Part shown: piece by piece, positions 1 to 64,000 of the stretch
Layout: every line of letters begins with the position of its first letter
Position numbering within the stretch: the stretch's first letter is position 1
Assembly: GCA_003223555.1 (NCBI GenBank)
Contig: QHVM01000080.1
Coordinates: 1-64,000, forward strand
Source: Acidobacteriota bacterium
GTDB lineage: Bacteria > Acidobacteriota > Vicinamibacteria > Fen-336
Direction: 5' to 3'
Length of the DNA: 64,000 nt
Position numbers and translations under genes: made by a program
The notes under the pieces: generated by a model
Databases searched by the model: none
What the model saw: the letters and a program-made list of their open reading frames with translations, nothing else
Told to the model about the DNA's origin: nothing

Positions 1-46
1 GCGCCGGGCATCGAACGATGGGAGTTACAAGTGTGACGCGATTCCG

Positions 47-1273
47 ATGGACTCACTGATCACGGCCGCGGCGCGTGCCCTCGCCGCGGGTGATCCCCTC
101 GGCGCATTGAAGCGGGTCGCCCTGCGCGACGACGCGCCCGCTTTAGCGCTTCGAGGCATCGCGATGGCGCAGCTCGGCGATCTCGTGCGAGCAAAGGCCC
201 TCCTGCGAAGTGCTGCGCGTGCCTTCGGTCCGAAAGAGGCCGTGGCCCGGGCGAGGTGCGTCGTCGCCGAGGCCGAGATCGCGCTCGTCTCGCGCGACCT
301 GGGCTGGCCGGCGAAGGGGCTCGACGCGGCGCGGGCGACGCTCGAAGAGCACGGCGACCGGGTCAACGCGGCGCATGCGCGGTATCTCGAGGTCCGGCGC
401 CTCCTCCTGATCGGGCGCATCGACGAGGCCGAGCGTACGGTGGCCGAGGTCGACCCCGCGCCCTTCCCTCCCGCGTCCAGGACCGCCCACGAGCTGGTGG
501 TCGCGGGGATCGCGATGCGTCGCCTCCGCACGAAGGCGGCGCGCGCCGCGCTCGCCCGGGCCGAGCACGCCGCGCGCCATGCACGCATCCCCGCGCTGGC
601 GGCGGAGGTCGAAAGCGCACTCCTCGTCCTGACGACACCCGCGGCGCGCCTGATTGCGAGGGGTGAGGAGCGGCTCCTCCGGCTCGAGGAGGTCGAAGGT
701 CTGCTGGCGTCGAACGCGTTCGTCGTGGACGCTTGCCGTCATGTCGTGCGTGACCAAGGCAGGGTGGTCTCGCTGGCAACGCGTCCGGTGCTGTTCGCGC
801 TCGCCCGCGCGCTGGGCGAAGCGTGGCCGGGAGACGTACCGAGGGACACGCTCATGGCGCGCGCATTCGGATCGAAGATCGCCGATGAATCGCATCGCGC
901 GCGGTTGCGAGTCGAAGTCGGGCGGCTTCGCACGGTGCTTCGGACGCTGGCCGACGTGAGCGCGACGAAGCGGGGTTTTGCCCTGGCGCCGTGCCGCGCA
1001 TGCGAGGTCGTCGTGCTGGCGCGGCCCCTCGAAGATGCGGAGGAGCATGCGGCGGTGCTCGCCTTCCTCGCCGACGGTGAATCGTGGGCGAGCTCGGCCC
1101 TTGCGCTCGCGCTGGGAACGAGCCAGCGCACCGTGCAACGGGCGCTCGACTCGCTCGCGGCCTCAGGCAAGGTGCAGACGTTCGGTCGCGGGCGAGCCCG
1201 TCGCTGGATGACCCCGCCCGTGCTGGGATTCAAGACGACCTTGTTACTCCCCGCTCCGCTGCCGATTGACTAG
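47..1273 (+). CDS. helix-turn-helix regulator-like protein
   Basis: The 408-residue protein has three visible parts. Residues 1-200 are Ala/Arg-rich helical repeats resembling degenerate TPRs. A region near 240-310 could be a winged helix of the response-regulator output type. The C-terminus (about 335-395) reads as a winged helix-turn-helix with the recognition-like segment TSQRTVQRALDSL. There is no signal peptide or membrane segment, so a cytoplasmic DNA-binding protein is inferred. The stop lies 9 bases before the propeller gene at 1283, so the two are probably cotranscribed. The ligand and targets are unknown. Confidence 0.6.
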   Translation: MDSLITAAARALAAGDPLGALKRVALRDDAPALALRGIAMAQLGDLVRAKALLRSAARAFGPKEAVARARCVVAEAEIALVSRDLGWPAKGLDAARATLEEHGDRVNAAHARYLEVRRLLLIGRIDEAERTVAEVDPAPFPPASRTAHELVVAGIAMRRLRTKAARAALARAEHAARHARIPALAAEVESALLVLTTPAARLIARGEERLLRLEEVEGLLASNAFVVDACRHVVRDQGRVVSLATRPVLFALARALGEAWPGDVPRDTLMARAFGSKIADESHRARLRVEVGRLRTVLRTLADVSATKRGFALAPCRACEVVVLARPLEDAEEHAAVLAFLADGESWASSALALALGTSQRTVQRALDSLAASGKVQTFGRGRARRWMTPPVLGFKTTLLLPAPLPID

Positions 1274-1282
1274 GATGGAGGC

Positions 1283-1966
1283 ATGCGTCGCTCAGCCGCC
1301 GAGATCGTCCGTGAGTACGGGCCCTTTCCGGGTGTCGACCACGTGCATGGAGTCACGTATGACGGTCGGAACGTCTGGTTCGCGGCTGGAGACAAGCTCA
1401 CCGCCTTCGATCCCGCGAGCGGGAAGACGGCGCGCTCGATCGATGTCGCCGCGCATGCCGGAACGGCCTTCGACGGCCAGCACCTGTTCCAGCTCGCCGA
1501 GGATCGCATCCAGAAGATCGATCCGAAGACCGGCCGTGTGCTGGCCACGATCCCGGCGCCCGGCGGCGGCGGTGACTCGGGGCTCACGTGGGCCGAAGGG
1601 ACGCTCTGGGTGGGTCAGTATCGGGACCGGAAGATCCATCAAGTCGATCCCCAGACCGGGGCGATCCTCCGCACGATCGAGTCCAACCGCTTCGTCACCG
1701 GAGTCACCTGGGTCGACGGAGAGCTCTGGCACGCCACCTGGGAAGGCGACGAGAGCGACTTGAGGCGAGTCGATCCTCGAACGGGAGAGGTCGTGGAGAG
1801 GCTCGAGATGCCGCCCGGAGTGGGCGTTTCGGGACTCGAGTCCGATGGCGGCGATCAGTTCTTCTGCGGAGGAGGAAGAAGCGGGACGGTGAGGACCGTC
1901 CGCCGGCCCAAGCGAGGCTCCACGGGCAGGGGCTCCGAGATCCCCGTCGACTCCACGAACGAGTAA
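1283..1966 (+). CDS. beta-propeller protein, glutamine cyclotransferase/Vgb-like
   Basis: The 227 residues form about five repeats of the kind VWFAAGDKLTAFDPASG, with a D-P-x-T/S-G turn in each blade. This is typical of YncE/Vgb and glutaminyl cyclotransferase-like propellers. A GGAGG ribosome binding site lies just upstream of the ATG. No signal peptide is visible. The C-terminal Gly-rich and basic tail ends the protein without truncating a blade in an obvious way. It follows the HTH gene and probably acts with it. Catalytic cyclotransferase activity is not supported by any residue I can name; a binding or scaffold role is equally possible. Confidence 0.6.
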   Translation: MRRSAAEIVREYGPFPGVDHVHGVTYDGRNVWFAAGDKLTAFDPASGKTARSIDVAAHAGTAFDGQHLFQLAEDRIQKIDPKTGRVLATIPAPGGGGDSGLTWAEGTLWVGQYRDRKIHQVDPQTGAILRTIESNRFVTGVTWVDGELWHATWEGDESDLRRVDPRTGEVVERLEMPPGVGVSGLESDGGDQFFCGGGRSGTVRTVRRPKRGSTGRGSEIPVDSTNE

Positions 1967-2003
1967 TCGAAGCGGCCCTCGCGGGCCGCCTACCGCAGGC
2001 GCA

Positions 2004-3848
2004 TCAGGAGAGGCCGACGCAACGGAGGAGCTCGGCGAATCGCCGGTCGCCGCGGAGGCCATCGAAGGCCGGCTCGACCTTGAGGTTCACCAGCGCCGTC
2101 GCGCGTTCCTCGCACGCATGCTGCAACCATTCGAAGGCACGGTCCGTCTCTCCGAGGCCGATGTAGACCGCGGCGACGTCGTCCGCGGCGATGTACTGCG
2201 GCCGGGCGCGGTCGCGGATGAGCTCCCGGAGCACCTTCAGCGCTTCGGCCTGCCGCCCCGCGAGGCCATAGACGCGGCCGAGCGGACCCCGGACCCGACT
2301 GGTGCCGGCCCAGAACGGCGCCGCCTTCTCGAGCTCCGCGATCGACTGCGAGTACAGGCCTTTCGCTTCGTAGACCAGGGCCAGCAACGGGCGCGTGTTC
2401 GGGTGGTTGGGGTTCAGCTCCAGCGCCTTTCGGTACTGCTCGATGGCCAGGTCGTACTGACGGGCGAGGTGATGGTGCTCGCCGAGGTGGATGTTCAGCA
2501 TGACCGACACGGGATCCGTGTCCAGTGCGCGCATGGCGTCTCGGCCAGACTCGTTGAACCGGCCCAACGCGAGAAAGCAATGCGAGCGCCAGTGCAGCGC
2601 GACGCCGTTGGAGGGATTGAGCTCCAGGGCGCGGCGGAACTCCCGTTCCGCCCCCGCCCAGTCCCAATCGAACTGCACGAGAACCTGCCCCAAAGAGGCG
2701 TGAGCCTCGGACAGCTCGGCGTCGATCTCGACGGCCCTGAGGGCCGCCGCCTTCGCGCGGGAATAAGCCTCCCGCGGCGCGACGCGCTTGTTGTACGACG
2801 TGGCCGTCGTGCTATGCACGTCGGCCAGGCCGGAATAAGCGAGGGCGTAGCGCGGATCCCGGGCGATCGCCTCCTGGAAGTATTCGATCGCCTTCCGCAA
2901 CGCGGCCTCGGTGCGCTCGTTCGAGAGGTATCGGCCTCGCAGGTAGAGCCGGTACGCCTCGGGGTCCGCCGTGTCGCGCTTGGCCAGCAGCTTTCTCTCG
3001 CTGGGCGTCAGCTCGAGACGGAGCTTCTCGGCGACCTCGGCGGCGAGCTCTTCGTGGGCGGCGACCAGGTCCGAAGACCGCCGGTCGTACGTGGCGCCCC
3101 AGAGCTGCTTGTTCTCCCGGGCGTCCATCAGCTCGACGGCCACGGAAAAGCCGTCCGCGCGCTGGGAGACCCGTCCACTCACGACCGCCCGGACGCCGAG
3201 CTCGCTGGCGACGCTCGCGAGCTCGGGATGCTTGCCCTTGTAGCGGAAGACGGATGCCCGGGCGATCACCTTCAGGTGGGGCAGTCGTGAGAGGCGGTTG
3301 ATGAGGCTCTCGGTGATGCCGTCGCTCAGGTATTCGGCGTCCGGGTCTCCGCCCGTGTTCTCGAAGGGCAGGACCGCGACCGATTCCATGGCCTGGCCGC
3401 CGTGGGAGCCGATCCGGCCCCGCACGACCAGGAAGGCGACGGTCAGCAGGGCCAGGGCGGCGATGCCGAGTGCCCGCCTGTGAACCGCATGGTCGGGGAC
3501 AGAAGGTGCGGCCTCGGCGCCGGGGATGACCGCGATCGGCCCCACGAAGCGGTAGCCCTTGCCCACGACCGTTTCGAGAAACTGCGGCAATTCGGGATCG
3601 TCTCCGAGCGCCCGGCGCACTTTCCGCACTGCGGTGTTGATCGCCGCGTCCGCGTCGACGAACACGTCCCGGCCCCAGAGCCGCTCGACGATCTCGGCTC
3701 GGGTGACGAGCTGTCCCCGCCGCTCGGCGAGGAGTATGAGCAGCTCCATCGGGAGCTTCTCGAGCCTTTCCACACGGCCGGCGCGGCGCAGCTCGTAGCG
3801 CGCCAGGTCCAGCTCGACGTTCGGCGGGATGGGTTCCCCTGAGGCCAT
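2004..3848 (-). CDS. CadC-like winged-helix transmembrane regulator with TPR domain
   Basis: The 614-residue protein has an N-terminal OmpR/CadC-type winged helix (about 8-105, including AINTAVRKVRRALGDD and VVGKGYRFVG). One transmembrane helix follows (about 127-142). Next comes a region of the adenylate-cyclase/TolB-like type (SVAVLPFENTGGDPDAEYLS, about 155-270). At least six TPR units run from about 290 to 600. This architecture is common in Acidobacteriota: a membrane-anchored regulator that binds DNA with the cytoplasmic head and senses through the C-terminal part. It diverges from the cupin gene across a 220-base gap, a plausible target. No phosphoacceptor receiver is present. Confidence 0.85.
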   Translation of the reverse strand: MASGEPIPPNVELDLARYELRRAGRVERLEKLPMELLILLAERRGQLVTRAEIVERLWGRDVFVDADAAINTAVRKVRRALGDDPELPQFLETVVGKGYRFVGPIAVIPGAEAAPSVPDHAVHRRALGIAALALLTVAFLVVRGRIGSHGGQAMESVAVLPFENTGGDPDAEYLSDGITESLINRLSRLPHLKVIARASVFRYKGKHPELASVASELGVRAVVSGRVSQRADGFSVAVELMDARENKQLWGATYDRRSSDLVAAHEELAAEVAEKLRLELTPSERKLLAKRDTADPEAYRLYLRGRYLSNERTEAALRKAIEYFQEAIARDPRYALAYSGLADVHSTTATSYNKRVAPREAYSRAKAAALRAVEIDAELSEAHASLGQVLVQFDWDWAGAEREFRRALELNPSNGVALHWRSHCFLALGRFNESGRDAMRALDTDPVSVMLNIHLGEHHHLARQYDLAIEQYRKALELNPNHPNTRPLLALVYEAKGLYSQSIAELEKAAPFWAGTSRVRGPLGRVYGLAGRQAEALKVLRELIRDRARPQYIAADDVAAVYIGLGETDRAFEWLQHACEERATALVNLKVEPAFDGLRGDRRFAELLRCVGLS

Positions 3849-4069
3849 GGGATGTTCCGGGGCGGGGACGTCGGATTATACCGTCCGCCGGAGCCGTCGG
3901 CCATGGACCGGTTCCCGAGGCGGCTCAGTGGGATGGCGCCTTCAGCAAACCTTCAGGCCCTCTTCATGCGCCGTCGATGGCATCCGCTCCCCAAGCCGCC
4001 GAACTTCCCCACGACCGGCAGGTAGGAATGAGAATGACAGTTTACCGTCTGGTCAGGAAAGGATGAGCA

Positions 4070-4555
4070 ATGCAGACTCGATTCACACTGGCCCTTCTCG
4101 TCATCGTAGTAGGTGTGGCCGTGTACGGCGGGACCGCGCTAGCGACGCCCCCGTCCGGGGTTACCAGCACCGTCTTCGCCGTCGGGCAATTCGACGAGAT
4201 CGGAGCGAAGACGGTCTCGAGCGACTGGCAGGCCCGGATCAACACCAAGGGTGAATCTGATCTCCACGTCTTGGAGAACAGGATTGTGCCGGGCGGGTCT
4301 TTTGGGTGGCACTCCCACCCAGGGCCGAGCCTCGTGATCGTCAAGACGGGCGCCCTGACCCTCTACCGAGGAGATGATCCCGACTGCACGCCACAAGTCG
4401 TCGAGGCAGGGTCGGGGTTCGTCGATGAGGGGGGCGACGTCCACCTCGTCCGCAACGAAGGGAGCATCGAGACGGTCGTGTACGTGACGTCGCTCGTTCC
4501 GCGCGGGGTTGCACGGCGGATCGATGAGCCGAGCCCAGGCAACTGCCCCTTCTGA
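4070..4555 (+). CDS. secreted cupin-domain protein
   Basis: A signal peptide (residues 1-26, ending GGTALA) precedes a single cupin fold of about 130 residues. The metal-binding cupin motif 1 is visible (GSFGWHSHPGPSLVIVKTG). A motif 2-like segment (EGGDVHLVRN) supplies the last histidine. The protein is 161 residues, normal for a one-domain cupin. An AGGA ribosome binding site precedes the ATG. It stands alone, divergent from the winged-helix/TPR regulator, which may control it. The substrate cannot be deduced; small exported cupins of this type are often of unknown function. Confidence 0.8.
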   Translation: MQTRFTLALLVIVVGVAVYGGTALATPPSGVTSTVFAVGQFDEIGAKTVSSDWQARINTKGESDLHVLENRIVPGGSFGWHSHPGPSLVIVKTGALTLYRGDDPDCTPQVVEAGSGFVDEGGDVHLVRNEGSIETVVYVTSLVPRGVARRIDEPSPGNCPF

Positions 4556-4579
4556 GCGTTAGCGAGTACCCGGAGTAGG

Positions 4580-4602
4580 AGGGGTGGGCAGTGCCCACCC
4601 CT
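4580..4602 (+). terminator. terminator-like hairpin after the cupin gene
   Basis: A perfect 10-bp inverted repeat with a 3-base loop (AGGGGTGGGC / GCCCACCCCT) lies 25 bases after the cupin stop. There is no clean T-tract, so it may terminate weakly or stabilise the 3' end. It also lies just past the end of the convergent DUF3616-like gene. Confidence 0.5.
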
Positions 4603-4624
4603 CGCCTTCCTGGGACTGACGGCT

Positions 4625-5698
4625 CTACCTCAACGGAAGCACGGCCATTCGGCCCTTCGCGGGGCGATCGACCCCCGGCAGGCGCTCGGCGACGTAGGCG
4701 AAGCCTCCCGCACCGTCGTCGGCCAGCCCTTCTACGCGCTGGCCGGGTCGGAAGCGGCGGACGAGGCGCGTCGGCAACGACGCGGCCTCCGCCCCTCGAG
4801 CCCAACGGCCGACCCGGTGCTCGAACGACCGGGCCGAGGGCGGCGGTGCATGGTCCACGAGCTCGGGATCGATGCCGCCGATGACGTGGAGGTCGTGACC
4901 GGACAGCTCGAGGTCGCGGATCCCGACCGGGGCCCGAGGCGATCCCGCCCGGTCAGGACCCGGATCGCGCGCACGACCGGCCACCAACCGGGGGAGCGAA
5001 AGGCGCCCTTGACTTCCTGGAGCTCGACGATGATCGGTTGACCCGAGGCGGTGACCGGGAAGCGAAGGCCGAGCACGAGTCCTCCTCGATCGTCGAACGC
5101 GGCGCCCTCGATGTTGATCGGAAGGTCTCCCGGGAGGATTCGGTCGGCCCACGCCTTGTGTCGCCGGCGGCCGAGAGTACGCGTGCGGCGGATGAAGTTG
5201 CGCGACGCCTTCTCGCTGAGCCGCGCGAGCGGTAGGCGGGAGGCGGCGAGGGCGTCGTTGATCGCCCGGTGGAGCCGGAAACGGTCGCGGACGACCTCCA
5301 TGCGGACGGCCTTGTCCGGGGCGCCCCTGGGCTCCCGGAACCGAGCCAGGAAAGAGCGCCGCGACTCGAGCGGGCCGCCCGGGCGACCAAACTGGGAGCC
5401 GATGAGATACACCCGTCCATCGAATCGAGCGAGGGCCTCGACGTCCTGTGTCTTCCGGCTGCCCCGGTCCAGGCGAAACGGCAACCGGCTTGATCCGCCA
5501 CTCCCCTGCGCCCTTCCCGATGCGGGCCACGATGCCGAGGCACTCCGACGCCGGGGCATCGTCGATCGCCGTCCAGTACGCCTCGTGCCAGGTCTCGGGG
5601 TCGCTGACGGCGCGGCCGAAGCGAAGGAGCGCCGACGTCGCGCGGCGCGGACTGAGGAGGAGGCCGGCCGGTTTCGAGTTCGTCTTGAGGACGCTCAC
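4625..5698 (-). pseudogene. DUF3616-like protein with two compensating frameshifts
   Basis: The conserved sequence switches frame twice. Residues 1-80 read in one frame (start at 5698). The middle (IEGAAFDDRGGLVLGLRF, EALARFDGRVYLIGSQ) reads in the +1 frame between about 5465 and 4935. The end (EGLADDGAGGFAYVAE) returns to the first frame and stops at 4625. Together the pieces make a protein of about 357 residues resembling DUF3616, a phytase-like propeller family. The breaks lie at CCCCGG (near 5462) and GGGGCCC (4929-4935). They are one extra and one missing base, so a sequencing error is as likely as a real pseudogene. Confidence 0.6.
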
Positions 5699-5708
5699 GG
5701 CTCGCGCG

Positions 5709-7625
5709 TCAGGCCGGCGGGGAGACCACCCGCGCCACGACCTCCAGGAACCCGCGGCCGTAGCGGGCCGCCTTCGTGGCGCCGATCCCGTAGACCCGCA
5801 TCAGCTCCTCCACCGTGCGCGGCTGGACGGCGGCGATCTCCCTGAGCGTGCGGTCGCTGGCCACGACGAACGGGGGCACGCCCTGGGCACGGCAGACGGC
5901 GAGCCGATGGTCGCGCAGCGCCGCGAACACGGCGGCAGCACCATCCACCCCATGGAGAGTGGCCGGCTCGACCACGGAGCGCCGACCGGACCGATCACGG
6001 TCGCGGGGCGGTCGCGCCGTTGTCGCGGGGCTGACGCGCGCCGGCAGCAGGAGCCGCGCGGGGCGCTCCGCCTTCATCACCGCCCGCCCGGCCTCGGTGA
6101 GGACGACCACCGGCCGTTCGCCGGCGGTCAGGTCGACCCACCCCGCGGTCACGCAGCGCCGCAGCACGCGCAGCAACCAGGGCTCGGCGTGCTCTCGGAG
6201 GCACCCGAAGGTGGAGGTGCGGTCGAGCCCGGCGCGCTCCAGTCGCGGGTCCGCCTCTCCGCGCAGGAGCCGCACCGCCGCCTGGAGCCCGAAGCGACGG
6301 TGCACGCGTGCGACCGCGCTCAACGCCTTGCGCACGACGAGGGCGACCTCCTCCGGCGTCGTGTCCTCCTGCAGCACCGCGCAGACGTCGCAGTGCCCGC
6401 ATCCATCGAGCGTCTCCGCCTCGTCTCCGAAGTAGCGGAGGATGGCGTCGTGGCGGCAGCTTCCGCCTTCCGCCCACCGCATCAGCTCCAGGAAGAGCCC
6501 CCACTTGTGGGCGAGCACGGCCTCGCCGGGCGCGTCGCTTTCGATAAGGCGCCGGCGCCGCGGCATGTCGCCCGGCGAGACGAGCAGCAGGCCCCAGGCG
6601 GGGGCGCCGTCGCGGCCGGCCCGCCCCACCTCCTGGTAGTAGGCCTCGATGGACCCGGGCGGGCCCAGGTGCACGACCGCCCGCACGTCGGGCCGATCGA
6701 TGCCCATGCCGAAGGCGTTGGTGGCGACCATGACTTCGACCGCGCCGGCCAGGAATGCGCGCTGCGCCTTCTCCCGCGCCGGAGGACCCAGGCCCGCATG
6801 GTAGACCGCCGCGGCCCATCCGCAGTGCGCGAGGCGCGCGGCTTCTTCCTCGGCGCCCCGCCGCGTGGGCGCGTACACGATGGCGACGCCTGCCTCGCGC
6901 CGCGGCCCGCCGAGCGCCTCCTCGAGCACGCCGTCGACGTGGGCCTGGCGCTGGCGCGCATCGTCCACTTCCACCGCGCGCAACCGGAGGTTCGGGCGGG
7001 CGAAGCCCCGGACGTGTTGCGGAGTGTCCGCGGGCAGGCCGAGGCGGCTCAGGATCTCGTCGCGCACGACGGGGGTCGCGGTGGCGGTGCAGGCGAGGAC
7101 GCGCGCGGCGGGAAGCTCGGCGAGGAGGCCGCCGATCTGCAGGTATTCCGGCCGGAAGTCGTGCCCCCACTCGCTGATGCAATGCGCCTCGTCGATGGCG
7201 ACCAGCGGGACCGCGATCTCGCGGACGAGACCGCGGAAGCCCTCGAAGGCGAGCCGCTCCGGGGCCACGTAGGCGAGCGAGTAGTCTCCCTGGGCCAGGC
7301 GAGCCATGCGGCGGCGGACCTCCGTCCCGTCGAGGGTGGAGGCGAGGAAGGTCGCGCTCACCCCGCGCGCGCTCAGGGCCTGGACCTGATCGTTCATCAA
7401 CGCGACGAGCGGCGAGATCACCAGCGTCGTGCCGCGGAGCGACAGGGCGGGAAGCTGGTACGTCAGGCTCTTGCCCCCGCCGGTGGGCGCCACCAGCAGC
7501 ACCCGTCCGGCCGTCATCAGGGTCTCGATCGCCTCGCGCTGGCCGGGACGGAAGGCTGCGTAGCCGAGGCGGCGCAGCCCGGCCTCGAGGTCGATCTCCG
7601 TCGCCGGGAAGGCCTGGCCATTCAT
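5709..7625 (-). CDS. recQ: ATP-dependent DNA helicase RecQ
   Basis: The 638-residue 3'-5' superfamily 2 helicase acts in recombination and repair of stalled forks. Visible motifs are Walker A APTGGGKS (46-53), the DEAH box (145-148), motif III TATATP (about 180-185), motif VI QEVGRAGRDG (331-340) and the RecQ zinc site (Cys390, 409, 412, 415). A winged-helix region is followed by an HRDC-like C-terminus (about 565-638). The ATG at 7625 was chosen because the homology begins there; the open frame extends upstream without recognisable sequence. It diverges from the RraA-like gene. Confidence 0.95.
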   Translation of the reverse strand: MNGQAFPATEIDLEAGLRRLGYAAFRPGQREAIETLMTAGRVLLVAPTGGGKSLTYQLPALSLRGTTLVISPLVALMNDQVQALSARGVSATFLASTLDGTEVRRRMARLAQGDYSLAYVAPERLAFEGFRGLVREIAVPLVAIDEAHCISEWGHDFRPEYLQIGGLLAELPAARVLACTATATPVVRDEILSRLGLPADTPQHVRGFARPNLRLRAVEVDDARQRQAHVDGVLEEALGGPRREAGVAIVYAPTRRGAEEEAARLAHCGWAAAVYHAGLGPPAREKAQRAFLAGAVEVMVATNAFGMGIDRPDVRAVVHLGPPGSIEAYYQEVGRAGRDGAPAWGLLLVSPGDMPRRRRLIESDAPGEAVLAHKWGLFLELMRWAEGGSCRHDAILRYFGDEAETLDGCGHCDVCAVLQEDTTPEEVALVVRKALSAVARVHRRFGLQAAVRLLRGEADPRLERAGLDRTSTFGCLREHAEPWLLRVLRRCVTAGWVDLTAGERPVVVLTEAGRAVMKAERPARLLLPARVSPATTARPPRDRDRSGRRSVVEPATLHGVDGAAAVFAALRDHRLAVCRAQGVPPFVVASDRTLREIAAVQPRTVEELMRVYGIGATKAARYGRGFLEVVARVVSPPA

Positions 7626-7777
7626 CCGGCGGCACTGTAACACCGTGCTCGCCGCGCCCGGTTCCGAATGGACATCGATCGAGCCACTGTGTCGGTAGGT
7701 TCCCCGCCGGCCGGTGCCGGACCCGAGCGGGCCTCGCCCCGTCGTATTAGAGTGCGGCCGGGAAAGGGGGATCGACC

Positions 7778-8689
7778 ATGAAGAATCCAGCCATCCTCGC
7801 GGCGGCCGTCGGGCTCGGGGCATTGATGGCGCCTGTTCCTTCACAGGCCCAGTTGTTCACCGTCCCCAAGGACCAGATGATCGAGCTCACGGCGCAGAAC
7901 CCGTTCGAGCGGTTCGCCGACGGCCGTCCCAAGGTGCCCGATGCGCTGATCGAACGTGCGCGCGGCTTGTCGTCGGAAGAGGTGTTCGCAATCCTGCCCA
8001 AGGAGGGTTTCCGCAACCAATACGCCGACGGGTTCAGGGTCCTCCACCCGGCCACGAAGCTGGTCGGACGGGCGTTCACCCTGCAGTTCATGCCGCTGCG
8101 GCCCGACCTGGATGGCGTGATCAACGCCCGGGCGAAGGCGGCCGGATTGCCGCGCATGTACAACCAGACCGCGATCGACATGCTGCAGCCGGGGGACGTG
8201 CTGGTGGTGGATCTCTTCGGCCAGCAGGAAGGAGGCACGATCGTCGGCGACAACCTCTTCTACTACATCATGAAGACCACGAAGAACGGCGGGCTGGTGG
8301 TGGACGGCGCCATCCGGGACCTGGACGGCATCTCCCAGATGGACATGCCGGCGTACTTCCGAGACGTGCACCCCAGCGCCATCAACAACGTGATGATCAG
8401 CGGGATCAACATCCCGGTGCGCATCGGCAAGGCCACGGTCATGCCGGGCGACCTCGTCTTCGGCGACTCCGAGGGCGTCTACTTCATTCCTCCGGCGCTC
8501 GTCCAGAAGGTCGTCGACAACGCCGACGAGGTGCACATCCACGACGAGTGGACGCGCAAGAAGTTCGACGAAGGGAAGTACAAGTCGAGCGAGATCTACG
8601 GCACGCCGAAGGACCCCGAGCTGAAGAAGGAATACGAGGAATACCTCAAGAAGCGGCTGGAGGAGATTCGAAAGAAGAATCCGCGGTAG
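7778..8689 (+). CDS. exported RraA-family protein
   Basis: A clear signal peptide (1-24, ending SQAQ) precedes an RraA/4-hydroxy-4-methyl-2-oxoglutarate aldolase fold. The family signature G-(x)n-DG-x-x-RD is visible (GLVVDGAIRDLDGI, about 171-184). A second block follows (GDLVFGDSEGVYFIPP). Known members are cytosolic RNase E regulators or class II pyruvate aldolases, so the export signal is notable. The C-terminal 35 residues are highly charged (KKEYEEYLKKRLEEIRKK). An AAGGGGG ribosome binding site precedes the ATG. A metal-dependent aldolase or decarboxylase acting outside the cytoplasm is inferred. Confidence 0.8.
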   Translation: MKNPAILAAAVGLGALMAPVPSQAQLFTVPKDQMIELTAQNPFERFADGRPKVPDALIERARGLSSEEVFAILPKEGFRNQYADGFRVLHPATKLVGRAFTLQFMPLRPDLDGVINARAKAAGLPRMYNQTAIDMLQPGDVLVVDLFGQQEGGTIVGDNLFYYIMKTTKNGGLVVDGAIRDLDGISQMDMPAYFRDVHPSAINNVMISGINIPVRIGKATVMPGDLVFGDSEGVYFIPPALVQKVVDNADEVHIHDEWTRKKFDEGKYKSSEIYGTPKDPELKKEYEEYLKKRLEEIRKKNPR

Positions 8690-9156
8690 TCCTCACGCGC
8701 GGGACGGGCCCAGCGCGCGTCGTGGTCGCGAAACCACTCCAGAGCGGCCGCATGACGTCGAGCGGGTGGGCCGGCTCGCAGAAGCCAGGCCACACATCCC
8801 ACACATTGAGCGACTGGTCGCCCAGGCGAGCTTGGAATGGCCGCATCGACGCGACGTCGTCGCGAGACGCCGAACGGGCCATTGGATCGGCCCGGTCCAA
8901 CGATTTGGAGAAAGCGTTTCACGATGAGGCGCTAAGTTGCGGCGACAGGCTTGTTTTTTGGCTTGACTGTCCAGACGATGACCAATACATTGAAGCTCGG
9001 CAAACCCCCGAGTCGCACCGGAGAAGAGGAATGGTCTCGCGAAGCGCCCGCCGCTTCGGAGCAAGCTCCATCCAGGCGAACCCTCGAGGAATCGAGGGCC
9101 AGATCGACTCCGTCCAGGACGAATCCGCATCGCCAGATGCAGAGGAGAGGATGCAT
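8690..9156. other. long intergenic leader before the TonB receptor gene
   Basis: About 470 bases lie between the RraA-like gene and the receptor gene. I see no supported gene. The minus-strand open frames here have no recognisable content and look like shadows. The right half carries a good sigma70-like promoter (see 8963-8991), which would give a 5' leader of roughly 160 bases. Confidence 0.5.
8963..8991 (+). promoter_or_regulatory. putative sigma70 promoter for the TonB receptor gene
   Basis: A TTGACT -35 box (8963-8968) is separated by exactly 17 bases from a TACATT -10 box (8986-8991). The position fits a start near 8998. It is one of few AT-rich stretches in the intergenic region. Confidence 0.5.
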
Positions 9157-12100
9157 ATGTCTTCCGTCCGAAGGTCCCAAACATTTCGCATCGTGTTGGG
9201 AACGGCCCTCGTGGGAGTCCTCTGCCTGGCCGGCCCCACGACGCTGCGAGCACAGACCACCAGCGCGTCCGTGTCCGGCTCGGTGAAGGACGCTCAGGGA
9301 GGGAGCCTGCCCGGTGCGACCGTCACGCTGACGAGCCACACGCAGGGCAACGCGCTGAATACCACTGCGGACGAAGCGGGGCGCTTCGTCTTCCCGATCG
9401 TCCGGCCGGACACGTACACGCTGCGCGTCAGCATGCAGGGCTTCAAGACGCTGGAGCGCACGAACGTGGTGGTCAACGCCAATGACAAGCTCTCCATCGG
9501 AGCCTTCACGCTCGAGGTCGGCCAGATGACGGAGGAGGTCAGCGTTCTTGCGCGAGTCAGCGAGCTGCAGGCCGAGAGCGGTGAGCGCTCGTTCACGCTC
9601 GAGAACGAAGCCCTCAAGAACATCGCCAACAACGGGCGCGCACTGTTCAACTTCGCCAACCTGGTGCCGGGCGTCCTCCAGCAGGGCACCTCCGGCCAGG
9701 AGAACGCCCAGGTGAGCTCGTTCACGGTGAACGGGCAGCGGCCGAACTCCAACAACATGACGATCGACGGCGTCGCCAACATCGACACCGGCGACAACGG
9801 CGGCAACATGGCCACGACCAACATCGACGCGGTCGCGGAATTCAAGATCCTCACCAACGCCTATCAGGCCGAGTACGGCCGCGCGGTGGGCGGGCAGTTG
9901 CAAGTGGTCACCAAGAGCGGCACCCAGTCCTTCCACGGCTCGGGCTACTGGTACGGCCGGCGCTCCGATTGGAACGCGAACACGTGGACCAACAAGCGGG
10001 CGGCGGCCCCGCCGCCGGTCGGAAGCGGCGCGCTCATCGAGCCGGCGAAGGCCTCCCGCAACGACTACGGCTACACCCTCGGCGGCCCCATCTACATTCC
10101 CGGAAAATTCAACACGGACAAGAAGAAGCTCTTCTTCTTCTGGAGCCAGGAGTTCGAGCGGAGGAACGATCCGGCCGCCGAACACCAGGGCCGGGTGCCC
10201 ACCGCCCTCGAGCGGGCCGGCGACTTCTCGAAGAGCGTCGACAGCAGCGGCAACCCATTCCCCTACATCCGCGACTACGCGACCGGGCTTCCCTGCGGCC
10301 CCGGCGATACGCGCGGCTGCTTCCAGGACGGGGGCGTGCTCGGCCGGATCCCCCAGAACCGGCTCTACGCGCCGGGCCTCGCGGCGTTGAGCATCTTCCC
10401 CACCCCGAACTTCACGGCAGGCAGCGGCATCAACTTCTCGAGCCAGGTTCCGAACCAGGCGCCCCGGCGTGAGGACCTGCTGCGGCTGGACTTCCAGGCC
10501 ACGGACAACTGGCGCTTCACCGGCCGCTACATGAACACGAAGGAAGAGATCCTGCAGGCCTACGGCACCACCTGGGCCGGCAACGGCAGCGACCAGCTTC
10601 CCATTCCCACGCTCTTCCTCCACCCCGGCAAGAACTACATGCTCTCCACCACCGGGATCCTCAACAGCACCACCTCTCTCGAGGTAAGCCTCGGGCGCGC
10701 CCAGAACTCGTTGAACTACCAGCTCCAGAATCCCGGCCTCTTCCGCGCCGCGGCCGGGCTCACCGGGATGCCGCTCCTCTTCCCGGACGCCGTCCAGGCG
10801 GATTACATCCCCTGGCTGGTCTTCCGCGGACCGGCGAACGCCCCCGGACGCACCGGCAACGCCGGCCAGTACCAGACCGACCGCGGCCCGTTCACCAACG
10901 AGAACGTCACCCACGACGTCCTCGCGAACCTGTCGAAGGTGTGGGGATCCCACTCCGCCAAGTTCGGCGTCTACTTCCAGAGCAGCTACAAGCCCCAGAG
11001 CATCTTCGCCAGCTTCAACAGCCAGATCGACTTTGTCGACGACTCCAACAACCCCTTCGACACCGGGTACCCATACGCGAACGCGGCCACCGGCGTCTTC
11101 CGGACCTACACCCAGGCCTCGAAGTACGCGCTGCCGGAGTGGCGCTACAAGAACTTCGAGTGGTACGCCCAGGACAACTGGAAGGCCACCTCGAAGCTGA
11201 CCCTGGACTACGGCGTCCGCTTCTACTACCTGACACCGCAGTGGGACACGACGCTGCAGGCTTCGAACTTCCTGCCGGACAAGTTCAACCCCGCCGCCGC
11301 CGCCAAGTTGTACCTGCCCGTCTGCATCGGGGCCTATCCGTGCTCGGGCAGCGCCCGCCGCGGAATGGACCCCCGCCTGGTGGGAACGGTGACGCCGACG
11401 CTCGGGAACACCGTCGACCAGCGCTTCATCGGCCGTCTGACTCCGGACTCCAACCGCTTCAACGGCGCGTTCCAGGCGGGCCAGGGGATCAACGACCAGT
11501 TGCAGAACGGTAACGCCTTCAAGGTCTCGCCCCGATTCGGTTTCGTCTACGACCTCTCGGGTAAGGGGACCACCATCGTCCGCGGCGGCGCCGCCCTCTT
11601 CTACGATCGTCCCCAGGGCAACATGGTGTTCGACATGATCGCCAACGCGCCCGGCGTCCTGGTGTCGAGCTTGACCTGGGGACGGCTCCAGGACCTGGCG
11701 TCGGCGGGCGGCGATCCCAACGCCACCCTCGGCATGAGCCCGACGGCGTACGGTTTCGTTCCGCCCAAGGTGTATGAATGGAACGTCGGCGTCCAGCACA
11801 AGCTGTGGCGCGCCATCACGTTCGACCTCGCGTACGTCGGGTCCTCGTCGCAGGACCTGCTGCGCCAGGAGCAGATCAACGCGGTGCCCTACGGGGCGAA
11901 GTTCCTGCCCCAGAACCAGGATCCGACCCGGGCGCCGAGCGCGACGCCGGGCGCCACCGCGCTTCCCGACGACCTGCTGCGTCCCTACCCCGGATACAAC
12001 AACATCCGCCTCTGGAAGTACGACGGCTACGGCAACTACCACGCTCTCCAGACGTCGCTGAACCGAAGGTTCGACAACGGGGTGATGTTCGGGGTGTTCT

Positions 12101-12813
12101 ACGTCTGGAGCAAGGCCCTCACCATCAACAACGACGACTTCACCGCCGGACGCCCGAACGCCAGCGCGGCGGAGGTCCGGCGGGCCGATTACTCCTACGC
12201 GAGCTACGACCGCCCGCACAACTTTGTGGTCAACTTCGTCTACCAGACGCCCAAGGTCGCGAGCGGCGGGCTGGGAGCGATCGCGAACAACTGGCAGATC
12301 TCGGGCATCTACCGCTGGACCAGCGGCCGGCCATACACGGTCAACTTCTCGATCCCGGGCATCGGGGCCGCGAACCTGACCGGGTCGGACGGCAACCAGA
12401 ACGCGCGCGTGGTCCTGACGTGCAACCCGGGCAGCGGCTGGAGCGGCGATCCCTACAAGCAGCTCAACACGGCGTGCTTGGCCCCGCCGCAGCCCGGCAG
12501 CGACGGCACCGAGTCGGCCCGCTTCTTCGTGCGCAATCCCCCCATCAACAACCTGGACCTGTCGCTCTCCAAGCGGTTCACGGCGGGCAAGGGGGTGGCC
12601 CTGGAGGTCCGTCTCGACGCGTTCAACGCGCTCAACCACACGCAGTTCACGGGCGTGAACGCCACGGTCAACTTCCGGAGCCTGACCGACCCCACGATAA
12701 CGAACCTGCCGTACGACCCGAGCGGGAACCTGGTCCGGAACAACGGCTTCGGCACGATCAACGGGGTCGCGCCCCCGCGGACTCTCCAGCTCGTCACCCG
12801 GCTCACGTTCTAG
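9157..12813 (+). CDS. TonB-dependent receptor with carboxypeptidase-regulatory domain
   Basis: The 1218-residue outer-membrane protein has a signal peptide (ending near TTLRAQ). A CarboxypepD_reg/Ig-like domain follows (about 35-120; GSVKDAQGGSLPGATVTLTS), then a plug region (about 125-230; FTVNGQRPNSNNMTIDGV). The rest is a long beta-barrel ending in a C-terminal Phe (VTRLTF). This is the Oar/acidobacterial type of receptor, used for uptake of polymers or oligomers. The ATG at 9157 was preferred to 9151 because GAGAGG then sits 6 bases upstream. The open frame extends to 7714 but is unrelated there. It is probably paired with the FG-GAP/TPR gene downstream. Confidence 0.9.
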   Translation: MSSVRRSQTFRIVLGTALVGVLCLAGPTTLRAQTTSASVSGSVKDAQGGSLPGATVTLTSHTQGNALNTTADEAGRFVFPIVRPDTYTLRVSMQGFKTLERTNVVVNANDKLSIGAFTLEVGQMTEEVSVLARVSELQAESGERSFTLENEALKNIANNGRALFNFANLVPGVLQQGTSGQENAQVSSFTVNGQRPNSNNMTIDGVANIDTGDNGGNMATTNIDAVAEFKILTNAYQAEYGRAVGGQLQVVTKSGTQSFHGSGYWYGRRSDWNANTWTNKRAAAPPPVGSGALIEPAKASRNDYGYTLGGPIYIPGKFNTDKKKLFFFWSQEFERRNDPAAEHQGRVPTALERAGDFSKSVDSSGNPFPYIRDYATGLPCGPGDTRGCFQDGGVLGRIPQNRLYAPGLAALSIFPTPNFTAGSGINFSSQVPNQAPRREDLLRLDFQATDNWRFTGRYMNTKEEILQAYGTTWAGNGSDQLPIPTLFLHPGKNYMLSTTGILNSTTSLEVSLGRAQNSLNYQLQNPGLFRAAAGLTGMPLLFPDAVQADYIPWLVFRGPANAPGRTGNAGQYQTDRGPFTNENVTHDVLANLSKVWGSHSAKFGVYFQSSYKPQSIFASFNSQIDFVDDSNNPFDTGYPYANAATGVFRTYTQASKYALPEWRYKNFEWYAQDNWKATSKLTLDYGVRFYYLTPQWDTTLQASNFLPDKFNPAAAAKLYLPVCIGAYPCSGSARRGMDPRLVGTVTPTLGNTVDQRFIGRLTPDSNRFNGAFQAGQGINDQLQNGNAFKVSPRFGFVYDLSGKGTTIVRGGAALFYDRPQGNMVFDMIANAPGVLVSSLTWGRLQDLASAGGDPNATLGMSPTAYGFVPPKVYEWNVGVQHKLWRAITFDLAYVGSSSQDLLRQEQINAVPYGAKFLPQNQDPTRAPSATPGATALPDDLLRPYPGYNNIRLWKYDGYGNYHALQTSLNRRFDNGVMFGVFYVWSKALTINNDDFTAGRPNASAAEVRRADYSYASYDRPHNFVVNFVYQTPKVASGGLGAIANNWQISGIYRWTSGRPYTVNFSIPGIGAANLTGSDGNQNARVVLTCNPGSGWSGDPYKQLNTACLAPPQPGSDGTESARFFVRNPPINNLDLSLSKRFTAGKGVALEVRLDAFNALNHTQFTGVNATVNFRSLTDPTITNLPYDPSGNLVRNNGFGTINGVAPPRTLQLVTRLTF

Positions 12814-12839
12814 CGACGAACGGCCGTCGTTCCAACCGG

Positions 12840-12866
12840 GGCCGGCGCCTCTCGCAGGCGCCGGCC
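12840..12866 (+). terminator. hairpin terminator after the TonB receptor gene
   Basis: A perfect 10-bp stem (GGCCGGCGCC / GGCGCCGGCC) with a 7-base loop lies 26 bases after the receptor stop. A TCTCTTCGTTT tail gives a weak U-rich end. It probably limits read-through to the next gene. Confidence 0.65.
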
Positions 12867-12915
12867 TCTCTTCGTTTGCGGTATCATCGCGCGGCCTTCC
12901 GTCGCCCTCGAGTCC

Positions 12916-15900
12916 ATGGCCGCATACCCCCTGGCGGTTCGTTCGCTCGCGCTCGCCCCCGGCATCCTGTCTCTGTGGCTCGTGGGAACCGCGACTACGG
13001 AAACTCCAGGCGCCGCTTCTTCGGCGTTGTCCTACCGGCCGAAGCTCCGGACGCCCGAGGTGCTGGAGCCGTTCCTGCCGTACCTGGCCCCGGGCAGCGA
13101 CTCGTTCCCCGAGGAGAAAGAGGCCGAGGAGCTGGCCGCACGGCTGGCCGAGCTGGGCAGGCGGTTGCGGGGAAGTCCCGGCCGCGCCGCCGACGTGGTG
13201 GACGTCCTGCTGGCGCCCACGTTCCGAGGCGGCCGGCTCCAGCCGGTCGAAGAGGTGGCGGTCGCCCGACACCCATCGCTCCAGATCTTCCGGGGCCGCA
13301 CGATGGCCCCCGACCTCGTGCTGGACGCCCGCTCCTTTGCCGAGCAGCTCCGCATCCTGCTCGAAGTCTTCCGGGAGGTGACGGTCGCCGAGTTCCTGAT
13401 CACCGCCATCGAGGCGGACCCGGACAAAGGACTCACGAGCACCGACGTGCGCTACGACATCGTGGGGCCGGGCACGGATGCGTGGCGCGTCGAACGGTCG
13501 GGGCGGTGGCACATGCGGTGGCGTCGCGGCGCAGACGGCTGGCGCGTGGTCGAGTGGACGGCGACGGCGCATTTGCGCAGCAGTGCCGGGGCCCCTGTCT
13601 ACGCCGAGGTCACCACGGCCGCCTTGGGTGGAAACGATTCCTTCCGCCGACAACTCACCACGAGCCTCGATGCCTGGATGGCCACGATCGACGGCGTGCT
13701 GACCCGGGACTCGAACGGCCACCATGGTGTCTCGGTCGGAGATGCCGACGGCGACGGTCTCGATGACCTCTACATCGCCCAACCGTCGGGACTGCCCAAC
13801 CGGCTCTTCCGCAACCGGGGTGACGGTACCTTCGAGGACGCGACCGAGAGGGCGGGTCTGGGGGTGCTGGATGACACGTCGCAATCGCTCTTCGCCGACG
13901 TGGACAACGACGGCGACCAGGATCTGATCCTCGCCACGAGCGCGGGGCCCGTTCTCTTTCTCAACGACGGGTCGGGCCGATTCACTCGCGCGCCCGACGC
14001 GTTCCGCTTCGAGAGGGGGCTGCAGGGTTCGCCCATGTCGATGGCGATGGCCGACTACGACCGCGACGGCTTCCTCGACCTCTACCTGTGCGTCTATTCC
14101 TTCTACTATGGTGCGGGCGAGGGAAAGGCCGGCACGCCCATGCCCTACTACGACGCCCGGAACGGCCCGCCCGGTGTCCTGTTCCGGAACGACGGCCACG
14201 GGCATTTCGTCGACGTCACCCACGAGGCGGGCCTCGACGCGGGAAACGACCGCTACCACTTCGCGGCGGCGTGGGGCGACTACGACGGCGACGGGTGGCC
14301 CGACCTGCTGGTGGCCAACGACTTCGGCCGGAAGAATCTGTATCACAACCGGGGGCTGCGGGATGGGAAGGTGACCTTCGAGGACGTCGCGGCGCAGGCG
14401 GGCGTCGAGGACTACGGGGCGGGGATGAGCGCGGCTTGGCTCGACTACGACAACGACGGCCGCCTCGACATCTACACCGGCAACATGTGGAGTCACAACG
14501 GCCAGCGGGTGACGTCGCAGCCCGCCTTCATGCCCGATGCCCCGCCGACGGTCCGCGAGCTCTACCGCCGCCACGCGGGGGGGAACTCGCTCTTCCGGAA
14601 CCGGGGCGACGGCCGCTTCGAGGACGTGACCCGGAAGGCCGGTGCCGAGTTGGGCCGCTGGGCCTGGTCGTCCGATGCGCTGGACTTCGACAGCGACGGA
14701 TGGGAGGACCTCTACGTCGTGAACGGCATGTTGACCCGCGAGTCGGGCGCCCCGCGATCGCATCGCGATCGCGCTCAAGAAGGAACGCCCGAATTCACTT
14801 CGGGCGTTCCGGATGACGACCTGGACGGCTTCTTCTGGCGTCAGGTCGTGGCGCGCTCTCCGCTGACGCGCGTCACCGGTACTCCCTACGATGACGCCTG
14901 GCGCGCCATCAACCAGCTCCTGATCCATGGCTCGATCGCCAGCCACCAGCGGAACGTGTTCCTGCGCAACGACGGCCAGGGCGGCTTCGACGACGTCTCG
15001 GGAGCGGTCGGGCTCGACCTCGACCAGGACGGGCGGTCCTTTGCGGTGTTCGACTACGACCAGGACGGCGATCCCGACGTCGCGGTGATGGCCGCGCGCT
15101 CCACGCCGCAACTTCGGTTGTTCCGCAACGATTTCTCGCCGCGCGGTTCGTCCTTGGCCGTGAGCCTGGTCGGCCGGCTCAGCAACCGGGATGCGGTCGG
15201 CGCGCGCGTGACCGTCGAGACGGACCAGTTTCGCCGGACGAAGATCGTGCAGGCCGGCTCCGGCTTCCTCTCCCAGCATTCGAAGGAGCTGCTGTTCGGC
15301 CTCGGCGCAAGCCGGCGGGTGATCGAGCTGACCGTCGAGTGGCCCCGCGGCAGGAAACAGGTCTTCTCCGACGTTCCCCTGAACCATCGTCTCCGGATCG
15401 AGGAGGGAGGCGAGCCCCGGCCCGAGCCGTTCCGGGCGACGCCGGCCTTGCCGGCGGACAGCGCTGTCGCGCATCCGACGGAGCCGCCGAGCGGAAGCTG
15501 GCTCTACGAGCCGTTCCCCGCACCCGACTTCTCGCTCCCCGACCTGAGCCGCCAGCCGCGCTCGCTCTCGGACCTGCGCGGTCGGCCCGCCATCGTCCTG
15601 TTCTGGGCGACCGCAGCGAGCGCATCCCGCACGGCCCTGTCGGCTCTCGCCGCGGGTACCGAGGCCCTCGCCCAAGCCGGGGTCGGCTGCGTGGCCGTCG
15701 CTCTCGATGCGCGCGGTGACCTGCCGAAGGTCCGCGCCGCGGCGTCGGGCGTCACGACGGTGCCCGTGGTCCTCGCGAGCGACGGCGTCGGTCGCAGCTA
15801 CGCGATCCTCAACCGGCACCTGTTCATGAACCGGCAGGATCTGCGGCTGCCAACGGTGTTCCTCCTCGACACGGAGGGGAGAGTGGTGAAGGTATACCGC

Positions 15901-16767
15901 GACCGGGTGGACGTCGCCGAGATCCTGCGGGACGTTCCCAGGATCGAGGCCTCTCCGGCCGAGCGTCTCGCGCGGGCGTTGCCCTTCGGGGGGACGTTCC
16001 ACTCCTCGCCGGGCGTGCGCAACTACCTTCCCTACGGCCGGGAGCTGCTGGATCAGGGTCTCGAGGCACCGGCGCTCGTCGCCTTCGAGCGGGCCGCGTA
16101 CGGGAACCCGAGCGCTTCGACCCTCTACCGTCTCGGGACCCTCCTCGTGAAGAGCGGTCAGACGGCCAAGGCCAAGGCCGCGTTCGAGCGGGCCCTGGCG
16201 ATGCAGCCGGACCTCTCCGAGGCCAGCAACGACCTCGGCGCGCTGCTGGCGCAAGGCGGCGATCTGCCGGCCGCGATCGTGAAGTTCCGAGCGGCCCTGG
16301 CGACGACGCCCGACTACCCCGACGCCCTCAACAACCTCGGCTACGCCCTGCTCCTGACCGGCCGGGTCCAGGAGGCGCGCGAGCTCTACGAGAAGGCCCT
16401 GAAGCTCCAGCCCGATTTCCCCGAGGCCCTGAACAATCTCGGCCTGATCTTCGGCAAGGAAGGCGAGCTGGAGCGGGCGGAGCGCTACTTCCGCGAGGCG
16501 CTCGCGAAGCGGCGCGACTACGGGGAGGCCGCGAACAACCTGGCTCTCGTTCTCGTCGCGCGTGCCCGGCCCGAAGAAGCGATCCGCCTCCTCGAGGCGT
16601 TTCTCGAGACCCGACCCGAGTTCGAGAACACGTACATCACGCTGGCGAAGATCTACCTGGCCGCGGACCGGCAGCGGGAAGGGCTGCAGGTCATCGAACG
16701 CCTGCTGCAGCGAAACCCCACCCACCCCCTGGCCCTGGAGATCGTGCGGCGAGTCAAGTCGCGCTGA
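12916..16767 (+). CDS. FG-GAP/UnbV/redoxin-like/TPR multidomain protein (CRTAC1 family)
   Basis: The 1283-residue protein starts with a likely signal sequence. Seven FG-GAP/VCBS calcium motifs follow (for example DADGDGLDD near 276 and DYDNDGRLD near 510). Next are an ASPIC/UnbV domain (about 745-830), a thioredoxin/AhpC-like domain (about 865-1010) and six or more TPRs (about 1040-1283). The redoxin active site is lost: the usual WxxWCxxC position reads FWATAASASR (about 896-905), with no cysteine. Such proteins often follow TonB receptors in Acidobacteriota. A surface or periplasmic binding and scaffold role is inferred, with no redox activity. Confidence 0.85.
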   Translation: MAAYPLAVRSLALAPGILSLWLVGTATTETPGAASSALSYRPKLRTPEVLEPFLPYLAPGSDSFPEEKEAEELAARLAELGRRLRGSPGRAADVVDVLLAPTFRGGRLQPVEEVAVARHPSLQIFRGRTMAPDLVLDARSFAEQLRILLEVFREVTVAEFLITAIEADPDKGLTSTDVRYDIVGPGTDAWRVERSGRWHMRWRRGADGWRVVEWTATAHLRSSAGAPVYAEVTTAALGGNDSFRRQLTTSLDAWMATIDGVLTRDSNGHHGVSVGDADGDGLDDLYIAQPSGLPNRLFRNRGDGTFEDATERAGLGVLDDTSQSLFADVDNDGDQDLILATSAGPVLFLNDGSGRFTRAPDAFRFERGLQGSPMSMAMADYDRDGFLDLYLCVYSFYYGAGEGKAGTPMPYYDARNGPPGVLFRNDGHGHFVDVTHEAGLDAGNDRYHFAAAWGDYDGDGWPDLLVANDFGRKNLYHNRGLRDGKVTFEDVAAQAGVEDYGAGMSAAWLDYDNDGRLDIYTGNMWSHNGQRVTSQPAFMPDAPPTVRELYRRHAGGNSLFRNRGDGRFEDVTRKAGAELGRWAWSSDALDFDSDGWEDLYVVNGMLTRESGAPRSHRDRAQEGTPEFTSGVPDDDLDGFFWRQVVARSPLTRVTGTPYDDAWRAINQLLIHGSIASHQRNVFLRNDGQGGFDDVSGAVGLDLDQDGRSFAVFDYDQDGDPDVAVMAARSTPQLRLFRNDFSPRGSSLAVSLVGRLSNRDAVGARVTVETDQFRRTKIVQAGSGFLSQHSKELLFGLGASRRVIELTVEWPRGRKQVFSDVPLNHRLRIEEGGEPRPEPFRATPALPADSAVAHPTEPPSGSWLYEPFPAPDFSLPDLSRQPRSLSDLRGRPAIVLFWATAASASRTALSALAAGTEALAQAGVGCVAVALDARGDLPKVRAAASGVTTVPVVLASDGVGRSYAILNRHLFMNRQDLRLPTVFLLDTEGRVVKVYRDRVDVAEILRDVPRIEASPAERLARALPFGGTFHSSPGVRNYLPYGRELLDQGLEAPALVAFERAAYGNPSASTLYRLGTLLVKSGQTAKAKAAFERALAMQPDLSEASNDLGALLAQGGDLPAAIVKFRAALATTPDYPDALNNLGYALLLTGRVQEARELYEKALKLQPDFPEALNNLGLIFGKEGELERAERYFREALAKRRDYGEAANNLALVLVARARPEEAIRLLEAFLETRPEFENTYITLAKIYLAADRQREGLQVIERLLQRNPTHPLALEIVRRVKSR
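14782..14810. repeat. perfect 12-bp inverted repeat inside the coding sequence
   Basis: GGAACGCCCGAA and its exact reverse complement are separated by 5 bases (TTCAC). A shorter palindromic run (GCGATCGC-like, 14756-14772) lies just before it. The block encodes a non-conserved-looking loop (about residues 613-632) between FG-GAP repeats. Confidence 0.7.
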
Positions 16768-16789
16768 GTTGAACCTTCACTGCCATAGA

Positions 16790-16935
16790 TCACGCCGCCA
16801 GAACCTCCGCCGCCGGGATCCCGGCCTGTACGTGCAACTCCAGCTCCCGCAGGAGTGTCCCCGCGGGCACGGGAAGCCCGCCGGTCGGCATGCCGCGCCG
16901 GACCTGGGCCGGCAGGCGCTTGAAGACGAGAAACT
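16790..16935 (-). pseudogene. amidohydrolase C-terminal remnant
   Basis: One minus-strand frame reads LLRELELHVQAGIPAAEVL before a stop at 16790. This resembles the 'ELELLVEAG(L/I)xPxEALxAAT' segment of imidazolonepropionase/prolidase-like amidohydrolases. Only about 48 residues remain, with no start codon, catalytic residues or N-terminal barrel. It is wedged between the FG-GAP gene and the membrane-protein gene and looks like a leftover of a deleted gene. The identification rests on this single segment. Confidence 0.4.
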
Positions 16936-16943
16936 GGGGAGGA

Positions 16944-17390
16944 TCAGTACATGCCCGCGCTCGCCGGCTCAGACGTCGAGTCCCGTCGAGCCGCGTGGAG
17001 CCGGCCGCCCGCCCAGGCGGTGGGTATCGCGAGCACCACGAGCGCGAGGGGATACCATTTGGGCCCGAATTCCGGTCCCCGGCTCCAGGTCGCCACCGCG
17101 CCCGCGATGCTCACGACGAGGCCAAGGGCGCCGAGCGTGAGGGCGTGCTGCATGGGCCGATCGGGCGTGAGCCGCGCGGCGATATAGGCGCCCGCGACCC
17201 CGTACACGGTTCGATAGGCGGTCGCCAGCAGGAACAGCGCGCCGGCCATCGGCTCTACCCCTGACGGGTAGACGCCCGTTACGCGCAACGCGGCGTCGGT
17301 GGCCAGGGAGGCAACGACGGTCGCGAGCACGCCCGCGAGGACGGCGCCGACGCTTCGAAGGCCGCGGCGCCGGGGAGGCGATTCGCTCAT
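16944..17390 (-). CDS. small four-helix membrane protein
   Basis: The 148-residue protein has four predicted transmembrane helices (about 12-33, 48-70, 80-98, 115-133) and short loops. No family was recognised. The start ATG at 17390 overlaps the stop of the SRPBCC gene (ATGA), which indicates translational coupling and selects this start over an upstream ATG. As third gene of an ArsR-SRPBCC operon it may be a DoxX-like or similar accessory membrane protein, but no motif proves this. Confidence 0.75.
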   Translation of the reverse strand: MSESPPRRRGLRSVGAVLAGVLATVVASLATDAALRVTGVYPSGVEPMAGALFLLATAYRTVYGVAGAYIAARLTPDRPMQHALTLGALGLVVSIAGAVATWSRGPEFGPKWYPLALVVLAIPTAWAGGRLHAARRDSTSEPASAGMY

Positions 17391-17908
17391 GACGGCTGGG
17401 CTCTCTGCTCCACCCCTCGAGCCCCGGGCCATGCCAACAGCGCGGCCAGCCGGTCGTAGCTCGCCGCCACGCCCTTCTCCATGTCGGACTTGAGCACTGC
17501 GTCGCGGGCGTCGCGTGACTCGTAGAGCATCGTCTGCGTGAGCGTGGTCCTCGTGCCCTGCTCCCCGAGGACGGTCGTGCCCACCGCCTCGCCCGGGTAC
17601 CAGGCTTCGTCGAACCTTTCGGTCGCGACGATCCGCTCGGGCGCCACGATCTCGCGGTAGACGCCGCCCATGCCCATCTTGGTCCCGTCACGGTCCCTGC
17701 GCCATACGTAACGGTACCTGCCGCCCACCCTCAGGTCGATCTCGCAGACCGGCATCGACCATCCGGGCGGCCCAAGGAGCCACCGCTGGACCAGCTCGGG
17801 CTTGGTGAAGGCGTCGAAGACCAGGCGGCGCGGAGCATCGAACTCTCGCGTCATCATGATCTCCCGGTCGGAGGGCGTGATGATCTCCAGGGCTCCAACG
17901 TTCTTCAT
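17387..17908 (-). CDS. SRPBCC (AHSA1-type) domain protein
   Basis: The 173-residue protein has the AHSA1/Bet v 1-like START fold: TREFDAPRRLVFDAFTKPE near 20-40, then a PGW and the DLRVGGRYRYVWR strand. AHSA1-type proteins bind hydrophobic ligands; the substrate here is unknown. The ATG at 17908 overlaps the ArsR stop by 4 bases and its own stop overlaps the next ATG, so the three genes are translationally coupled. ArsR plus SRPBCC is a common pair, and the ArsR member probably represses the operon. Confidence 0.9.
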   Translation of the reverse strand: MKNVGALEIITPSDREIMMTREFDAPRRLVFDAFTKPELVQRWLLGPPGWSMPVCEIDLRVGGRYRYVWRRDRDGTKMGMGGVYREIVAPERIVATERFDEAWYPGEAVGTTVLGEQGTRTTLTQTMLYESRDARDAVLKSDMEKGVAASYDRLAALLAWPGARGVEQRAQPS

Positions 17909-18297
17909 CGGTGATCTCCTCGTCGCTTGGTGCGTCCACGTCTCTTTCCCTTGGCCTTCAGCTCGTCGAGCAGAGCGTCGAGGCGCTCGAAGCGGCCCTC
18001 CCAGAACCAGCGGTAGCGCTCCAGCCATTCGGTGGCCTCCGCGAGCGGGCCGGCCTCGAGCCGGCGAGGCCGCCGCTGCGCGTCGCGGCCGCGCGAAACC
18101 AGGCCGGCGCTCTCCAGCACCTTGAGGTGCTTGGAGATCGCGGGCTGGCTCATCGCGAACGGCTCGGCCAGCTCCGCTACCGACGCCTCACCGGAGGCCA
18201 GCCGAGCGAGGATCGCCCGCCGCGTGGGATCGGCCAGCGCCGCGAACGTGGCGTCGAGGCGGCGGGGGGCCTTCTGTCCATAACCGCTCAGTTGCAT
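17905..18297 (-). CDS. ArsR-family transcriptional repressor
   Basis: The 130-residue winged-helix protein contains the typical core (LADPTRRAILARLASGEASV at about 21-40, then FAMSQPAISKHLKVLESAGL). No ArsR metal-binding Cys motif is present, so it belongs to the non-metal, SRPBCC-linked subgroup. The basic C-terminal tail (KAKGKRRGRTKRR) is short. It is the first gene of a three-gene operon. The AT-rich stretch right upstream (ACTGATAGGTAATATATGG on the plus strand) is the likely promoter and operator region. Confidence 0.9.
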   Translation of the reverse strand: MQLSGYGQKAPRRLDATFAALADPTRRAILARLASGEASVAELAEPFAMSQPAISKHLKVLESAGLVSRGRDAQRRPRRLEAGPLAEATEWLERYRWFWEGRFERLDALLDELKAKGKRRGRTKRRGDHR

Positions 18298-18299
18298 AA

Positions 18300-18650
18300 C
18301 TGATAGGTAATATATGGCCGCGCGGGCCGGCCGTCAAGCGCCGTCGCGATGGACGCCTGAGGCAGGGCTTCTGGCAGCGCGCTGTCGAGCCCTTCCGGCA
18401 TCAGCGGGTCGGTCCGGGCGAGGATAAGAAGCTGGTCCTCGATGAACAGCGCCTGCACCCCGAGCGCCTCGTAGCCGCTCACCGTATAGGCGACGTTCTC
18501 GGCGTCGCCGTAACCATCGTCGCCGTCCACCATTGTCGGCAGCGTGTCGCCCCGATGATGTCCTTCACGGCGGCGTGGCGCTCCGCGTAGTGCGTGAAAC
18601 CGATGTCCGGGACGCGCAGGAACCAGCGGGCTCCTTCTTCGTGCGGCGGG
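18300..18650 (-). pseudogene. decayed PEP mutase/isocitrate lyase-family gene
   Basis: Reading from 18650 downward, VPDIGFTHYAERHAAVKDII continues after a one-base shift (G5 to G4 at 18550-18553) into MVDGDDGYGDAENVAYTV and GVQALFIEDQ. It then jumps straight to LILARTD. In intact carboxyphosphonoenolpyruvate mutase/methylisocitrate lyase-type enzymes, roughly 40 residues separate the last two motifs. The remnant therefore has a frameshift, an internal deletion, no N-terminus and no C-terminal half. It is squeezed between the ADOP gene and the ArsR promoter. Function is lost. Confidence 0.65.
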
Positions 18651-18662
18651 CCGATGGGAGAC

Positions 18663-21329
18663 TCAGTCCCGGAGCGCGCGGACGGGATCGGTCCGGGTCG
18701 CGCGCCAGGCGGGCAGGAGACAGGCCGCCGCCGCGGCGATCGTCATCGCGACGAGGGCCGTCCCGAACGCCAGCGGGTCGCGTGGGCTGACCTTGTAGAG
18801 CAGGTCCCCGATGAGCCGCGTCAATCCCAGCGCCGCCGCCCCGCCCACCACCACGCCGCCGGCCGTCAAGGCGAGGCCGTGCGACATCACGAGCCGCAAC
18901 AGGTCCGATGCGCCCGCGCCGAGCGCCATGCGCAGCCCCAGCTCGCGCGTGCTCTGCGAAACCGCGTACGACATCACGCCGTACAGCCCGATCGCGGCCA
19001 GGAGCAACGCCAACCCGCCGAACAACCCGAGCATCTTGACGGCGACCCGCTGCACGGCCGTGGTCCGGTCCACCTGCTCCTGCATCGTGATGAGCTCACC
19101 CGGGGCCAGGTTCGCGTCGAGCGCGTGTAATTCGCGAACGAGCGCCTTCGCCATCGCCTCCGGGCCCTGCGACGCCCGGATCGCCAGGCCCTGACCCGCG
19201 GCGCTCTGGCGCATGGGGACGTAGAAGAACGGCTTGGGCGGCTCCGTGAGGTTCCGGTACTTTGACGCCTTCGCGACTCCGACCACCTGCATCCGGCGTC
19301 CCTTGGCCTGGAGGCGACTGCCGAGGGGATCCTTCCCGCGCCAGTATTGGGCCGCCATCGCCTCGTTCACGACCGCGACCAGGGGAGCCGCAGCGTCGTC
19401 CGCGCGCGTGAACTCGCGACCCGATACCAGGGGGATGCCCATCGTGGCGAGATAGGCCGGACCGACCTCGTCGTAATCGACGCTGGGCTGCTCATCGGGC
19501 GGGGGCTCGTAGCCGTCGACGGCGATCGGAGCGGAAGAGTAGCTGCGATAGCTGAACGGCATGATCCGCGCGAAGGCGACCGATTCCACGCCGCCGAGCG
19601 CCTGGAGGCGATCGACCAGCTCGTCTTGGAGATTCCTCGCCCGCTGCGCATCGTATCCCGCCGCCACCAGGTCGACCGAGCTCGTCAGCAGGCCGGGGGT
19701 CGAGAAGCCGGGGCTCGTGTTCTGGACGCCACGAAGGCTCTGCAGCAGGAGACCCGCTCCTACCAGCAGGACGAAGCTCAGCGACACCTGCAGCAGGACC
19801 AGGCTCGACCGCACCAGCGCCCGTCGCCCTCCACCCACGACGCCGCGCGATTCGGCCTTCAGCGCCGAGGCGAGGTCGATCTTGCTGGTCTGGATCGCGG
19901 GAACCAGGCCGAACAGCAGCGTCGAGATCAGGCAAGCGCCCGTGCTCGCCGCGAGCACGCGCCAATCGATCTCGCCGGGCAGGTGCATGGTGAGGCCGCC
20001 CCGCATCGGGAGCAACAGCACGAGCAGGTCACGGCACCAGTACGCGACGACGAGGCCGCCCGCGGCCGCCATGGCCGAGAGGATCAGGCCTTCCGTGAGA
20101 AGCTGCCTCAACAGTCGGCCGCGCCCGGCGCCGACCGCGAGCCGAACCGTCATCTCGTGCCGCCGCCCGAGAGCCCGGACGAGCAGCAGGTTGCTCACGT
20201 TCGCACACACGATCAGGAGCACGAAGACCACGACCAGGAGGGCGATCCTGAGCGTTGGCAGCAGGGTGCCCGCGTTGTTGAACGGGGCTTGCCACAACGG
20301 GAACAGCTTGATGCCGCGACCGCGGTTCGTCGCCGGATAGTCGGCTTCCAGTCGCTTCGCCGCCGCGGAGATCTCCGCCTGCGCCTGCTCGGGAGTCACC
20401 CCGGCCTTGAGCCGCGCGAAGCCTTCGATCCAACGCGCGCCGCGATCCTCCAGCTTGTATCCGGTCGGGTCGAATGTCTCCTGCATCGACGCGGGGACCC
20501 AGAACTGCATGGCCCAGCCCACGAAGGTCCCGTAGAACCCCGGCGGCGCGACGCCGATGATCGTATGGGGCATGCCGTTGAGCATCTGCGTCCTGCCGAC
20601 GATTCCCGGATCGCTGTGGAAGCGCTCCTTCCACATCTGGTAGCTGATCACCGTTACCGGGTGGGCGTTGCGCCCGAGGTCCTCGGCCGGCTCGAACCCG
20701 CGGCCCAGGATCGGATGGACTCGCAGCGCCTCGAAATAGTTGGCCGACACGATGCTGCCCGCCGCACGCTCGGCCCGCTCGCCGGTGCTGAGGGTCGTCC
20801 CCGTGATCCGGTCCACGATGAACGAGTCGAAGAGCCGGCAGCCCTTCTGGAGGTCGGCGAAGTCCGGCCACGAGACATCGGAAAAGCCGGGCTCCGCGCG
20901 ATTCGTTCCCGCGACGGCCATCAGCCGGTCCTGGTGGGCCACCGCCGGGAATGGACGGAGCAGGATTCCTTCGATCCAACTGGAGACCGCGGCCGTGGAG
21001 CCGATCCCCAGGGTCAGGCAGAGGACCGCCAGGAGGGAAAAGCCCGGACTGCGCCGGAGGATCCGGAATCCGAAGCGGAGGTCCTGGAGGACGGTATCGA
21101 TCGGCGGCAGTCTCCTCTGGTCGCGGCAGGTTTCCTTGACCTGCTCGACGCCGCCGAAGGCGCGAAGCGCCTCGCGCCGCGCATCCTCGGCGGCCATGCC
21201 CCGGCGCAGGTTCGCCTCCCGGGCCATCTCCAGGTGCGAGCGCAGCTCCGCGTCGAGGTCGTCTTCGAGATGACGGCGGCGGAAGAGCCCCACGAGACGG
21301 TGGATGAACACGCAGCAGGATTCGCGCAC
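18663..21329 (-). CDS. ADOP-family FtsX/MacB-like permease
   Basis: The 888-residue protein begins with the ADOP prefix (LVGLFRRRHLEDDLDAELRS, residues 12-31). It then has two MacB-periplasmic/FtsX halves. Transmembrane helices lie near 97-120 and 355-385, a further group near 400-520, and the last set at about 765-870. It ends with the family motif RATRTDPVRALRD. These acidobacterial duplicated orphan permeases lack an adjacent ATPase, as here. The start is a GTG 8 bases after the PadR stop, so both are one unit. It probably acts in envelope export or stress, controlled by the PadR protein. Confidence 0.92.
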   Translation of the reverse strand: MRESCCVFIHRLVGLFRRRHLEDDLDAELRSHLEMAREANLRRGMAAEDARREALRAFGGVEQVKETCRDQRRLPPIDTVLQDLRFGFRILRRSPGFSLLAVLCLTLGIGSTAAVSSWIEGILLRPFPAVAHQDRLMAVAGTNRAEPGFSDVSWPDFADLQKGCRLFDSFIVDRITGTTLSTGERAERAAGSIVSANYFEALRVHPILGRGFEPAEDLGRNAHPVTVISYQMWKERFHSDPGIVGRTQMLNGMPHTIIGVAPPGFYGTFVGWAMQFWVPASMQETFDPTGYKLEDRGARWIEGFARLKAGVTPEQAQAEISAAAKRLEADYPATNRGRGIKLFPLWQAPFNNAGTLLPTLRIALLVVVFVLLIVCANVSNLLLVRALGRRHEMTVRLAVGAGRGRLLRQLLTEGLILSAMAAAGGLVVAYWCRDLLVLLLPMRGGLTMHLPGEIDWRVLAASTGACLISTLLFGLVPAIQTSKIDLASALKAESRGVVGGGRRALVRSSLVLLQVSLSFVLLVGAGLLLQSLRGVQNTSPGFSTPGLLTSSVDLVAAGYDAQRARNLQDELVDRLQALGGVESVAFARIMPFSYRSYSSAPIAVDGYEPPPDEQPSVDYDEVGPAYLATMGIPLVSGREFTRADDAAAPLVAVVNEAMAAQYWRGKDPLGSRLQAKGRRMQVVGVAKASKYRNLTEPPKPFFYVPMRQSAAGQGLAIRASQGPEAMAKALVRELHALDANLAPGELITMQEQVDRTTAVQRVAVKMLGLFGGLALLLAAIGLYGVMSYAVSQSTRELGLRMALGAGASDLLRLVMSHGLALTAGGVVVGGAAALGLTRLIGDLLYKVSPRDPLAFGTALVAMTIAAAAACLLPAWRATRTDPVRALRD

Positions 21330-21336
21330 GGGCCCG

Positions 21337-21672
21337 CTAGCTCGTCCCCAGCACGCGGTTGATCACGGCCGACATGCGATCCCAGCCTTCCGCTTCCTCC
21401 TCGAGCTGCCGGTGTCCGGTTCGGGTCAAGGAGTAGTACTTGGCCCGGCGGTTGTTCTTCGAAACGCCCCACCGGGACGCGATCCAGCCCCGTTGCTCGA
21501 GGCGCAGCAGGGCGGGGTAGAGCGTTCCCTGGTTGAGTCGCAGCAGGTCCTCGGAAACCTGCTGGATGCGCGCGGCGATCCCGAAGCCGTGCATCGGCCC
21601 CATGGAATCGAGCGTCTTCAGCACCAGCAGGTCCAGCGTTCCCTGCAGGACTTCGGCCCGGGAAGACGGCAT
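21337..21672 (-). CDS. PadR-family transcriptional regulator
   Basis: The 111-residue protein contains a PadR winged helix (LQGTLDLLVLKTLDSMGPMH, then GTLYPALLRLEQRGWI) and the C-terminal dimer helix. The ATG at 21672 was preferred over one seven codons upstream, because an AGGAG lies 7 bases before it. It precedes the ADOP permease directly. Two palindromes just upstream (21681-21695 and 21713-21727) are likely autoregulatory sites. Confidence 0.92.
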   Translation of the reverse strand: MPSSRAEVLQGTLDLLVLKTLDSMGPMHGFGIAARIQQVSEDLLRLNQGTLYPALLRLEQRGWIASRWGVSKNNRRAKYYSLTRTGHRQLEEEAEGWDRMSAVINRVLGTS

Positions 21673-21680
21673 GGCGCTCC

Positions 21681-21727
21681 TTTTGACGGTCAACAGGAGG
21701 CTATCACGTTTCTGTTGTCCGTCAACA
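21681..21727. promoter_or_regulatory. paired palindromes, probable PadR operators
   Basis: TTTTGACGGTCAACA (21681-21695) and TGTTGTCCGTCAACA (21713-21727) share the pattern TGTTGNCNGTCAACA. The first contains a perfect TTGAC-G-GTCAA. Their centres are 32 bp apart, about three helical turns. They sit in the gap between the VWFA gene and padR, overlapping the expected padR promoter and leader. Confidence 0.55.
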
Positions 21728-21741
21728 GGAGCCCCGGCGGC

Positions 21742-22980
21742 CTAAGGGGCCACGTACCCTCGACGGGCCATGACCTCCAGGCCCTTGTTCCGGTGGTTGA
21801 GCCGGACCTGGATCTTCCGGAACTCGCCGCTGCGGGTCGCCTTCGCCGGGTCGTAGCCGATGAGGTAGTAAGCGCTCGCGGTGTCGGCGATGAGGCGCAA
21901 ACCCTTCGTCAGGTCGCTGGTGTTTCGTATCGTGAAGCCGCCCGTGTCCACGGCCAGCACCTCCGCTCCCTGCGTGGCCAGGCCTTCGCCGAGACGGGTC
22001 CCGAAGATGTCGGGTGGATCCACCGCGGCCGCCGTCTCGACGTCCTGGAAAGGGGCGAGCCCCTGCAGGCCGCGCGCATCGAGGAAATAGATGGCCGTGT
22101 TGGCGCGGAGCGACGCGCCCAGGACGCGCCTGAACCCGGGGAGGGCGCCCTCGTAGGGGAACCCGCTCGAGGCGAGGACGAGCGACTTCCGGCCCTTCCG
22201 GCCGGCCAGCCGATCGAGAGCGCTCTCGAGGACGGCCAGCGTCATCCGGATCCGCTTCTCTGCGTCGGCGTAGACCTCGGTCGCCCGCGCCTGCACGAGC
22301 GGCCGGACGCGCTCCGGATCGCCGAAGCTCAGGTTCGGATCCTGGGCCAGGAATCGGCGCAGGACGCGATCCTCGACCGTCTTGTCGAGTCGCACGTGGA
22401 TGTCCTGGGCCTCGATGTCGCCCATGCCCTGGGCCGAGCGGTCGACCACCCGTCGTCCCTTGACGCTCCTCAGGACCGAGAAGAGCCCTTCCGCGCCCTC
22501 CGGCAGCCGGGCGCCCCTGCCCAGGCCAATCGAGGGCGAGATGAGCCACACCTCGTCGCCCGCGGCCGTGTGGGCCTCGAGCAGGTCGGCGACGGCGGTC
22601 TTGACGCGTTCTCCCTGGCCAAGCGTCAGGTTGGGATCGTCGAAGACGATGGCGATCGTGCGCCGCGGCGGGAGGGCAGGGTCCGGCAAGCGTCCGTCCG
22701 GGGAAGACCCGGTCCTGGCCGGCGCTCCTGTCACCCGGCCGCCGTCGAGCGGCATGACGCCCTCGAACGTGGTGATCGGCTGCTCGAGGCCGTCCTCCAG
22801 CACGGTGAAATCGTCCTGCGTCAGTCCGCGAACGGGTGTTCCCTTCGCGTCGAGGACCGCAACGTCCACGACCACGAGCGCTCTCTCGGAGCGGAAGGCG
22901 GGCGGCTCGTTCGCCGCTGCCTGAAGCGAGGCCAGGAGGAGCCAGGGCCACATGATCTCAGCCGACAGTAGCACCTTCAT
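21742..22980 (-). CDS. VWFA-related acidobacterial-type protein
   Basis: The 412-residue exported protein has an N-terminal hydrophobic segment (MWPWLLLASLQAAA, residues 10-23). The true start may be that inner Met at 22953. An Ig-like region (VTVLEDGLEQPITTFEGV) is followed by a von Willebrand A-like domain (IAIVFDDPNLTLGQGERV to about 345). The C-terminal SAYYLIGYDPA motif is typical of VWFA-related acidobacterial proteins. The MIDAS DxSxS is degenerate (DDPNL). It lies upstream of padR-ADOP in the same direction and may be part of the same envelope-related cluster. Confidence 0.88.
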   Translation of the reverse strand: MKVLLSAEIMWPWLLLASLQAAANEPPAFRSERALVVVDVAVLDAKGTPVRGLTQDDFTVLEDGLEQPITTFEGVMPLDGGRVTGAPARTGSSPDGRLPDPALPPRRTIAIVFDDPNLTLGQGERVKTAVADLLEAHTAAGDEVWLISPSIGLGRGARLPEGAEGLFSVLRSVKGRRVVDRSAQGMGDIEAQDIHVRLDKTVEDRVLRRFLAQDPNLSFGDPERVRPLVQARATEVYADAEKRIRMTLAVLESALDRLAGRKGRKSLVLASSGFPYEGALPGFRRVLGASLRANTAIYFLDARGLQGLAPFQDVETAAAVDPPDIFGTRLGEGLATQGAEVLAVDTGGFTIRNTSDLTKGLRLIADTASAYYLIGYDPAKATRSGEFRKIQVRLNHRNKGLEVMARRGYVAP

Positions 22981-23080
22981 CCGCCCTCTTGCTCAATGGA
23001 CTCACGGGGTATAGCTTGAAAGCTGAAGACCTTGGCGCCGGCGCCGCTCGCCCGCGTCGGGGGGAAACGGAGCGACCGCG

Positions 23081-24805
23081 ATGGCAGCCGGCGAATCTCC
23101 CCGACCGGTGAACCGCAAGGCAGACGACGGCGGCTCCGCCAACGGGGTCCCGGTCGTGTCCCCTCCCGGTCCCCCCATGCCGCTCGCCCGTCCGCCCGCC
23201 CCGGGGCCGGCCGTGCCTCCGCCCGAGGACCGGCCGGCCAAGGGTCCGGTGAAGCTCACCAAGAAGCAGAAGAAACAGCTCAAGGACAACCACCGCCAGC
23301 TCGACTCCTGGGAGCGCTACCGGGCCCTCACCGACGTCCTCGACGAGGCCCTGGACCTCGTGGACCTGGCCGACCACAAGGCGCGCTTCGCGCTCATCAT
23401 CATGACCGCCATCAACGCGGTGATCTTCCTCCTCGGCGCGCGCACCGACGCCATCAAGGACCTGCCCGAGGGCGTACGGCCCTGGATCCTGGTCGGGTTC
23501 ATCTTCTACATCCTCACCGCGCTCTACTTCTTCTTCCAGGCCATCGAGTCGCTGCGGCCCCGCAAGTCCCAGCCCCAGGTGCGCTACGAGGGCGCGGACG
23601 GCCTGGGGGACCATCCGATGGGGATCCGGTTCTACGAAGACATCCTGAGCCGCGACGTCGAGGCCTACCGGCGCGCGTGGCGGGAGATCCAGATCGGCCA
23701 GCTCAACGCCGAGCTGGCCGTCCAGGCCCATGCCCTGGCCGAGATCAACCGGGCCAAGTACACCGCGCTGCGCCGGCTCTACAAGGGCCTGCACATCATG
23801 ATCTTCATGGGAGCGGGCCTGCTCCTCTTCGGAGCGATCGCCTACTTCTTCGCCGGCGGCGCGCAGGCCGGCTTCGGCAAGCACGTAAAGTTCAAGGGCA
23901 AGAGCGCCCAGACGAGCGGGGAGGCTTCCAGTCCCGCCCGGGACTGGAAGGAGCACCCGGCGCTCGTCGAGCGCACGACGTCGGCCGAGGTGGTCGGGCT
24001 GGGGGACGTGCACGGAGGGTACGACCGGCTGGTCAGCCTGCTCACCGCCGCCGGGCTCATCAAGAGCGACGGCCAGTCCCGGGGCGGCTACGCGTGGGCC
24101 GGGGGCAAGCGGGTGCTCGTGAGCGTGGGAGACCTCATCAACAAGGGCGACAAGTCGATCGAGGTGATGGACCTCATGCGCGCCCTGCAGGAGCAGGCTC
24201 CCCACTCCGGGGGCGAGGTGATCGTGACCTGCGGCAACCACGAGGTGGAGTTCCTGGGCAAGCCGGAGCGGCGCAAGGCGGAGGAGTTCGCCTCCGAGCT
24301 GCAGGCCAAGGGGATCGACCCCGAGGCGGTCGCGGCCGGCCAGAACGAGTACGGCGTCTGGATGCGGAACCTTCCCGTGGCCGCCCGCGTCAACGGCTGG
24401 TTCTTCGCCCACGCCGGCGACACCGGCCAGCAGACGCGCGACCAGCTGGCCGGCAAGTTCCGGGACGTCGTCGACAAGGACGATTGGAAGGCGCCGTTCC
24501 TCGTCGCCGACGACTCCATCCTGGAGTCCGAGAAGTGGTGGCGGGACACCGGCGCCGTGGATCGCGACCTGGCCGCCCTCGGCGTCAAGCACATCGTCTT
24601 CGGCCACGACCCGGGGGCCTTCAAGCGCGGCAAGATCGACCTGCGCTACGGCGGCAAGGTCTTCCGGATCGACGTCGGCATGTCGCCGGGGGTGAACTAC
24701 AGCAAGGGCGCGCTGCTGCTCATCGACCGTCAAGGAAGCCAGGACGTGGCCACCGCCCTGGACGCGGACGGCAAGAAGACCGAGCTCTGGCGGGGGGAAG
24801 CCTAG
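23081..24805 (+). CDS. PycTM-like membrane domain fused to metallophosphoesterase
   Basis: The 574-residue protein begins with a Pro-rich tail (1-56) and a Lys-rich patch. Residues 90-258 resemble the Pycsar effector transmembrane family: ADHKARFALIIMTAINAV, a second helix with SLRPR after it, then RFYEDILSRDVEAYRRAW and a helix ending INRAKYTALRR. Three transmembrane helices lie near 102-120, 136-154 and 237-257. A calcineurin-like phosphoesterase follows (GDVHGGYD 308-315, GDLINKGD 350-357, GNHE 385-388, AHAGD, FGHDP), with all expected metal ligands. No cyclase gene is adjacent. The substrate is unknown and the domain match needs a profile search. Confidence 0.7.
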   Translation: MAAGESPRPVNRKADDGGSANGVPVVSPPGPPMPLARPPAPGPAVPPPEDRPAKGPVKLTKKQKKQLKDNHRQLDSWERYRALTDVLDEALDLVDLADHKARFALIIMTAINAVIFLLGARTDAIKDLPEGVRPWILVGFIFYILTALYFFFQAIESLRPRKSQPQVRYEGADGLGDHPMGIRFYEDILSRDVEAYRRAWREIQIGQLNAELAVQAHALAEINRAKYTALRRLYKGLHIMIFMGAGLLLFGAIAYFFAGGAQAGFGKHVKFKGKSAQTSGEASSPARDWKEHPALVERTTSAEVVGLGDVHGGYDRLVSLLTAAGLIKSDGQSRGGYAWAGGKRVLVSVGDLINKGDKSIEVMDLMRALQEQAPHSGGEVIVTCGNHEVEFLGKPERRKAEEFASELQAKGIDPEAVAAGQNEYGVWMRNLPVAARVNGWFFAHAGDTGQQTRDQLAGKFRDVVDKDDWKAPFLVADDSILESEKWWRDTGAVDRDLAALGVKHIVFGHDPGAFKRGKIDLRYGGKVFRIDVGMSPGVNYSKGALLLIDRQGSQDVATALDADGKKTELWRGEA

Positions 24806-24807
24806 GC

Positions 24808-25977
24808 CTACGGCGCCTGGGCCTGGACGTCGGGCGCGCGGCCGGCGATGACTCCCCGCAACCCGTTGATCGAGCTCTCGAACTCGTCGTTGCTGAACGG
24901 CTTCTTCGGATCGGTGAGGGCCGCGTTGCGGATGAGGTTGTAGTCGGCGTCGAGCTGCGGCCCCAGCCAGGACGTGTTCACGAACGACGCGACCGCCTTC
25001 TTTATCGCGTCGACGTAGAACTGCTTCAAGGTCGGGTCCGCGAGCAGCCGCCGGATGAGGACGTTCGTGTCGGTGCGCTGGAAGAGCGGCCAGTCGGCGC
25101 TCACGAACGTGGTGTTCTGGTCCCACGGGATGAAGGTGAACTTCGTGCCGCCGGCGAGCTGGTAGACGAAGAAGTTGTTCATCCCCGCGTAACCCACGAA
25201 GCCGTCGTTCTCCACGATCGCGTTCTCCACCGCGACGTAGGTGAGGATCTGGCGGGGATCGACGTAGGCGGAGATGTCGCCGACGAAGCTGGAGTCGGCC
25301 GCGTTGTTGGCCTTCTGGACGAAGTCGACCAGGGCGGCCGTCGTCGGGTTGTCCTTGTTCGTCTCCGGCTTGAGGGGGATCGGCACGTAGGCGTTGGGAT
25401 CGGTGCCCTTGGAGGAGAAGTCCCAGGCGTCCTGGTACTCGTACTTGAAGAGCTGCCCGTTGCTCTGGCCGAACCGGGCCTGGAGAAACGGCTCCTCCAC
25501 GCTCTCGACCAGGTTGAACACGCCCCAGTACTCGTCGTTGACGAAGACCTGGGCATAGGAGACCGCGGGCGCGGCGACGCCCATGGCTTCGAAGACCGCC
25601 ATCGAGAGGCGCTCGCGGACCATGGTCGCGTCCTGGATGAGGTTCTTGACCTGGACGCTCTTCAGGCCGTGGAAGGTCTGGGCGGCCACGTACTTGTTGA
25701 AGTCGACCTTCACCCCGGGCTTGGTGTCGCTGCGCGAGCCCTTGCCCCGGGAGCGGACGCCCACCTGCTGGACGACCGTGCCGTCCAGGGAGATGTTGGC
25801 CGCGTAGTAGTCGTTGCTCCGGAAGTTGTCGATGAGCGCCCGCCAGTCGGCCGGGTCCATGACGATGCGGACCTGGTGGAGGACGCCGGGATTGAAGATG
25901 GCGTCCGCGGCCGGCGCCGAGGCGGCGGTCAGGGCCAGGACGGCCAGGAGCAGCGCGAACCGGATCGATGCACGCAT
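24808..25977 (-). CDS. CotH kinase-family secreted protein
   Basis: A signal peptide (1-24, ending APAAD) is followed by a CotH-like kinase domain. Typical segments are visible: VRSRGKGSRSDTKPGVKVDF, MVRERLSMAVFEAMGV, YWGVFNLVESVEEPFL, and the metal-binding FIPWDQNTTF near 295. The 389 residues are normal for the family, which transfers phosphate to secreted proteins in spore formers and has wide relatives of unknown role. It is convergent with the phosphoesterase gene, 2 bases apart, and follows the porin gene in the same direction (20-base gap). An open frame upstream of the ATG is not used. Confidence 0.85.
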   Translation of the reverse strand: MRASIRFALLLAVLALTAASAPAADAIFNPGVLHQVRIVMDPADWRALIDNFRSNDYYAANISLDGTVVQQVGVRSRGKGSRSDTKPGVKVDFNKYVAAQTFHGLKSVQVKNLIQDATMVRERLSMAVFEAMGVAAPAVSYAQVFVNDEYWGVFNLVESVEEPFLQARFGQSNGQLFKYEYQDAWDFSSKGTDPNAYVPIPLKPETNKDNPTTAALVDFVQKANNAADSSFVGDISAYVDPRQILTYVAVENAIVENDGFVGYAGMNNFFVYQLAGGTKFTFIPWDQNTTFVSADWPLFQRTDTNVLIRRLLADPTLKQFYVDAIKKAVASFVNTSWLGPQLDADYNLIRNAALTDPKKPFSNDEFESSINGLRGVIAGRAPDVQAQAP

Positions 25978-25997
25978 CGAGGTCACCTCACGAGTCC

Positions 25998-27290
25998 TCA
26001 CGGCAGGCCCACCTGCAGCCGGCCGGCCAGCGTCACGTAGCTGCCGCGGCGGTTGGGCACGGGAGCGAGCACCGGGTCCAGGTACCTCTCCACGCTCACG
26101 TCGCCCATGAAGCGCGTCCACTTGGTCGGCCACCACGAGACCCCCCCGGTGAACGAGCGGTCCCCGGCCGGGCGGATGTTGCTGGAACGGGCGCCCGCCC
26201 CCTCGAAGCCCGTGTCCGGCCCGTCGTCGTCGAAGCGCAGCTCTTCGTAACGGACGGCCAGCTCGATGGCACCCACCCCGCGGGGCATGGGATGCTCGGG
26301 CTCGATCGTCCTCCGCTTCTTGTCACCGGTCAGCAGCCATGTCCCCGACACGGTCCAGCCCCGGCCCGTGACGTCCGGGAGGTCGTCGCACGTGAAGCCG
26401 CCGCCGGCGACCTGGCACCGCGCGCTCTGGCCCAGACGCTGCTCGCGGGCCTGGATGTACTCGGCCTTCATCCCGACCGGCCCGCTCGTCCAGGTGGCCT
26501 CGGCCCCCAGCCGCAGGCGGTGCCCCTGGACGTAGTGCCGCACGGAGAAGCGGTACCCCGAAGGGCCCTTCCCTTCGAAGCCCCTGGCCTTGGGGGCCGT
26601 GTCGGAGTTGGCGACCTGGGGCAGGGCCTCGACGTCGGCGGTGGTGAACGAGCCGCCCACGTCGAGCCCCTCGACGGGGGTGAAGACGAGGCGCCCGGCG
26701 ACGGTCGTCTTGGCGGATATGCTGACGTTGGTGACGGGGTCGTTCGACCGGCTGTCGCCGCGGAAAACGCCGGCCTGGTAGAGCACGCGCCGGTGGATCT
26801 CCCCCCATACCATTCCGCCCCAGTCGCGGTCGGTTCCCAGCCGGTTGGTGGCCATCGAGCGCTCGATGAAGTCCGTCTTGGCGGCCGAGGTCAGGAACTC
26901 CGCGCTGAAGGGCAGCTTGAACTTGCCGCCCCGGACGCGGAAGGCCGGGGAGAACTTCAGCTCCCCGTAGGCGTTCTTGAGGTGCTCCTTGTCGTCGGCG
27001 AGGTCGGTCTGGACGTCCAGGGAAAGGAGCTTCCACTGCAGCTCGGTGCCCAGCCGCGTCCGGCGGGTCTCGCGGGTGGGATTGAGCTGGTCGACCTGCT
27101 GGGCCTCGTCGAACTCGAAGTCGCGGTAGGAGCGGAAGTCTTCCTGGACATAGCCGGTGAGGGCGGCCTTGAAGTCCGATCCGGGGACGGAGAAACCCAG
27201 TCCGGGCCCCCACTTCACGCTCTCCTGGGCCCCGGCCGGGACAGCGGCCGCCGCGGCGAGGGCCAGGCAGGAGAGGGCAATCTCTTTCAC
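25998..27290 (-). CDS. OprP/OprO-type phosphate-selective porin
   Basis: The 430-residue outer-membrane protein has a signal peptide (1-21, ending AGAQ). Its N-terminal region is typical of OprO/OprP porins (KAALTGYVQEDFRSYRDFEF, about 40-59). Many alternating strands follow: KNAYGELKFSPAFRVRGGKF, then LPFSAEFLTSAAKTDFIERS. It ends in a short last strand. The family forms trimeric anion channels for phosphate or polyphosphate. Its neighbours are a CotH kinase gene and a phosphoesterase, which hints at phosphate chemistry at the envelope, but no pho box was looked for successfully. Confidence 0.85.
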   Translation of the reverse strand: MKEIALSCLALAAAAAVPAGAQESVKWGPGLGFSVPGSDFKAALTGYVQEDFRSYRDFEFDEAQQVDQLNPTRETRRTRLGTELQWKLLSLDVQTDLADDKEHLKNAYGELKFSPAFRVRGGKFKLPFSAEFLTSAAKTDFIERSMATNRLGTDRDWGGMVWGEIHRRVLYQAGVFRGDSRSNDPVTNVSISAKTTVAGRLVFTPVEGLDVGGSFTTADVEALPQVANSDTAPKARGFEGKGPSGYRFSVRHYVQGHRLRLGAEATWTSGPVGMKAEYIQAREQRLGQSARCQVAGGGFTCDDLPDVTGRGWTVSGTWLLTGDKKRRTIEPEHPMPRGVGAIELAVRYEELRFDDDGPDTGFEGAGARSSNIRPAGDRSFTGGVSWWPTKWTRFMGDVSVERYLDPVLAPVPNRRGSYVTLAGRLQVGLP

Positions 27291-27411
27291 CGCGGAACGC
27301 TCCCTTCAGCCTGAGGCAGCTTCGATCCAACACCGGCATTGGACCCGCTCCACGTCGTTGGAGTTGAAAGGGTAGGCGGGCCCCCGCTGGCAGTCAAGAC
27401 GGCCACCGCCC

Positions 27412-27840
27412 TCACTCCTCGTCCGAAGGCCGGCGCCTCCGCTTGCGCTCCGCCCGCATCTTCTTGTCGCGGAGCCGCTGCTCCCGAGCGGCCGCTGAGG
27501 GCGCGGTCGGCCGGCGGGGCCGGGGCGCCGCGAGGGCCCGGGCAACGAGGCGGCGGACCTTCTCTCGGGCGTCCTCCAGGTTGCGGCGCTGTTCCCGAGT
27601 GCGCTGGCTGGTGACGACGAGCCGCCCCTCCGCGTCCAGCCGCGGCAGCGCCAGGGCATGCAGCCGCTGCCGGGCTTCGGGCGGAAGGCCCTCGATCCCG
27701 GCCAGGTCCACGCGCAACTCCACCTTCGACGCCACCTTGTTGACGTTCTGGCCGCCCGGCCCCGAGGACCGGGTGGCCCGGAAAGAGAGCGCGGCGGCCG
27801 GGACGGACACGCCCTCCCCGATCGATATGGCGTCCGCCAT
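27412..27840 (-). CDS. arfB: alternative ribosome-rescue factor ArfB
   Basis: The 142-residue peptidyl-tRNA hydrolase rescues stalled ribosomes. The catalytic GGQ lies in RSSGPGGQNVNKV (Gly29-Gly30-Gln31). The C-terminal tail is long and basic (EQRLRDKKMRAERKRRRR), the part that enters the empty mRNA channel. Length matches the E. coli YaeJ type. The ATG at 27840 begins the homology; the upstream open frame is a shadow of the GGDEF gene. It stands as a single gene. Confidence 0.95.
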   Translation of the reverse strand: MADAISIGEGVSVPAAALSFRATRSSGPGGQNVNKVASKVELRVDLAGIEGLPPEARQRLHALALPRLDAEGRLVVTSQRTREQRRNLEDAREKVRRLVARALAAPRPRRPTAPSAAAREQRLRDKKMRAERKRRRRPSDEE

Positions 27841-27985
27841 CGGCCCACGTTCGGTCACGGATCCGCCGCCGTCAAGGCCCTCCGATCGACTGTCGGTGAC
27901 GAAGCTCACAGAATCCGTCTCGCGTGCGCGCGCACACTGGGCACTTGCTTGCTCCGGGCTGGCGACCCGGGAAAGGCGGTGGGCG

Positions 27986-28771
27986 GTGACGGGGACATCT
28001 TCTTCTTCATCCGGACCGGCGGCCGAGGCGGACGCCGACCTGAAGCGACTGCAGGACGAGCTGCTGCACGCGGCGCTGCACGACGGCCTCACCGGCCTCG
28101 CCAACCGGCGCTTGTTCCTCGACCGCCTGCAGGGCGCGCTGCTCCAGCGTGGACAAGGCGCGGGACGGCCGTTCGCGGTGCTCTTCCTCGACGTCGACCG
28201 GTTCAAGTCGATCAACGAGACCCTGGGCTTCGCGGCCGGCGACCACCTCCTCGTGGAAGTGGCGCGGCGGCTGGAAGCGTGCCTGCGCTCCCACGACACG
28301 GTGGCCCGTTTCGGCGGCGACGAGTTCACGGTGCTGCTCGAGGACCTGGAAGACGAGCACGAGGCGGTGCGGGTCGCGGACCGGATCCTGGCTCGCCTGC
28401 AGGAGAGGGTGGAGATCGACGGACACCGCGTGGTCTCCCAGGCCTGCATCGGCGTCGCCCTCAGCAAGCCATCCCACTCCCGCCCCGAGGACGTGGTGCG
28501 GGACGCGGACCGGGCGCTCCAGAAGGCCAAGGCGCTCGGCAAGCCCGGCTTCCAGGTCTTCGACTCGGCGATGGAAGGCCGGGCGATGTCCCTGGCCCAG
28601 CTCGAGGCCGCCCTCCGCCACGCCCTCGACCGCGAGGAGTTCCGGACCCACTACCAGCCGATCGTGTCGGTCAAGGGCGGGAAGGTGGCCGGCTTCGAGG
28701 TGCTGCTGTGGCGCCGGTCGCCGAGCGTGCCCGATCGTCGCGAGCCGGGCCGGAACGGCAAGGTCCAGTAG
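27986..28771 (+). pseudogene. truncated GGDEF/EAL protein
   Basis: Residues show a complete GGDEF domain: DGLTGLANRRLFLDRL, then LDVDRFKSINETLGF, then ARFGGDEFTVLLEDL with an intact GGDEF. The start of an EAL domain follows (REEFRTHYQPIVSVKGG, then VAGFEVLLWRR). The EAL part breaks off after about 40 residues, where EALxRW should continue, and reads into an unrelated 20-residue tail. No sensor domain or ATG precedes the GGDEF; a GTG at 27986 is the best start. It may still make c-di-GMP, but it looks like the middle of a larger lost GGDEF-EAL gene. Confidence 0.65.
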
Positions 28772-28775
28772 CGCC

Positions 28776-29681
28776 TCACCAGCGCCTCGTCTCCCCGACC
28801 GCCATCACCCACGTCCGGTCGTCATCCAGGCCCAGCCGGCCCGCCTCGGCGCGGAAACGGCGGGGAGGCTCGTCGAGCGGCTCGTCGGCGAGGTCGAACG
28901 TGCCCCAGTGCATCGCGGCCACGCGGGCCGCGCCCGCCGCCAGCGCTCCCTGCAGCGCCTCCTCGGGGGTGACGTGCACCGGGCCCATCATGCGCCGGGG
29001 CAGATAGGCGCCGATCGGCATCGCGGCGAGGTCGATCGGTCCCAGCCGCCGCCCGATCTCCGCGAAGCCCTCGAAGCGGCCGGTATCGCCCGCGTGGTAG
29101 AACCGCCGCGTCGGCCCCGTCACGACGAAGCCGGCCCACAAGCGCCGGTTGCGGTCGAAGGGCGTGCGGCCCGAGAAGTGCTGGGCGGGCACGCAGTGGA
29201 CGCCGACCGGCCCGACCTGCACCTGCTCCCACCAATCCAGCTCCGTCGCCTCGGCCCCCGCGCGACGCACCAGCTCGCCGAGCCCCCTCGGCACGATGAA
29301 GCGCACGCCGCGCCGGGCCAGCGCGCGAACCGAGGGCAGGTCCAGGTGGTCGTAGTGGTCGTGGGAGACGAGGGCGAAGTCCACGGCGGGCAGGGAGCCG
29401 AGCCCCAGACCCGGCGGAGCGAGCCGCGCCGGGCCGGCGAACCGCAGCGGGCTGGCCCGGCGGGAGAACATCGGGTCGGTCAGGAAGGCGACGCCGTCCA
29501 TGCGCACCAGGAACGTCGCGTGGCCGATCCAGGTCAGGCGCGGGCTTCCGTCCCGCGCCGGCGGCTCGGCGGTGACCACGGGCGCGCCGCCCGGGCGGGG
29601 AACGATCGTGAGCCACACGCGCTTCAACAGAAACGGGACCATGACCCGCGCCCCGCCCCGCTCGTACTCCGGGTACCTCAT
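28776..29681 (-). CDS. MBL-fold metal-dependent hydrolase (NAPE-PLD/UlaG-like)
   Basis: The 301-residue metallo-beta-lactamase-fold protein carries WIGHATFLVRMDGVAFLTDP (about 51-70), the zinc motif SHDHYDHLD (HxHxDH), H-site PAQHFSGR, FYHAGDTG, and the final His in AAMHWGTFDLADEP. This matches the L-ascorbate-6-phosphate lactonase/N-acyl-phosphatidylethanolamine phospholipase D-like group. No signal peptide is present. Many relatives act on phospholipids, but the substrate here is not defined. It is convergent with the GGDEF remnant and divergent from kgd across an 83-base gap. Confidence 0.9.
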   Translation of the reverse strand: MRYPEYERGGARVMVPFLLKRVWLTIVPRPGGAPVVTAEPPARDGSPRLTWIGHATFLVRMDGVAFLTDPMFSRRASPLRFAGPARLAPPGLGLGSLPAVDFALVSHDHYDHLDLPSVRALARRGVRFIVPRGLGELVRRAGAEATELDWWEQVQVGPVGVHCVPAQHFSGRTPFDRNRRLWAGFVVTGPTRRFYHAGDTGRFEGFAEIGRRLGPIDLAAMPIGAYLPRRMMGPVHVTPEEALQGALAAGAARVAAMHWGTFDLADEPLDEPPRRFRAEAGRLGLDDDRTWVMAVGETRRW

Positions 29682-29764
29682 CGTCCCCCGCCCATCCCGG
29701 CCCCATCATGGCTCATCACGCGGGGTTGATCGTCCGGGCGGCGCGGGCATAGACTCGTCTCGAC

Positions 29765-32700
29765 ATGGTCGAGACCGCCGCGGATACCCTCATCGACTCG
29801 CTCGTCGCCGACTTCGGCGGCAACTACACCTTCGCGCTGGACCTGCTCGAGCAGTACCGGGCGGACCGGCGGTCGGTGGAAGCGAGCTGGCGCGAGTACT
29901 TCGACCGGATGACGGGCGCCGCGCCGGAGGCGGCGCCGGCTCCGCCCGCCGCGGCTCCCCCGCCTTCGTCGGTGCGACCCGGCGCGCTCGTGCGCCAGGA
30001 GCCCTCCGCCCCCGCCCGGACGCGCTCCCAGGCGCTCGTCGTGCCCGCCATCCTGCCCGGCGACATCGCCACGCCCATCCGCGGCGGGGCGGTCCGCATC
30101 GTCGAGAACATGGAGGCCAGCCTCAGCATCCCCACCGCCACCTCCATGCGGCAGGTGCCGGTGAGGACGCTGGAGGAGAACCGCCGGCTCCTCAACAAGC
30201 ACCGCGACGCCACCGGGGGAGGCAAGATCAGCTTCACCCACCTGGTGGCGTGGGCGATCCTGCGCGCCCTCGACACGTTCCCGCGCCTCAACGACGCCTA
30301 CGCCGAGCTGGACGGCGCGCCTCACCGCATCCAGCGTGATGCCGTGCGGCTCGGAGTGGCCGTCGACGTGCAGAGGAAGGACGGCACCCGCACGCTGCTG
30401 GTGCCCAACATCAAGGACGCGAGCAGGCTCGACTTCGCCGGCTTCCTGAAGGCTTTCGACGACCTGGTGGCGCGTTCGCGCAAAGGCGCCATCGGCCCCG
30501 ACGACTTCATCGGCACGACCGTGTCGCTCACCAACCCCGGCACGGTCGGCACGACCGCCTCCGCGCCGCGGCTCATGCCGGGCCAGGGGCTGATCGTGGC
30601 CACCGGGACCCTCGACTTCCCGGCCGAGTACCGCTCCATGGCCCCCCGCACGCTGTCGCTGCTGGGGATCAGCAAGGTCATGAACGTGACCTCGACCTAC
30701 GATCACCGGATCATCCAGGGCGCGGAATCGGGTCTGTTCCTGGCCCGGCTGGAGGACCTGCTCAAGGGCGAGGACGGCTTCTACGAGCGGATCTTCGAGG
30801 ACCTGAAGCTGCCCCACCGGCCGGTGCGGTGGGAGATCGACGTCACGCCGGGCCTGTTCGGCCCCGCGGGCAGCGAGGAGCAGGTCGAGAAGCAGGCCCG
30901 CGTCCTGCAGCTCATCCACGCCTACCGCGTGCGCGGCCACCTCGTGACCGATCTCGATCCGCTGGATTCGAAGCGCGCCCCCCACAAGGACCTCGACCCC
31001 GCCACCTACGGCCTGACGCTGTGGGACCTCGACCGCGAGTTCTTCACCAACGGGCTGTCGGGGAAGGACCGCGCCACGCTGCGGGAGATCCTGGAGGTCC
31101 TGCGCGACACCTACTGCGGGACGATCGGCGTCGAGTACATGTACATCGCCGACCCCGAGCGCAAGGAGTGGCTGCAGGAGCGGATGGAGTCCTCGCGCAA
31201 CCGGATGGGCCTGGACGCCGCCGGCCGGCGGCGGATCCTGGAGAAGCTCGTCGAGGCGGAGAGCTTCGAGCGCTTCCTGCACGCGAAGTACATCGGCCAC
31301 AAGCGCTTCTCGCTGGAGGGCGGAGAGACGGCCATCCCGCTCCTCGACAAGGTCCTCTCCGACGCCGCCCGGGCGGGCGTGCGGGAAGCGATCATCGGCA
31401 TGTCCCACCGCGGCCGCCTGAACGTGCTCGCCAACACCATCGGCAAGCCGCTGGCCCAGATCTTCTCGGAGTTCGAGGGCAACGTGGACCCGAACTCCAC
31501 CCAGGGCTCGGGCGACGTGAAGTACCACCTGGGCGCGGCGGGCACCCATCACGCCGACAGCGGGGAGACGATGGCGGTGATGGTCGCGCCCAACCCCAGC
31601 CACCTGGAATGGGTGGACCCCGTCGTGGAGGGGATGGTGCGGGCCAGGCAGGACGCCCTCGGCGACCGCGAGCGGACGCGCGTGCTCGCGATACTCCTCC
31701 ACGGGGACGCCGCCTTCGCCGGCCAGGGGGTGGTGGCGGAGACGCTGAACCTGGCCGGCCTGGAAGGCTACACGACCGGGGGCACCGTCCACGTGGTGAT
31801 CAACAACCAGATCGGCTTCACCACCAACCCCGAGGACGCGCGATCGTCGACCTACTGCACCGACGTGGCGAAGATGGTGCAGGCCCCGGTCTTCCACGTC
31901 AACGGCGACGACCCGGAAGCAGCGGTGCACGTGGCGGCGGTCGCCTTCGAGTACCGGCAGCGCTTCAAGCGCGACGTGGTCATCGACCTCGTGGGCTATC
32001 GGCGATGGGGACACAACGAGGGCGACGAGCCGAGCTATACCCAGCCCCTGATGTACGCCAAGATCAAGAGCCACACCCCGGTCGGCCAGCTCTATGGCGA
32101 GCACCTCGTCCGGGGCGACGTGCTGAGCCGGCCGGAGCTGGACGCGCTCTGGGCGGAGAAGAAGGCGCAGATGCAGCGGGAAGGGGAGGCGGGACCCCTG
32201 GCCGCCATCACGCGCCGCGCGCCCCAGCCGCCGCCGGACGTCGACGCGTCGGCCATGTGGGGCCGCCTGCGCACGACGCTGAAGACGCTCGGCACGGTGC
32301 CCGAGGGCTTCGAGCTGCACCCGAAGCTGATGCCCCATCTCAAGAAGCGGGCCGAGCTGCTGGAGGGCAAGGGGGAGGTGGACTGGGCGACCGCGGAGGC
32401 GCTGGCGTGGGGGACGCTGCTGCTCGAGGGCGTGCCGGTGCGGCTGTCGGGACAGGACTCCGGCCGTGGCACGTTCTCGCAGCGCCACGCGGTCCTCTAC
32501 GACGTGCGTTCGGGGCGCGAGTACGTGCCCCTCGACGCGCTGGCTCCCTCCGGCACCCGCTTCGAGGTCTACGACAGCCTGCTCTCCGAGGCCGCGGTGA
32601 TGGGCTTCGAGTTCGGATACGCGGTGGCCGAGCACCGCGCCCTCGTGATGTGGGAGGCGCAGTTCGGAGACTTCTTCAACGGGGCCCAGGTCATCGTCGA

Positions 32701-33460
32701 CCAGTTCCTGGTCAGCTCCGAGACCAAGTGGGGCCAGCCCAACGGCCTCGTGCTCCTCCTCCCGCACGGCCACGAGGGGCAGGGACCGGAGCACAGCAGC
32801 GCCCGCATCGAGCGCTTCCTCACCCTGTGCGCGAACGCGAACATGCGGGTCTGCTACCCGTCGACGCCCGCCTCCTACTTCCACCTCCTGCGCCGCCAGG
32901 GCCGCGACCCGGTGGAGAAGCCGCTGGTCGTCATGACGCCGAAGAGCCTCCTCCGGCATCCCCGCTGCGTCTCGTCGCTGCCGGAGCTGGCGGACGGACG
33001 CTTCCTGGAGGTCCTGGACGATCCCTACGCCGATCCGGCCCGCGTGCGGCGGGTGGTCCTCACCTCGGGCAAGCTCTACTACGACCTGCTCAAGGCGCGC
33101 GAGCAAGCCCGCGCCGATCACGTGGCGCTCGTGCGCCTGGAGCAGCTCTACCCGGCGCCGGGCGGGGAGATCGCCCGGGTGCTGGCCCGCTACCCGGTCG
33201 ACGCGGAGCTGCTGTGGGCCCAGGAGGAGCCGCGGAACATGGGGGCCTGGCGCTTCGTGCGCGAGCAGTTCCTGGACGGCGTCGTCCTGGATCCCGGCCG
33301 CCGCCAGCCGCGTTACGTCGGCCGCCCCGACAGCGCGGCGCCGGCCCCGGGCTCCCAGAAGGTCCACGTCCGGGAGCAGGAGTCGCTCGTGCGCCAGGTG
33401 CTCGAAGCCCGGGCGTTGGCGGCCACCCCCGCCCCGGCCGCCGCCCGCTCGGCCCCGTGA
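29765..33460 (+). CDS. kgd: multifunctional 2-oxoglutarate decarboxylase/dehydrogenase (Kgd)
   Basis: The 1231-residue enzyme joins an E1-type N-terminal helix (1-50), a Pro/Ala linker (51-90), an E2 acyltransferase domain (about 95-335, catalytic His314 in STYDHRIIQG) and a full thiamine-diphosphate E1 (about 370-1225). Visible E1 motifs are HRGRLNVLANTIGKP, GDAAFAGQGVVAET and INNQIGFTTNP. No lipoyl domain is present, as in actinobacterial Kgd, where lipoyl groups come from another E2. It converts 2-oxoglutarate to succinate semialdehyde or, with E2p and E3, succinyl-CoA. It is a single gene here, next to a two-component system and near korAB. Confidence 0.93.
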   Translation: MVETAADTLIDSLVADFGGNYTFALDLLEQYRADRRSVEASWREYFDRMTGAAPEAAPAPPAAAPPPSSVRPGALVRQEPSAPARTRSQALVVPAILPGDIATPIRGGAVRIVENMEASLSIPTATSMRQVPVRTLEENRRLLNKHRDATGGGKISFTHLVAWAILRALDTFPRLNDAYAELDGAPHRIQRDAVRLGVAVDVQRKDGTRTLLVPNIKDASRLDFAGFLKAFDDLVARSRKGAIGPDDFIGTTVSLTNPGTVGTTASAPRLMPGQGLIVATGTLDFPAEYRSMAPRTLSLLGISKVMNVTSTYDHRIIQGAESGLFLARLEDLLKGEDGFYERIFEDLKLPHRPVRWEIDVTPGLFGPAGSEEQVEKQARVLQLIHAYRVRGHLVTDLDPLDSKRAPHKDLDPATYGLTLWDLDREFFTNGLSGKDRATLREILEVLRDTYCGTIGVEYMYIADPERKEWLQERMESSRNRMGLDAAGRRRILEKLVEAESFERFLHAKYIGHKRFSLEGGETAIPLLDKVLSDAARAGVREAIIGMSHRGRLNVLANTIGKPLAQIFSEFEGNVDPNSTQGSGDVKYHLGAAGTHHADSGETMAVMVAPNPSHLEWVDPVVEGMVRARQDALGDRERTRVLAILLHGDAAFAGQGVVAETLNLAGLEGYTTGGTVHVVINNQIGFTTNPEDARSSTYCTDVAKMVQAPVFHVNGDDPEAAVHVAAVAFEYRQRFKRDVVIDLVGYRRWGHNEGDEPSYTQPLMYAKIKSHTPVGQLYGEHLVRGDVLSRPELDALWAEKKAQMQREGEAGPLAAITRRAPQPPPDVDASAMWGRLRTTLKTLGTVPEGFELHPKLMPHLKKRAELLEGKGEVDWATAEALAWGTLLLEGVPVRLSGQDSGRGTFSQRHAVLYDVRSGREYVPLDALAPSGTRFEVYDSLLSEAAVMGFEFGYAVAEHRALVMWEAQFGDFFNGAQVIVDQFLVSSETKWGQPNGLVLLLPHGHEGQGPEHSSARIERFLTLCANANMRVCYPSTPASYFHLLRRQGRDPVEKPLVVMTPKSLLRHPRCVSSLPELADGRFLEVLDDPYADPARVRRVVLTSGKLYYDLLKAREQARADHVALVRLEQLYPAPGGEIARVLARYPVDAELLWAQEEPRNMGAWRFVREQFLDGVVLDPGRRQPRYVGRPDSAAPAPGSQKVHVREQESLVRQVLEARALAATPAPAAARSAP

Positions 33461-33461
33461 G

Positions 33462-34115
33462 CTAGCCTTCCGGGGAGACCAGGCCGACCCGGACCGCGAA
33501 GCGGACGAGGGCGGCCAGGTCGTGCAGGTCCAGTCGCTCCATGAGCTGCGCCCGGTGCGCATCCACCGTGCGCGGGCTGAGCCCGAGCCGCTGCGCGATC
33601 TCCTTGCTCGAGTGTCCCTCGGCGGCGAGTTGGAGGATCTCGCGCTGCCTGGGCGTCAGCGCGTCGAGGGGATCGGTGGCTCCTCCCGTCCGGCTGACGT
33701 AGTCGTCCACGACGCGCTTGGAGACGGCCGGACTCAGGTAGGTCTCCCCCCGGGCGACCGCCCGTACGGCGACTTCCAGCTCCGAGACGGCCGAGCCCTT
33801 GAGGAGGTAGCCAGCGCAGCCCGCCCGCAGGGCGCGCAGCACGTACTCCTCCGAGGTGTGCATGGAGAGGATGACCACCCGGATCGACGCGTCGAGCGCG
33901 GCGAGCCGCCCCGCGACCTCGAGACCGTTCAGCCCCGGCATGCTCACGTCGAGAAGGACGACGTCGGGGCGGAGAGCCTCCGCCACGCGCAACGCTTCCT
34001 GGCCGTCGCCCGATTCACCGGCGACTTCGACGCCCTCGAGGCCCTGCAGCAGGCCCCGGACGCCGGCGCGCACCAGCGTGTGGTCGTCGGCCAGCAGCAC
34101 CCGGATCGGCTTCAT
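33462..34115 (-). CDS. NarL/FixJ-type response regulator
   Basis: The 217-residue protein has a receiver domain (ADDHTLVRAG at 9-18, phospho-Asp in VVLLDVSMPG near 55, Lys in GYLLKGSAV near 105) and a LuxR-type HTH (LTPRQREILQLAAEGHSSKE, SPRTVDAHRAQLM). The ATG at 34115 overlaps the stop of the histidine kinase (ATGA), so kinase and regulator are coupled. It ends one base after the convergent kgd stop. The target genes are unknown. Confidence 0.95.
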   Translation of the reverse strand: MKPIRVLLADDHTLVRAGVRGLLQGLEGVEVAGESGDGQEALRVAEALRPDVVLLDVSMPGLNGLEVAGRLAALDASIRVVILSMHTSEEYVLRALRAGCAGYLLKGSAVSELEVAVRAVARGETYLSPAVSKRVVDDYVSRTGGATDPLDALTPRQREILQLAAEGHSSKEIAQRLGLSPRTVDAHRAQLMERLDLHDLAALVRFAVRVGLVSPEG

Positions 34116-36820
34116 GCGGTGTCCGGGGCCTTGTCGCCCACCGCGAAGCGGGCCCGCACCTCGGTCCCGTCGCCGGGCTGGCTGCGCACCTCGAACTTCC
34201 CGCCGGCGAGAGCCACGCGCTCCTGCATGCCGAGCAGACCCATCGAGGCCCCGCCGACCGCGTTGTCCCGGGCGAGCACGGTGTCGAACCCGCTTCCGTC
34301 GTCGCGCACGCTCAGCTCGAGGCCTACCGGCAGCAGGTGGAGGTCGACCCATACGCGTCGAGCGCCGGCGTGGCGGGTGACGTTGGTCAACGCCTCCTGC
34401 GCCACCCGGAAGCAGACGGTCTCCAGGTCGGCCTCCAGGTGGGGAACGGCGTCGATCGAGAGGTGCGCATCGACGTGCGCCGCGCGCGCGAACCGGTCCA
34501 CGTACCAGCGCAGCGCCGCGGGCAGCCCGAGATCGTCGAGCACCGAGGGCCTCAGGTCCAGCGCGAGGTCCCTCACCTTCTCCATGGCCTGGTCGACGGA
34601 GGCGATCGTGTCCTTCAGCTGGGCGGGTGACCACGCGGTCCCCGGGAGCCGGTCCAGCGAGGCCAGGTTGATCTTGACCGCGGTGAGAACCTGCCCCAGC
34701 TCGTCGTGCAGCTCGACGGCCAGGCGGCGCCGCTCCTGTTCGTGCGCGCTGAGGAGGCGGCGGGAGAGCGCCTTCTGCCGCTCACGGCCGGCGCGCACCG
34801 TCTCCAGCAGATGCGCCCGCTCGACGGCCGGCGCCGCGCGGTCGGCGACGAGCAGCAGGAGCTTCAGCTCCTCCTCCGTGAACCGTCGCGGCCGGGTGGA
34901 GGCCACCGACACGACGCCCACGACCTTGTCGCCGGCCCGGAGCGGAGCCCCCATCACCGAGCGCGTCGTGGCGAGGAGATCCGCGGGCGCCACGCCTTCG
35001 ATCCCCGCGAGGTCGACGGTCGAGTAATCGTCGACGACCATCGGGCGGCCCTCGGCGGCGATCTGCCCGGAGACGCCCTTGCCGAGAGGCACGCGGATGG
35101 AAGAGAAGTCGTCGTAGCGGAAGCCGTCGACGGCACGGGGATAGAGCCTCTCGCCCGCTTCGTCGAGGAGCTGGACCGAGGCCGAATCCGCATCGAGGAC
35201 CCGCCGCAAGCGGGCCAGCAACTCCTGGAGCAGCTCGTCGAGGCCCAGATGGACGAGCGCGCTGTCGGTGATGGTGTCGATCGCGCGAAGCCTTTCCAGG
35301 GCGGTCTCCGCCTCGGCCCGGGCGCGGGTCTCGCTCTCGAGCAGCCGTCCGTGCTCCTCCTCGGCCCGCCGCCGCGCGGTGATGTCCTCGGCGACGCCGG
35401 CGAAGCGATATGGCCGTCCCGAAGCGTCCCGGATGGGAAAGCCGCGGTCGCGGATCCAGCGGGTGGACCCGTCGGCGCGGATCACCCGATACGTCCCGTC
35501 CATCTCGCGGCCGTCGCGGTTCTCGTAGAAGGCGACCCGAACGCGTTCCCGATCTTCGGGATGGACGGCCTCGACCCACGACCGCGGCTCGCGGTACAGG
35601 CTCTCGCGGGTGCGGCCGAAGATCTCTTCGTACGCCGGGCTCACGTAGAGGACCTCCGTGTTGTCGAGGTTGGCCAGCCAGAAGACCTCGTTGATGTTCT
35701 CGGCGACCTGCCGGAACCGAGCTTCGCTCTCCCGCAGCGCCGCCTCGGCCCGCTTCCGCTCCGTGATGTCGATGCCGAACCCGATCCGCGAGCCGTCCGC
35801 GAGGGCGAAGCGGGCCCACGAGACGTCGATGATCCTCCCGTCGCGGGTGCGCGGCCGGAAATCCGCCCAGCTCGGCTCCGCCCGGCGGATGAACCGGCGT
35901 GCCTCCTCGCGGCGCTCGGGATCGGGGTAGGCCTCGGCCAGGATGTCCACCCGCTGCGCCTCTTCGAACGTCCAGCCGAGCGTCCGCTCCCACTCCCGGT
36001 TGACGCGCAGGAGGCGGCCGGACGGGTCATAGATCGAGATCATCACGGGGATGTTGTCGAAGATGGCCTGCAGGGTCTCCTTCTCCCGCCGCTGCGCGGC
36101 CTCCAGCTCGTGGCGCTCGGCGATCTCGTTCCTCAGCTCCTCGTTGACTGCTTCGAGCTGGCGGGTCCGCTCGGCGACCCGCTGCTGGAGCTGCTCGTTG
36201 AGCCTCCTGATCTCGTCCTTGGCCTGCCGCAGCTCCGGCGTCTCGACGACGTCCCATCTGCCGTCGCGGGCGGCCATCGCGAACTGGTGCGTGCGGGCCA
36301 CGTCCAGGATCTCGCGGGCCCCGCTGGTGGCCAGGGGATACGAGCAGAGGGCGACCATGCGCTTGCCGGCGATGGACGCGTTGAGTTTCTCTTCGTATTC
36401 GGAGAAAGCGCGCCACTGCTCCCGCGCGAGCCACGCCGCGCTGCCGTTGACCCTCAGGCCGCTGAAGCCTCTCTGCAGCGCCTCCTGGAGCTTGTGGTCC
36501 CAGGCGCGGGTCACGCCGCCCAGGTCGAGAGCGTCCCGGCTCAGGTACCACTCGTGGTGGGGATGGATCTCGAGGCGGCGCTCGGCCAGGTAGACGTCCA
36601 GCTCCGGGACGTCTCGCCCCAGCGCTTGCCTGGCCTCCTCGGCCGTAAGGGGCTCGGCGACGATCCAGACGCAGAGCTCGTTCTCCTCCAGTCCGACCTT
36701 GAAATAGGGCAGCAGGGTGTCGAGGAGGTCCTCCTTCGTTTCGAAGAAATGGCAGAAGTGCGTGCCCCAGCGGATGTCGCCCACGAGGGCGATCCCCGTC
36801 TTCCTCAGCGGCTGCGTCAT
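34112..36820 (-). CDS. MEDS-PAS-PAS-GAF sensor histidine kinase
   Basis: The 902-residue soluble kinase has an N-terminal MEDS domain (GTHFCHFFETKEDLLDTLLP, to about 170), as in the methanogen/methylotroph DcmR sensory family. A coiled coil follows (about 200-250), then PAS (255-365), PAS with a PAC (370-490), and GAF (505-660). The dimerisation segment is of HisKA_3 type (SAHEQERRRLAVELHDELGQ, phospho-His in the ELHDE), and a HATPase ends the protein. No transmembrane helix is visible, so it senses cytoplasmic signals; MEDS may bind a small hydrophobic or redox ligand. Coupled to the NarL-type regulator. Confidence 0.92.
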   Translation of the reverse strand: MTQPLRKTGIALVGDIRWGTHFCHFFETKEDLLDTLLPYFKVGLEENELCVWIVAEPLTAEEARQALGRDVPELDVYLAERRLEIHPHHEWYLSRDALDLGGVTRAWDHKLQEALQRGFSGLRVNGSAAWLAREQWRAFSEYEEKLNASIAGKRMVALCSYPLATSGAREILDVARTHQFAMAARDGRWDVVETPELRQAKDEIRRLNEQLQQRVAERTRQLEAVNEELRNEIAERHELEAAQRREKETLQAIFDNIPVMISIYDPSGRLLRVNREWERTLGWTFEEAQRVDILAEAYPDPERREEARRFIRRAEPSWADFRPRTRDGRIIDVSWARFALADGSRIGFGIDITERKRAEAALRESEARFRQVAENINEVFWLANLDNTEVLYVSPAYEEIFGRTRESLYREPRSWVEAVHPEDRERVRVAFYENRDGREMDGTYRVIRADGSTRWIRDRGFPIRDASGRPYRFAGVAEDITARRRAEEEHGRLLESETRARAEAETALERLRAIDTITDSALVHLGLDELLQELLARLRRVLDADSASVQLLDEAGERLYPRAVDGFRYDDFSSIRVPLGKGVSGQIAAEGRPMVVDDYSTVDLAGIEGVAPADLLATTRSVMGAPLRAGDKVVGVVSVASTRPRRFTEEELKLLLLVADRAAPAVERAHLLETVRAGRERQKALSRRLLSAHEQERRRLAVELHDELGQVLTAVKINLASLDRLPGTAWSPAQLKDTIASVDQAMEKVRDLALDLRPSVLDDLGLPAALRWYVDRFARAAHVDAHLSIDAVPHLEADLETVCFRVAQEALTNVTRHAGARRVWVDLHLLPVGLELSVRDDGSGFDTVLARDNAVGGASMGLLGMQERVALAGGKFEVRSQPGDGTEVRARFAVGDKAPDTA

Positions 36821-37026
36821 GGTGACTCCCGATTCTACGCCCCGGTCGGGAGGCGGTTCCGGGGGTTAGGTATTCCTTCTCGCGCAAATAGGGATTCGTA
36901 CGGATACAAGGCGACCGCCGGCAGCGGTAGCTTGGCCGGCAGATCGGTCCTGAGACAAGCACGGAGCCCGAGATGGCCATGCGGGCCGGCCCCTTCCCGC
37001 TTTGCAACCCCGCCAGGGCACAGTAG
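36821..37026. other. divergent intergenic region between two sensor genes
   Basis: The 206 bases separate the MEDS kinase (minus) and the hybrid kinase (plus) and must hold both promoters. I see no gene and no clear -35/-10 pair. The plus-strand gene starts with GTG and has no strong ribosome binding site. Confidence 0.5.
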
Positions 37027-38976
37027 GTGGGCAGACCGCTCACGGTGCTGCTCGTCGAGGACAGCCCGGAGGACGCGCAGCTCATCGTGCAGCAGCTCGA
37101 GAGCTGCGGATGGGACGTCACGTGGGAACGGGTGGACACGCGGGAGGCCATGACCGCGACCCTCGGCCGCTCGACCTTCGACCTCATCGTCTCGGACTAC
37201 CACATGCCCAGTTTCCGGGCCCTGGATGCGATGAAGGTGTGGAAGGAGCGAGGTCTCGACACCCCGTTCGTGGTCGTCACCGGGACCATCGGGGAGGAGC
37301 AGGCGGTGGAGGTGCTGAAGGCGGGCGCCCACGACTTCTTCCTCAAGGACCGGCTCTCCCGACTCTGCTCCGCCGTCGAGCGCGAGCTTCGGGAGGCCGA
37401 GAAGCGCCGGACGCTGGAGCGTACCGAACGCGAGCGCGAGGAGGCGCTCCAGCGCCTGGCCCGGAGCGAGCGCCTCTTCCACGACCTTTTCGAGTCGGCC
37501 CCCGACGCGACCGTGATCGTCGACGGGCAGGGCGTCATCCGGGCGGCGAGCCGACAGGCGGAGAGGCTCTTCGGCTACGACCCGGAGGAGCTGAGCGGGC
37601 AGCCGGTCGAGGTCCTCATCCCATCGGCGGCCCGCTCCGGATTTCGGGAGCTGCGGGAGCAGTTCGTCGAGGCTCCCGCGCCCGTGTTCATGGGCGCGGG
37701 TCGCCAGAATCTGTTCGCCGCGCGCAAGGACGGCGCCACCTTTCCGGTCGAGATCAGCCTCAGCCCGCTGACGACCGAAGCCGACACGGTCATCGCCGCC
37801 GTGCGCGACATGACGGCCCGCCGCCAGCTCGAGGAGCAGCTCCGGCAGGTGCAGAAGATGGAGGCGGTCGGTCGCCTGGCCGGTGGCATCGCCCACGACT
37901 TCAACAACATCCTCGGCGTCATCCTGGGACACTCCCAGATCCTGCTCAGCGGCCTGGCCCCGAACGACCCGCGGCGCCCCCGCGTCGACCAGATCATGTC
38001 GGCCAGCCAGCGCGCCGCGGGACTGACGCGCCAGCTCCTCGCCTTCAGCCGCCGCCAGGTCTTCGAGACGCGGGTGCTGGACCTCAACCAGACCATCGAA
38101 TCGGTGATCAAGATGCTCGGCCGTCTCATCGGCGAGGACGTCGTCCTGACCTTCCGGCCCGACGAGCCGCTGGGCCGGGTCCGGGCCGACCCCACGCAGA
38201 TCGAGCAGGTCCTGATGAACCTCGCCGTCAACGCGCGCGACGCCATGCCCCAGGGCGGCCGCGTGGTCATCGAGACCTCCAACGCGGCCATCGAAGACGA
38301 CTACCGGCATGGCCATGCCGCCGCCGCCGGCCCCTACGTCTGCATCGCGGTCAGCGACACCGGGCACGGCATGACCAAGGACGTGCAGTCGCACATCTTC
38401 GAGCCGTTCTTCACCACGAAAGAGGCCGGCAAGGGCACGGGGTTGGGCCTGTCGACCGTCTACGGGATCGTCAAGCAGAGCGAAGGCCTCATCTACGTCT
38501 ATAGCGAGCCCGGGCACGGCACCACATTCAAGATCTACCTGCCGGCGGTCGAGGGCGAGGTCGAAAGGCCGGCCGAGCCGTCGCCCTCCCGGCGCGGCTC
38601 GGAGACCGTGTTGCTGGTCGAGGACGAGGACGGGCTGAGAGCGCTGATCGGTGAGCTCCTCGAGGAGGACGGCTACCACGTTCTGGCGGCCGAGAACCCG
38701 ACGAAGGCGATCGAAGCCGCCGAAACGTACGAGGGCGTGATCCATCTCCTTCTGACGGACGTGGTGATGCCGCAGATGAGCGGGCGCGACGTGGCCCGCC
38801 GGGTGAAGGAGCGAAGGCCGGACGTGCGGGTGCTCTACATGTCCGGCTACACGGAGGACGCGATCGCCAACCGCGGTGTACTCGAGGCGGGTTCGTCCCT
38901 GATCTCCAAGCCGTTCACCCAGGAAGCGCTCACCCGCAAGCTGCGGGAGCTGCTGGACCCTCCGTCACGCCCGTAG
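37027..38976 (+). CDS. hybrid histidine kinase (REC-PAS-HK-REC)
   Basis: The 649-residue protein starts with a receiver (EDSPEDAQ at 11-18, phospho-Asp57 in LIVSDYHMPS). A coiled linker and a PAS domain follow (FESAPDATVIVDGQGVIRAA). The HisKA segment is AVGRLAGGIAHDFNNILG (phospho-His in AHDFNN) and the HATPase has DTGHGMTKD and GKGTGLGLSTVYG. A second receiver ends the protein (LLLTDVVMPQMSGRD). GTG is the start. It has no membrane segment. Its stop is followed after about 100 bases by korA. It may form a phosphorelay with the adjacent system. Confidence 0.92.
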   Translation: MGRPLTVLLVEDSPEDAQLIVQQLESCGWDVTWERVDTREAMTATLGRSTFDLIVSDYHMPSFRALDAMKVWKERGLDTPFVVVTGTIGEEQAVEVLKAGAHDFFLKDRLSRLCSAVERELREAEKRRTLERTEREREEALQRLARSERLFHDLFESAPDATVIVDGQGVIRAASRQAERLFGYDPEELSGQPVEVLIPSAARSGFRELREQFVEAPAPVFMGAGRQNLFAARKDGATFPVEISLSPLTTEADTVIAAVRDMTARRQLEEQLRQVQKMEAVGRLAGGIAHDFNNILGVILGHSQILLSGLAPNDPRRPRVDQIMSASQRAAGLTRQLLAFSRRQVFETRVLDLNQTIESVIKMLGRLIGEDVVLTFRPDEPLGRVRADPTQIEQVLMNLAVNARDAMPQGGRVVIETSNAAIEDDYRHGHAAAAGPYVCIAVSDTGHGMTKDVQSHIFEPFFTTKEAGKGTGLGLSTVYGIVKQSEGLIYVYSEPGHGTTFKIYLPAVEGEVERPAEPSPSRRGSETVLLVEDEDGLRALIGELLEEDGYHVLAAENPTKAIEAAETYEGVIHLLLTDVVMPQMSGRDVARRVKERRPDVRVLYMSGYTEDAIANRGVLEAGSSLISKPFTQEALTRKLRELLDPPSRP

Positions 38977-39011
38977 TGGCCCCGGAAAAAAGGGGGGCCG
39001 CCCGCCGGTGT

Positions 39012-39017
39012 TATACT
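39012..39017 (+). promoter_or_regulatory. possible -10 box before korA
   Basis: TATACT stands out in GC-rich sequence 64 bases before the korA ATG, but the expected -35 position (38989-38994) is not TTGACA-like. It is therefore only a weak candidate, possibly activator-dependent. Confidence 0.3.
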
Positions 39018-39080
39018 TACCCCTTGCCAGTCGGTTACGGGGGCGAAGCATTGTCCCCGCTGGCGGAGGACCAAGGCCCC

Positions 39081-40933
<1,853 letters not shown>

Positions 40934-40937
<4 letters not shown>

Positions 40938-41953
40938 CCACCACGCTGCCCGTCTACTCGAAGAAGGACTTCCAGACCGACCAGGAAGTGCGCTGGTGCC
41001 CGGGCTGCGGGGACTACGCGATCCTCTCCGCGGTGCAGTCGGTCTTCCCGGAGCTGGGGATCCCGAAAGAGAAGTTCGTGGTCGTCTCGGGCATCGGCTG
41101 CTCGAGCCGGTTCCCGTACTACATGAACACCTACGGCTTCCACACCATCCACGGCCGCGCCCCCGCGGTGGCGACCGGACTCAAGATCACCCGGCCCGAC
41201 CTCGAGGTGTGGGTGGCGACCGGCGACGGGGACGCGCTGTCGATCGGCGGCAACCACACCATCCACATGATGCGGCGCAACGTGGGCCTGAAGGTGCTCC
41301 TCTTCAACAACAAGATCTACGGACTCACCAAGGGGCAGTACTCGCCGACCTCGGAGATGGGCAAGAAGGCCAAGTCCACCCCCTACGGATCGGTCGACCG
41401 TCCCTTCAACCCGCTCTCGCTCGCCCTGGGAGCCGAGGCCACCTTCGTCGCCCGCTCGGTCGACGTCTTCCAGCCCCACCTGAAGGCGACGCTCAAGCGC
41501 GCCGCCGCGCACCAGGGCACCGCGTTCATCGAGATCCTCCAGAACTGCAACATCTTCAACGACGGGGCCTGGGAGAACCTCACCGAGAGGGACGTGCGCG
41601 ACGACCACACGATCGCCGTCGAGCACGGCCAGCCGCTGGTGTTCGGCAAGAACAAGGACAAGGGCATCCGGATGAAGGGCATCGAGCTGGAGGTGGTCGC
41701 CCTCGGCGGCGGCATCGGCGAGAAGGACCTCATCGTGCACGACGAGCGCCATCCCAACCCGGCCTACGCCTTCCTGCTCTCCCGCATGGACGGCACGCCG
41801 GGGTTCCCGACTCCCCTCGGCGTGCTGCGCGCGGTGGACGCGCCGCGCTACGAGGCGGGGATCAACGATCAACTGCGTCAGGCGGTGGAGAAGAAGGGCC
41901 GCGGCGACCTCGCCCAGCTGCTGCAGGCAGGCGACACCTGGCAAGTGCGGTAG
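40934..41953 (+). CDS. korB: 2-oxoglutarate:ferredoxin oxidoreductase, beta subunit
   Basis: The 339-residue thiamine-diphosphate-binding beta subunit carries WCPGCGDYAIL (Cys near 22 and 25), GIGCSSRFPYYMN, and the ThDP/Mg motif GDGDALSIGGNH plus NNKIYGLTKGQYSPTSEMG. The two Cys of CPGC and Cys in GIGCSS, with a later Cys, bind the single 4Fe-4S cluster. No separate ferredoxin or delta subunit follows, consistent with KorAB. The ATGA overlap with korA couples the two. Confidence 0.94.
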
Positions 41954-41961
41954 CGCGAGAG

Positions 41962-42432
41962 CTGCTGAGCACGCCGCGGGACCTGGCCCTCATCGTCCTG
42001 CGGACCGTGGTCGTTTACGTCTCCATCCTCCTCGGCTTCCGGCTGATCGGCAAGCGCGAGGTGGGCCAGCTCGCGCCCTTCGACCTCGCGCTCATGCTCC
42101 TGATCGCCAACGCGGTCCAGAACGCGATGGTCGGACCCGACAGCTCGCTCCTCGGCGGCCTGACCGCGGCCTTCGTCCTGCTCACCGTCAACTACGTCCT
42201 GGGCCGGGTGGCCGTCCGCAGCCGCAAGGTCGAGCGGCTCCTGCGCGGCCGGGCCCGCATCCTCGTCAACCGCGGCCACGTCTACGAGGAGAACCTCCGG
42301 GCGGAGGGCATCACCCACGAGGACCTGCTCCAGGCGATCCGCGAAGGCGGCTGCACGACCCTCGAGGACTGCCGCCTCGTCGTGCTGGAGGTCGACGGCC
42401 GGATCTCGGTCCTGGAGAAAAAGAGCCCTTGA
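41962..42432 (+). CDS. DUF421/YetF-family membrane protein
   Basis: About 156 residues in frame with conserved DUF421 features: FRLIGKREVGQLAPFDLALM, then LLIANAVQNAMVG. Three transmembrane helices lie near 12-32, 40-58 and 62-82. The C-terminal cytoplasmic part has RILVNRGHVYEENLRAEGIT. There is no ATG, GTG or TTG at the expected start. Homology supports a start near CTG at 41962, while the first standard codon is GTG at 42007, inside the first helix. The gene lies 8 bases after korB and is probably cotranscribed. Its stop overlaps the -35 box of the downstream RNA promoter. Confidence 0.82.
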   Translation: MLSTPRDLALIVLRTVVVYVSILLGFRLIGKREVGQLAPFDLALMLLIANAVQNAMVGPDSSLLGGLTAAFVLLTVNYVLGRVAVRSRKVERLLRGRARILVNRGHVYEENLRAEGITHEDLLQAIREGGCTTLEDCRLVVLEVDGRISVLEKKSP

Positions 42433-42459
42433 CAGCATGCCGGCGCGGCGCGATATTTT
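42429..42459 (+). promoter_or_regulatory. strong sigma70-type promoter of the structured RNA
   Basis: A perfect TTGACA (42429-42434) is followed after 17 bases by GATATT (42452-42457), or after 19 bases by TATTTT (42454-42459). It sits at the stop codon of the DUF421 gene and points at the structured region. The predicted start is near 42464-42467. Confidence 0.65.
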
Positions 42460-42524
42460 AAGAGCAGGGTTCGCCCGGACGGGAGCCCGGCAAAAAGAGC
42501 CGTTCGCAGCGAACGGAGGTGCCT

Positions 42525-42566
42525 ATGGCGTGCGAGGGCAGTCCACCGGGCTGCGTAGGGGCTTGA
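42525..42566 (+). CDS. 13-codon reading frame inside the structured RNA
   Basis: An ATG at 42525 has an ideal ribosome binding site (GGAGG, 5 bases upstream) and opens a 13-residue frame, MACEGSPPGCVGA, before TGA. It has two cysteines seven residues apart. Such a frame could be a leader peptide or a small secreted precursor, or simply chance within an RNA gene. Nothing else in the sequence supports translation. Confidence 0.3.
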   Translation: MACEGSPPGCVGA

Positions 42567-42644
42567 AGGCCCCGTCGGACACGAGACAAAAACGATAGCG
42601 CCCCTCGCGGGGCGCGGGGGGCTTGGATGCCCCCGAGCAAACCT

Positions 42645-42674
42645 GGGCCCGGGACTCTTCCCGGGCCCTTTTTT
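42645..42674 (+). terminator. perfect intrinsic terminator
   Basis: A 10-bp perfect GC-rich stem (42645-42654 with 42659-42668) with loop CTCT is followed by six T residues (42669-42674). It works for the plus strand and ends the structured RNA and any read-through from korAB-DUF421. Confidence 0.92.
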
Positions 42675-42694
42675 GATTGGATGGGCGTTCCCCG

Positions 42695-44308
42695 TCATCT
42701 GCCGAGCAGCGGGAGCATGATCCGCAGCGGTCCCTCTTCGGTCTGCAGGAGCACATCGGTGGACTCGATGGCGGTCACGGACCCATCGGCCAGCCTGTCT
42801 CCCGTCCGGTAAGCATAGAGCGCTCCCGCCGGCGAGTAGACGAGCGCCGTCCAGCGGCCGCCCGTGGCGACGAGGCCGGCCAGCTCGAACTCCTGCACCG
42901 TCATCTCCTCCGGCCGCAGGTGGAGCCGCCGCGGCGCGGCCGGCGGTCCGAGCGGGGGAACGGCATCGGCGCCGCCCGACGAACCCACCGCATCCAGCAC
43001 CGCGCCGCGCAGGTCGGCCGCCGGCACGTCGCGGGCCCAGACGCTGATCCGGCCCGGGACGTCGCGCGGCGCGGCCGCGAGGGACGGGTCCGCCTCGGCC
43101 AGCGCGGCCAGCACGTCGCGCACCTCGGCCCGCTTGACGGCCAGGCTCGCCTTCGGCGCGTCCGCCCCGAGCGCAGGCCCGGCGGTGGCGGCGCGCGCGC
43201 GAGAGACCCTGCGTAGCGGTCCGGGGGAGATCTTCATCCCGCCCTTCTGGAGCAGCGACAGCGCCTCGTCCAGCTCGACCGCGGGGAAGTCCAGGCTGAG
43301 CCGCCCGGAGACGTCCGCGTCCACCAGGAACGCTTCCCCCGTGAGCTGGTAGAGCACGCCGAACACGTCCGCCCAGGCGACGTCTCGCAGCCGCAGGTCG
43401 AGGCTGCCCCGTCGCGGGCGGCGCACGAAGGGAGCGCGCAGGACCGCCGCGCCCGACGGATCGCGATCGGAGCGGCACTGCTCCGCGCTGAAGGGCTGCT
43501 GGGTGGGCAGCGGGATCTCGGCGTCGAGGCCGACGACCGGGCTCCGCCCCCGGACCTCGAAGCGGTAGCAGGTGCCCTGGCGGGCCAGCAGCACCTGGGA
43601 GACGCGGAAGAAGCCGCGCTCGAGCCGGCGCTCGAAGCCCCGCAGCGTCGCCTCGCCGACCGCCAGCCCGCGGAGGAAGAACTCGTCGCCCGCCGTGGCC
43701 TGGCTGAGCACCATCGGACGCCCCCGCACGACCGCCGCCGCCTCGGAGAGGAACAGGCGCGGGTTGCGGCGGTTGCGCCGGAGCGTGTCGATGGTGTCCG
43801 CCTTGGCGAGCGACATCGCTTGATCGCGCAGGTAGGCGTCGGCCTGCGGCCGCGGCACGCCGGCGAGCTGGGCGCGCACGCCCTCGGGAGGCCCAGGAAG
43901 GGGCGCGGCCTCGGGGCGGTACGGCAGGCGCAGGACGGACACCAGGTGGACGGCGTCGCCCGGCGCGGGCGACAGGGTGAGGCTCTCCACGTCGATGAGC
44001 CGCGGGGAGAGCGCGACCTGGCGGAAGAAGCGGTCGACCTCGTCGTAGCCGCCGACGCCGCTCAGGTCCACCACCACGTCCGCCCACGCGCTGCGCGAAT
44101 CGAACGGGGGCCGGGGCTGCACCTCCAGCGACTCGAGGCCGGTGGACTGGGCCAGGTCGAGGACCAGGGCGCGGTCGGCGGGCGGGTTGGGGCCGTCGGG
44201 CAGGATCCGGCGCAGCGTCTCCAGCCGGCGGTCGAGCAGCAGCCGCTCCTCGGGGAAGGGATGAGCGCCGAGGACCGCCAGCAGGACGAGGAAGGCCCGG
44301 GGGCGAAT
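42695..44308 (-). CDS. orphan PilO / secretin-N / PilP-like fusion protein
   Basis: Up to 537 residues. The N-terminal part reads as a hydrophobic helix (RAFLVLLAVLGA) and a PilO-like domain (LETLRRILPDG, then GYDEVDRFFRQVALSPRLID). The middle has a secretin short N-domain (VLYQLTGEAFLVDADVSGRL). The end is PilP-like (FELAGLVATGGRWTALVYSP). Type IV pilus alignment proteins are normally separate (PilM-N-O-P-Q); here PilM, PilN and PilQ are absent. The PilO homology extends upstream of the first standard start (GTG at 44122) to an ATT at 44308, one base after the RRM stop. The start is therefore uncertain. Confidence 0.6.
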   Translation of the reverse strand: MRPRAFLVLLAVLGAHPFPEERLLLDRRLETLRRILPDGPNPPADRALVLDLAQSTGLESLEVQPRPPFDSRSAWADVVVDLSGVGGYDEVDRFFRQVALSPRLIDVESLTLSPAPGDAVHLVSVLRLPYRPEAAPLPGPPEGVRAQLAGVPRPQADAYLRDQAMSLAKADTIDTLRRNRRNPRLFLSEAAAVVRGRPMVLSQATAGDEFFLRGLAVGEATLRGFERRLERGFFRVSQVLLARQGTCYRFEVRGRSPVVGLDAEIPLPTQQPFSAEQCRSDRDPSGAAVLRAPFVRRPRRGSLDLRLRDVAWADVFGVLYQLTGEAFLVDADVSGRLSLDFPAVELDEALSLLQKGGMKISPGPLRRVSRARAATAGPALGADAPKASLAVKRAEVRDVLAALAEADPSLAAAPRDVPGRISVWARDVPAADLRGAVLDAVGSSGGADAVPPLGPPAAPRRLHLRPEEMTVQEFELAGLVATGGRWTALVYSPAGALYAYRTGDRLADGSVTAIESTDVLLQTEEGPLRIMLPLLGR

Positions 44309-44309
44309 C

Positions 44310-44762
44310 CTAGTCGAAGCCGCGCTTCCGGCGACGGATGTTGCGCCGGCTGCCCTTGCTCTTGAAGGGCCGGCCGCGGTCGTCCATCGGCGTGAACTCG
44401 CTGAAGCTGGGGGCGCTGTAGCCGGGGCCGGGCGGGCGATACCCGCCGGGCCGGAACGACGGGCCGCCCATGCCCGGCGCGCGCGGGGGCCGGTTCTCGG
44501 CCTCGTTGACGCGCAGGGGCCGGCCCTTGAGGTCCCGGCCGTTCATCATGCTGATGGACTTCTCGGCCGCCTCGTCGCTGTCGAACTCGACGAAGGCGAA
44601 GCCGCGGGGACGTCCGGTCTCGCGGTCGGTGGGCACCTTGGCGTCCACGACCTTGCCGGCGGCGCTGAATGCCTGGATGAGCTCCTCGCGGGTGACGTCG
44701 AAGCTCAGGTTGCCGACGAACACCTTGTTCGAAATGGCCGCTTCTCCTCTGGACGATGCCAC
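44310..44762 (-). CDS. RRM-domain RNA-binding protein
   Basis: One RRM fills the N-terminal half: RNP2 KVFVGNLSFD and RNP1 RGFAFVEFDS are intact. A Gly/Pro-rich tail and a basic end (RRNIRRRKRGFD) follow. It is probably a cold-inducible-type RNA chaperone. The start is unclear. A GTG at 44762 gives 150 residues. In typical relatives the protein begins at M-S-N-K, which here is an ATT at 44735 with AGGAG 8 bases before it. An AUU start is thus possible. The upstream extension to 44858 is basic and unconserved-looking. Confidence 0.88.
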   Translation of the reverse strand: MASSRGEAAISNKVFVGNLSFDVTREELIQAFSAAGKVVDAKVPTDRETGRPRGFAFVEFDSDEAAEKSISMMNGRDLKGRPLRVNEAENRPPRAPGMGGPSFRPGGYRPPGPGYSAPSFSEFTPMDDRGRPFKSKGSRRNIRRRKRGFD

Positions 44763-44934
44763 GCGCCGCCCGTTGCCGCCTCGCGGCGACCGACGAAGCG
44801 TCCTCCGGGGCGCGGCGGCCGGGGACGTGCGACTGTAGCAGAAACCCGATCTAGCCAACAGGCGCTTCTGAGGGTCACCTTAGCACGCATGCCGGCGGGG
44901 TGGGGCGGCAGCGCCACATTATGCGGTCCCGCGG

Positions 44935-47661
44935 CTAGGCCTCCAGCAGCTCTTCGCGCAGGAGCGGCCGGCCGCCGAGCGAGGCGTAGAAGCCGAAGCC
45001 GGCCAGGGCCAGCACCATCAGCACGACCGAGAGCGACGTCCCCGCGTACCAGGCGGAGAAATCGCGGGTCAGCGGGCTCAAGCGCAGCAGGCTCTGGACG
45101 AGCGTCTGGGCGACGACCGCCAGGAGGCCGAAGCGCGCGAGCACCAGGACCGTGGCCATCCAAACGGACATGGAGAGCGGCACCGAGATCCACGGATGCT
45201 CGGTGATGGCGAGGGTCGGGACGCTGAAGGCGACGATGAAGACCGCTCCCGCCAGCCATTCCCTCCGGAAGAACACCCGAAGGAGGAAGAGGAGGAACGT
45301 CATGCCCAGTGCCACGAGCATGGCCTGCGGCAGCAGGCCCAGCGCCTCGGCCAACAGGTACCGGACGCCCATGAGCATCCTCAGGTCGGTGGGCTCCGGC
45401 AGGCCCGGGGCGAGGCCGAGCTGCCGGTAGAGAATCTCGGGGCCGACCACGGACACGAGCTCGATCGTCACCCCCAGGAGGGCGCCGAGCAGCAGGTCGC
45501 GCCCGACGAGGGGATCCCGGAAGCTTCCCGCGAGCGCCCGGCTCCAGGAGATGAGGGCGCCCGGCCAGCGCCGGCGCACATAGGGCTCGATGGCCAGGTA
45601 GAGCAGCCAGAGAAGGACGGCAAAGGAGAAGGCCCAGCCGAGGCCGATGACGAACAGGCCCAGCTCGGAGAGGCCGGTCACGTGATCGGTGCCGAGGAGC
45701 CAGCTGAGCAGCACGACCCCGATCACGAAGAGCGCGAGGCGAGCCGCTCCCCGCCGGTCCCCCCGGCCCAGGCGCAGGTTCCTCCTCGCCACGGCCACTC
45801 CGCCCGCGAGCAGGCAGAGAAGCAGCACGGTGAGAAAGACCTGCTCCAGCTGCTGGCCGGGCCTGGCTTCGGAGGGCTGCATCCGCCAGGGGCGCGTCCA
45901 GGGACCGACGAGGACGAACGAGACGGGCCGGCCGCGGTAGGCGGCCGCTTCCACGTGGATGGGATCGTCGGGCCGTTCCGGGTTGGCGCCCTCCCAGGCC
46001 GCCCGCGCGTCGGCGAAGCCCGACGGCGTCCAGCGCGGGGGCACGGACCGGAACCGGCTCGCATCGAGCCCGGCGGCGGTGAAGAGCGCGTTCCAGTCGG
46101 GCTCGGCCGGTCCTTCCGGCGGATCGTCCACCTGCGGGGGCGTGACCTGGAGGAGGACGAGGCGGCCGACGGTGTCCAGCTTCAGGCCCACCATGCCCGA
46201 GGTCGAGGGAGGTGGGTCGTCGAACGTCACCACGCCCCCCGCGAGGCCGGGCGAGAAATAGTCGGAGGTCGACAGCTCGCGCGGGCTCTCCCGGTACCAG
46301 TAGAGGAGAGGCGGCGGCTTGAGGGTGGACAGCGGATGCCATCGCGACGGCGAGCGGTCGCGGGCACGGAGGTACAGCAGGGACTCGCCGTCCACCTCGA
46401 ATCCGTGGGCGCGACCGCGGGGAGCGGCGGCGTAGCCCAGATGCCGGACCAGCGCGCGGGCCTTGTCGGCCAGCGTCTCGGGAGAGTGCTCGACCGGCAC
46501 CTGCCCGAGCACGGAGACCTGCGCGCCGAAGACGAGGACCAGGACGAGCATCGCCGTCGCACCGCCGAAGGCGGCGAGGGCGAGCGCCGGGGGCAGCCCC
46601 TCGCTCTCCCCGGCCGCGGCCACCATCTCCGGCGAAGGCGTCTCCCCGGCCGCCAGCGCTTCGGCGAGCGGGTTGCCGCCCGGCAGCGCCGCGGCCACCG
46701 CGAGGGCCGACGCGGGCCGTCGTGACGGCTGGACCTCCAGGCAGCGCAGGATCACCCGTTCCACCAGCGGGTCCAGCTCCACGATGCTCGAAGGGCTGAC
46801 CGGGGTCGAGCTCTCGCGCTCCGCGAGAAGCTCGGGCAGCGTGCGGGAGCGGAACGCCGAACGCCCGGTGAACAGCTCGTAGAGGATCAGGCCCAGCGAG
46901 TAGACGTCGCTGCGCACCGAGACCTCCTTGCCCGCCAGCTGCTCGGGAGCCATGTAGGCGGGCGTGCCTTCGCGGACGTTGCCGGCGTTGAAGTCCTCGG
47001 CCAGGCCGGCCAGGCCGAAGTCGGTGACGCGCGCCACCCCGCGCTCGTCGAGAAGGACGTTGCCCGGCTTCAGGTCGCGGTGGAGGACGCCCTGGCCGTG
47101 AGCGGCGGCGAGGCCGGCGCAGATCTGCCGCGAGATCTGCACCGCTTTGTCGGGCGGCAGGCGGCCGATGCGCCGCAGCAGGTCGGCCAGGTCCTCGCCG
47201 TGGACGTACTCCATGGAGATGAAGTGCTCGCCCTCCACCTCGCCCACGTCGTAGACGCGGCAGACGTTGGGGTGAGAGACCTGACGGGCGATCCGCACCT
47301 CGTTGAGCAGCCGGACCAGCCGGGCCGGGTCGGCGGCCAGGCGCTTGGGCAGGAACTTGAGGGCGACCGTCTGCCCGAGCTTCAGGTCGTCGGCACGGTA
47401 CACCTCGCCCATCCCGCCCTTGCCGAGCAGCTCCACGATGCGGTAGCGCGCGCCGAGCATCGTCCCGGCCAGGAAGCGGCCGTGGTTGATGAAGTCGAGG
47501 TCGAGGTCGCGGTCGCGGTCCGACGAGGACGGCGCCCGCGGTCCGGCCGGAAGGGGGCGTTCCAGGGTGGCGCCGTCCGAGACGTCCACCGGCGTCCCGC
47601 ACGAGGCGCAGAAGCGTCCGCCGGGCGCGATCTCGTGCGCGCACGCCGCGCAGGTGGGCAT
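44935..47661 (-). CDS. zinc-ribbon Ser/Thr protein kinase with membrane domain
   Basis: The 908-residue protein begins with a zinc ribbon (CAACAHEIAPGGRFCASCG, 4-22). A Hanks-type kinase follows (about 70-335): GKGGMGEVYRADD, VALKFL, HRDLKPGNVLL, DFGLAG and APEQ are all intact, so it should be active. A first transmembrane helix lies near 365-385. A periplasmic region of about 230 residues follows, then six or more helices resembling a membrane metal-independent module (about 620-895). The cytoplasmic kinase is thus tied to an extracytoplasmic sensor. It sits next to the phosphofructokinase gene (18-base gap), same strand. No transmembrane partner is known. Confidence 0.9.
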   Translation of the reverse strand: MPTCAACAHEIAPGGRFCASCGTPVDVSDGATLERPLPAGPRAPSSSDRDRDLDLDFINHGRFLAGTMLGARYRIVELLGKGGMGEVYRADDLKLGQTVALKFLPKRLAADPARLVRLLNEVRIARQVSHPNVCRVYDVGEVEGEHFISMEYVHGEDLADLLRRIGRLPPDKAVQISRQICAGLAAAHGQGVLHRDLKPGNVLLDERGVARVTDFGLAGLAEDFNAGNVREGTPAYMAPEQLAGKEVSVRSDVYSLGLILYELFTGRSAFRSRTLPELLAERESSTPVSPSSIVELDPLVERVILRCLEVQPSRRPASALAVAAALPGGNPLAEALAAGETPSPEMVAAAGESEGLPPALALAAFGGATAMLVLVLVFGAQVSVLGQVPVEHSPETLADKARALVRHLGYAAAPRGRAHGFEVDGESLLYLRARDRSPSRWHPLSTLKPPPLLYWYRESPRELSTSDYFSPGLAGGVVTFDDPPPSTSGMVGLKLDTVGRLVLLQVTPPQVDDPPEGPAEPDWNALFTAAGLDASRFRSVPPRWTPSGFADARAAWEGANPERPDDPIHVEAAAYRGRPVSFVLVGPWTRPWRMQPSEARPGQQLEQVFLTVLLLCLLAGGVAVARRNLRLGRGDRRGAARLALFVIGVVLLSWLLGTDHVTGLSELGLFVIGLGWAFSFAVLLWLLYLAIEPYVRRRWPGALISWSRALAGSFRDPLVGRDLLLGALLGVTIELVSVVGPEILYRQLGLAPGLPEPTDLRMLMGVRYLLAEALGLLPQAMLVALGMTFLLFLLRVFFRREWLAGAVFIVAFSVPTLAITEHPWISVPLSMSVWMATVLVLARFGLLAVVAQTLVQSLLRLSPLTRDFSAWYAGTSLSVVLMVLALAGFGFYASLGGRPLLREELLEA

Positions 47662-47679
47662 GGGGCAGCGCCGCCGATT

Positions 47680-49032
47680 CTAGCGCTCCTCGCGGCCTCC
47701 GGCCCGGCGCGGTCGGCGGGCGGCTCGGGAGGCCGCCGGCCGGGCGGGCTCCGTCTCCTGCGCCTCTTCCAGCACGAGAGCGGGCGGCTCGTCCTCCACG
47801 AGGTACTCGAACTCGGCGCGGAAGTCCTCCGGGGAGAGCCGGCAGGTGGCGGCGAGCTTGGCCAGCTCGTGCGGGTCCTGGAAGTCGTCCCGGCGCAGCC
47901 GGATCATGTAGCGGCGGGCGATCGCGTACCGGGTCGAGTGGACGTCGACCATGCGCACCTTGGTGCGGCCCGTTTCGGGGTCGAGCAGCTTGCGGAACGG
48001 GATGGGCACGAAGTGGCCCCCCTCGAGCGAGACCATGACCGCGTTGCCGCCCGAGAACAGGTGCTTGGCCGCGCAGTAGCCGAGGTCGCGGGTGTACTCC
48101 AGGTCGAAGGGGATGGGATCGGCGCAGCGCAACTCGTAGCCGATGTTCTTGGCCACGATGGTGCTCTTGATGCCCAGGTCCTTCAGGCGCTGCCGCACGT
48201 GCTCCTTCAGCACCTCGCCGATGTTGACCTCCTCGAGGCGCAGGTGGCCGTGGGCATCGCGCTCCACCTCGTGGAGCTGGGCCAGCTCCTGGGGGTCGAG
48301 CTTCAGCACCAGCCCCTCGGCGATGATCGCGACCCCGTCCCGCCGGCCGTAGCTGAGGCGCTTGATGACGGCGCCGGCCAGCGTGTCCACGAACGGCTTG
48401 AGCTTCACCTTCTGGTGGGGGAACTCCTCGGGGATGAGGGTGATGGTGGCCCCGGCGGACTTGCCGATGCCGAGGGCGAGGTGGCCGGCCTTGCGGCCCA
48501 TCGCGATCACGTAATACCAGCGCGAGGTGGTCTTGGCGTCGACCATCAGGTTCTTCACGATGTCGACCCCGAGGTGGCGGGCGGTCTGGTAGCCGAAGGT
48601 GTCGACGTGCGGAGGCAGGTCGAGGTCGTTGTCGATCGTCTTCGGCACGTGCACGACCTGCAGCCGCCCGGCCGCCTTCTCCTCCAGCTTCATGGCCGAG
48701 AAAGCGGTGTCGTCGCCGCCGATCGTGATGAGCTGGGTCACCCCCATGCGCAGCAGGGCCAGCAGCGCGTTCTCCATGTGCTCGGGGTGGGCGGTGGGGT
48801 TGGCGCGGGAGATGCCGATGTGGGAGCCGCCGCGGAAGTGGATCCGGCTGACGTCGTCGATCGTCAGCCGGACCACGTGGTCGATGTCCCCCTTCATGAT
48901 CCACTCGAAGCCGTCGCGGATGCCCAGGACCTCGATGTCCTGCAAGCGCGCGCGGATGGTGGCCGCCCCGATCACGCTGTTGATGCCGGGGGCCGGGCCG
49001 CCTCCGACCAGGATCGCCAGCTTGTGCTGCAT
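47680..49032 (-). CDS. PPi-type 6-phosphofructokinase
   Basis: The 450-residue enzyme phosphorylates fructose 6-phosphate. The nucleotide-site motif is GGDD (105-108), not the GGDG of ATP enzymes, and PKTIDND (130-136) has the Lys typical of pyrophosphate-dependent PFKs. Both indicate PPi as donor and a reversible, glycolytic and gluconeogenic role. Substrate residues are seen in MGRKAGHLALGIG and IIAEG. The Ala/Glu/Arg-rich tail (about 415-450) is not conserved. ATG at 49032 begins the homology; the longer frame upstream is a shadow of the peptidase gene. Confidence 0.92.
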   Translation of the reverse strand: MQHKLAILVGGGPAPGINSVIGAATIRARLQDIEVLGIRDGFEWIMKGDIDHVVRLTIDDVSRIHFRGGSHIGISRANPTAHPEHMENALLALLRMGVTQLITIGGDDTAFSAMKLEEKAAGRLQVVHVPKTIDNDLDLPPHVDTFGYQTARHLGVDIVKNLMVDAKTTSRWYYVIAMGRKAGHLALGIGKSAGATITLIPEEFPHQKVKLKPFVDTLAGAVIKRLSYGRRDGVAIIAEGLVLKLDPQELAQLHEVERDAHGHLRLEEVNIGEVLKEHVRQRLKDLGIKSTIVAKNIGYELRCADPIPFDLEYTRDLGYCAAKHLFSGGNAVMVSLEGGHFVPIPFRKLLDPETGRTKVRMVDVHSTRYAIARRYMIRLRRDDFQDPHELAKLAATCRLSPEDFRAEFEYLVEDEPPALVLEEAQETEPARPAASRAARRPRRAGGREER

Positions 49033-49095
49033 CAGCCCGATCTCCTCGTGGGCTAATGATAACCTTCCTCCAATTGCATGAACGAGGAGCTGCGC

Positions 49096-50739
49096 ATGAC
49101 CCGACGCGTGGCCGTAGCCCTGCTGCTGGCGGCATCGCTGGCGATGACCGCCGCCCCGGACGAGCTGGTGGACTACGCGATGATGACGCGGATACGCGAG
49201 GAGGGCTTCAGCGGCTCCAAGGTCATGGACACGCTCTTCCAGCTCACCGACGTGATCGGCGCGCGCCTGACCGGCTCGCCCAACCTCAAGCGGGCCAACC
49301 AGTGGACGCGGGAACAGCTGGCCTCCTGGGGCCTGGCCAACGCCCACCTCGAGAGCTGGGGACCGTTCGGCCGCGGGTGGTCGTTCGATCGCTCGAGCGT
49401 GCGCATGGTCTCGCCGGTGGAGGCGGCGCTCATCGCGTACCCCAAGGCCTGGACGCCGGGCACCGACGGCGCCGTGCGCGGCAAGGCGATGAAGGTCAAG
49501 CTCGAGTCGGAGGCCGACTTCGACAAGCTCCGGGGAAGGATCGCCGGCGCGGTGCTGCTCCTCTCCGACGCCCGCGAGCTGAAGGGGCCCGACAAGCCGC
49601 TCTTTACCCGCTATAGCGAGCAGGAGCTGGACGAGCTGGCGCAGTTCCAGATCTCCCGCCGGGCCGGGCCGTCCCCGCCGCCCGGGCAGCCGCCCTTCGA
49701 CCGCGAGGCGTTCCTCCTCCGCCAGCGATTCCAGCGTCCGCTCCGGGAGTTCTTGAAGGCGGAGAAGGTCCTCGCCACCCTCGAGCCGAGCAACGCCGAC
49801 GGCGGCATCGTGCGGGTCGCCGGCGGAGGCTCCCGCCAGAAGGACGAGGACCCGGGCGTGACCGCCCTGGTGATGGCCGCCGAGCACTACAACCGTCTGG
49901 CGCGCCTCGTCGACCGGGGGCTGCCGGTGGAGCTGGAGCTGGACGTGCAGGCCCGCTTCCACGACGACGACGCGAACGCCTACAACACCGTGGCCGAGAT
50001 CCCGGGCACCGACAAGAAGGGCGAGGTCGTGATGCTGGGCGCGCACATGGACTCCTGGCACTCCGGCACCGGGGCCACCGACAACGCCGCCGGCTGCGCG
50101 GTGGCCATGGAGGCGGTGCGGATCCTCGAGGTCCTGGGCGTCCAGCCCCGGCGGACCATCCGCATCGCGCTCTGGACGGGCGAGGAGCAGGGCCTGCTGG
50201 GCTCGCGCGCGTACGTGCGGCAGCACTTCGCCTCCCGTCCCGAGCCTCCGCCCGCCGAGCGCGAGCTGCCGTCCTTCCTCCGGCGGGAGACGGGCCCGCT
50301 GAGCGTGCTCCCCGAGCACGCGAAGCTGTCGGCCTACTTCAACCTCGACAACGGCACCGGAAAGATCCGGGGCATCTATACCCAGGGCAACGCGGCGGCG
50401 GTGCCGGTCTTCGAGGCCTGGTTCCGGCCCTTCGCCGACCTCGGCGCGCACACGCTCACCAACCGGACGACTGGCGGCACCGATCACTTGTCCTTCGACG
50501 CGGTCGGCCTGCCCGGCTTCCAGTTCATCCAGGACGAGGCCGACTACGAGACCCGCACCCACCACACGAACATGGACGTGTACGACCGCATCCAGCGCGA
50601 CGACATGATGCAGGCCGCGGTCATCATGGCCGCCTTCGCCTACGACGCGGCCACCCGGGAGGCGATGTTCCCGCGCAAGCCGATGCCGAGGGAGTCGCCG
50701 TCGCCTTCGCCGAGCCCAACGCCATCCCCGCGTCCTTGA
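49096..50739 (+). CDS. secreted M28-family aminopeptidase with PA-like region
   Basis: A signal peptide (ALLLAASLAMTAAPD) precedes a zinc peptidase. Zn ligands are seen: GAHMDSWHSGTGATDNAAG (His, Asp), the catalytic GEEQGLLGS (Glu-Glu), NLDNGTGK (Asp) and the final THHTNMD (His). Between them a PA-like insertion lies at about 110-250. The tail is Pro/Ser rich. The ATG at 49096 was preferred over 49078, because GAGGAG sits 6 bases upstream. It is divergent from the PFK gene across a 63-base gap and probably degrades peptides outside the cytoplasm. Confidence 0.92.
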   Translation: MTRRVAVALLLAASLAMTAAPDELVDYAMMTRIREEGFSGSKVMDTLFQLTDVIGARLTGSPNLKRANQWTREQLASWGLANAHLESWGPFGRGWSFDRSSVRMVSPVEAALIAYPKAWTPGTDGAVRGKAMKVKLESEADFDKLRGRIAGAVLLLSDARELKGPDKPLFTRYSEQELDELAQFQISRRAGPSPPPGQPPFDREAFLLRQRFQRPLREFLKAEKVLATLEPSNADGGIVRVAGGGSRQKDEDPGVTALVMAAEHYNRLARLVDRGLPVELELDVQARFHDDDANAYNTVAEIPGTDKKGEVVMLGAHMDSWHSGTGATDNAAGCAVAMEAVRILEVLGVQPRRTIRIALWTGEEQGLLGSRAYVRQHFASRPEPPPAERELPSFLRRETGPLSVLPEHAKLSAYFNLDNGTGKIRGIYTQGNAAAVPVFEAWFRPFADLGAHTLTNRTTGGTDHLSFDAVGLPGFQFIQDEADYETRTHHTNMDVYDRIQRDDMMQAAVIMAAFAYDAATREAMFPRKPMPRESPSPSPSPTPSPRP

Positions 50740-51081
50740 AGCGCGACGATCCCTCGGCTCCGTCAGGGGGCGAGGGGTTGACCTGTGAGCGGTCGGAACG
50801 CAGGAAGGCCTCGACCAGCCCCACCAGTTGAACGAGAGGGTGTGACGAGCCCGACCGGCGGCTTGTTCGCCCGCTTCTTGTCCTTGTGGTCGTACTGGAA
50901 GGGACGACGAACTCCCCGTCGGCCAAGCGCCCGAGGTGTGACGAGCGCAGCCGTTCGCTTGTTCATGCTGAGAGCTCCCGAGCCTGCGCCGCGACCATGG
51001 AACCTGAACCCCAAGGACTGAAGAGAGTGTTCCCGCGAAACGCTCCAACGTGGGCCAGCGGCCAGCGGCCGCAGGTTCTGG
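50740..51081. other. gene-poor stretch with a methyltransferase relic
   Basis: No intact gene lies between the M28 peptidase and the alcohol dehydrogenase. The only recognisable content is the minus-strand remnant at 50763-50966. The plus-strand frames have no family resemblance. Confidence 0.5.
50763..50966 (-). pseudogene. N-terminal relic of a type III DNA methyltransferase
   Basis: From the ATG at 50966 the frame reads about 40 residues that include FQYDHKDKKRANKPPVGLVT. This resembles the 'YxHxDKxRANNPPVGLVTP' segment at the start of type III (adenine-specific) site-specific DNA methyltransferases. It then turns into low-complexity sequence and stops at 50763. The catalytic DPPY and FxGxG regions are absent, as is any restriction subunit. 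It is a remnant, not a working system. The match rests on this one segment. Confidence 0.5.
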
Positions 51082-52074
51082 TCAATATCCGGAAATAGAG
51101 AGCACGCTTGATCCTCGCCGCCCGCCGGAGCGCAGGTCGTCCAGCGCCTGGCCGGCCGCCTCCAGCGGGTAGGTGGTCACTTCGGTCCGCACCGGTATTT
51201 TCGGGGCGAGGGCCAGGAACTCCTCGCCGTCCCGGCGAGTGAGGTTCGCGACCGAGCGCAGCACGCGCTCGCCCCACAGCAGCTCGTAGGGGATGGCCGG
51301 GATATCGCTCATGTGGATGCCGCCGCAGACCACGATCCCGCCCGGCGCCACCGCGCGCAGCGCGAGAGGGACGAGCTCGCCGGCGGGAGCGAAGATGATG
51401 GCGGCGTCCAGCTCCTCGTCCGGACGCTCGTCCGAGGCTCCCGCCCACTCGGCGCCCATCTCGAGCGCGAAGCGGCGGCCCGCCTCGTCGCCGCGCCGCA
51501 CGAAGGCGAAGACCCGCCGGCCCTGATGACGGGCGACCTGGGCCACGATGTGGGCGGCGGCGCCGAAGCCGTACAGGCCGAGCCGCTGAGCGTCGCCGGC
51601 GAGGACGAGCGAGCGCCAGCCGATGAGCCCGGCGCAGAGCAGCGGCGCGGCCCGCCGGTCGGGGTAGCCCTCGGGAATCGCGAAGCAGAAGCGCTCGTCG
51701 GCCACCGCTCTCTCCGCAAACCCGCCGTCGATCTGGTATCCGGTGAACCGCGCCCGGCGGCAGAGGTTCTCCCGGCCGGAGCGGCAATAACGGCACTCGC
51801 CGCACGTCCAGCCGAGCCACGGCACGCCGACCCGGCGGCCGAGCGGGTGGCGCCCCGCCCCCTCTCCCACCGCCTCGACGACGCCGACGATCTGATGTCC
51901 GAGGACCAGGGGCAGCTTGGGGTCCTTCAGCTCCGCGTCGACGACGTGGAGGTCGGTGCGGCACACGCCGCAAGCGCGGACGCGGAGCAGGAGCTGACCG
52001 GCCCCCGGGCGCGGGTCGGGAAGCTCGGCCAGGCGCAACGGCGCGCGCGGAGCGTCGAGCACCATCGCCCGCAT
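51082..52074 (-). CDS. zinc-dependent alcohol dehydrogenase
   Basis: The 330-residue medium-chain dehydrogenase has the catalytic zinc site (CGVCRTDLHVVDAEL, near 36-50, then GHQIVGVVEAVG in place of GHE). The structural zinc site follows (CGECRYCRSGRENLC). The Rossmann motif LYGFGAAAHIVAQVA replaces the usual GxGxxG with G-F-G-A-A-A. Reduced NAD(P) use is inferred from the family only. ATG at 52074 begins the fold, with another ATG three codons later. The C-terminus ends with a short non-conserved tail (SVLSISGY). No operon partner is clear. Confidence 0.88.
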   Translation of the reverse strand: MRAMVLDAPRAPLRLAELPDPRPGAGQLLLRVRACGVCRTDLHVVDAELKDPKLPLVLGHQIVGVVEAVGEGAGRHPLGRRVGVPWLGWTCGECRYCRSGRENLCRRARFTGYQIDGGFAERAVADERFCFAIPEGYPDRRAAPLLCAGLIGWRSLVLAGDAQRLGLYGFGAAAHIVAQVARHQGRRVFAFVRRGDEAGRRFALEMGAEWAGASDERPDEELDAAIIFAPAGELVPLALRAVAPGGIVVCGGIHMSDIPAIPYELLWGERVLRSVANLTRRDGEEFLALAPKIPVRTEVTTYPLEAAGQALDDLRSGGRRGSSVLSISGY

Positions 52075-52312
52075 GGCCAACCACTCTCTCACGAGCAGGG
52101 GGCCGTGCGCCGGCGTATCCTCCCCCGCGATGGGGCTCTTCCTCCCTTGGCTCGTCCGGCCCGACGGCACGGTCGGCCGCGGATGGCCTGGCCCCTGGTG
52201 GCCGTCCTACCGAAGTGAAGTCGCCGCCGCTCATCAAACGGGTCCGCTTCGCGGCCCCGGGGCGAGTGAATCCCGCTTCGCTCGCCGCCTTGGCACTTGC
52301 TGTTTCCTTCCT

Positions 52313-53614
52313 TCAGTCACCGCTCCACAGCCTCTGCCACCACGTCCTGTCCTCCGGGGCCACGATGCCCATGCCGCGGCGGACCTCGTCGACGCTCCAG
52401 CCCGTCAGCGACGCCAAGGTCTGCGCCTCCGCCTCGCGGCGGCGGGCCAGCTCGCTCCGGTACTGCTGGCCGGCGGGGCAGTTCTTCGTTTCCGTCCACG
52501 GATGGCGGAGCACGTAACGGGCCTGGAAGTTCTGGCGGTCGGCCGTCTCCTGGAAGGACAGGTCCTCGGGGAAATGGGTGGCGTCGTAGCGGACGTGCAG
52601 GCGGGTGAGGAAGACCTCCTGGGACCTCGCGCCCTCGTCCAGCCAGAAGACGCCGAGCTGCCGCAGCTCGTCGCGGGAGAGCGGATCGGCGGCGCAGGGA
52701 TCGCACCACGACGTGTCCCACGCGTACTCCAGGAACACGGACCGCATGTCCTCCCGCCGGACCTGCTGCGCGAACATCGACCGGTAGAAGTCGGGGAACT
52801 TCGACCTGACGTAGAGCGGGAGGTCCATGCCGCTCGGCAGGCGGACGGTCCGGTAGTTGGTCGTCTCGACGCGGCCCTTGCGGGTGAGGGCGTAGACGAA
52901 CAGCTCCTGCGGCCCGTCAGCGTTCACGGTGCCCAGGCGGATCGGCAGCATGAACTTCGGCGACTCGTAGGCGACCTGCAGCGGGCGCAGGTACTGGAAG
53001 CCCAGCCGGGCCTGCTCCTCCAGGTTGACCCTGGCCACGAAGAACCGCATGCCCTGCTTGATGTAGCTGCCGAGCACGGCCGAGGCGCCGGGCGGGATAC
53101 GGTAGCCGTTCTGGACCAGCCAGGTCTCCAGGCCCTGGCTCTCCCGGGCGGAGAGGATCAGGATGTCGTACTCGCCGATCGTGTAGCGGGCCTCCACGGT
53201 GACGCCGAGGCTCTTTTCCCGCGCGGGCTTGGCCGCCGGCGCCGCCGCGCTCTGCAGCGCGTCGAGCATCCCCCGTCGCGGCCGGCACGGGTCCTCGTCG
53301 AAGTACTCCACCAGGCGAGGCGCCGAGTACGCGTCGAGGTGGTCGAGCAGCGCCTTGTCGCCGACGTGGATCTGTTCCCGCTCCAGGAAGGTGGGCACCG
53401 GGATGACGATGGCGAACTCCTTCGGGTCGCCGCGGAAGTCGTTGGCCATGGTCATGACGGTCTTGTCGTCGAAGCGAACGAGGGCCACCTGTGAGGCCTT
53501 GTTGAACAGCCGCGTGTCAGCCTTGGCCACGTAGAAGCCGCAGAAGCCGAAGGCCGCCTTCACCCCCGTGGCCAGAGCCAACGAGGCCGCCCCGTAGATC
53601 CACCTGCGCGTCAT
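52313..53614 (-). CDS. DUF2330-family secreted protein
   Basis: The 433-residue protein has a signal peptide (residues 1-22), a Cys in AAFGFCGFYVAKADTRL, and the family core (VALVRFDDKTVMTMANDF, then EFAIVIPVPTFLEREQIHVG; later YDILILSARESQGLETWL). Cys residues in SWCDPCAADPL, and one near the end, may form disulphides. DUF2330 proteins are of unknown function. The ATG at 53614 overlaps the end of the RnfD-like frame (see that entry), and both are probably one operon. Confidence 0.85.
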   Translation of the reverse strand: MTRRWIYGAASLALATGVKAAFGFCGFYVAKADTRLFNKASQVALVRFDDKTVMTMANDFRGDPKEFAIVIPVPTFLEREQIHVGDKALLDHLDAYSAPRLVEYFDEDPCRPRRGMLDALQSAAAPAAKPAREKSLGVTVEARYTIGEYDILILSARESQGLETWLVQNGYRIPPGASAVLGSYIKQGMRFFVARVNLEEQARLGFQYLRPLQVAYESPKFMLPIRLGTVNADGPQELFVYALTRKGRVETTNYRTVRLPSGMDLPLYVRSKFPDFYRSMFAQQVRREDMRSVFLEYAWDTSWCDPCAADPLSRDELRQLGVFWLDEGARSQEVFLTRLHVRYDATHFPEDLSFQETADRQNFQARYVLRHPWTETKNCPAGQQYRSELARRREAEAQTLASLTGWSVDEVRRGMGIVAPEDRTWWQRLWSGD

Positions 53615-54425
53615 GGAACGCTCCTTCCTCCGGCCGGCGGCCGGATGACGATGGGGCCCACAAGTACCTGCGGGCCGGGAGGAGGCGGTCGAGGAGGGGT
53701 ACCGCCGCCGAACAGAGGGCCAGCGACCACAGGATCCCGTTCGGCCGGAACAGCCGGAACTGCACGTACGCCGCGCCGAGCGCCACGAGAAAGGCGAAGG
53801 CGATCCGGCCGGCGCGGGAATCGGGCGTGGTCTTCGGGTCCGAGATCATGAAGAAGGCGAAGAGGAGCAACGCTCCACTCTGGAGCTGGTGCAGGGGAAT
53901 CGAGAGCGGGTCGCCCAGCCATAGCGCGCGGCCGACGAGGAGGCCGCCGTAGCTGAGGAGGAACGCGGCCGTCACGTCGCTCCTCCACGCACGCGAGACC
54001 ACCATCCCGCCCAGGCACGCGATCAGGAACGCGAAGAAGGCCGAATGGCCCCACTGTCCGGGAGAGACCCACGCCGGTGCGCCGAGCGCCATCATGGCCA
54101 CCAGGCCGAAGTTGGTCGGGTTGAACACGTGCTTGCCTCTCCAGCGGATCAAGAACTTGCTGGCGATCGTGGCGACGGCGCCCGCGGCGGCGACGAGGGT
54201 CGAGTCGGTCCGCAGCAGCAGGCACAGCGAGAGGCCGGAGATGAGGGCGCTGCGGGGGTCGAGCCGGGGAAGGCCCCCCGCGCGGCTGAGGGCCAACTGG
54301 CTGACCAGCGCGGCGCCCAGGATCAGGACGACGCGCAGAGGCGAAACGTCGAAGCCGAGCCGGGCGAGACCATGGGTCAGAAGGAGGGCGAGCGCGGCGA
54401 TCTGGTACGGCCGGGGATCGCGCAT
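53517..54425 (-). CDS. RnfD/NqrB-like membrane protein
   Basis: The 302-residue frame encodes a multi-helix membrane protein (about eight to nine transmembrane segments, 1-255) with the FNPTNFGLVAMMA motif of NqrB/RnfD-type proteins. Residues after about 256 (SSSGRRPEEGAF onwards) are the DUF2330 start read out of frame. If one base is shifted in the GGGGCCC run near 53653-53660, the frame instead ends IVIRPPAGGRSVP, and its TGA overlaps the DUF2330 ATG (ATGA). The true protein is therefore probably about 270 residues, ending near 53611. It stands alone, without other Rnf genes, so its electron-transfer role is uncertain. Confidence 0.8.
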   Translation of the reverse strand: MRDPRPYQIAALALLLTHGLARLGFDVSPLRVVLILGAALVSQLALSRAGGLPRLDPRSALISGLSLCLLLRTDSTLVAAAGAVATIASKFLIRWRGKHVFNPTNFGLVAMMALGAPAWVSPGQWGHSAFFAFLIACLGGMVVSRAWRSDVTAAFLLSYGGLLVGRALWLGDPLSIPLHQLQSGALLLFAFFMISDPKTTPDSRAGRIAFAFLVALGAAYVQFRLFRPNGILWSLALCSAAVPLLDRLLPARRYLWAPSSSGRRPEEGAFHDAQVDLRGGLVGSGHGGEGGLRLLRLLRGQG

Positions 54426-54482
54426 GGCGTTCGCGACCCGGATACGCTACGGGCGGCGGTCTTATTCCGCTATGCTTGCCGC

Positions 54483-54859
54483 ATGACGGACCCGCGGATC
54501 CCCGCGATCAAGCTGCTCCTGCTGCCCAAGGACACCAACGCCCTCGGTACCATCTTCGGCGGGGTGATCCTCTCCCACATCGACCTGGCCTCGGCGGTGG
54601 AGGCGCGCAAGATGGCCGCCCACCGTTACGTGACCAAGGCCATGCGCGAGGTGGAGTTCCACCAGCCGGTCTTCCTCGGCGACATCGTCAGCTTCTTCGC
54701 CGAGACGGTGCGCGTGGGCCGGACCTCCATCACGGTGAAGGTCACGGTGGAGGCGGAGCGGTGGGGGGCCGGCCGGGGCGAACGGGTGATGGTGACCCAG
54801 GCCGAGGTGGTGCTGGTGGCGGTCGATGAGCAGGGCCGCCCCACCCCGGTGCGGGAGGG

Positions 54860-54863
<4 letters not shown>
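54483..54863 (+). CDS. hotdog-fold acyl-CoA thioesterase (YciA-like)
   Basis: The 126-residue protein has the hotdog core with NALGTIFGGVILSHIDLAS (the GG-x-x-x-x-x-x-D pattern) and the Asp expected for acyl-CoA thioesterases of the YciA/BFIT group, then VEFHQPVFLGDIVSF. It hydrolyses acyl-CoA to free acid and CoA. Its stop overlaps the next gene by 4 bases (ATGA), so it begins a four-gene unit. Confidence 0.92.
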
Positions 54864-56883
<2,020 letters not shown>

Positions 56884-56884
<1 letters not shown>

Positions 56885-57105
56885 TGGTGGGTCTCTACGC
56901 GGCGGCGACCATCGTCACCCTGCTGCAGTTCCTGCGCCGGCCCGAGCGGCGCCTGCTGCCGCTGCTCGGCCTTTTCGCATGCCTGGCCGCCGCGCGACAC
57001 CTGGAGGAAGGCAGCCGCTGGAGCACCGCCTGCGAAGTCGCGGCCATCGCCGCCGGCCTGGTCCTGGTGGCGATGCTGACCCCGCGCCACACCGCGGTCC
57101 GTTGA
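56884..57105 (+). CDS. small two-helix membrane protein
   Basis: The 73-residue protein has two hydrophobic stretches (about 3-16 and 25-37, then 50-64) with basic connectors. It matches no family I know. Its ATG overlaps the oxidoreductase stop by one base and its stop overlaps the TTG start of the M24 gene, so it is clearly placed in the operon and probably translated by coupling. It could anchor the molybdoenzyme, which is inference only. Confidence 0.6.
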
Positions 57106-58220
57106 GCCGGGCCCGCCTGCTCTACGCCGCCTCCGAGACCGACGCCGACATGCTCTACGCGACCGGGTTCTTCGCTCCCGACCCCTTCCTCTTCGTCCAG
57201 GCCGGGCGCCGGCGGCTGCTGGTCATGAGCGACCTCGAGCTGGACCGCGCCCGGCGGCAGGCCCGCGGCCGAGTGACGGCGTGGTCGCGCGTCGCGCAAC
57301 GGGTGGAGGCCGCGGGAGGGAAGCCGACGCCGGCGGCGGTCATCGCCGCGGTCCTGCGCGAGCGCCGGCTCCGTCACGTCGAGGTGCCGCACAGCTTCCC
57401 CTTCGGCCTCGCCCGGGAGCTGCAAGGGCTGGGCCTGAGGCTGAGCGTCGTTCCCGATCCCTTCTGGCCGGAGCGGGAGCGCAAGCGGCCCGACGAGGTG
57501 CGGGCCATCGGCGAGGCGCTGCGGGCGGCCGAGGCCGGCCTGGAGGCCGGTCTCGACGCCCTCCGCTCCTGCCGCATCGGCCGCGGCGGCTGGCTGCGGC
57601 GCAACGGGACGCGCTTCACGGCCGAGGACCTGCGCGCGGAGGTCGATACGGCCATCATGGCCCGAGGCTGCGTCCCCGCGCACACCATCTGCGCTCCCGG
57701 CAACCAGGCCGTCGATCCCCACGAAGAGGGCCACGGCCCGCTCCGGGCCCACGAGCCGATCGTGATGGACATCTTCCCGCGCTGCGAGCGCACCGGCTAC
57801 TTCGGCGACTTGACGCGCACGGTCGTGCGGGGCCGGGCCAGCGAGCGGCTGAAGGAGGTCTACGCCCTCGTCGAGGAGGGGGTGCGGCTCGGACACCGGC
57901 GGCTCAAGCCCGGCGCGGATGGGCCGGCCATCCACCGGGAGATCCACGCCCTCTTCGCTTCGCGCGGATACCCGACCGGCATGAAGGACGGGCGGATGCA
58001 GGGTTTCTTCCACGGCACCGGCCACGGCCTGGGCTTGCAGATCCACGAGCCGCCCTCGATCTCCATCCGCCCTTCGACGCTGCGCACCGGCCACGTCGTC
58101 ACCGTGGAGCCGGGCCTGTACTACCTCGGCCTCGGCGGGGTGAGGATCGAGGACGTGGCCCTGGTCACCTCCACGGGCTCCCGCAACCTGACCCGCGTAC
58201 CGAAGCAGTTGGAGCTGTGA
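57102..58220 (+). CDS. M24-family metallopeptidase (Xaa-Pro aminopeptidase-like)
   Basis: The 372-residue protein has an N-terminal creatinase-like domain (1-130) and the pita-bread metallopeptidase domain. Metal ligands are seen: VMDIFPR (Asp), YFGDLTRTV (Asp), GTGHGLGLQIHE (His), VTVEPGLYY (Glu) and GVRIEDVAL (Glu). It probably removes N-terminal residues before proline. The start is a TTG at 57102 overlapping the previous stop (TTGA), since no ATG lies near. It ends the four-gene unit. Confidence 0.9.
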   Translation: MSRARLLYAASETDADMLYATGFFAPDPFLFVQAGRRRLLVMSDLELDRARRQARGRVTAWSRVAQRVEAAGGKPTPAAVIAAVLRERRLRHVEVPHSFPFGLARELQGLGLRLSVVPDPFWPERERKRPDEVRAIGEALRAAEAGLEAGLDALRSCRIGRGGWLRRNGTRFTAEDLRAEVDTAIMARGCVPAHTICAPGNQAVDPHEEGHGPLRAHEPIVMDIFPRCERTGYFGDLTRTVVRGRASERLKEVYALVEEGVRLGHRRLKPGADGPAIHREIHALFASRGYPTGMKDGRMQGFFHGTGHGLGLQIHEPPSISIRPSTLRTGHVVTVEPGLYYLGLGGVRIEDVALVTSTGSRNLTRVPKQLEL

Positions 58221-58465
58221 GCGAGCGGTGTCGATGGACTGGCTGCCCGCGCCTGACGAATGCGCGTCCGAGGCAGAAGTCGGGGAATCACTGAGGGCAG
58301 TTTCGGGGAAACGCTGAGCCCGGTTTGAGTGGCGGCCTGATTGTCTTCTCCGCGCTGACCATTACATTTGGGCCGATAGGACGGACTCCGCCACGCCGGG
58401 AGTCCAGGTAGACCTCGCGCCCCGTTTCACCGGGACGGGGGGAACTCGGGCGACCTGATAGATAT
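58221..58465. other. intergenic region with a 23-base tandem repeat
   Basis: The 245 bases hold no supported gene. A short imperfect tandem repeat (58280-58326) lies in it. The AT-rich sequence just before 58466 (GATAGATATATG) contains the start of the next gene and probably its promoter. Confidence 0.5.
58280..58326. repeat. imperfect tandem repeat, 23-base period
   Basis: TCGGGGAATCACTGAGGGCA (first 20 bases of copy 1, starting 58280) and TCGGGGAAACGCTGAGCCCG (copy 2, starting 58303) match at 19 of 24 positions over the full units. Such pairs can be ends of mobile elements or binding sites; I recognise neither. Confidence 0.55.
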
Positions 58466-58615
58466 ATGAGCAGACGCGCGGCGAGGCTGTCGCTGCTGGC
58501 CGCGGCCGCGCTGCCCTTCTCGCTGTTACCAGTCTCCGCGCCGGCCCAGACGGTGGCGTCGTTCAACGCGCGGCGCGACTTCGTCGCCGGGATCAACCCC
58601 CGCTCCCTCGCCCTG

Positions 58616-60640
58616 GCGGATTTCAACGGCGACGGCCGGCTGGACCTGGGCGTGGCCAACGCCGGCTCCAACGATGTTTCCGTGCTCCTGGGCAGCGGCA
58701 GAGGGGTCTTCCAGGCGGCGCTGACCTTCGCCGTGGGCACCGGTCCCCAGTCGGTCGCCGCGGCCGACTTCAATGGCGACGGCCGGCTGGACCTGGCGGT
58801 CGCCGACGGTGGTTCCAACAGCGTCTCGGTGCTGCGCGGCAACGGCGACGGGACGTTCCAGGCCGCTTTGAGCTTAGCCGTGGGCGCCAACCCTCAGTCC
58901 GTGGCCTCGGGGGACTTCAACGGCGATGGCCGGTTGGACCTGGCGGTCGCCAACGGCGGTTCCAACAGCGTCTCGGTGCTGCGCGGCAACGGCGACGGGA
59001 CGTTCCAGTCCGGGCTGAGTTTCGCCGTGGGCGCCAGTCCCCAGTTCGTCGCGGTGGGCGACTTCAACGGCGACGGCCGGCCGGACCTGGCGGTCGCCAA
59101 CAGCGGTTCCAGCACCGTCTCGGTGCTGGCGGGCAACGGTGATGGCACGTTCCAGGCCGCGCTGAGCTTCGCCGTAGGCAACGGTCCCTGGGCGGTGGCG
59201 GTGGGCGACTTCAATGGCGACGGCAAGCTGGACCTGGCGGTGGCGAATCTCTACTCCAACACGGTCTCGGCGCTGCTGGGCAACGGTGATGGGACCTTCC
59301 AGGCCACCCGGGACTTCGGCGCGGGCGCCAATCCTCAGTCCGTGGCCGTAGGCGATCTCAACGGCGACGGCAAGCTGGACCTGGTGGTGGTGAATTTCCT
59401 CTCCAACGCCGTCTCGGTGCTGCTGGGCAACGGCGATGGAAGTTTCCTGTCGGGGCAGACCTTCGGCACAGGCTCGACTCCCCTCTCGGTGGCCGCGGGT
59501 GACCTGGACGGCGACGGCAAGCTGGACCTGGCGGTGGCCAACTATCATTCCAACACCGTCTCGGTTCTGCCGGGCAACGGCGATGCGACCTTCCAGGCGG
59601 CGCTGACCTTCACGGCGGGCGTCAATCCTGTCTCGGTAGCCACCGGAGACTTCAACGGCGACGGCCGGCCGGACCTGGCGGCGGCCAATTACGGGTCCAA
59701 CACCGTCTCGGTGCTGCGGGGCAACGGCGATGGGACCTTCCAGACGGCTCTCAACTATGCGGCGGGCATCAATCCCTATTCGGTGGCCGTGGGCGACTTC
59801 AATCGCGATGGGGTGGCGGACCTGGCGGTGGCCAACTACGGCTCCAACAACGTCTCGGTGCTGCGGGGCAACGGCGATGGGACCTTCCAGCCCGCGCTGA
59901 CCTTCGCCGTCGGCAGTGGGCCTGTCTTCGTGGCCGTGGGCGACCTCAATCGCGACGGCGTGCCGGACCTCGCGGTGGCGGACTCCGGCGCCAACACCGT
60001 CTCGGTGCTGCTGGGCAACGGCGATGGAACTTTCCAGACCGCGCGCGACTATCCTGCGGGCGGCGGTCCCTGGGGCGTGGCGGTTGGGGATCTCAACCGC
60101 GATGGCGTGCCGGACCTGGCGGTGTCCGACCATTACTCCACCACAGTCTCGGTGCTGCTGGGCAACGGCGATGGGACCTTCCGCTTGGCGTTCACATTCG
60201 ATGCGGGCCCTCGTCCGATCGCGGTGGCCGTGGGCGAATTCAATGGCGATGGGGCGCCGGACCTGGCGGTGGTCAATTACGCTCCCAACGCCACATCGAC
60301 CATCTCGGTGCGGCTGGGCAACGGTGATGGGACCTTCCAGGGGGCGCGGACCTACGACGTGGGTTCGGGCGCCGCCGCGGTGGCGGTGGCCGACTTCAAC
60401 GGTGATGGGGTTCCGGACCTGGCGGTTCCCAACTACGGCTCCAATTTCCTCCCCACGCTCTACGTCTCGGTGCTGCTGGGCAACGGCGACGGGACTTTCC
60501 AGACGGCCCTGAACTTCGGCGCGGGCAGCGGCGCAATCTCGGCGGCCCTGGCCGACTTCAACGGGGATGGGATGACGGACGTGGTGGTGGCCAACTTTGG
60601 CGCCAACGTGTCCGTGCTGGTGAACGACACCGTTTCTGCG
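58616..60640 (+). repeat. 14 tandem FG-GAP units of about 147 bases
   Basis: The units encode the pattern GDFNGDGxxDLAVAN-(x)n-VSVLxGNGDGTFQ. Repeats 12 and 13 have short insertions (about 3-5 residues). DNA-level identity between neighbours is high in the GGCAACGGCGATGGGACC block, which favours slippage or recombination. Confidence 0.9.
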
Positions 60641-60648
60641 CCGCAGAA

Positions 60649-61310
60649 GTTCACCCTCACGGTGAACAAGACGGGGACGGGCGGCGGCACGGTCACCTCC
60701 AGCCCGGCCGGGATCAACTGCGGGGCCACCTGCTCGGCCTCCTACAGCTCCGGCACGCCGGCGACGCTGACCGCGAGTGCGGCCAGCGGGTCCACCTTTA
60801 CCGGCTGGAGTGGGGTGGGCTGCTCGGGCACGGGCGCCTGCACCGTGACCATGAACGCGACCACCACGGTCACGGCCAACTTCAACCTGCAGAGCGACAC
60901 CCTCGGCCTCCTACAGCTCCGGCACGCCGGTGACGCTGACCGTGAGTGCGGCCGGCGGGTCCACCTTCACCGCCTGGAGTGGGGGCGGCTGCTCGGGCGC
61001 CGGCACCTGCACCGTGACCATGAACACGGCCACCACGGTCACGGTCAGCTTCGACCTGCAGAGCCAAACCCTCCCCGTGAGCAAGACGGGGACGGGCAGC
61101 GGCACGGTCACCTCCAGCCCGGCCGGGATCAACTGCGGGGCCATCTGCCTGGCCTCCTACAGCTCCGGTACGCCGGTGACGCTGACCGCGAGTGCGGCCG
61201 GCGGGTCCAGCTTCGCCGGCTGGAGTGGGGGCGGTTGCTCGGGCACCAGCACCTGCACGGTGACCATGAACGCGGCCACCACGGTCACCGCCGGCTTTGG
61301 CACCGCCGGC
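60649..61310 (+). repeat. three InlB B-like repeats, the second truncated
   Basis: Copies 1 and 3 read TLTVNKTGTGGGTVTSSPAG onwards with Cys pairs (NCGATC, GCSGTGAC). Copy 2 begins within the unit at SYSSGTPVTLT, directly after LQSD of copy 1. The missing part equals 77 bases of copy 1 between two CTC triplets. Confidence 0.8.
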
Positions 61311-62975
61311 GTGAGCGCCCCCGTCCTGAAGTGGGCGTATGGCGGCTGCCTGTCCGGCCCGTGGTGCGACGCGGGCTGGTACTCCTCCCCCGCCGTGGCG
61401 GACCTCGACGGCGACGGCAAGCCCGACGTGATCTGGGGCGCTTACGACGTGGTGGCCTTGAACGGCGCCGATGGCAGCCTCAAGTGGCGCGCCCCGAGCA
61501 ACAACCGCGTCTGGCCGGGCACCGCCCTCGCTGATCTCACGGGCGACGGGACGCTGGAGGTGATCGTCGGCCGGAGCTCCGATTCGCTCACCGTCTACAA
61601 CCGCTTCGGCAGCGTCGTCTGGGCGCGAAATCCCTTCGGCCGCGGCGAGATCCGCAGCCTGGCGGTGGAGGACCTGGAGAGGGATGGAAAGCTCGAGATC
61701 GTCGTGGGATCCACCAGCGACGCGAACGGCGCCTTGCAGATGAGCGTCTACGAGCCCGACGGCACGGTCCGCGCGGGATGGCCGGCCCGGCACAGCGGCG
61801 AGCCGGGCTACGGCTCGGGCATGAACAACGAGAACCTCGCCGTGGCCGACATGAACGGCGACGGCTCCAAGGAGATCTTCGGCCCCACCGCCACGAACTA
61901 CATCACCGCCCTCGACCGGAACGGCAACCAGCTCCCGACCAACTCCGTCTACAACAACGCCTACCCGGTGGGGCCCAAGGTCTGGAGCCAGGTGGGCGTC
62001 AATGTCGACCTCGCCGCGGACCTGCGCGGTTATACCAACTGCGGGGTGGAGAACCGACCCTCCTTCGATTACGGCGCTCCCGTCGTTGCCGACGTCGACG
62101 GCGACGGCATCCCCGAGCTGATCGTGGTCGGCAACGTCTACGACTGCGGGACCGGCCCCTACACCGACCTCTACCAGATGCCGTTCATCCTCAAGCTCGA
62201 CCGCACGCGCTGGAGCGGCAGCGGCTTCGACTGGACCGTGATCCCCCCGCCCGGCCCCGGCAGCGCGCCGCGGGCCGAGGACTACAGCGTCATCGAGGAC
62301 GTCGTCCCCAGCGCGGTCGTGGCCGACCTTGACGGCGACGGCTTCAAGGAGATCCTGTTCCCCTCCTACGACGGCAAGGTCCACGCCTACTGGCTCGACA
62401 AGACCGAGCACGGGAGCTGGCCCTACACGATCCCGACCAGCGGGGCCTCGGGCGACGACTTCCGCTTCGCGAGCGAACCGGTGGTGGCCGACCTCGACAA
62501 CGACGGCCACGCCGAAGTGATCTTCACCTCCTGGCCCAAGAAAGCCACCGGAGGCGTGGGGCAGCTCCACATCCTCGACTATCTCGGCCGGGAGCTGTAC
62601 CGGATCAACCTGCCGGCGCCGGACCTCAGCCGCACCTGGAACGGCGGGCTGGGCGCACCCACCATCGCCAACATCGACTCCGATCCGGACCTCGAGCTGG
62701 TGGTGGGGACCGTGGCCAGCGGTGTCGTGGCCTACGACCTTCCCGGGAGCGCGAGCGCGCGCATCCTGTGGGGAACGGGACGGGGCAGTTACAGACGCAC
62801 GGGAACGACCGGCCCCCCCTGAGGCGGCCGGCGCGTGGGGCCGCGGTCAAGCCGGCCCTCGTGACCCGCGTCTCCCACCTCACCGTCGCGTCCCGGTAAC
62901 CGGGCCGTCGGACCTCGGGGGACGCAGCGTCGCGATGCGTCCGTCAGTGCTACCATTCGCCAGGTCGAAACCCTC

Positions 62976-64000
62976 ATGCGTCGCGCCGTCGGGGCCTGGC
63001 CGGACCTGCGAGCCGTCTTCGGCGCCGTGGTCGTGGCGGCGGCCCTGCACGGCCTCCACCCGGCCGCCGGCGCCCAGACCGCGAGCCCGCGGAACGCTCC
63101 GCCCCTGACCGTGAGCATGGGTCCCCGCGGCGGCGAATGGAAGAGGGTCTTCAATCCCTTCCGGGACGACTCGGAGACACGCTACCCCGCGGCGGCGGGA
63201 ATCTACGAGCCTCTCATCGTCTACAACCGGGCGACGGGGAGCTACATTCCGTGGCTGGCGACCGGGTACGAATGGGCCGCGAGCAACACGAAGCTCCGAT
63301 TCTCCATCCGCTCCGGCGTCCTGTGGTCCGACGGGACGCCGTTCTCCCCGCGTGACGTGGTCTTCACGTTCGACCTCATGCGCCGGGCGCCCGCGCTGGA
63401 CCGCCAGAAGCTGTGGAGCTTCCTGGCCGACGTCGCGGCCGTCGGCTCGGCGAGCGTCGAGTTCACGCTCAAGCGCCCCTACACTCCGGGACTCGCCTAC
63501 ATCGGACAGCAGCCGATCGTTTCCGAGCACAGGTGGAAGACCGTCCCTCAGCCGGCGTCCTTCGACGACCCCGACCCGGTGGGAACCGGACCGTTCACCG
63601 AGGTGCGGCGGTTCGAGCCGACCGTCTACGACCTCGGCCGCAACCCGAAGTACTGGCAGAGCGGCAAGCCCGCCGCCGCGGTGCTGCGGGTCCCCCTGTA
63701 TCACGGCAACGAGGAGATCGTGAGAGCCCTGGCGGCGGACGAGCTGGACTGGGCGTCTCTCTTCGTTCCGGACATCGAGAAGAACTGGGTCGCCAAGGAC
63801 CCCGCTCGCCATCAGTACTGGTATCCGGACTTCGGGCCGACCGCCCTCCTGTACCTGAACACCCGCCACAAGCCGTTCAACGAGCGGGAGGTGCGGAAGG
63901 CCTTGAGCATGGCCATCGACCGTCCGCGGATCATGAAGGAAGCGATGAGCGGCTACCCCCAGCCGGCCGACGCGACCGGCCTCGCCGAGTCGCAGAAGCG
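62976..64000 (+). CDS. family 5 extracellular solute-binding protein (partial)
   Basis: The frame opens at ATG 62976 and runs off the window end (341 codons visible). A signal peptide (ending HPAAGAQ) precedes an SBP_bac_5 domain: AAAGIYEPLIVYN, WSDGTPFSPRDVVFTFDLM, DPVGTGPFTEVRRF, NPKYWQSGKP, and KPFNEREVRKALSMAID. Proteins of this type deliver peptides, nickel or oligosaccharides to ABC importers. The permease and ATPase genes would be expected just outside the window. Confidence 0.92.
   Translation, partial: MRRAVGAWPDLRAVFGAVVVAAALHGLHPAAGAQTASPRNAPPLTVSMGPRGGEWKRVFNPFRDDSETRYPAAAGIYEPLIVYNRATGSYIPWLATGYEWAASNTKLRFSIRSGVLWSDGTPFSPRDVVFTFDLMRRAPALDRQKLWSFLADVAAVGSASVEFTLKRPYTPGLAYIGQQPIVSEHRWKTVPQPASFDDPDPVGTGPFTEVRRFEPTVYDLGRNPKYWQSGKPAAAVLRVPLYHGNEEIVRALAADELDWASLFVPDIEKNWVAKDPARHQYWYPDFGPTALLYLNTRHKPFNEREVRKALSMAIDRPRIMKEAMSGYPQPADATGLAESQK

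Follow-up and report, generated by a model that had tools for sequence, protein, structure and literature searches.

Closest described systems

Spot 42/SpfP is a dual-function small RNA with a small ORF, and in Sinorhizobium the rnTrpL RNA, whose leader peptide has 14 residues, itself also acts in trans. Short peptides are commonly encoded by bacterial sRNAs (PMC5521070), and the Sinorhizobium peptide peTrpL acts in trans as well (PMC7298713). SgrS/SgrT and VcdRP each have their own promoter and terminator, a structured RNA and a small ORF (PMC8672173). At MgtL, ribosome drop-off at EPDP in the first residues alters the fold of the mRNA (PMC11282234), and EF-P relieves pausing at di-proline motifs, PPN being among those tested (PMC11611912).

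The locus studied here lies in a 64,000-nucleotide stretch of Acidobacteriota DNA (contig QHVM01000080.1, positions 1 to 64,000; hereafter the window). It resembles SgrS/SgrT and VcdRP in having its own promoter and terminator, a structured RNA and a small ORF, but the peptides of those systems and of Spot 42/SpfP are longer and conserved, whereas here only an acidic-x-PP pattern and the reading frame are kept. The ORF also overlaps a conserved C-rich motif, unlike the ORFs of the dual-function RNAs, and pairing of that motif in trans is only proposed. Like the MgtL leader ORF of enterobacterial mgtA, the RNA combines a very short ORF, early acidic and proline codons and RNA structure, although MgtL lies ahead of mgtA and works in cis via Rho termination, while this RNA has a terminator of its own and no same-strand gene downstream in 12 of its 14 known copies. 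With rnTrpL/peTrpL it shares the form of a short terminated RNA with a small leader peptide; rnTrpL, however, is a trp operon attenuator, whereas this RNA belongs to no operon and has PP rather than Trp codons. Our literature search yielded very little on small RNAs in the Acidobacteriota, and the RNA constitutes a new family.

Promoter and terminator

The features in the window, all on the forward strand, are as follows.

42429..42434 (+): -35 box TTGACA, TTGAC[AG] in 14/14 homologous copies
42452..42457 (+): -10 box GATATT after a 17-nt spacer, [GC]A[TC][AC]TT in 14/14 copies
42464..42674 (+): transcript of about 210 nt, inferred from the promoter and terminator positions
42500..42516 (+): predicted 5' leader hairpin CCGTTCG-CAG-CGAACGG, including the first Shine-Dalgarno bases
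42515..42519 (+): Shine-Dalgarno GGAGG, GGAG in 13/13 aligned homologues and in the 14th copy
42525..42566 (+): mini-ORF MACEGSPPGCVGA, 13 codons plus TGA, ATG or GTG in frame in 12/14 copies and PP in frame in 14/14
42542..42547 (+): UCCRCC motif (TCCACC here) across the PP codons, a proposed anti-Shine-Dalgarno-like seed, 14/14
42558..42573 (+): predicted hairpin P1, GGGGCU-UGAA-GGCCCC, with the stop codon within the loop; most homologues have an equivalent
42598..42615 (+): predicted hairpin P2, GCGCCCC-TCGC-GGGGCGC, with compensatory changes
42617..42634 (+): hairpin P3, GGGGGC-TTGGAT-GCCCCC, from the fold and the covariation alignment
42645..42674 (+): intrinsic terminator, a covarying 10-bp stem followed by six Ts

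An earlier reading of the window alone (the original prediction) had placed a TTGACA box over the stop codon of a DUF421 gene, 17 bases from a -10-like hexamer. The coordinates agree with this: the TGA occupies 42430-42432, and TTGACA-17-GATATT matches the sigma-70 consensus at 10 of 12 positions. The transcript ends were set at 7 nt past the -10 box and at the T run of the terminator, where the perfect 10-bp stem that had been described is indeed present (42645-42668, loop CTCT, then TTTTTT), closing the RNA at 42674. Scans of the whole window also bear out the claim that this is its strongest promoter and terminator pair: there is one further promoter-like site matching at 10 of 12 positions (TTGACG-17-TATATT, 18337-18309 on the reverse strand), and no second site with a long GC stem and an uninterrupted run of six Ts was found. 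TTGAC[AG]-17/18-[GC]A[TC][AC]TT precedes the RNA in all 14 copies and has merely four other loose matches across the 0.81 Mb of fetched loci.

Fold and covariation

The roughly 210 bases of dense hairpins that had been noted after the promoter are more stable than expected from their composition. The segment 42465-42674 has a minimum free energy of -113 kcal/mol against -96.2 +/- 5.0 in dinucleotide shuffles (z = -3.39; none of 200 shuffles was as stable), and two homologous regions gave z = -4.55 and -2.72. The overall fold is a row of four to five separate hairpins.

In the alignment of 14 copies, both-sided changes occur at 18 of 25 pairs (9.8 +/- 1.8 when shuffled) and there are 34 compensatory cells (14.4 +/- 2.8 in shuffles), figures from an alignment that was fitted to the structure and so favours it; the signal is lost when partners are slid by 1-3 columns. 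Nine of the 10 terminator pairs show both-sided changes among homologues. P1 is badly aligned by the covariance model (46% paired), but single-sequence folds give equivalents in most copies: GGGGCU/GGCCCC, CGGGCC/GGUCCG, GGAGCC/GGCUCC and GAGCCC/GGGCUC. The 3' hairpins thus covary above both shuffled and slid controls, which was the conserved structure the original prediction had called for in homologues, and this, with promoter and terminator present in 14 of 14 copies, supports its central claim of an independently expressed structured RNA as far as comparison of sequences can.

Comparison with known RNA classes

No Rfam 15 family, SRP, tmRNA and RNase P included, matches the window at gathering scores, in keeping with the absence of such signatures noted earlier. 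At E <= 10 there are sub-threshold matches alone, which draw mostly on the terminator and the hairpins next to it; the best chance match, HCV_J750, scores 25.8 bits where the cut-off is 90. The suggestion of a 6S-like RNA does not hold: RF00013 is unmatched in 42400-42720 even at E <= 10, and the same genome carries a separate 6S gene (G000:C138:53916-54096, forward strand, L210) scoring 100 bits to RF00013. The RNA is like 6S in standing alone, at about 200 nt, behind a strong promoter, but neither its sequence nor its fold matches, and it is predicted to form a row of four to five hairpins instead of the 6S rod with its central bubble. A drifted 6S or other known housekeeping RNA, changed past recognition, would account for the free-standing gene, the strong promoter and the similar length, yet with a separate 6S gene in the genome, no Rfam match, the wrong fold and a distribution limited to one family we find it hardly credible. 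A broad housekeeping role is likewise not supported, since the RNA is restricted to a single family of bacteria. What does stand is the proposal of a novel RNA.

Two other classes were considered and rejected. In a CsrA sponge of the CsrB/RsmZ type several loop GGAs are required, and the sole invariant GGA here is that of the Shine-Dalgarno sequence. A type I toxin-antitoxin system pairs a short hydrophobic membrane peptide with an antisense RNA; on the peptide side, which is where the comparison was made, the products here are 8-22 residues long, mostly acidic or polar and not hydrophobic.

Distribution

When related genomes were searched at the DNA level, the region turned up in a congener (73% identity) and in one further genus. 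The intergenic spaces next to korB and next to the convergent 475-aa gene described below yielded copies from 13 genomes, and a covariance model (R2) was built from them. The model matches 14 copies in 13 of the 14 genomes of one Acidobacteriota family in the class Vicinamibacteria, including 9 of 9 genomes at least 90% complete; the sole family genome with no match is 63% complete. The second copy in genome G002, which was outside the training set, scored 61 bits (E = 2e-13). It appears that the RNA is universal in this family of uncultivated soil Acidobacteriota.

No homologues were found beyond the family among 192 genomes of the class and 396 of the phylum, where the next matches are far weaker. 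Those in G119, G060, G122, G118 and G114 proved to be terminators with nearby GC hairpins, mostly behind groEL-like genes, with no promoter, Shine-Dalgarno or PP core; because of such look-alikes, homology outside the family is overstated by the E-values of the covariance model. At the other fetched weak loci a scan for promoter plus core found nothing, with a narrow pattern that also missed one true copy. The short DNA pattern GGCAGTCCNCCNGG, tried across the class, was unspecific, being as frequent as its reversed control. By tblastn, similarity is seen in all six frames, as the DNA identity predicts, so that coding on the minus strand is not singled out. The homologues show the locus to be a genuine small-RNA gene that had not been described before.

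A short reading frame inside the RNA

The original prediction was right about a structured RNA but treated it as purely non-coding, and so overlooked a Shine-Dalgarno sequence and 13-codon ORF (42515-42566) within it. Each copy reads GGAG[GC], a gap of 4-9 nt, AT[GCA] or GTG, two in-frame proline codons and a stop. At Shine-Dalgarno distance, 11 of the 14 copies have an ATG in frame and one a GTG (G003, with PP four codons downstream), where composition would give such an ATG by chance in about 2% of sequences. The gaps between Shine-Dalgarno and start represent every residue modulo 3, whereas those between start and PP are whole codons in every case (4, 5 or 6), although the copies share common descent and as few as two of the start-to-PP indels may be independent. 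The peptides are as follows.

AUG start, set 1: MACEGSPPGCVGA (window), MQYEGSPPGCVGP, MEFDGSPPGTAGP, MEDGPPDSEGGR, MLGDLDPPGVAGPCGAKMP
AUG start, set 2: MEASPPDC, MGAEGDPPV, MGAEDGPPV, MEDTPPNRVEA, MGDTPPNRAEG, MEDTPPNRAEG
GTG start: (GTG)MEQSPPGFEGGSTKGPRTSTLK
AUC or AUA start: IGLDSPPGTGGAT and IEALTPPGVQRAH

They range from 8 to 22 residues with PP as the sole constant. The few codons between AUG and PP are mostly acidic or small, most copies show acidic-x-[STGD]-PP with otherwise weak conservation, and the stop usually falls 1-12 codons past PP, within or beside P1. From the retained frame and start codon we infer that the mini-ORF is translated.

Conservation does not extend to the leader between promoter and Shine-Dalgarno sequence. 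Its identity between genera (0.752) is close to that of shuffled sequences (0.737), and in genus g6 it is nearly absent, so that transcription there would begin directly before the Shine-Dalgarno sequence. With promoter and core kept and the leader unconserved, selection acts on the promoter and the core and not between them.

Two copies depart from the AUG/GTG rule.

G002:C189:2516-2671 (-): G002b (L197), paralogous copy with AUC or AUA for AUG
G004:C233:3470-3625 (+): G004b (L198), paralogous copy with AUC or AUA for AUG

Both lie divergently upstream of hemE (with hemH next), in two genera, and G002 additionally holds a normal AUG copy. Both retain the promoter, GGAGG, UCCRCC, the hairpins and in-frame PP, and a stop follows 13 codons on. 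This class may have lost translation, which would favour a non-coding reading, or may initiate at rare start codons; lacking AUG, these copies mean that a need for translation is not demonstrable for every copy. Taken together, the comparisons suggest a short, Shine-Dalgarno-preceded ORF kept by selection, with AUC or AUA in two copies. The locus has three of the features of dual-function small RNAs: a promoter and an intrinsic terminator of its own, both kept in 14 of 14 copies, conserved structure, and a short ORF behind a Shine-Dalgarno sequence that is apparently under selection.

The UCCRCC motif

The RNA around the PP codons reads U-CCR-CCK-NNC. Within UCCRCC the T and both CC pairs are invariant in 14/14 copies, and the first proline codon is CCA or CCG in every copy. 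The codon preceding PP is AGT, GGT, GAT or ACT, so that positions 1 and 2 vary and the wobble T is present in 14 of 14, against 3.6% T at korB third positions in these genomes; the codon following PP ends in C in all 14 copies. RNAalifold pairs the GG.GG of the Shine-Dalgarno sequence with the CC.CC of the PP codons, a GGAGG:CCRCC self-pairing with one A.R mismatch whose bases hardly vary, so that covariation cannot probe it. On the alignments, then, promoter, Shine-Dalgarno sequence, PP frame, UCCRCC and hairpins are all shown to bear the marks of selection.

Explanations considered

The explanation that we favour, with moderate confidence, is a free-standing, family-specific small RNA that would be constrained both as RNA and as reading frame, with a miniature translation unit in its 5' part and covarying hairpins in its 3' part. 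Sigma-70 RNA polymerase would transcribe it from about 42464 to the terminator at 42674, and the 5' part would offer the ribosome a Shine-Dalgarno sequence, an AUG, a few codons, two prolines and a stop. The C-rich UCCRCC could pair in trans with purine-rich Shine-Dalgarno regions (GGYGGA) and, since it coincides exactly with the PP codons, could be gated by the ribosome: one paused at the early acidic-PP, a context of the EF-P or MgtL type, would cover the motif, while its absence or drop-off would expose it or allow it to fold back onto the RNA's own Shine-Dalgarno sequence. Such trans action on putative targets, gated at the PP codons, is a possible mechanism that we put forward tentatively; MgtL offers the nearest proven precedent. 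Points against the favoured explanation are the weak conservation of the peptides outside acidic-x-PP, the AUC or AUA of the two paralogous copies, the small number of independent indels behind the retained frame, and an Hfq match that stays below threshold in this genome. Its further extension, a translation-gated small RNA with its seed in two proline codons that turns pausing (EF-P, Mg2+, ribosome state) into regulation in trans, is speculative and we think it doubtful; the paralogous class beside hemE, with its AUC or AUA starts, may respond differently to initiation fidelity. If the mini-ORF does act as a gate, the RNA would correspond to a leader-peptide attenuator that stands alone, and would be a direct readout of di-proline pausing.

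A purely non-coding, trans-acting sRNA, in which GGAGG, AU and UCCRCC are motifs for binding RNA or protein and the mini-ORF is a by-product, is unlikely in our estimate. It would explain why wobble positions near PP are conserved equally with codon positions 1 and 2, and why G002b and G004b keep promoter, GGAGG, UCCRCC and hairpins despite AUC or AUA. It does not readily explain an AUG or GTG in frame at Shine-Dalgarno distance in 12 of 14 copies despite a saturated leader, nor why start-to-PP indels are all whole codons when those between Shine-Dalgarno and start are not, and even the two exceptional copies hold the frame and reach a stop at codon 14. The same wobble bases tell against the opposite reading, an mRNA for a functional micro-peptide whose hairpins merely stabilise and terminate the message, because they are conserved at sites where the amino acids vary; moreover PP alone is constant in peptides of 8-22 residues, and the hairpins 5' of the terminator show covariation of their own. 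We therefore judge a micro-peptide improbable, although the Shine-Dalgarno sequence, start, stop and acidic-x-[STGD]-PP pattern would suit one and peptide-encoding bacterial sRNAs are common (PMC5521070). The order of short ORF, hairpins and terminator also recalls a leader-peptide attenuator of the trpL or mgtL type controlling a same-strand gene downstream, and a same-strand ORF does follow the terminator in G002 (C48) and G004 (C233). We rejected this as a class and consider it very improbable, as the remaining 12 copies face a convergent gene, with no same-strand structural gene downstream, and neighbours vary by locus. The 14 copies offer a clean evolutionary test bed, with one AUG-less paralogous class and separable constraints on RNA and frame.

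Genomic neighbourhood

The link to korAB-DUF421 by which the RNA had been located proved incidental and is rejected, because DUF421 adjoins the RNA at this genome's locus alone and the copies of several relatives lie away from korB. In nine of the genomes examined, the RNA, a convergent gene for a 475-aa protein and a gene with one RRM domain lie within about 5 kb; the remaining genomes have korB as neighbour or a different locus.

Two neighbours may be described here. The 475-aa protein gene (window 42695-44122, reverse strand) is conserved beside the RNA, in convergent orientation, across nearly all genomes of the family; its product has no Pfam match and shows sub-threshold similarity to N-terminal parts of the secretins PilQ/HofQ. 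The gene for a single-RRM RNA-binding protein is found at window 44310-44858 (reverse strand) and at L200, L201, L202, L203, L204, L205, L208 and L130; in most family genomes it stays close to the 475-aa gene and the RNA, and its product is a possible lead for a partner of the RNA. Elsewhere, a 131-aa frame at G000:C2:316-462 (reverse strand, L211) resembles Hfq below threshold (24.3 bits, where the cut-off is 27) and is possibly a divergent Hfq.
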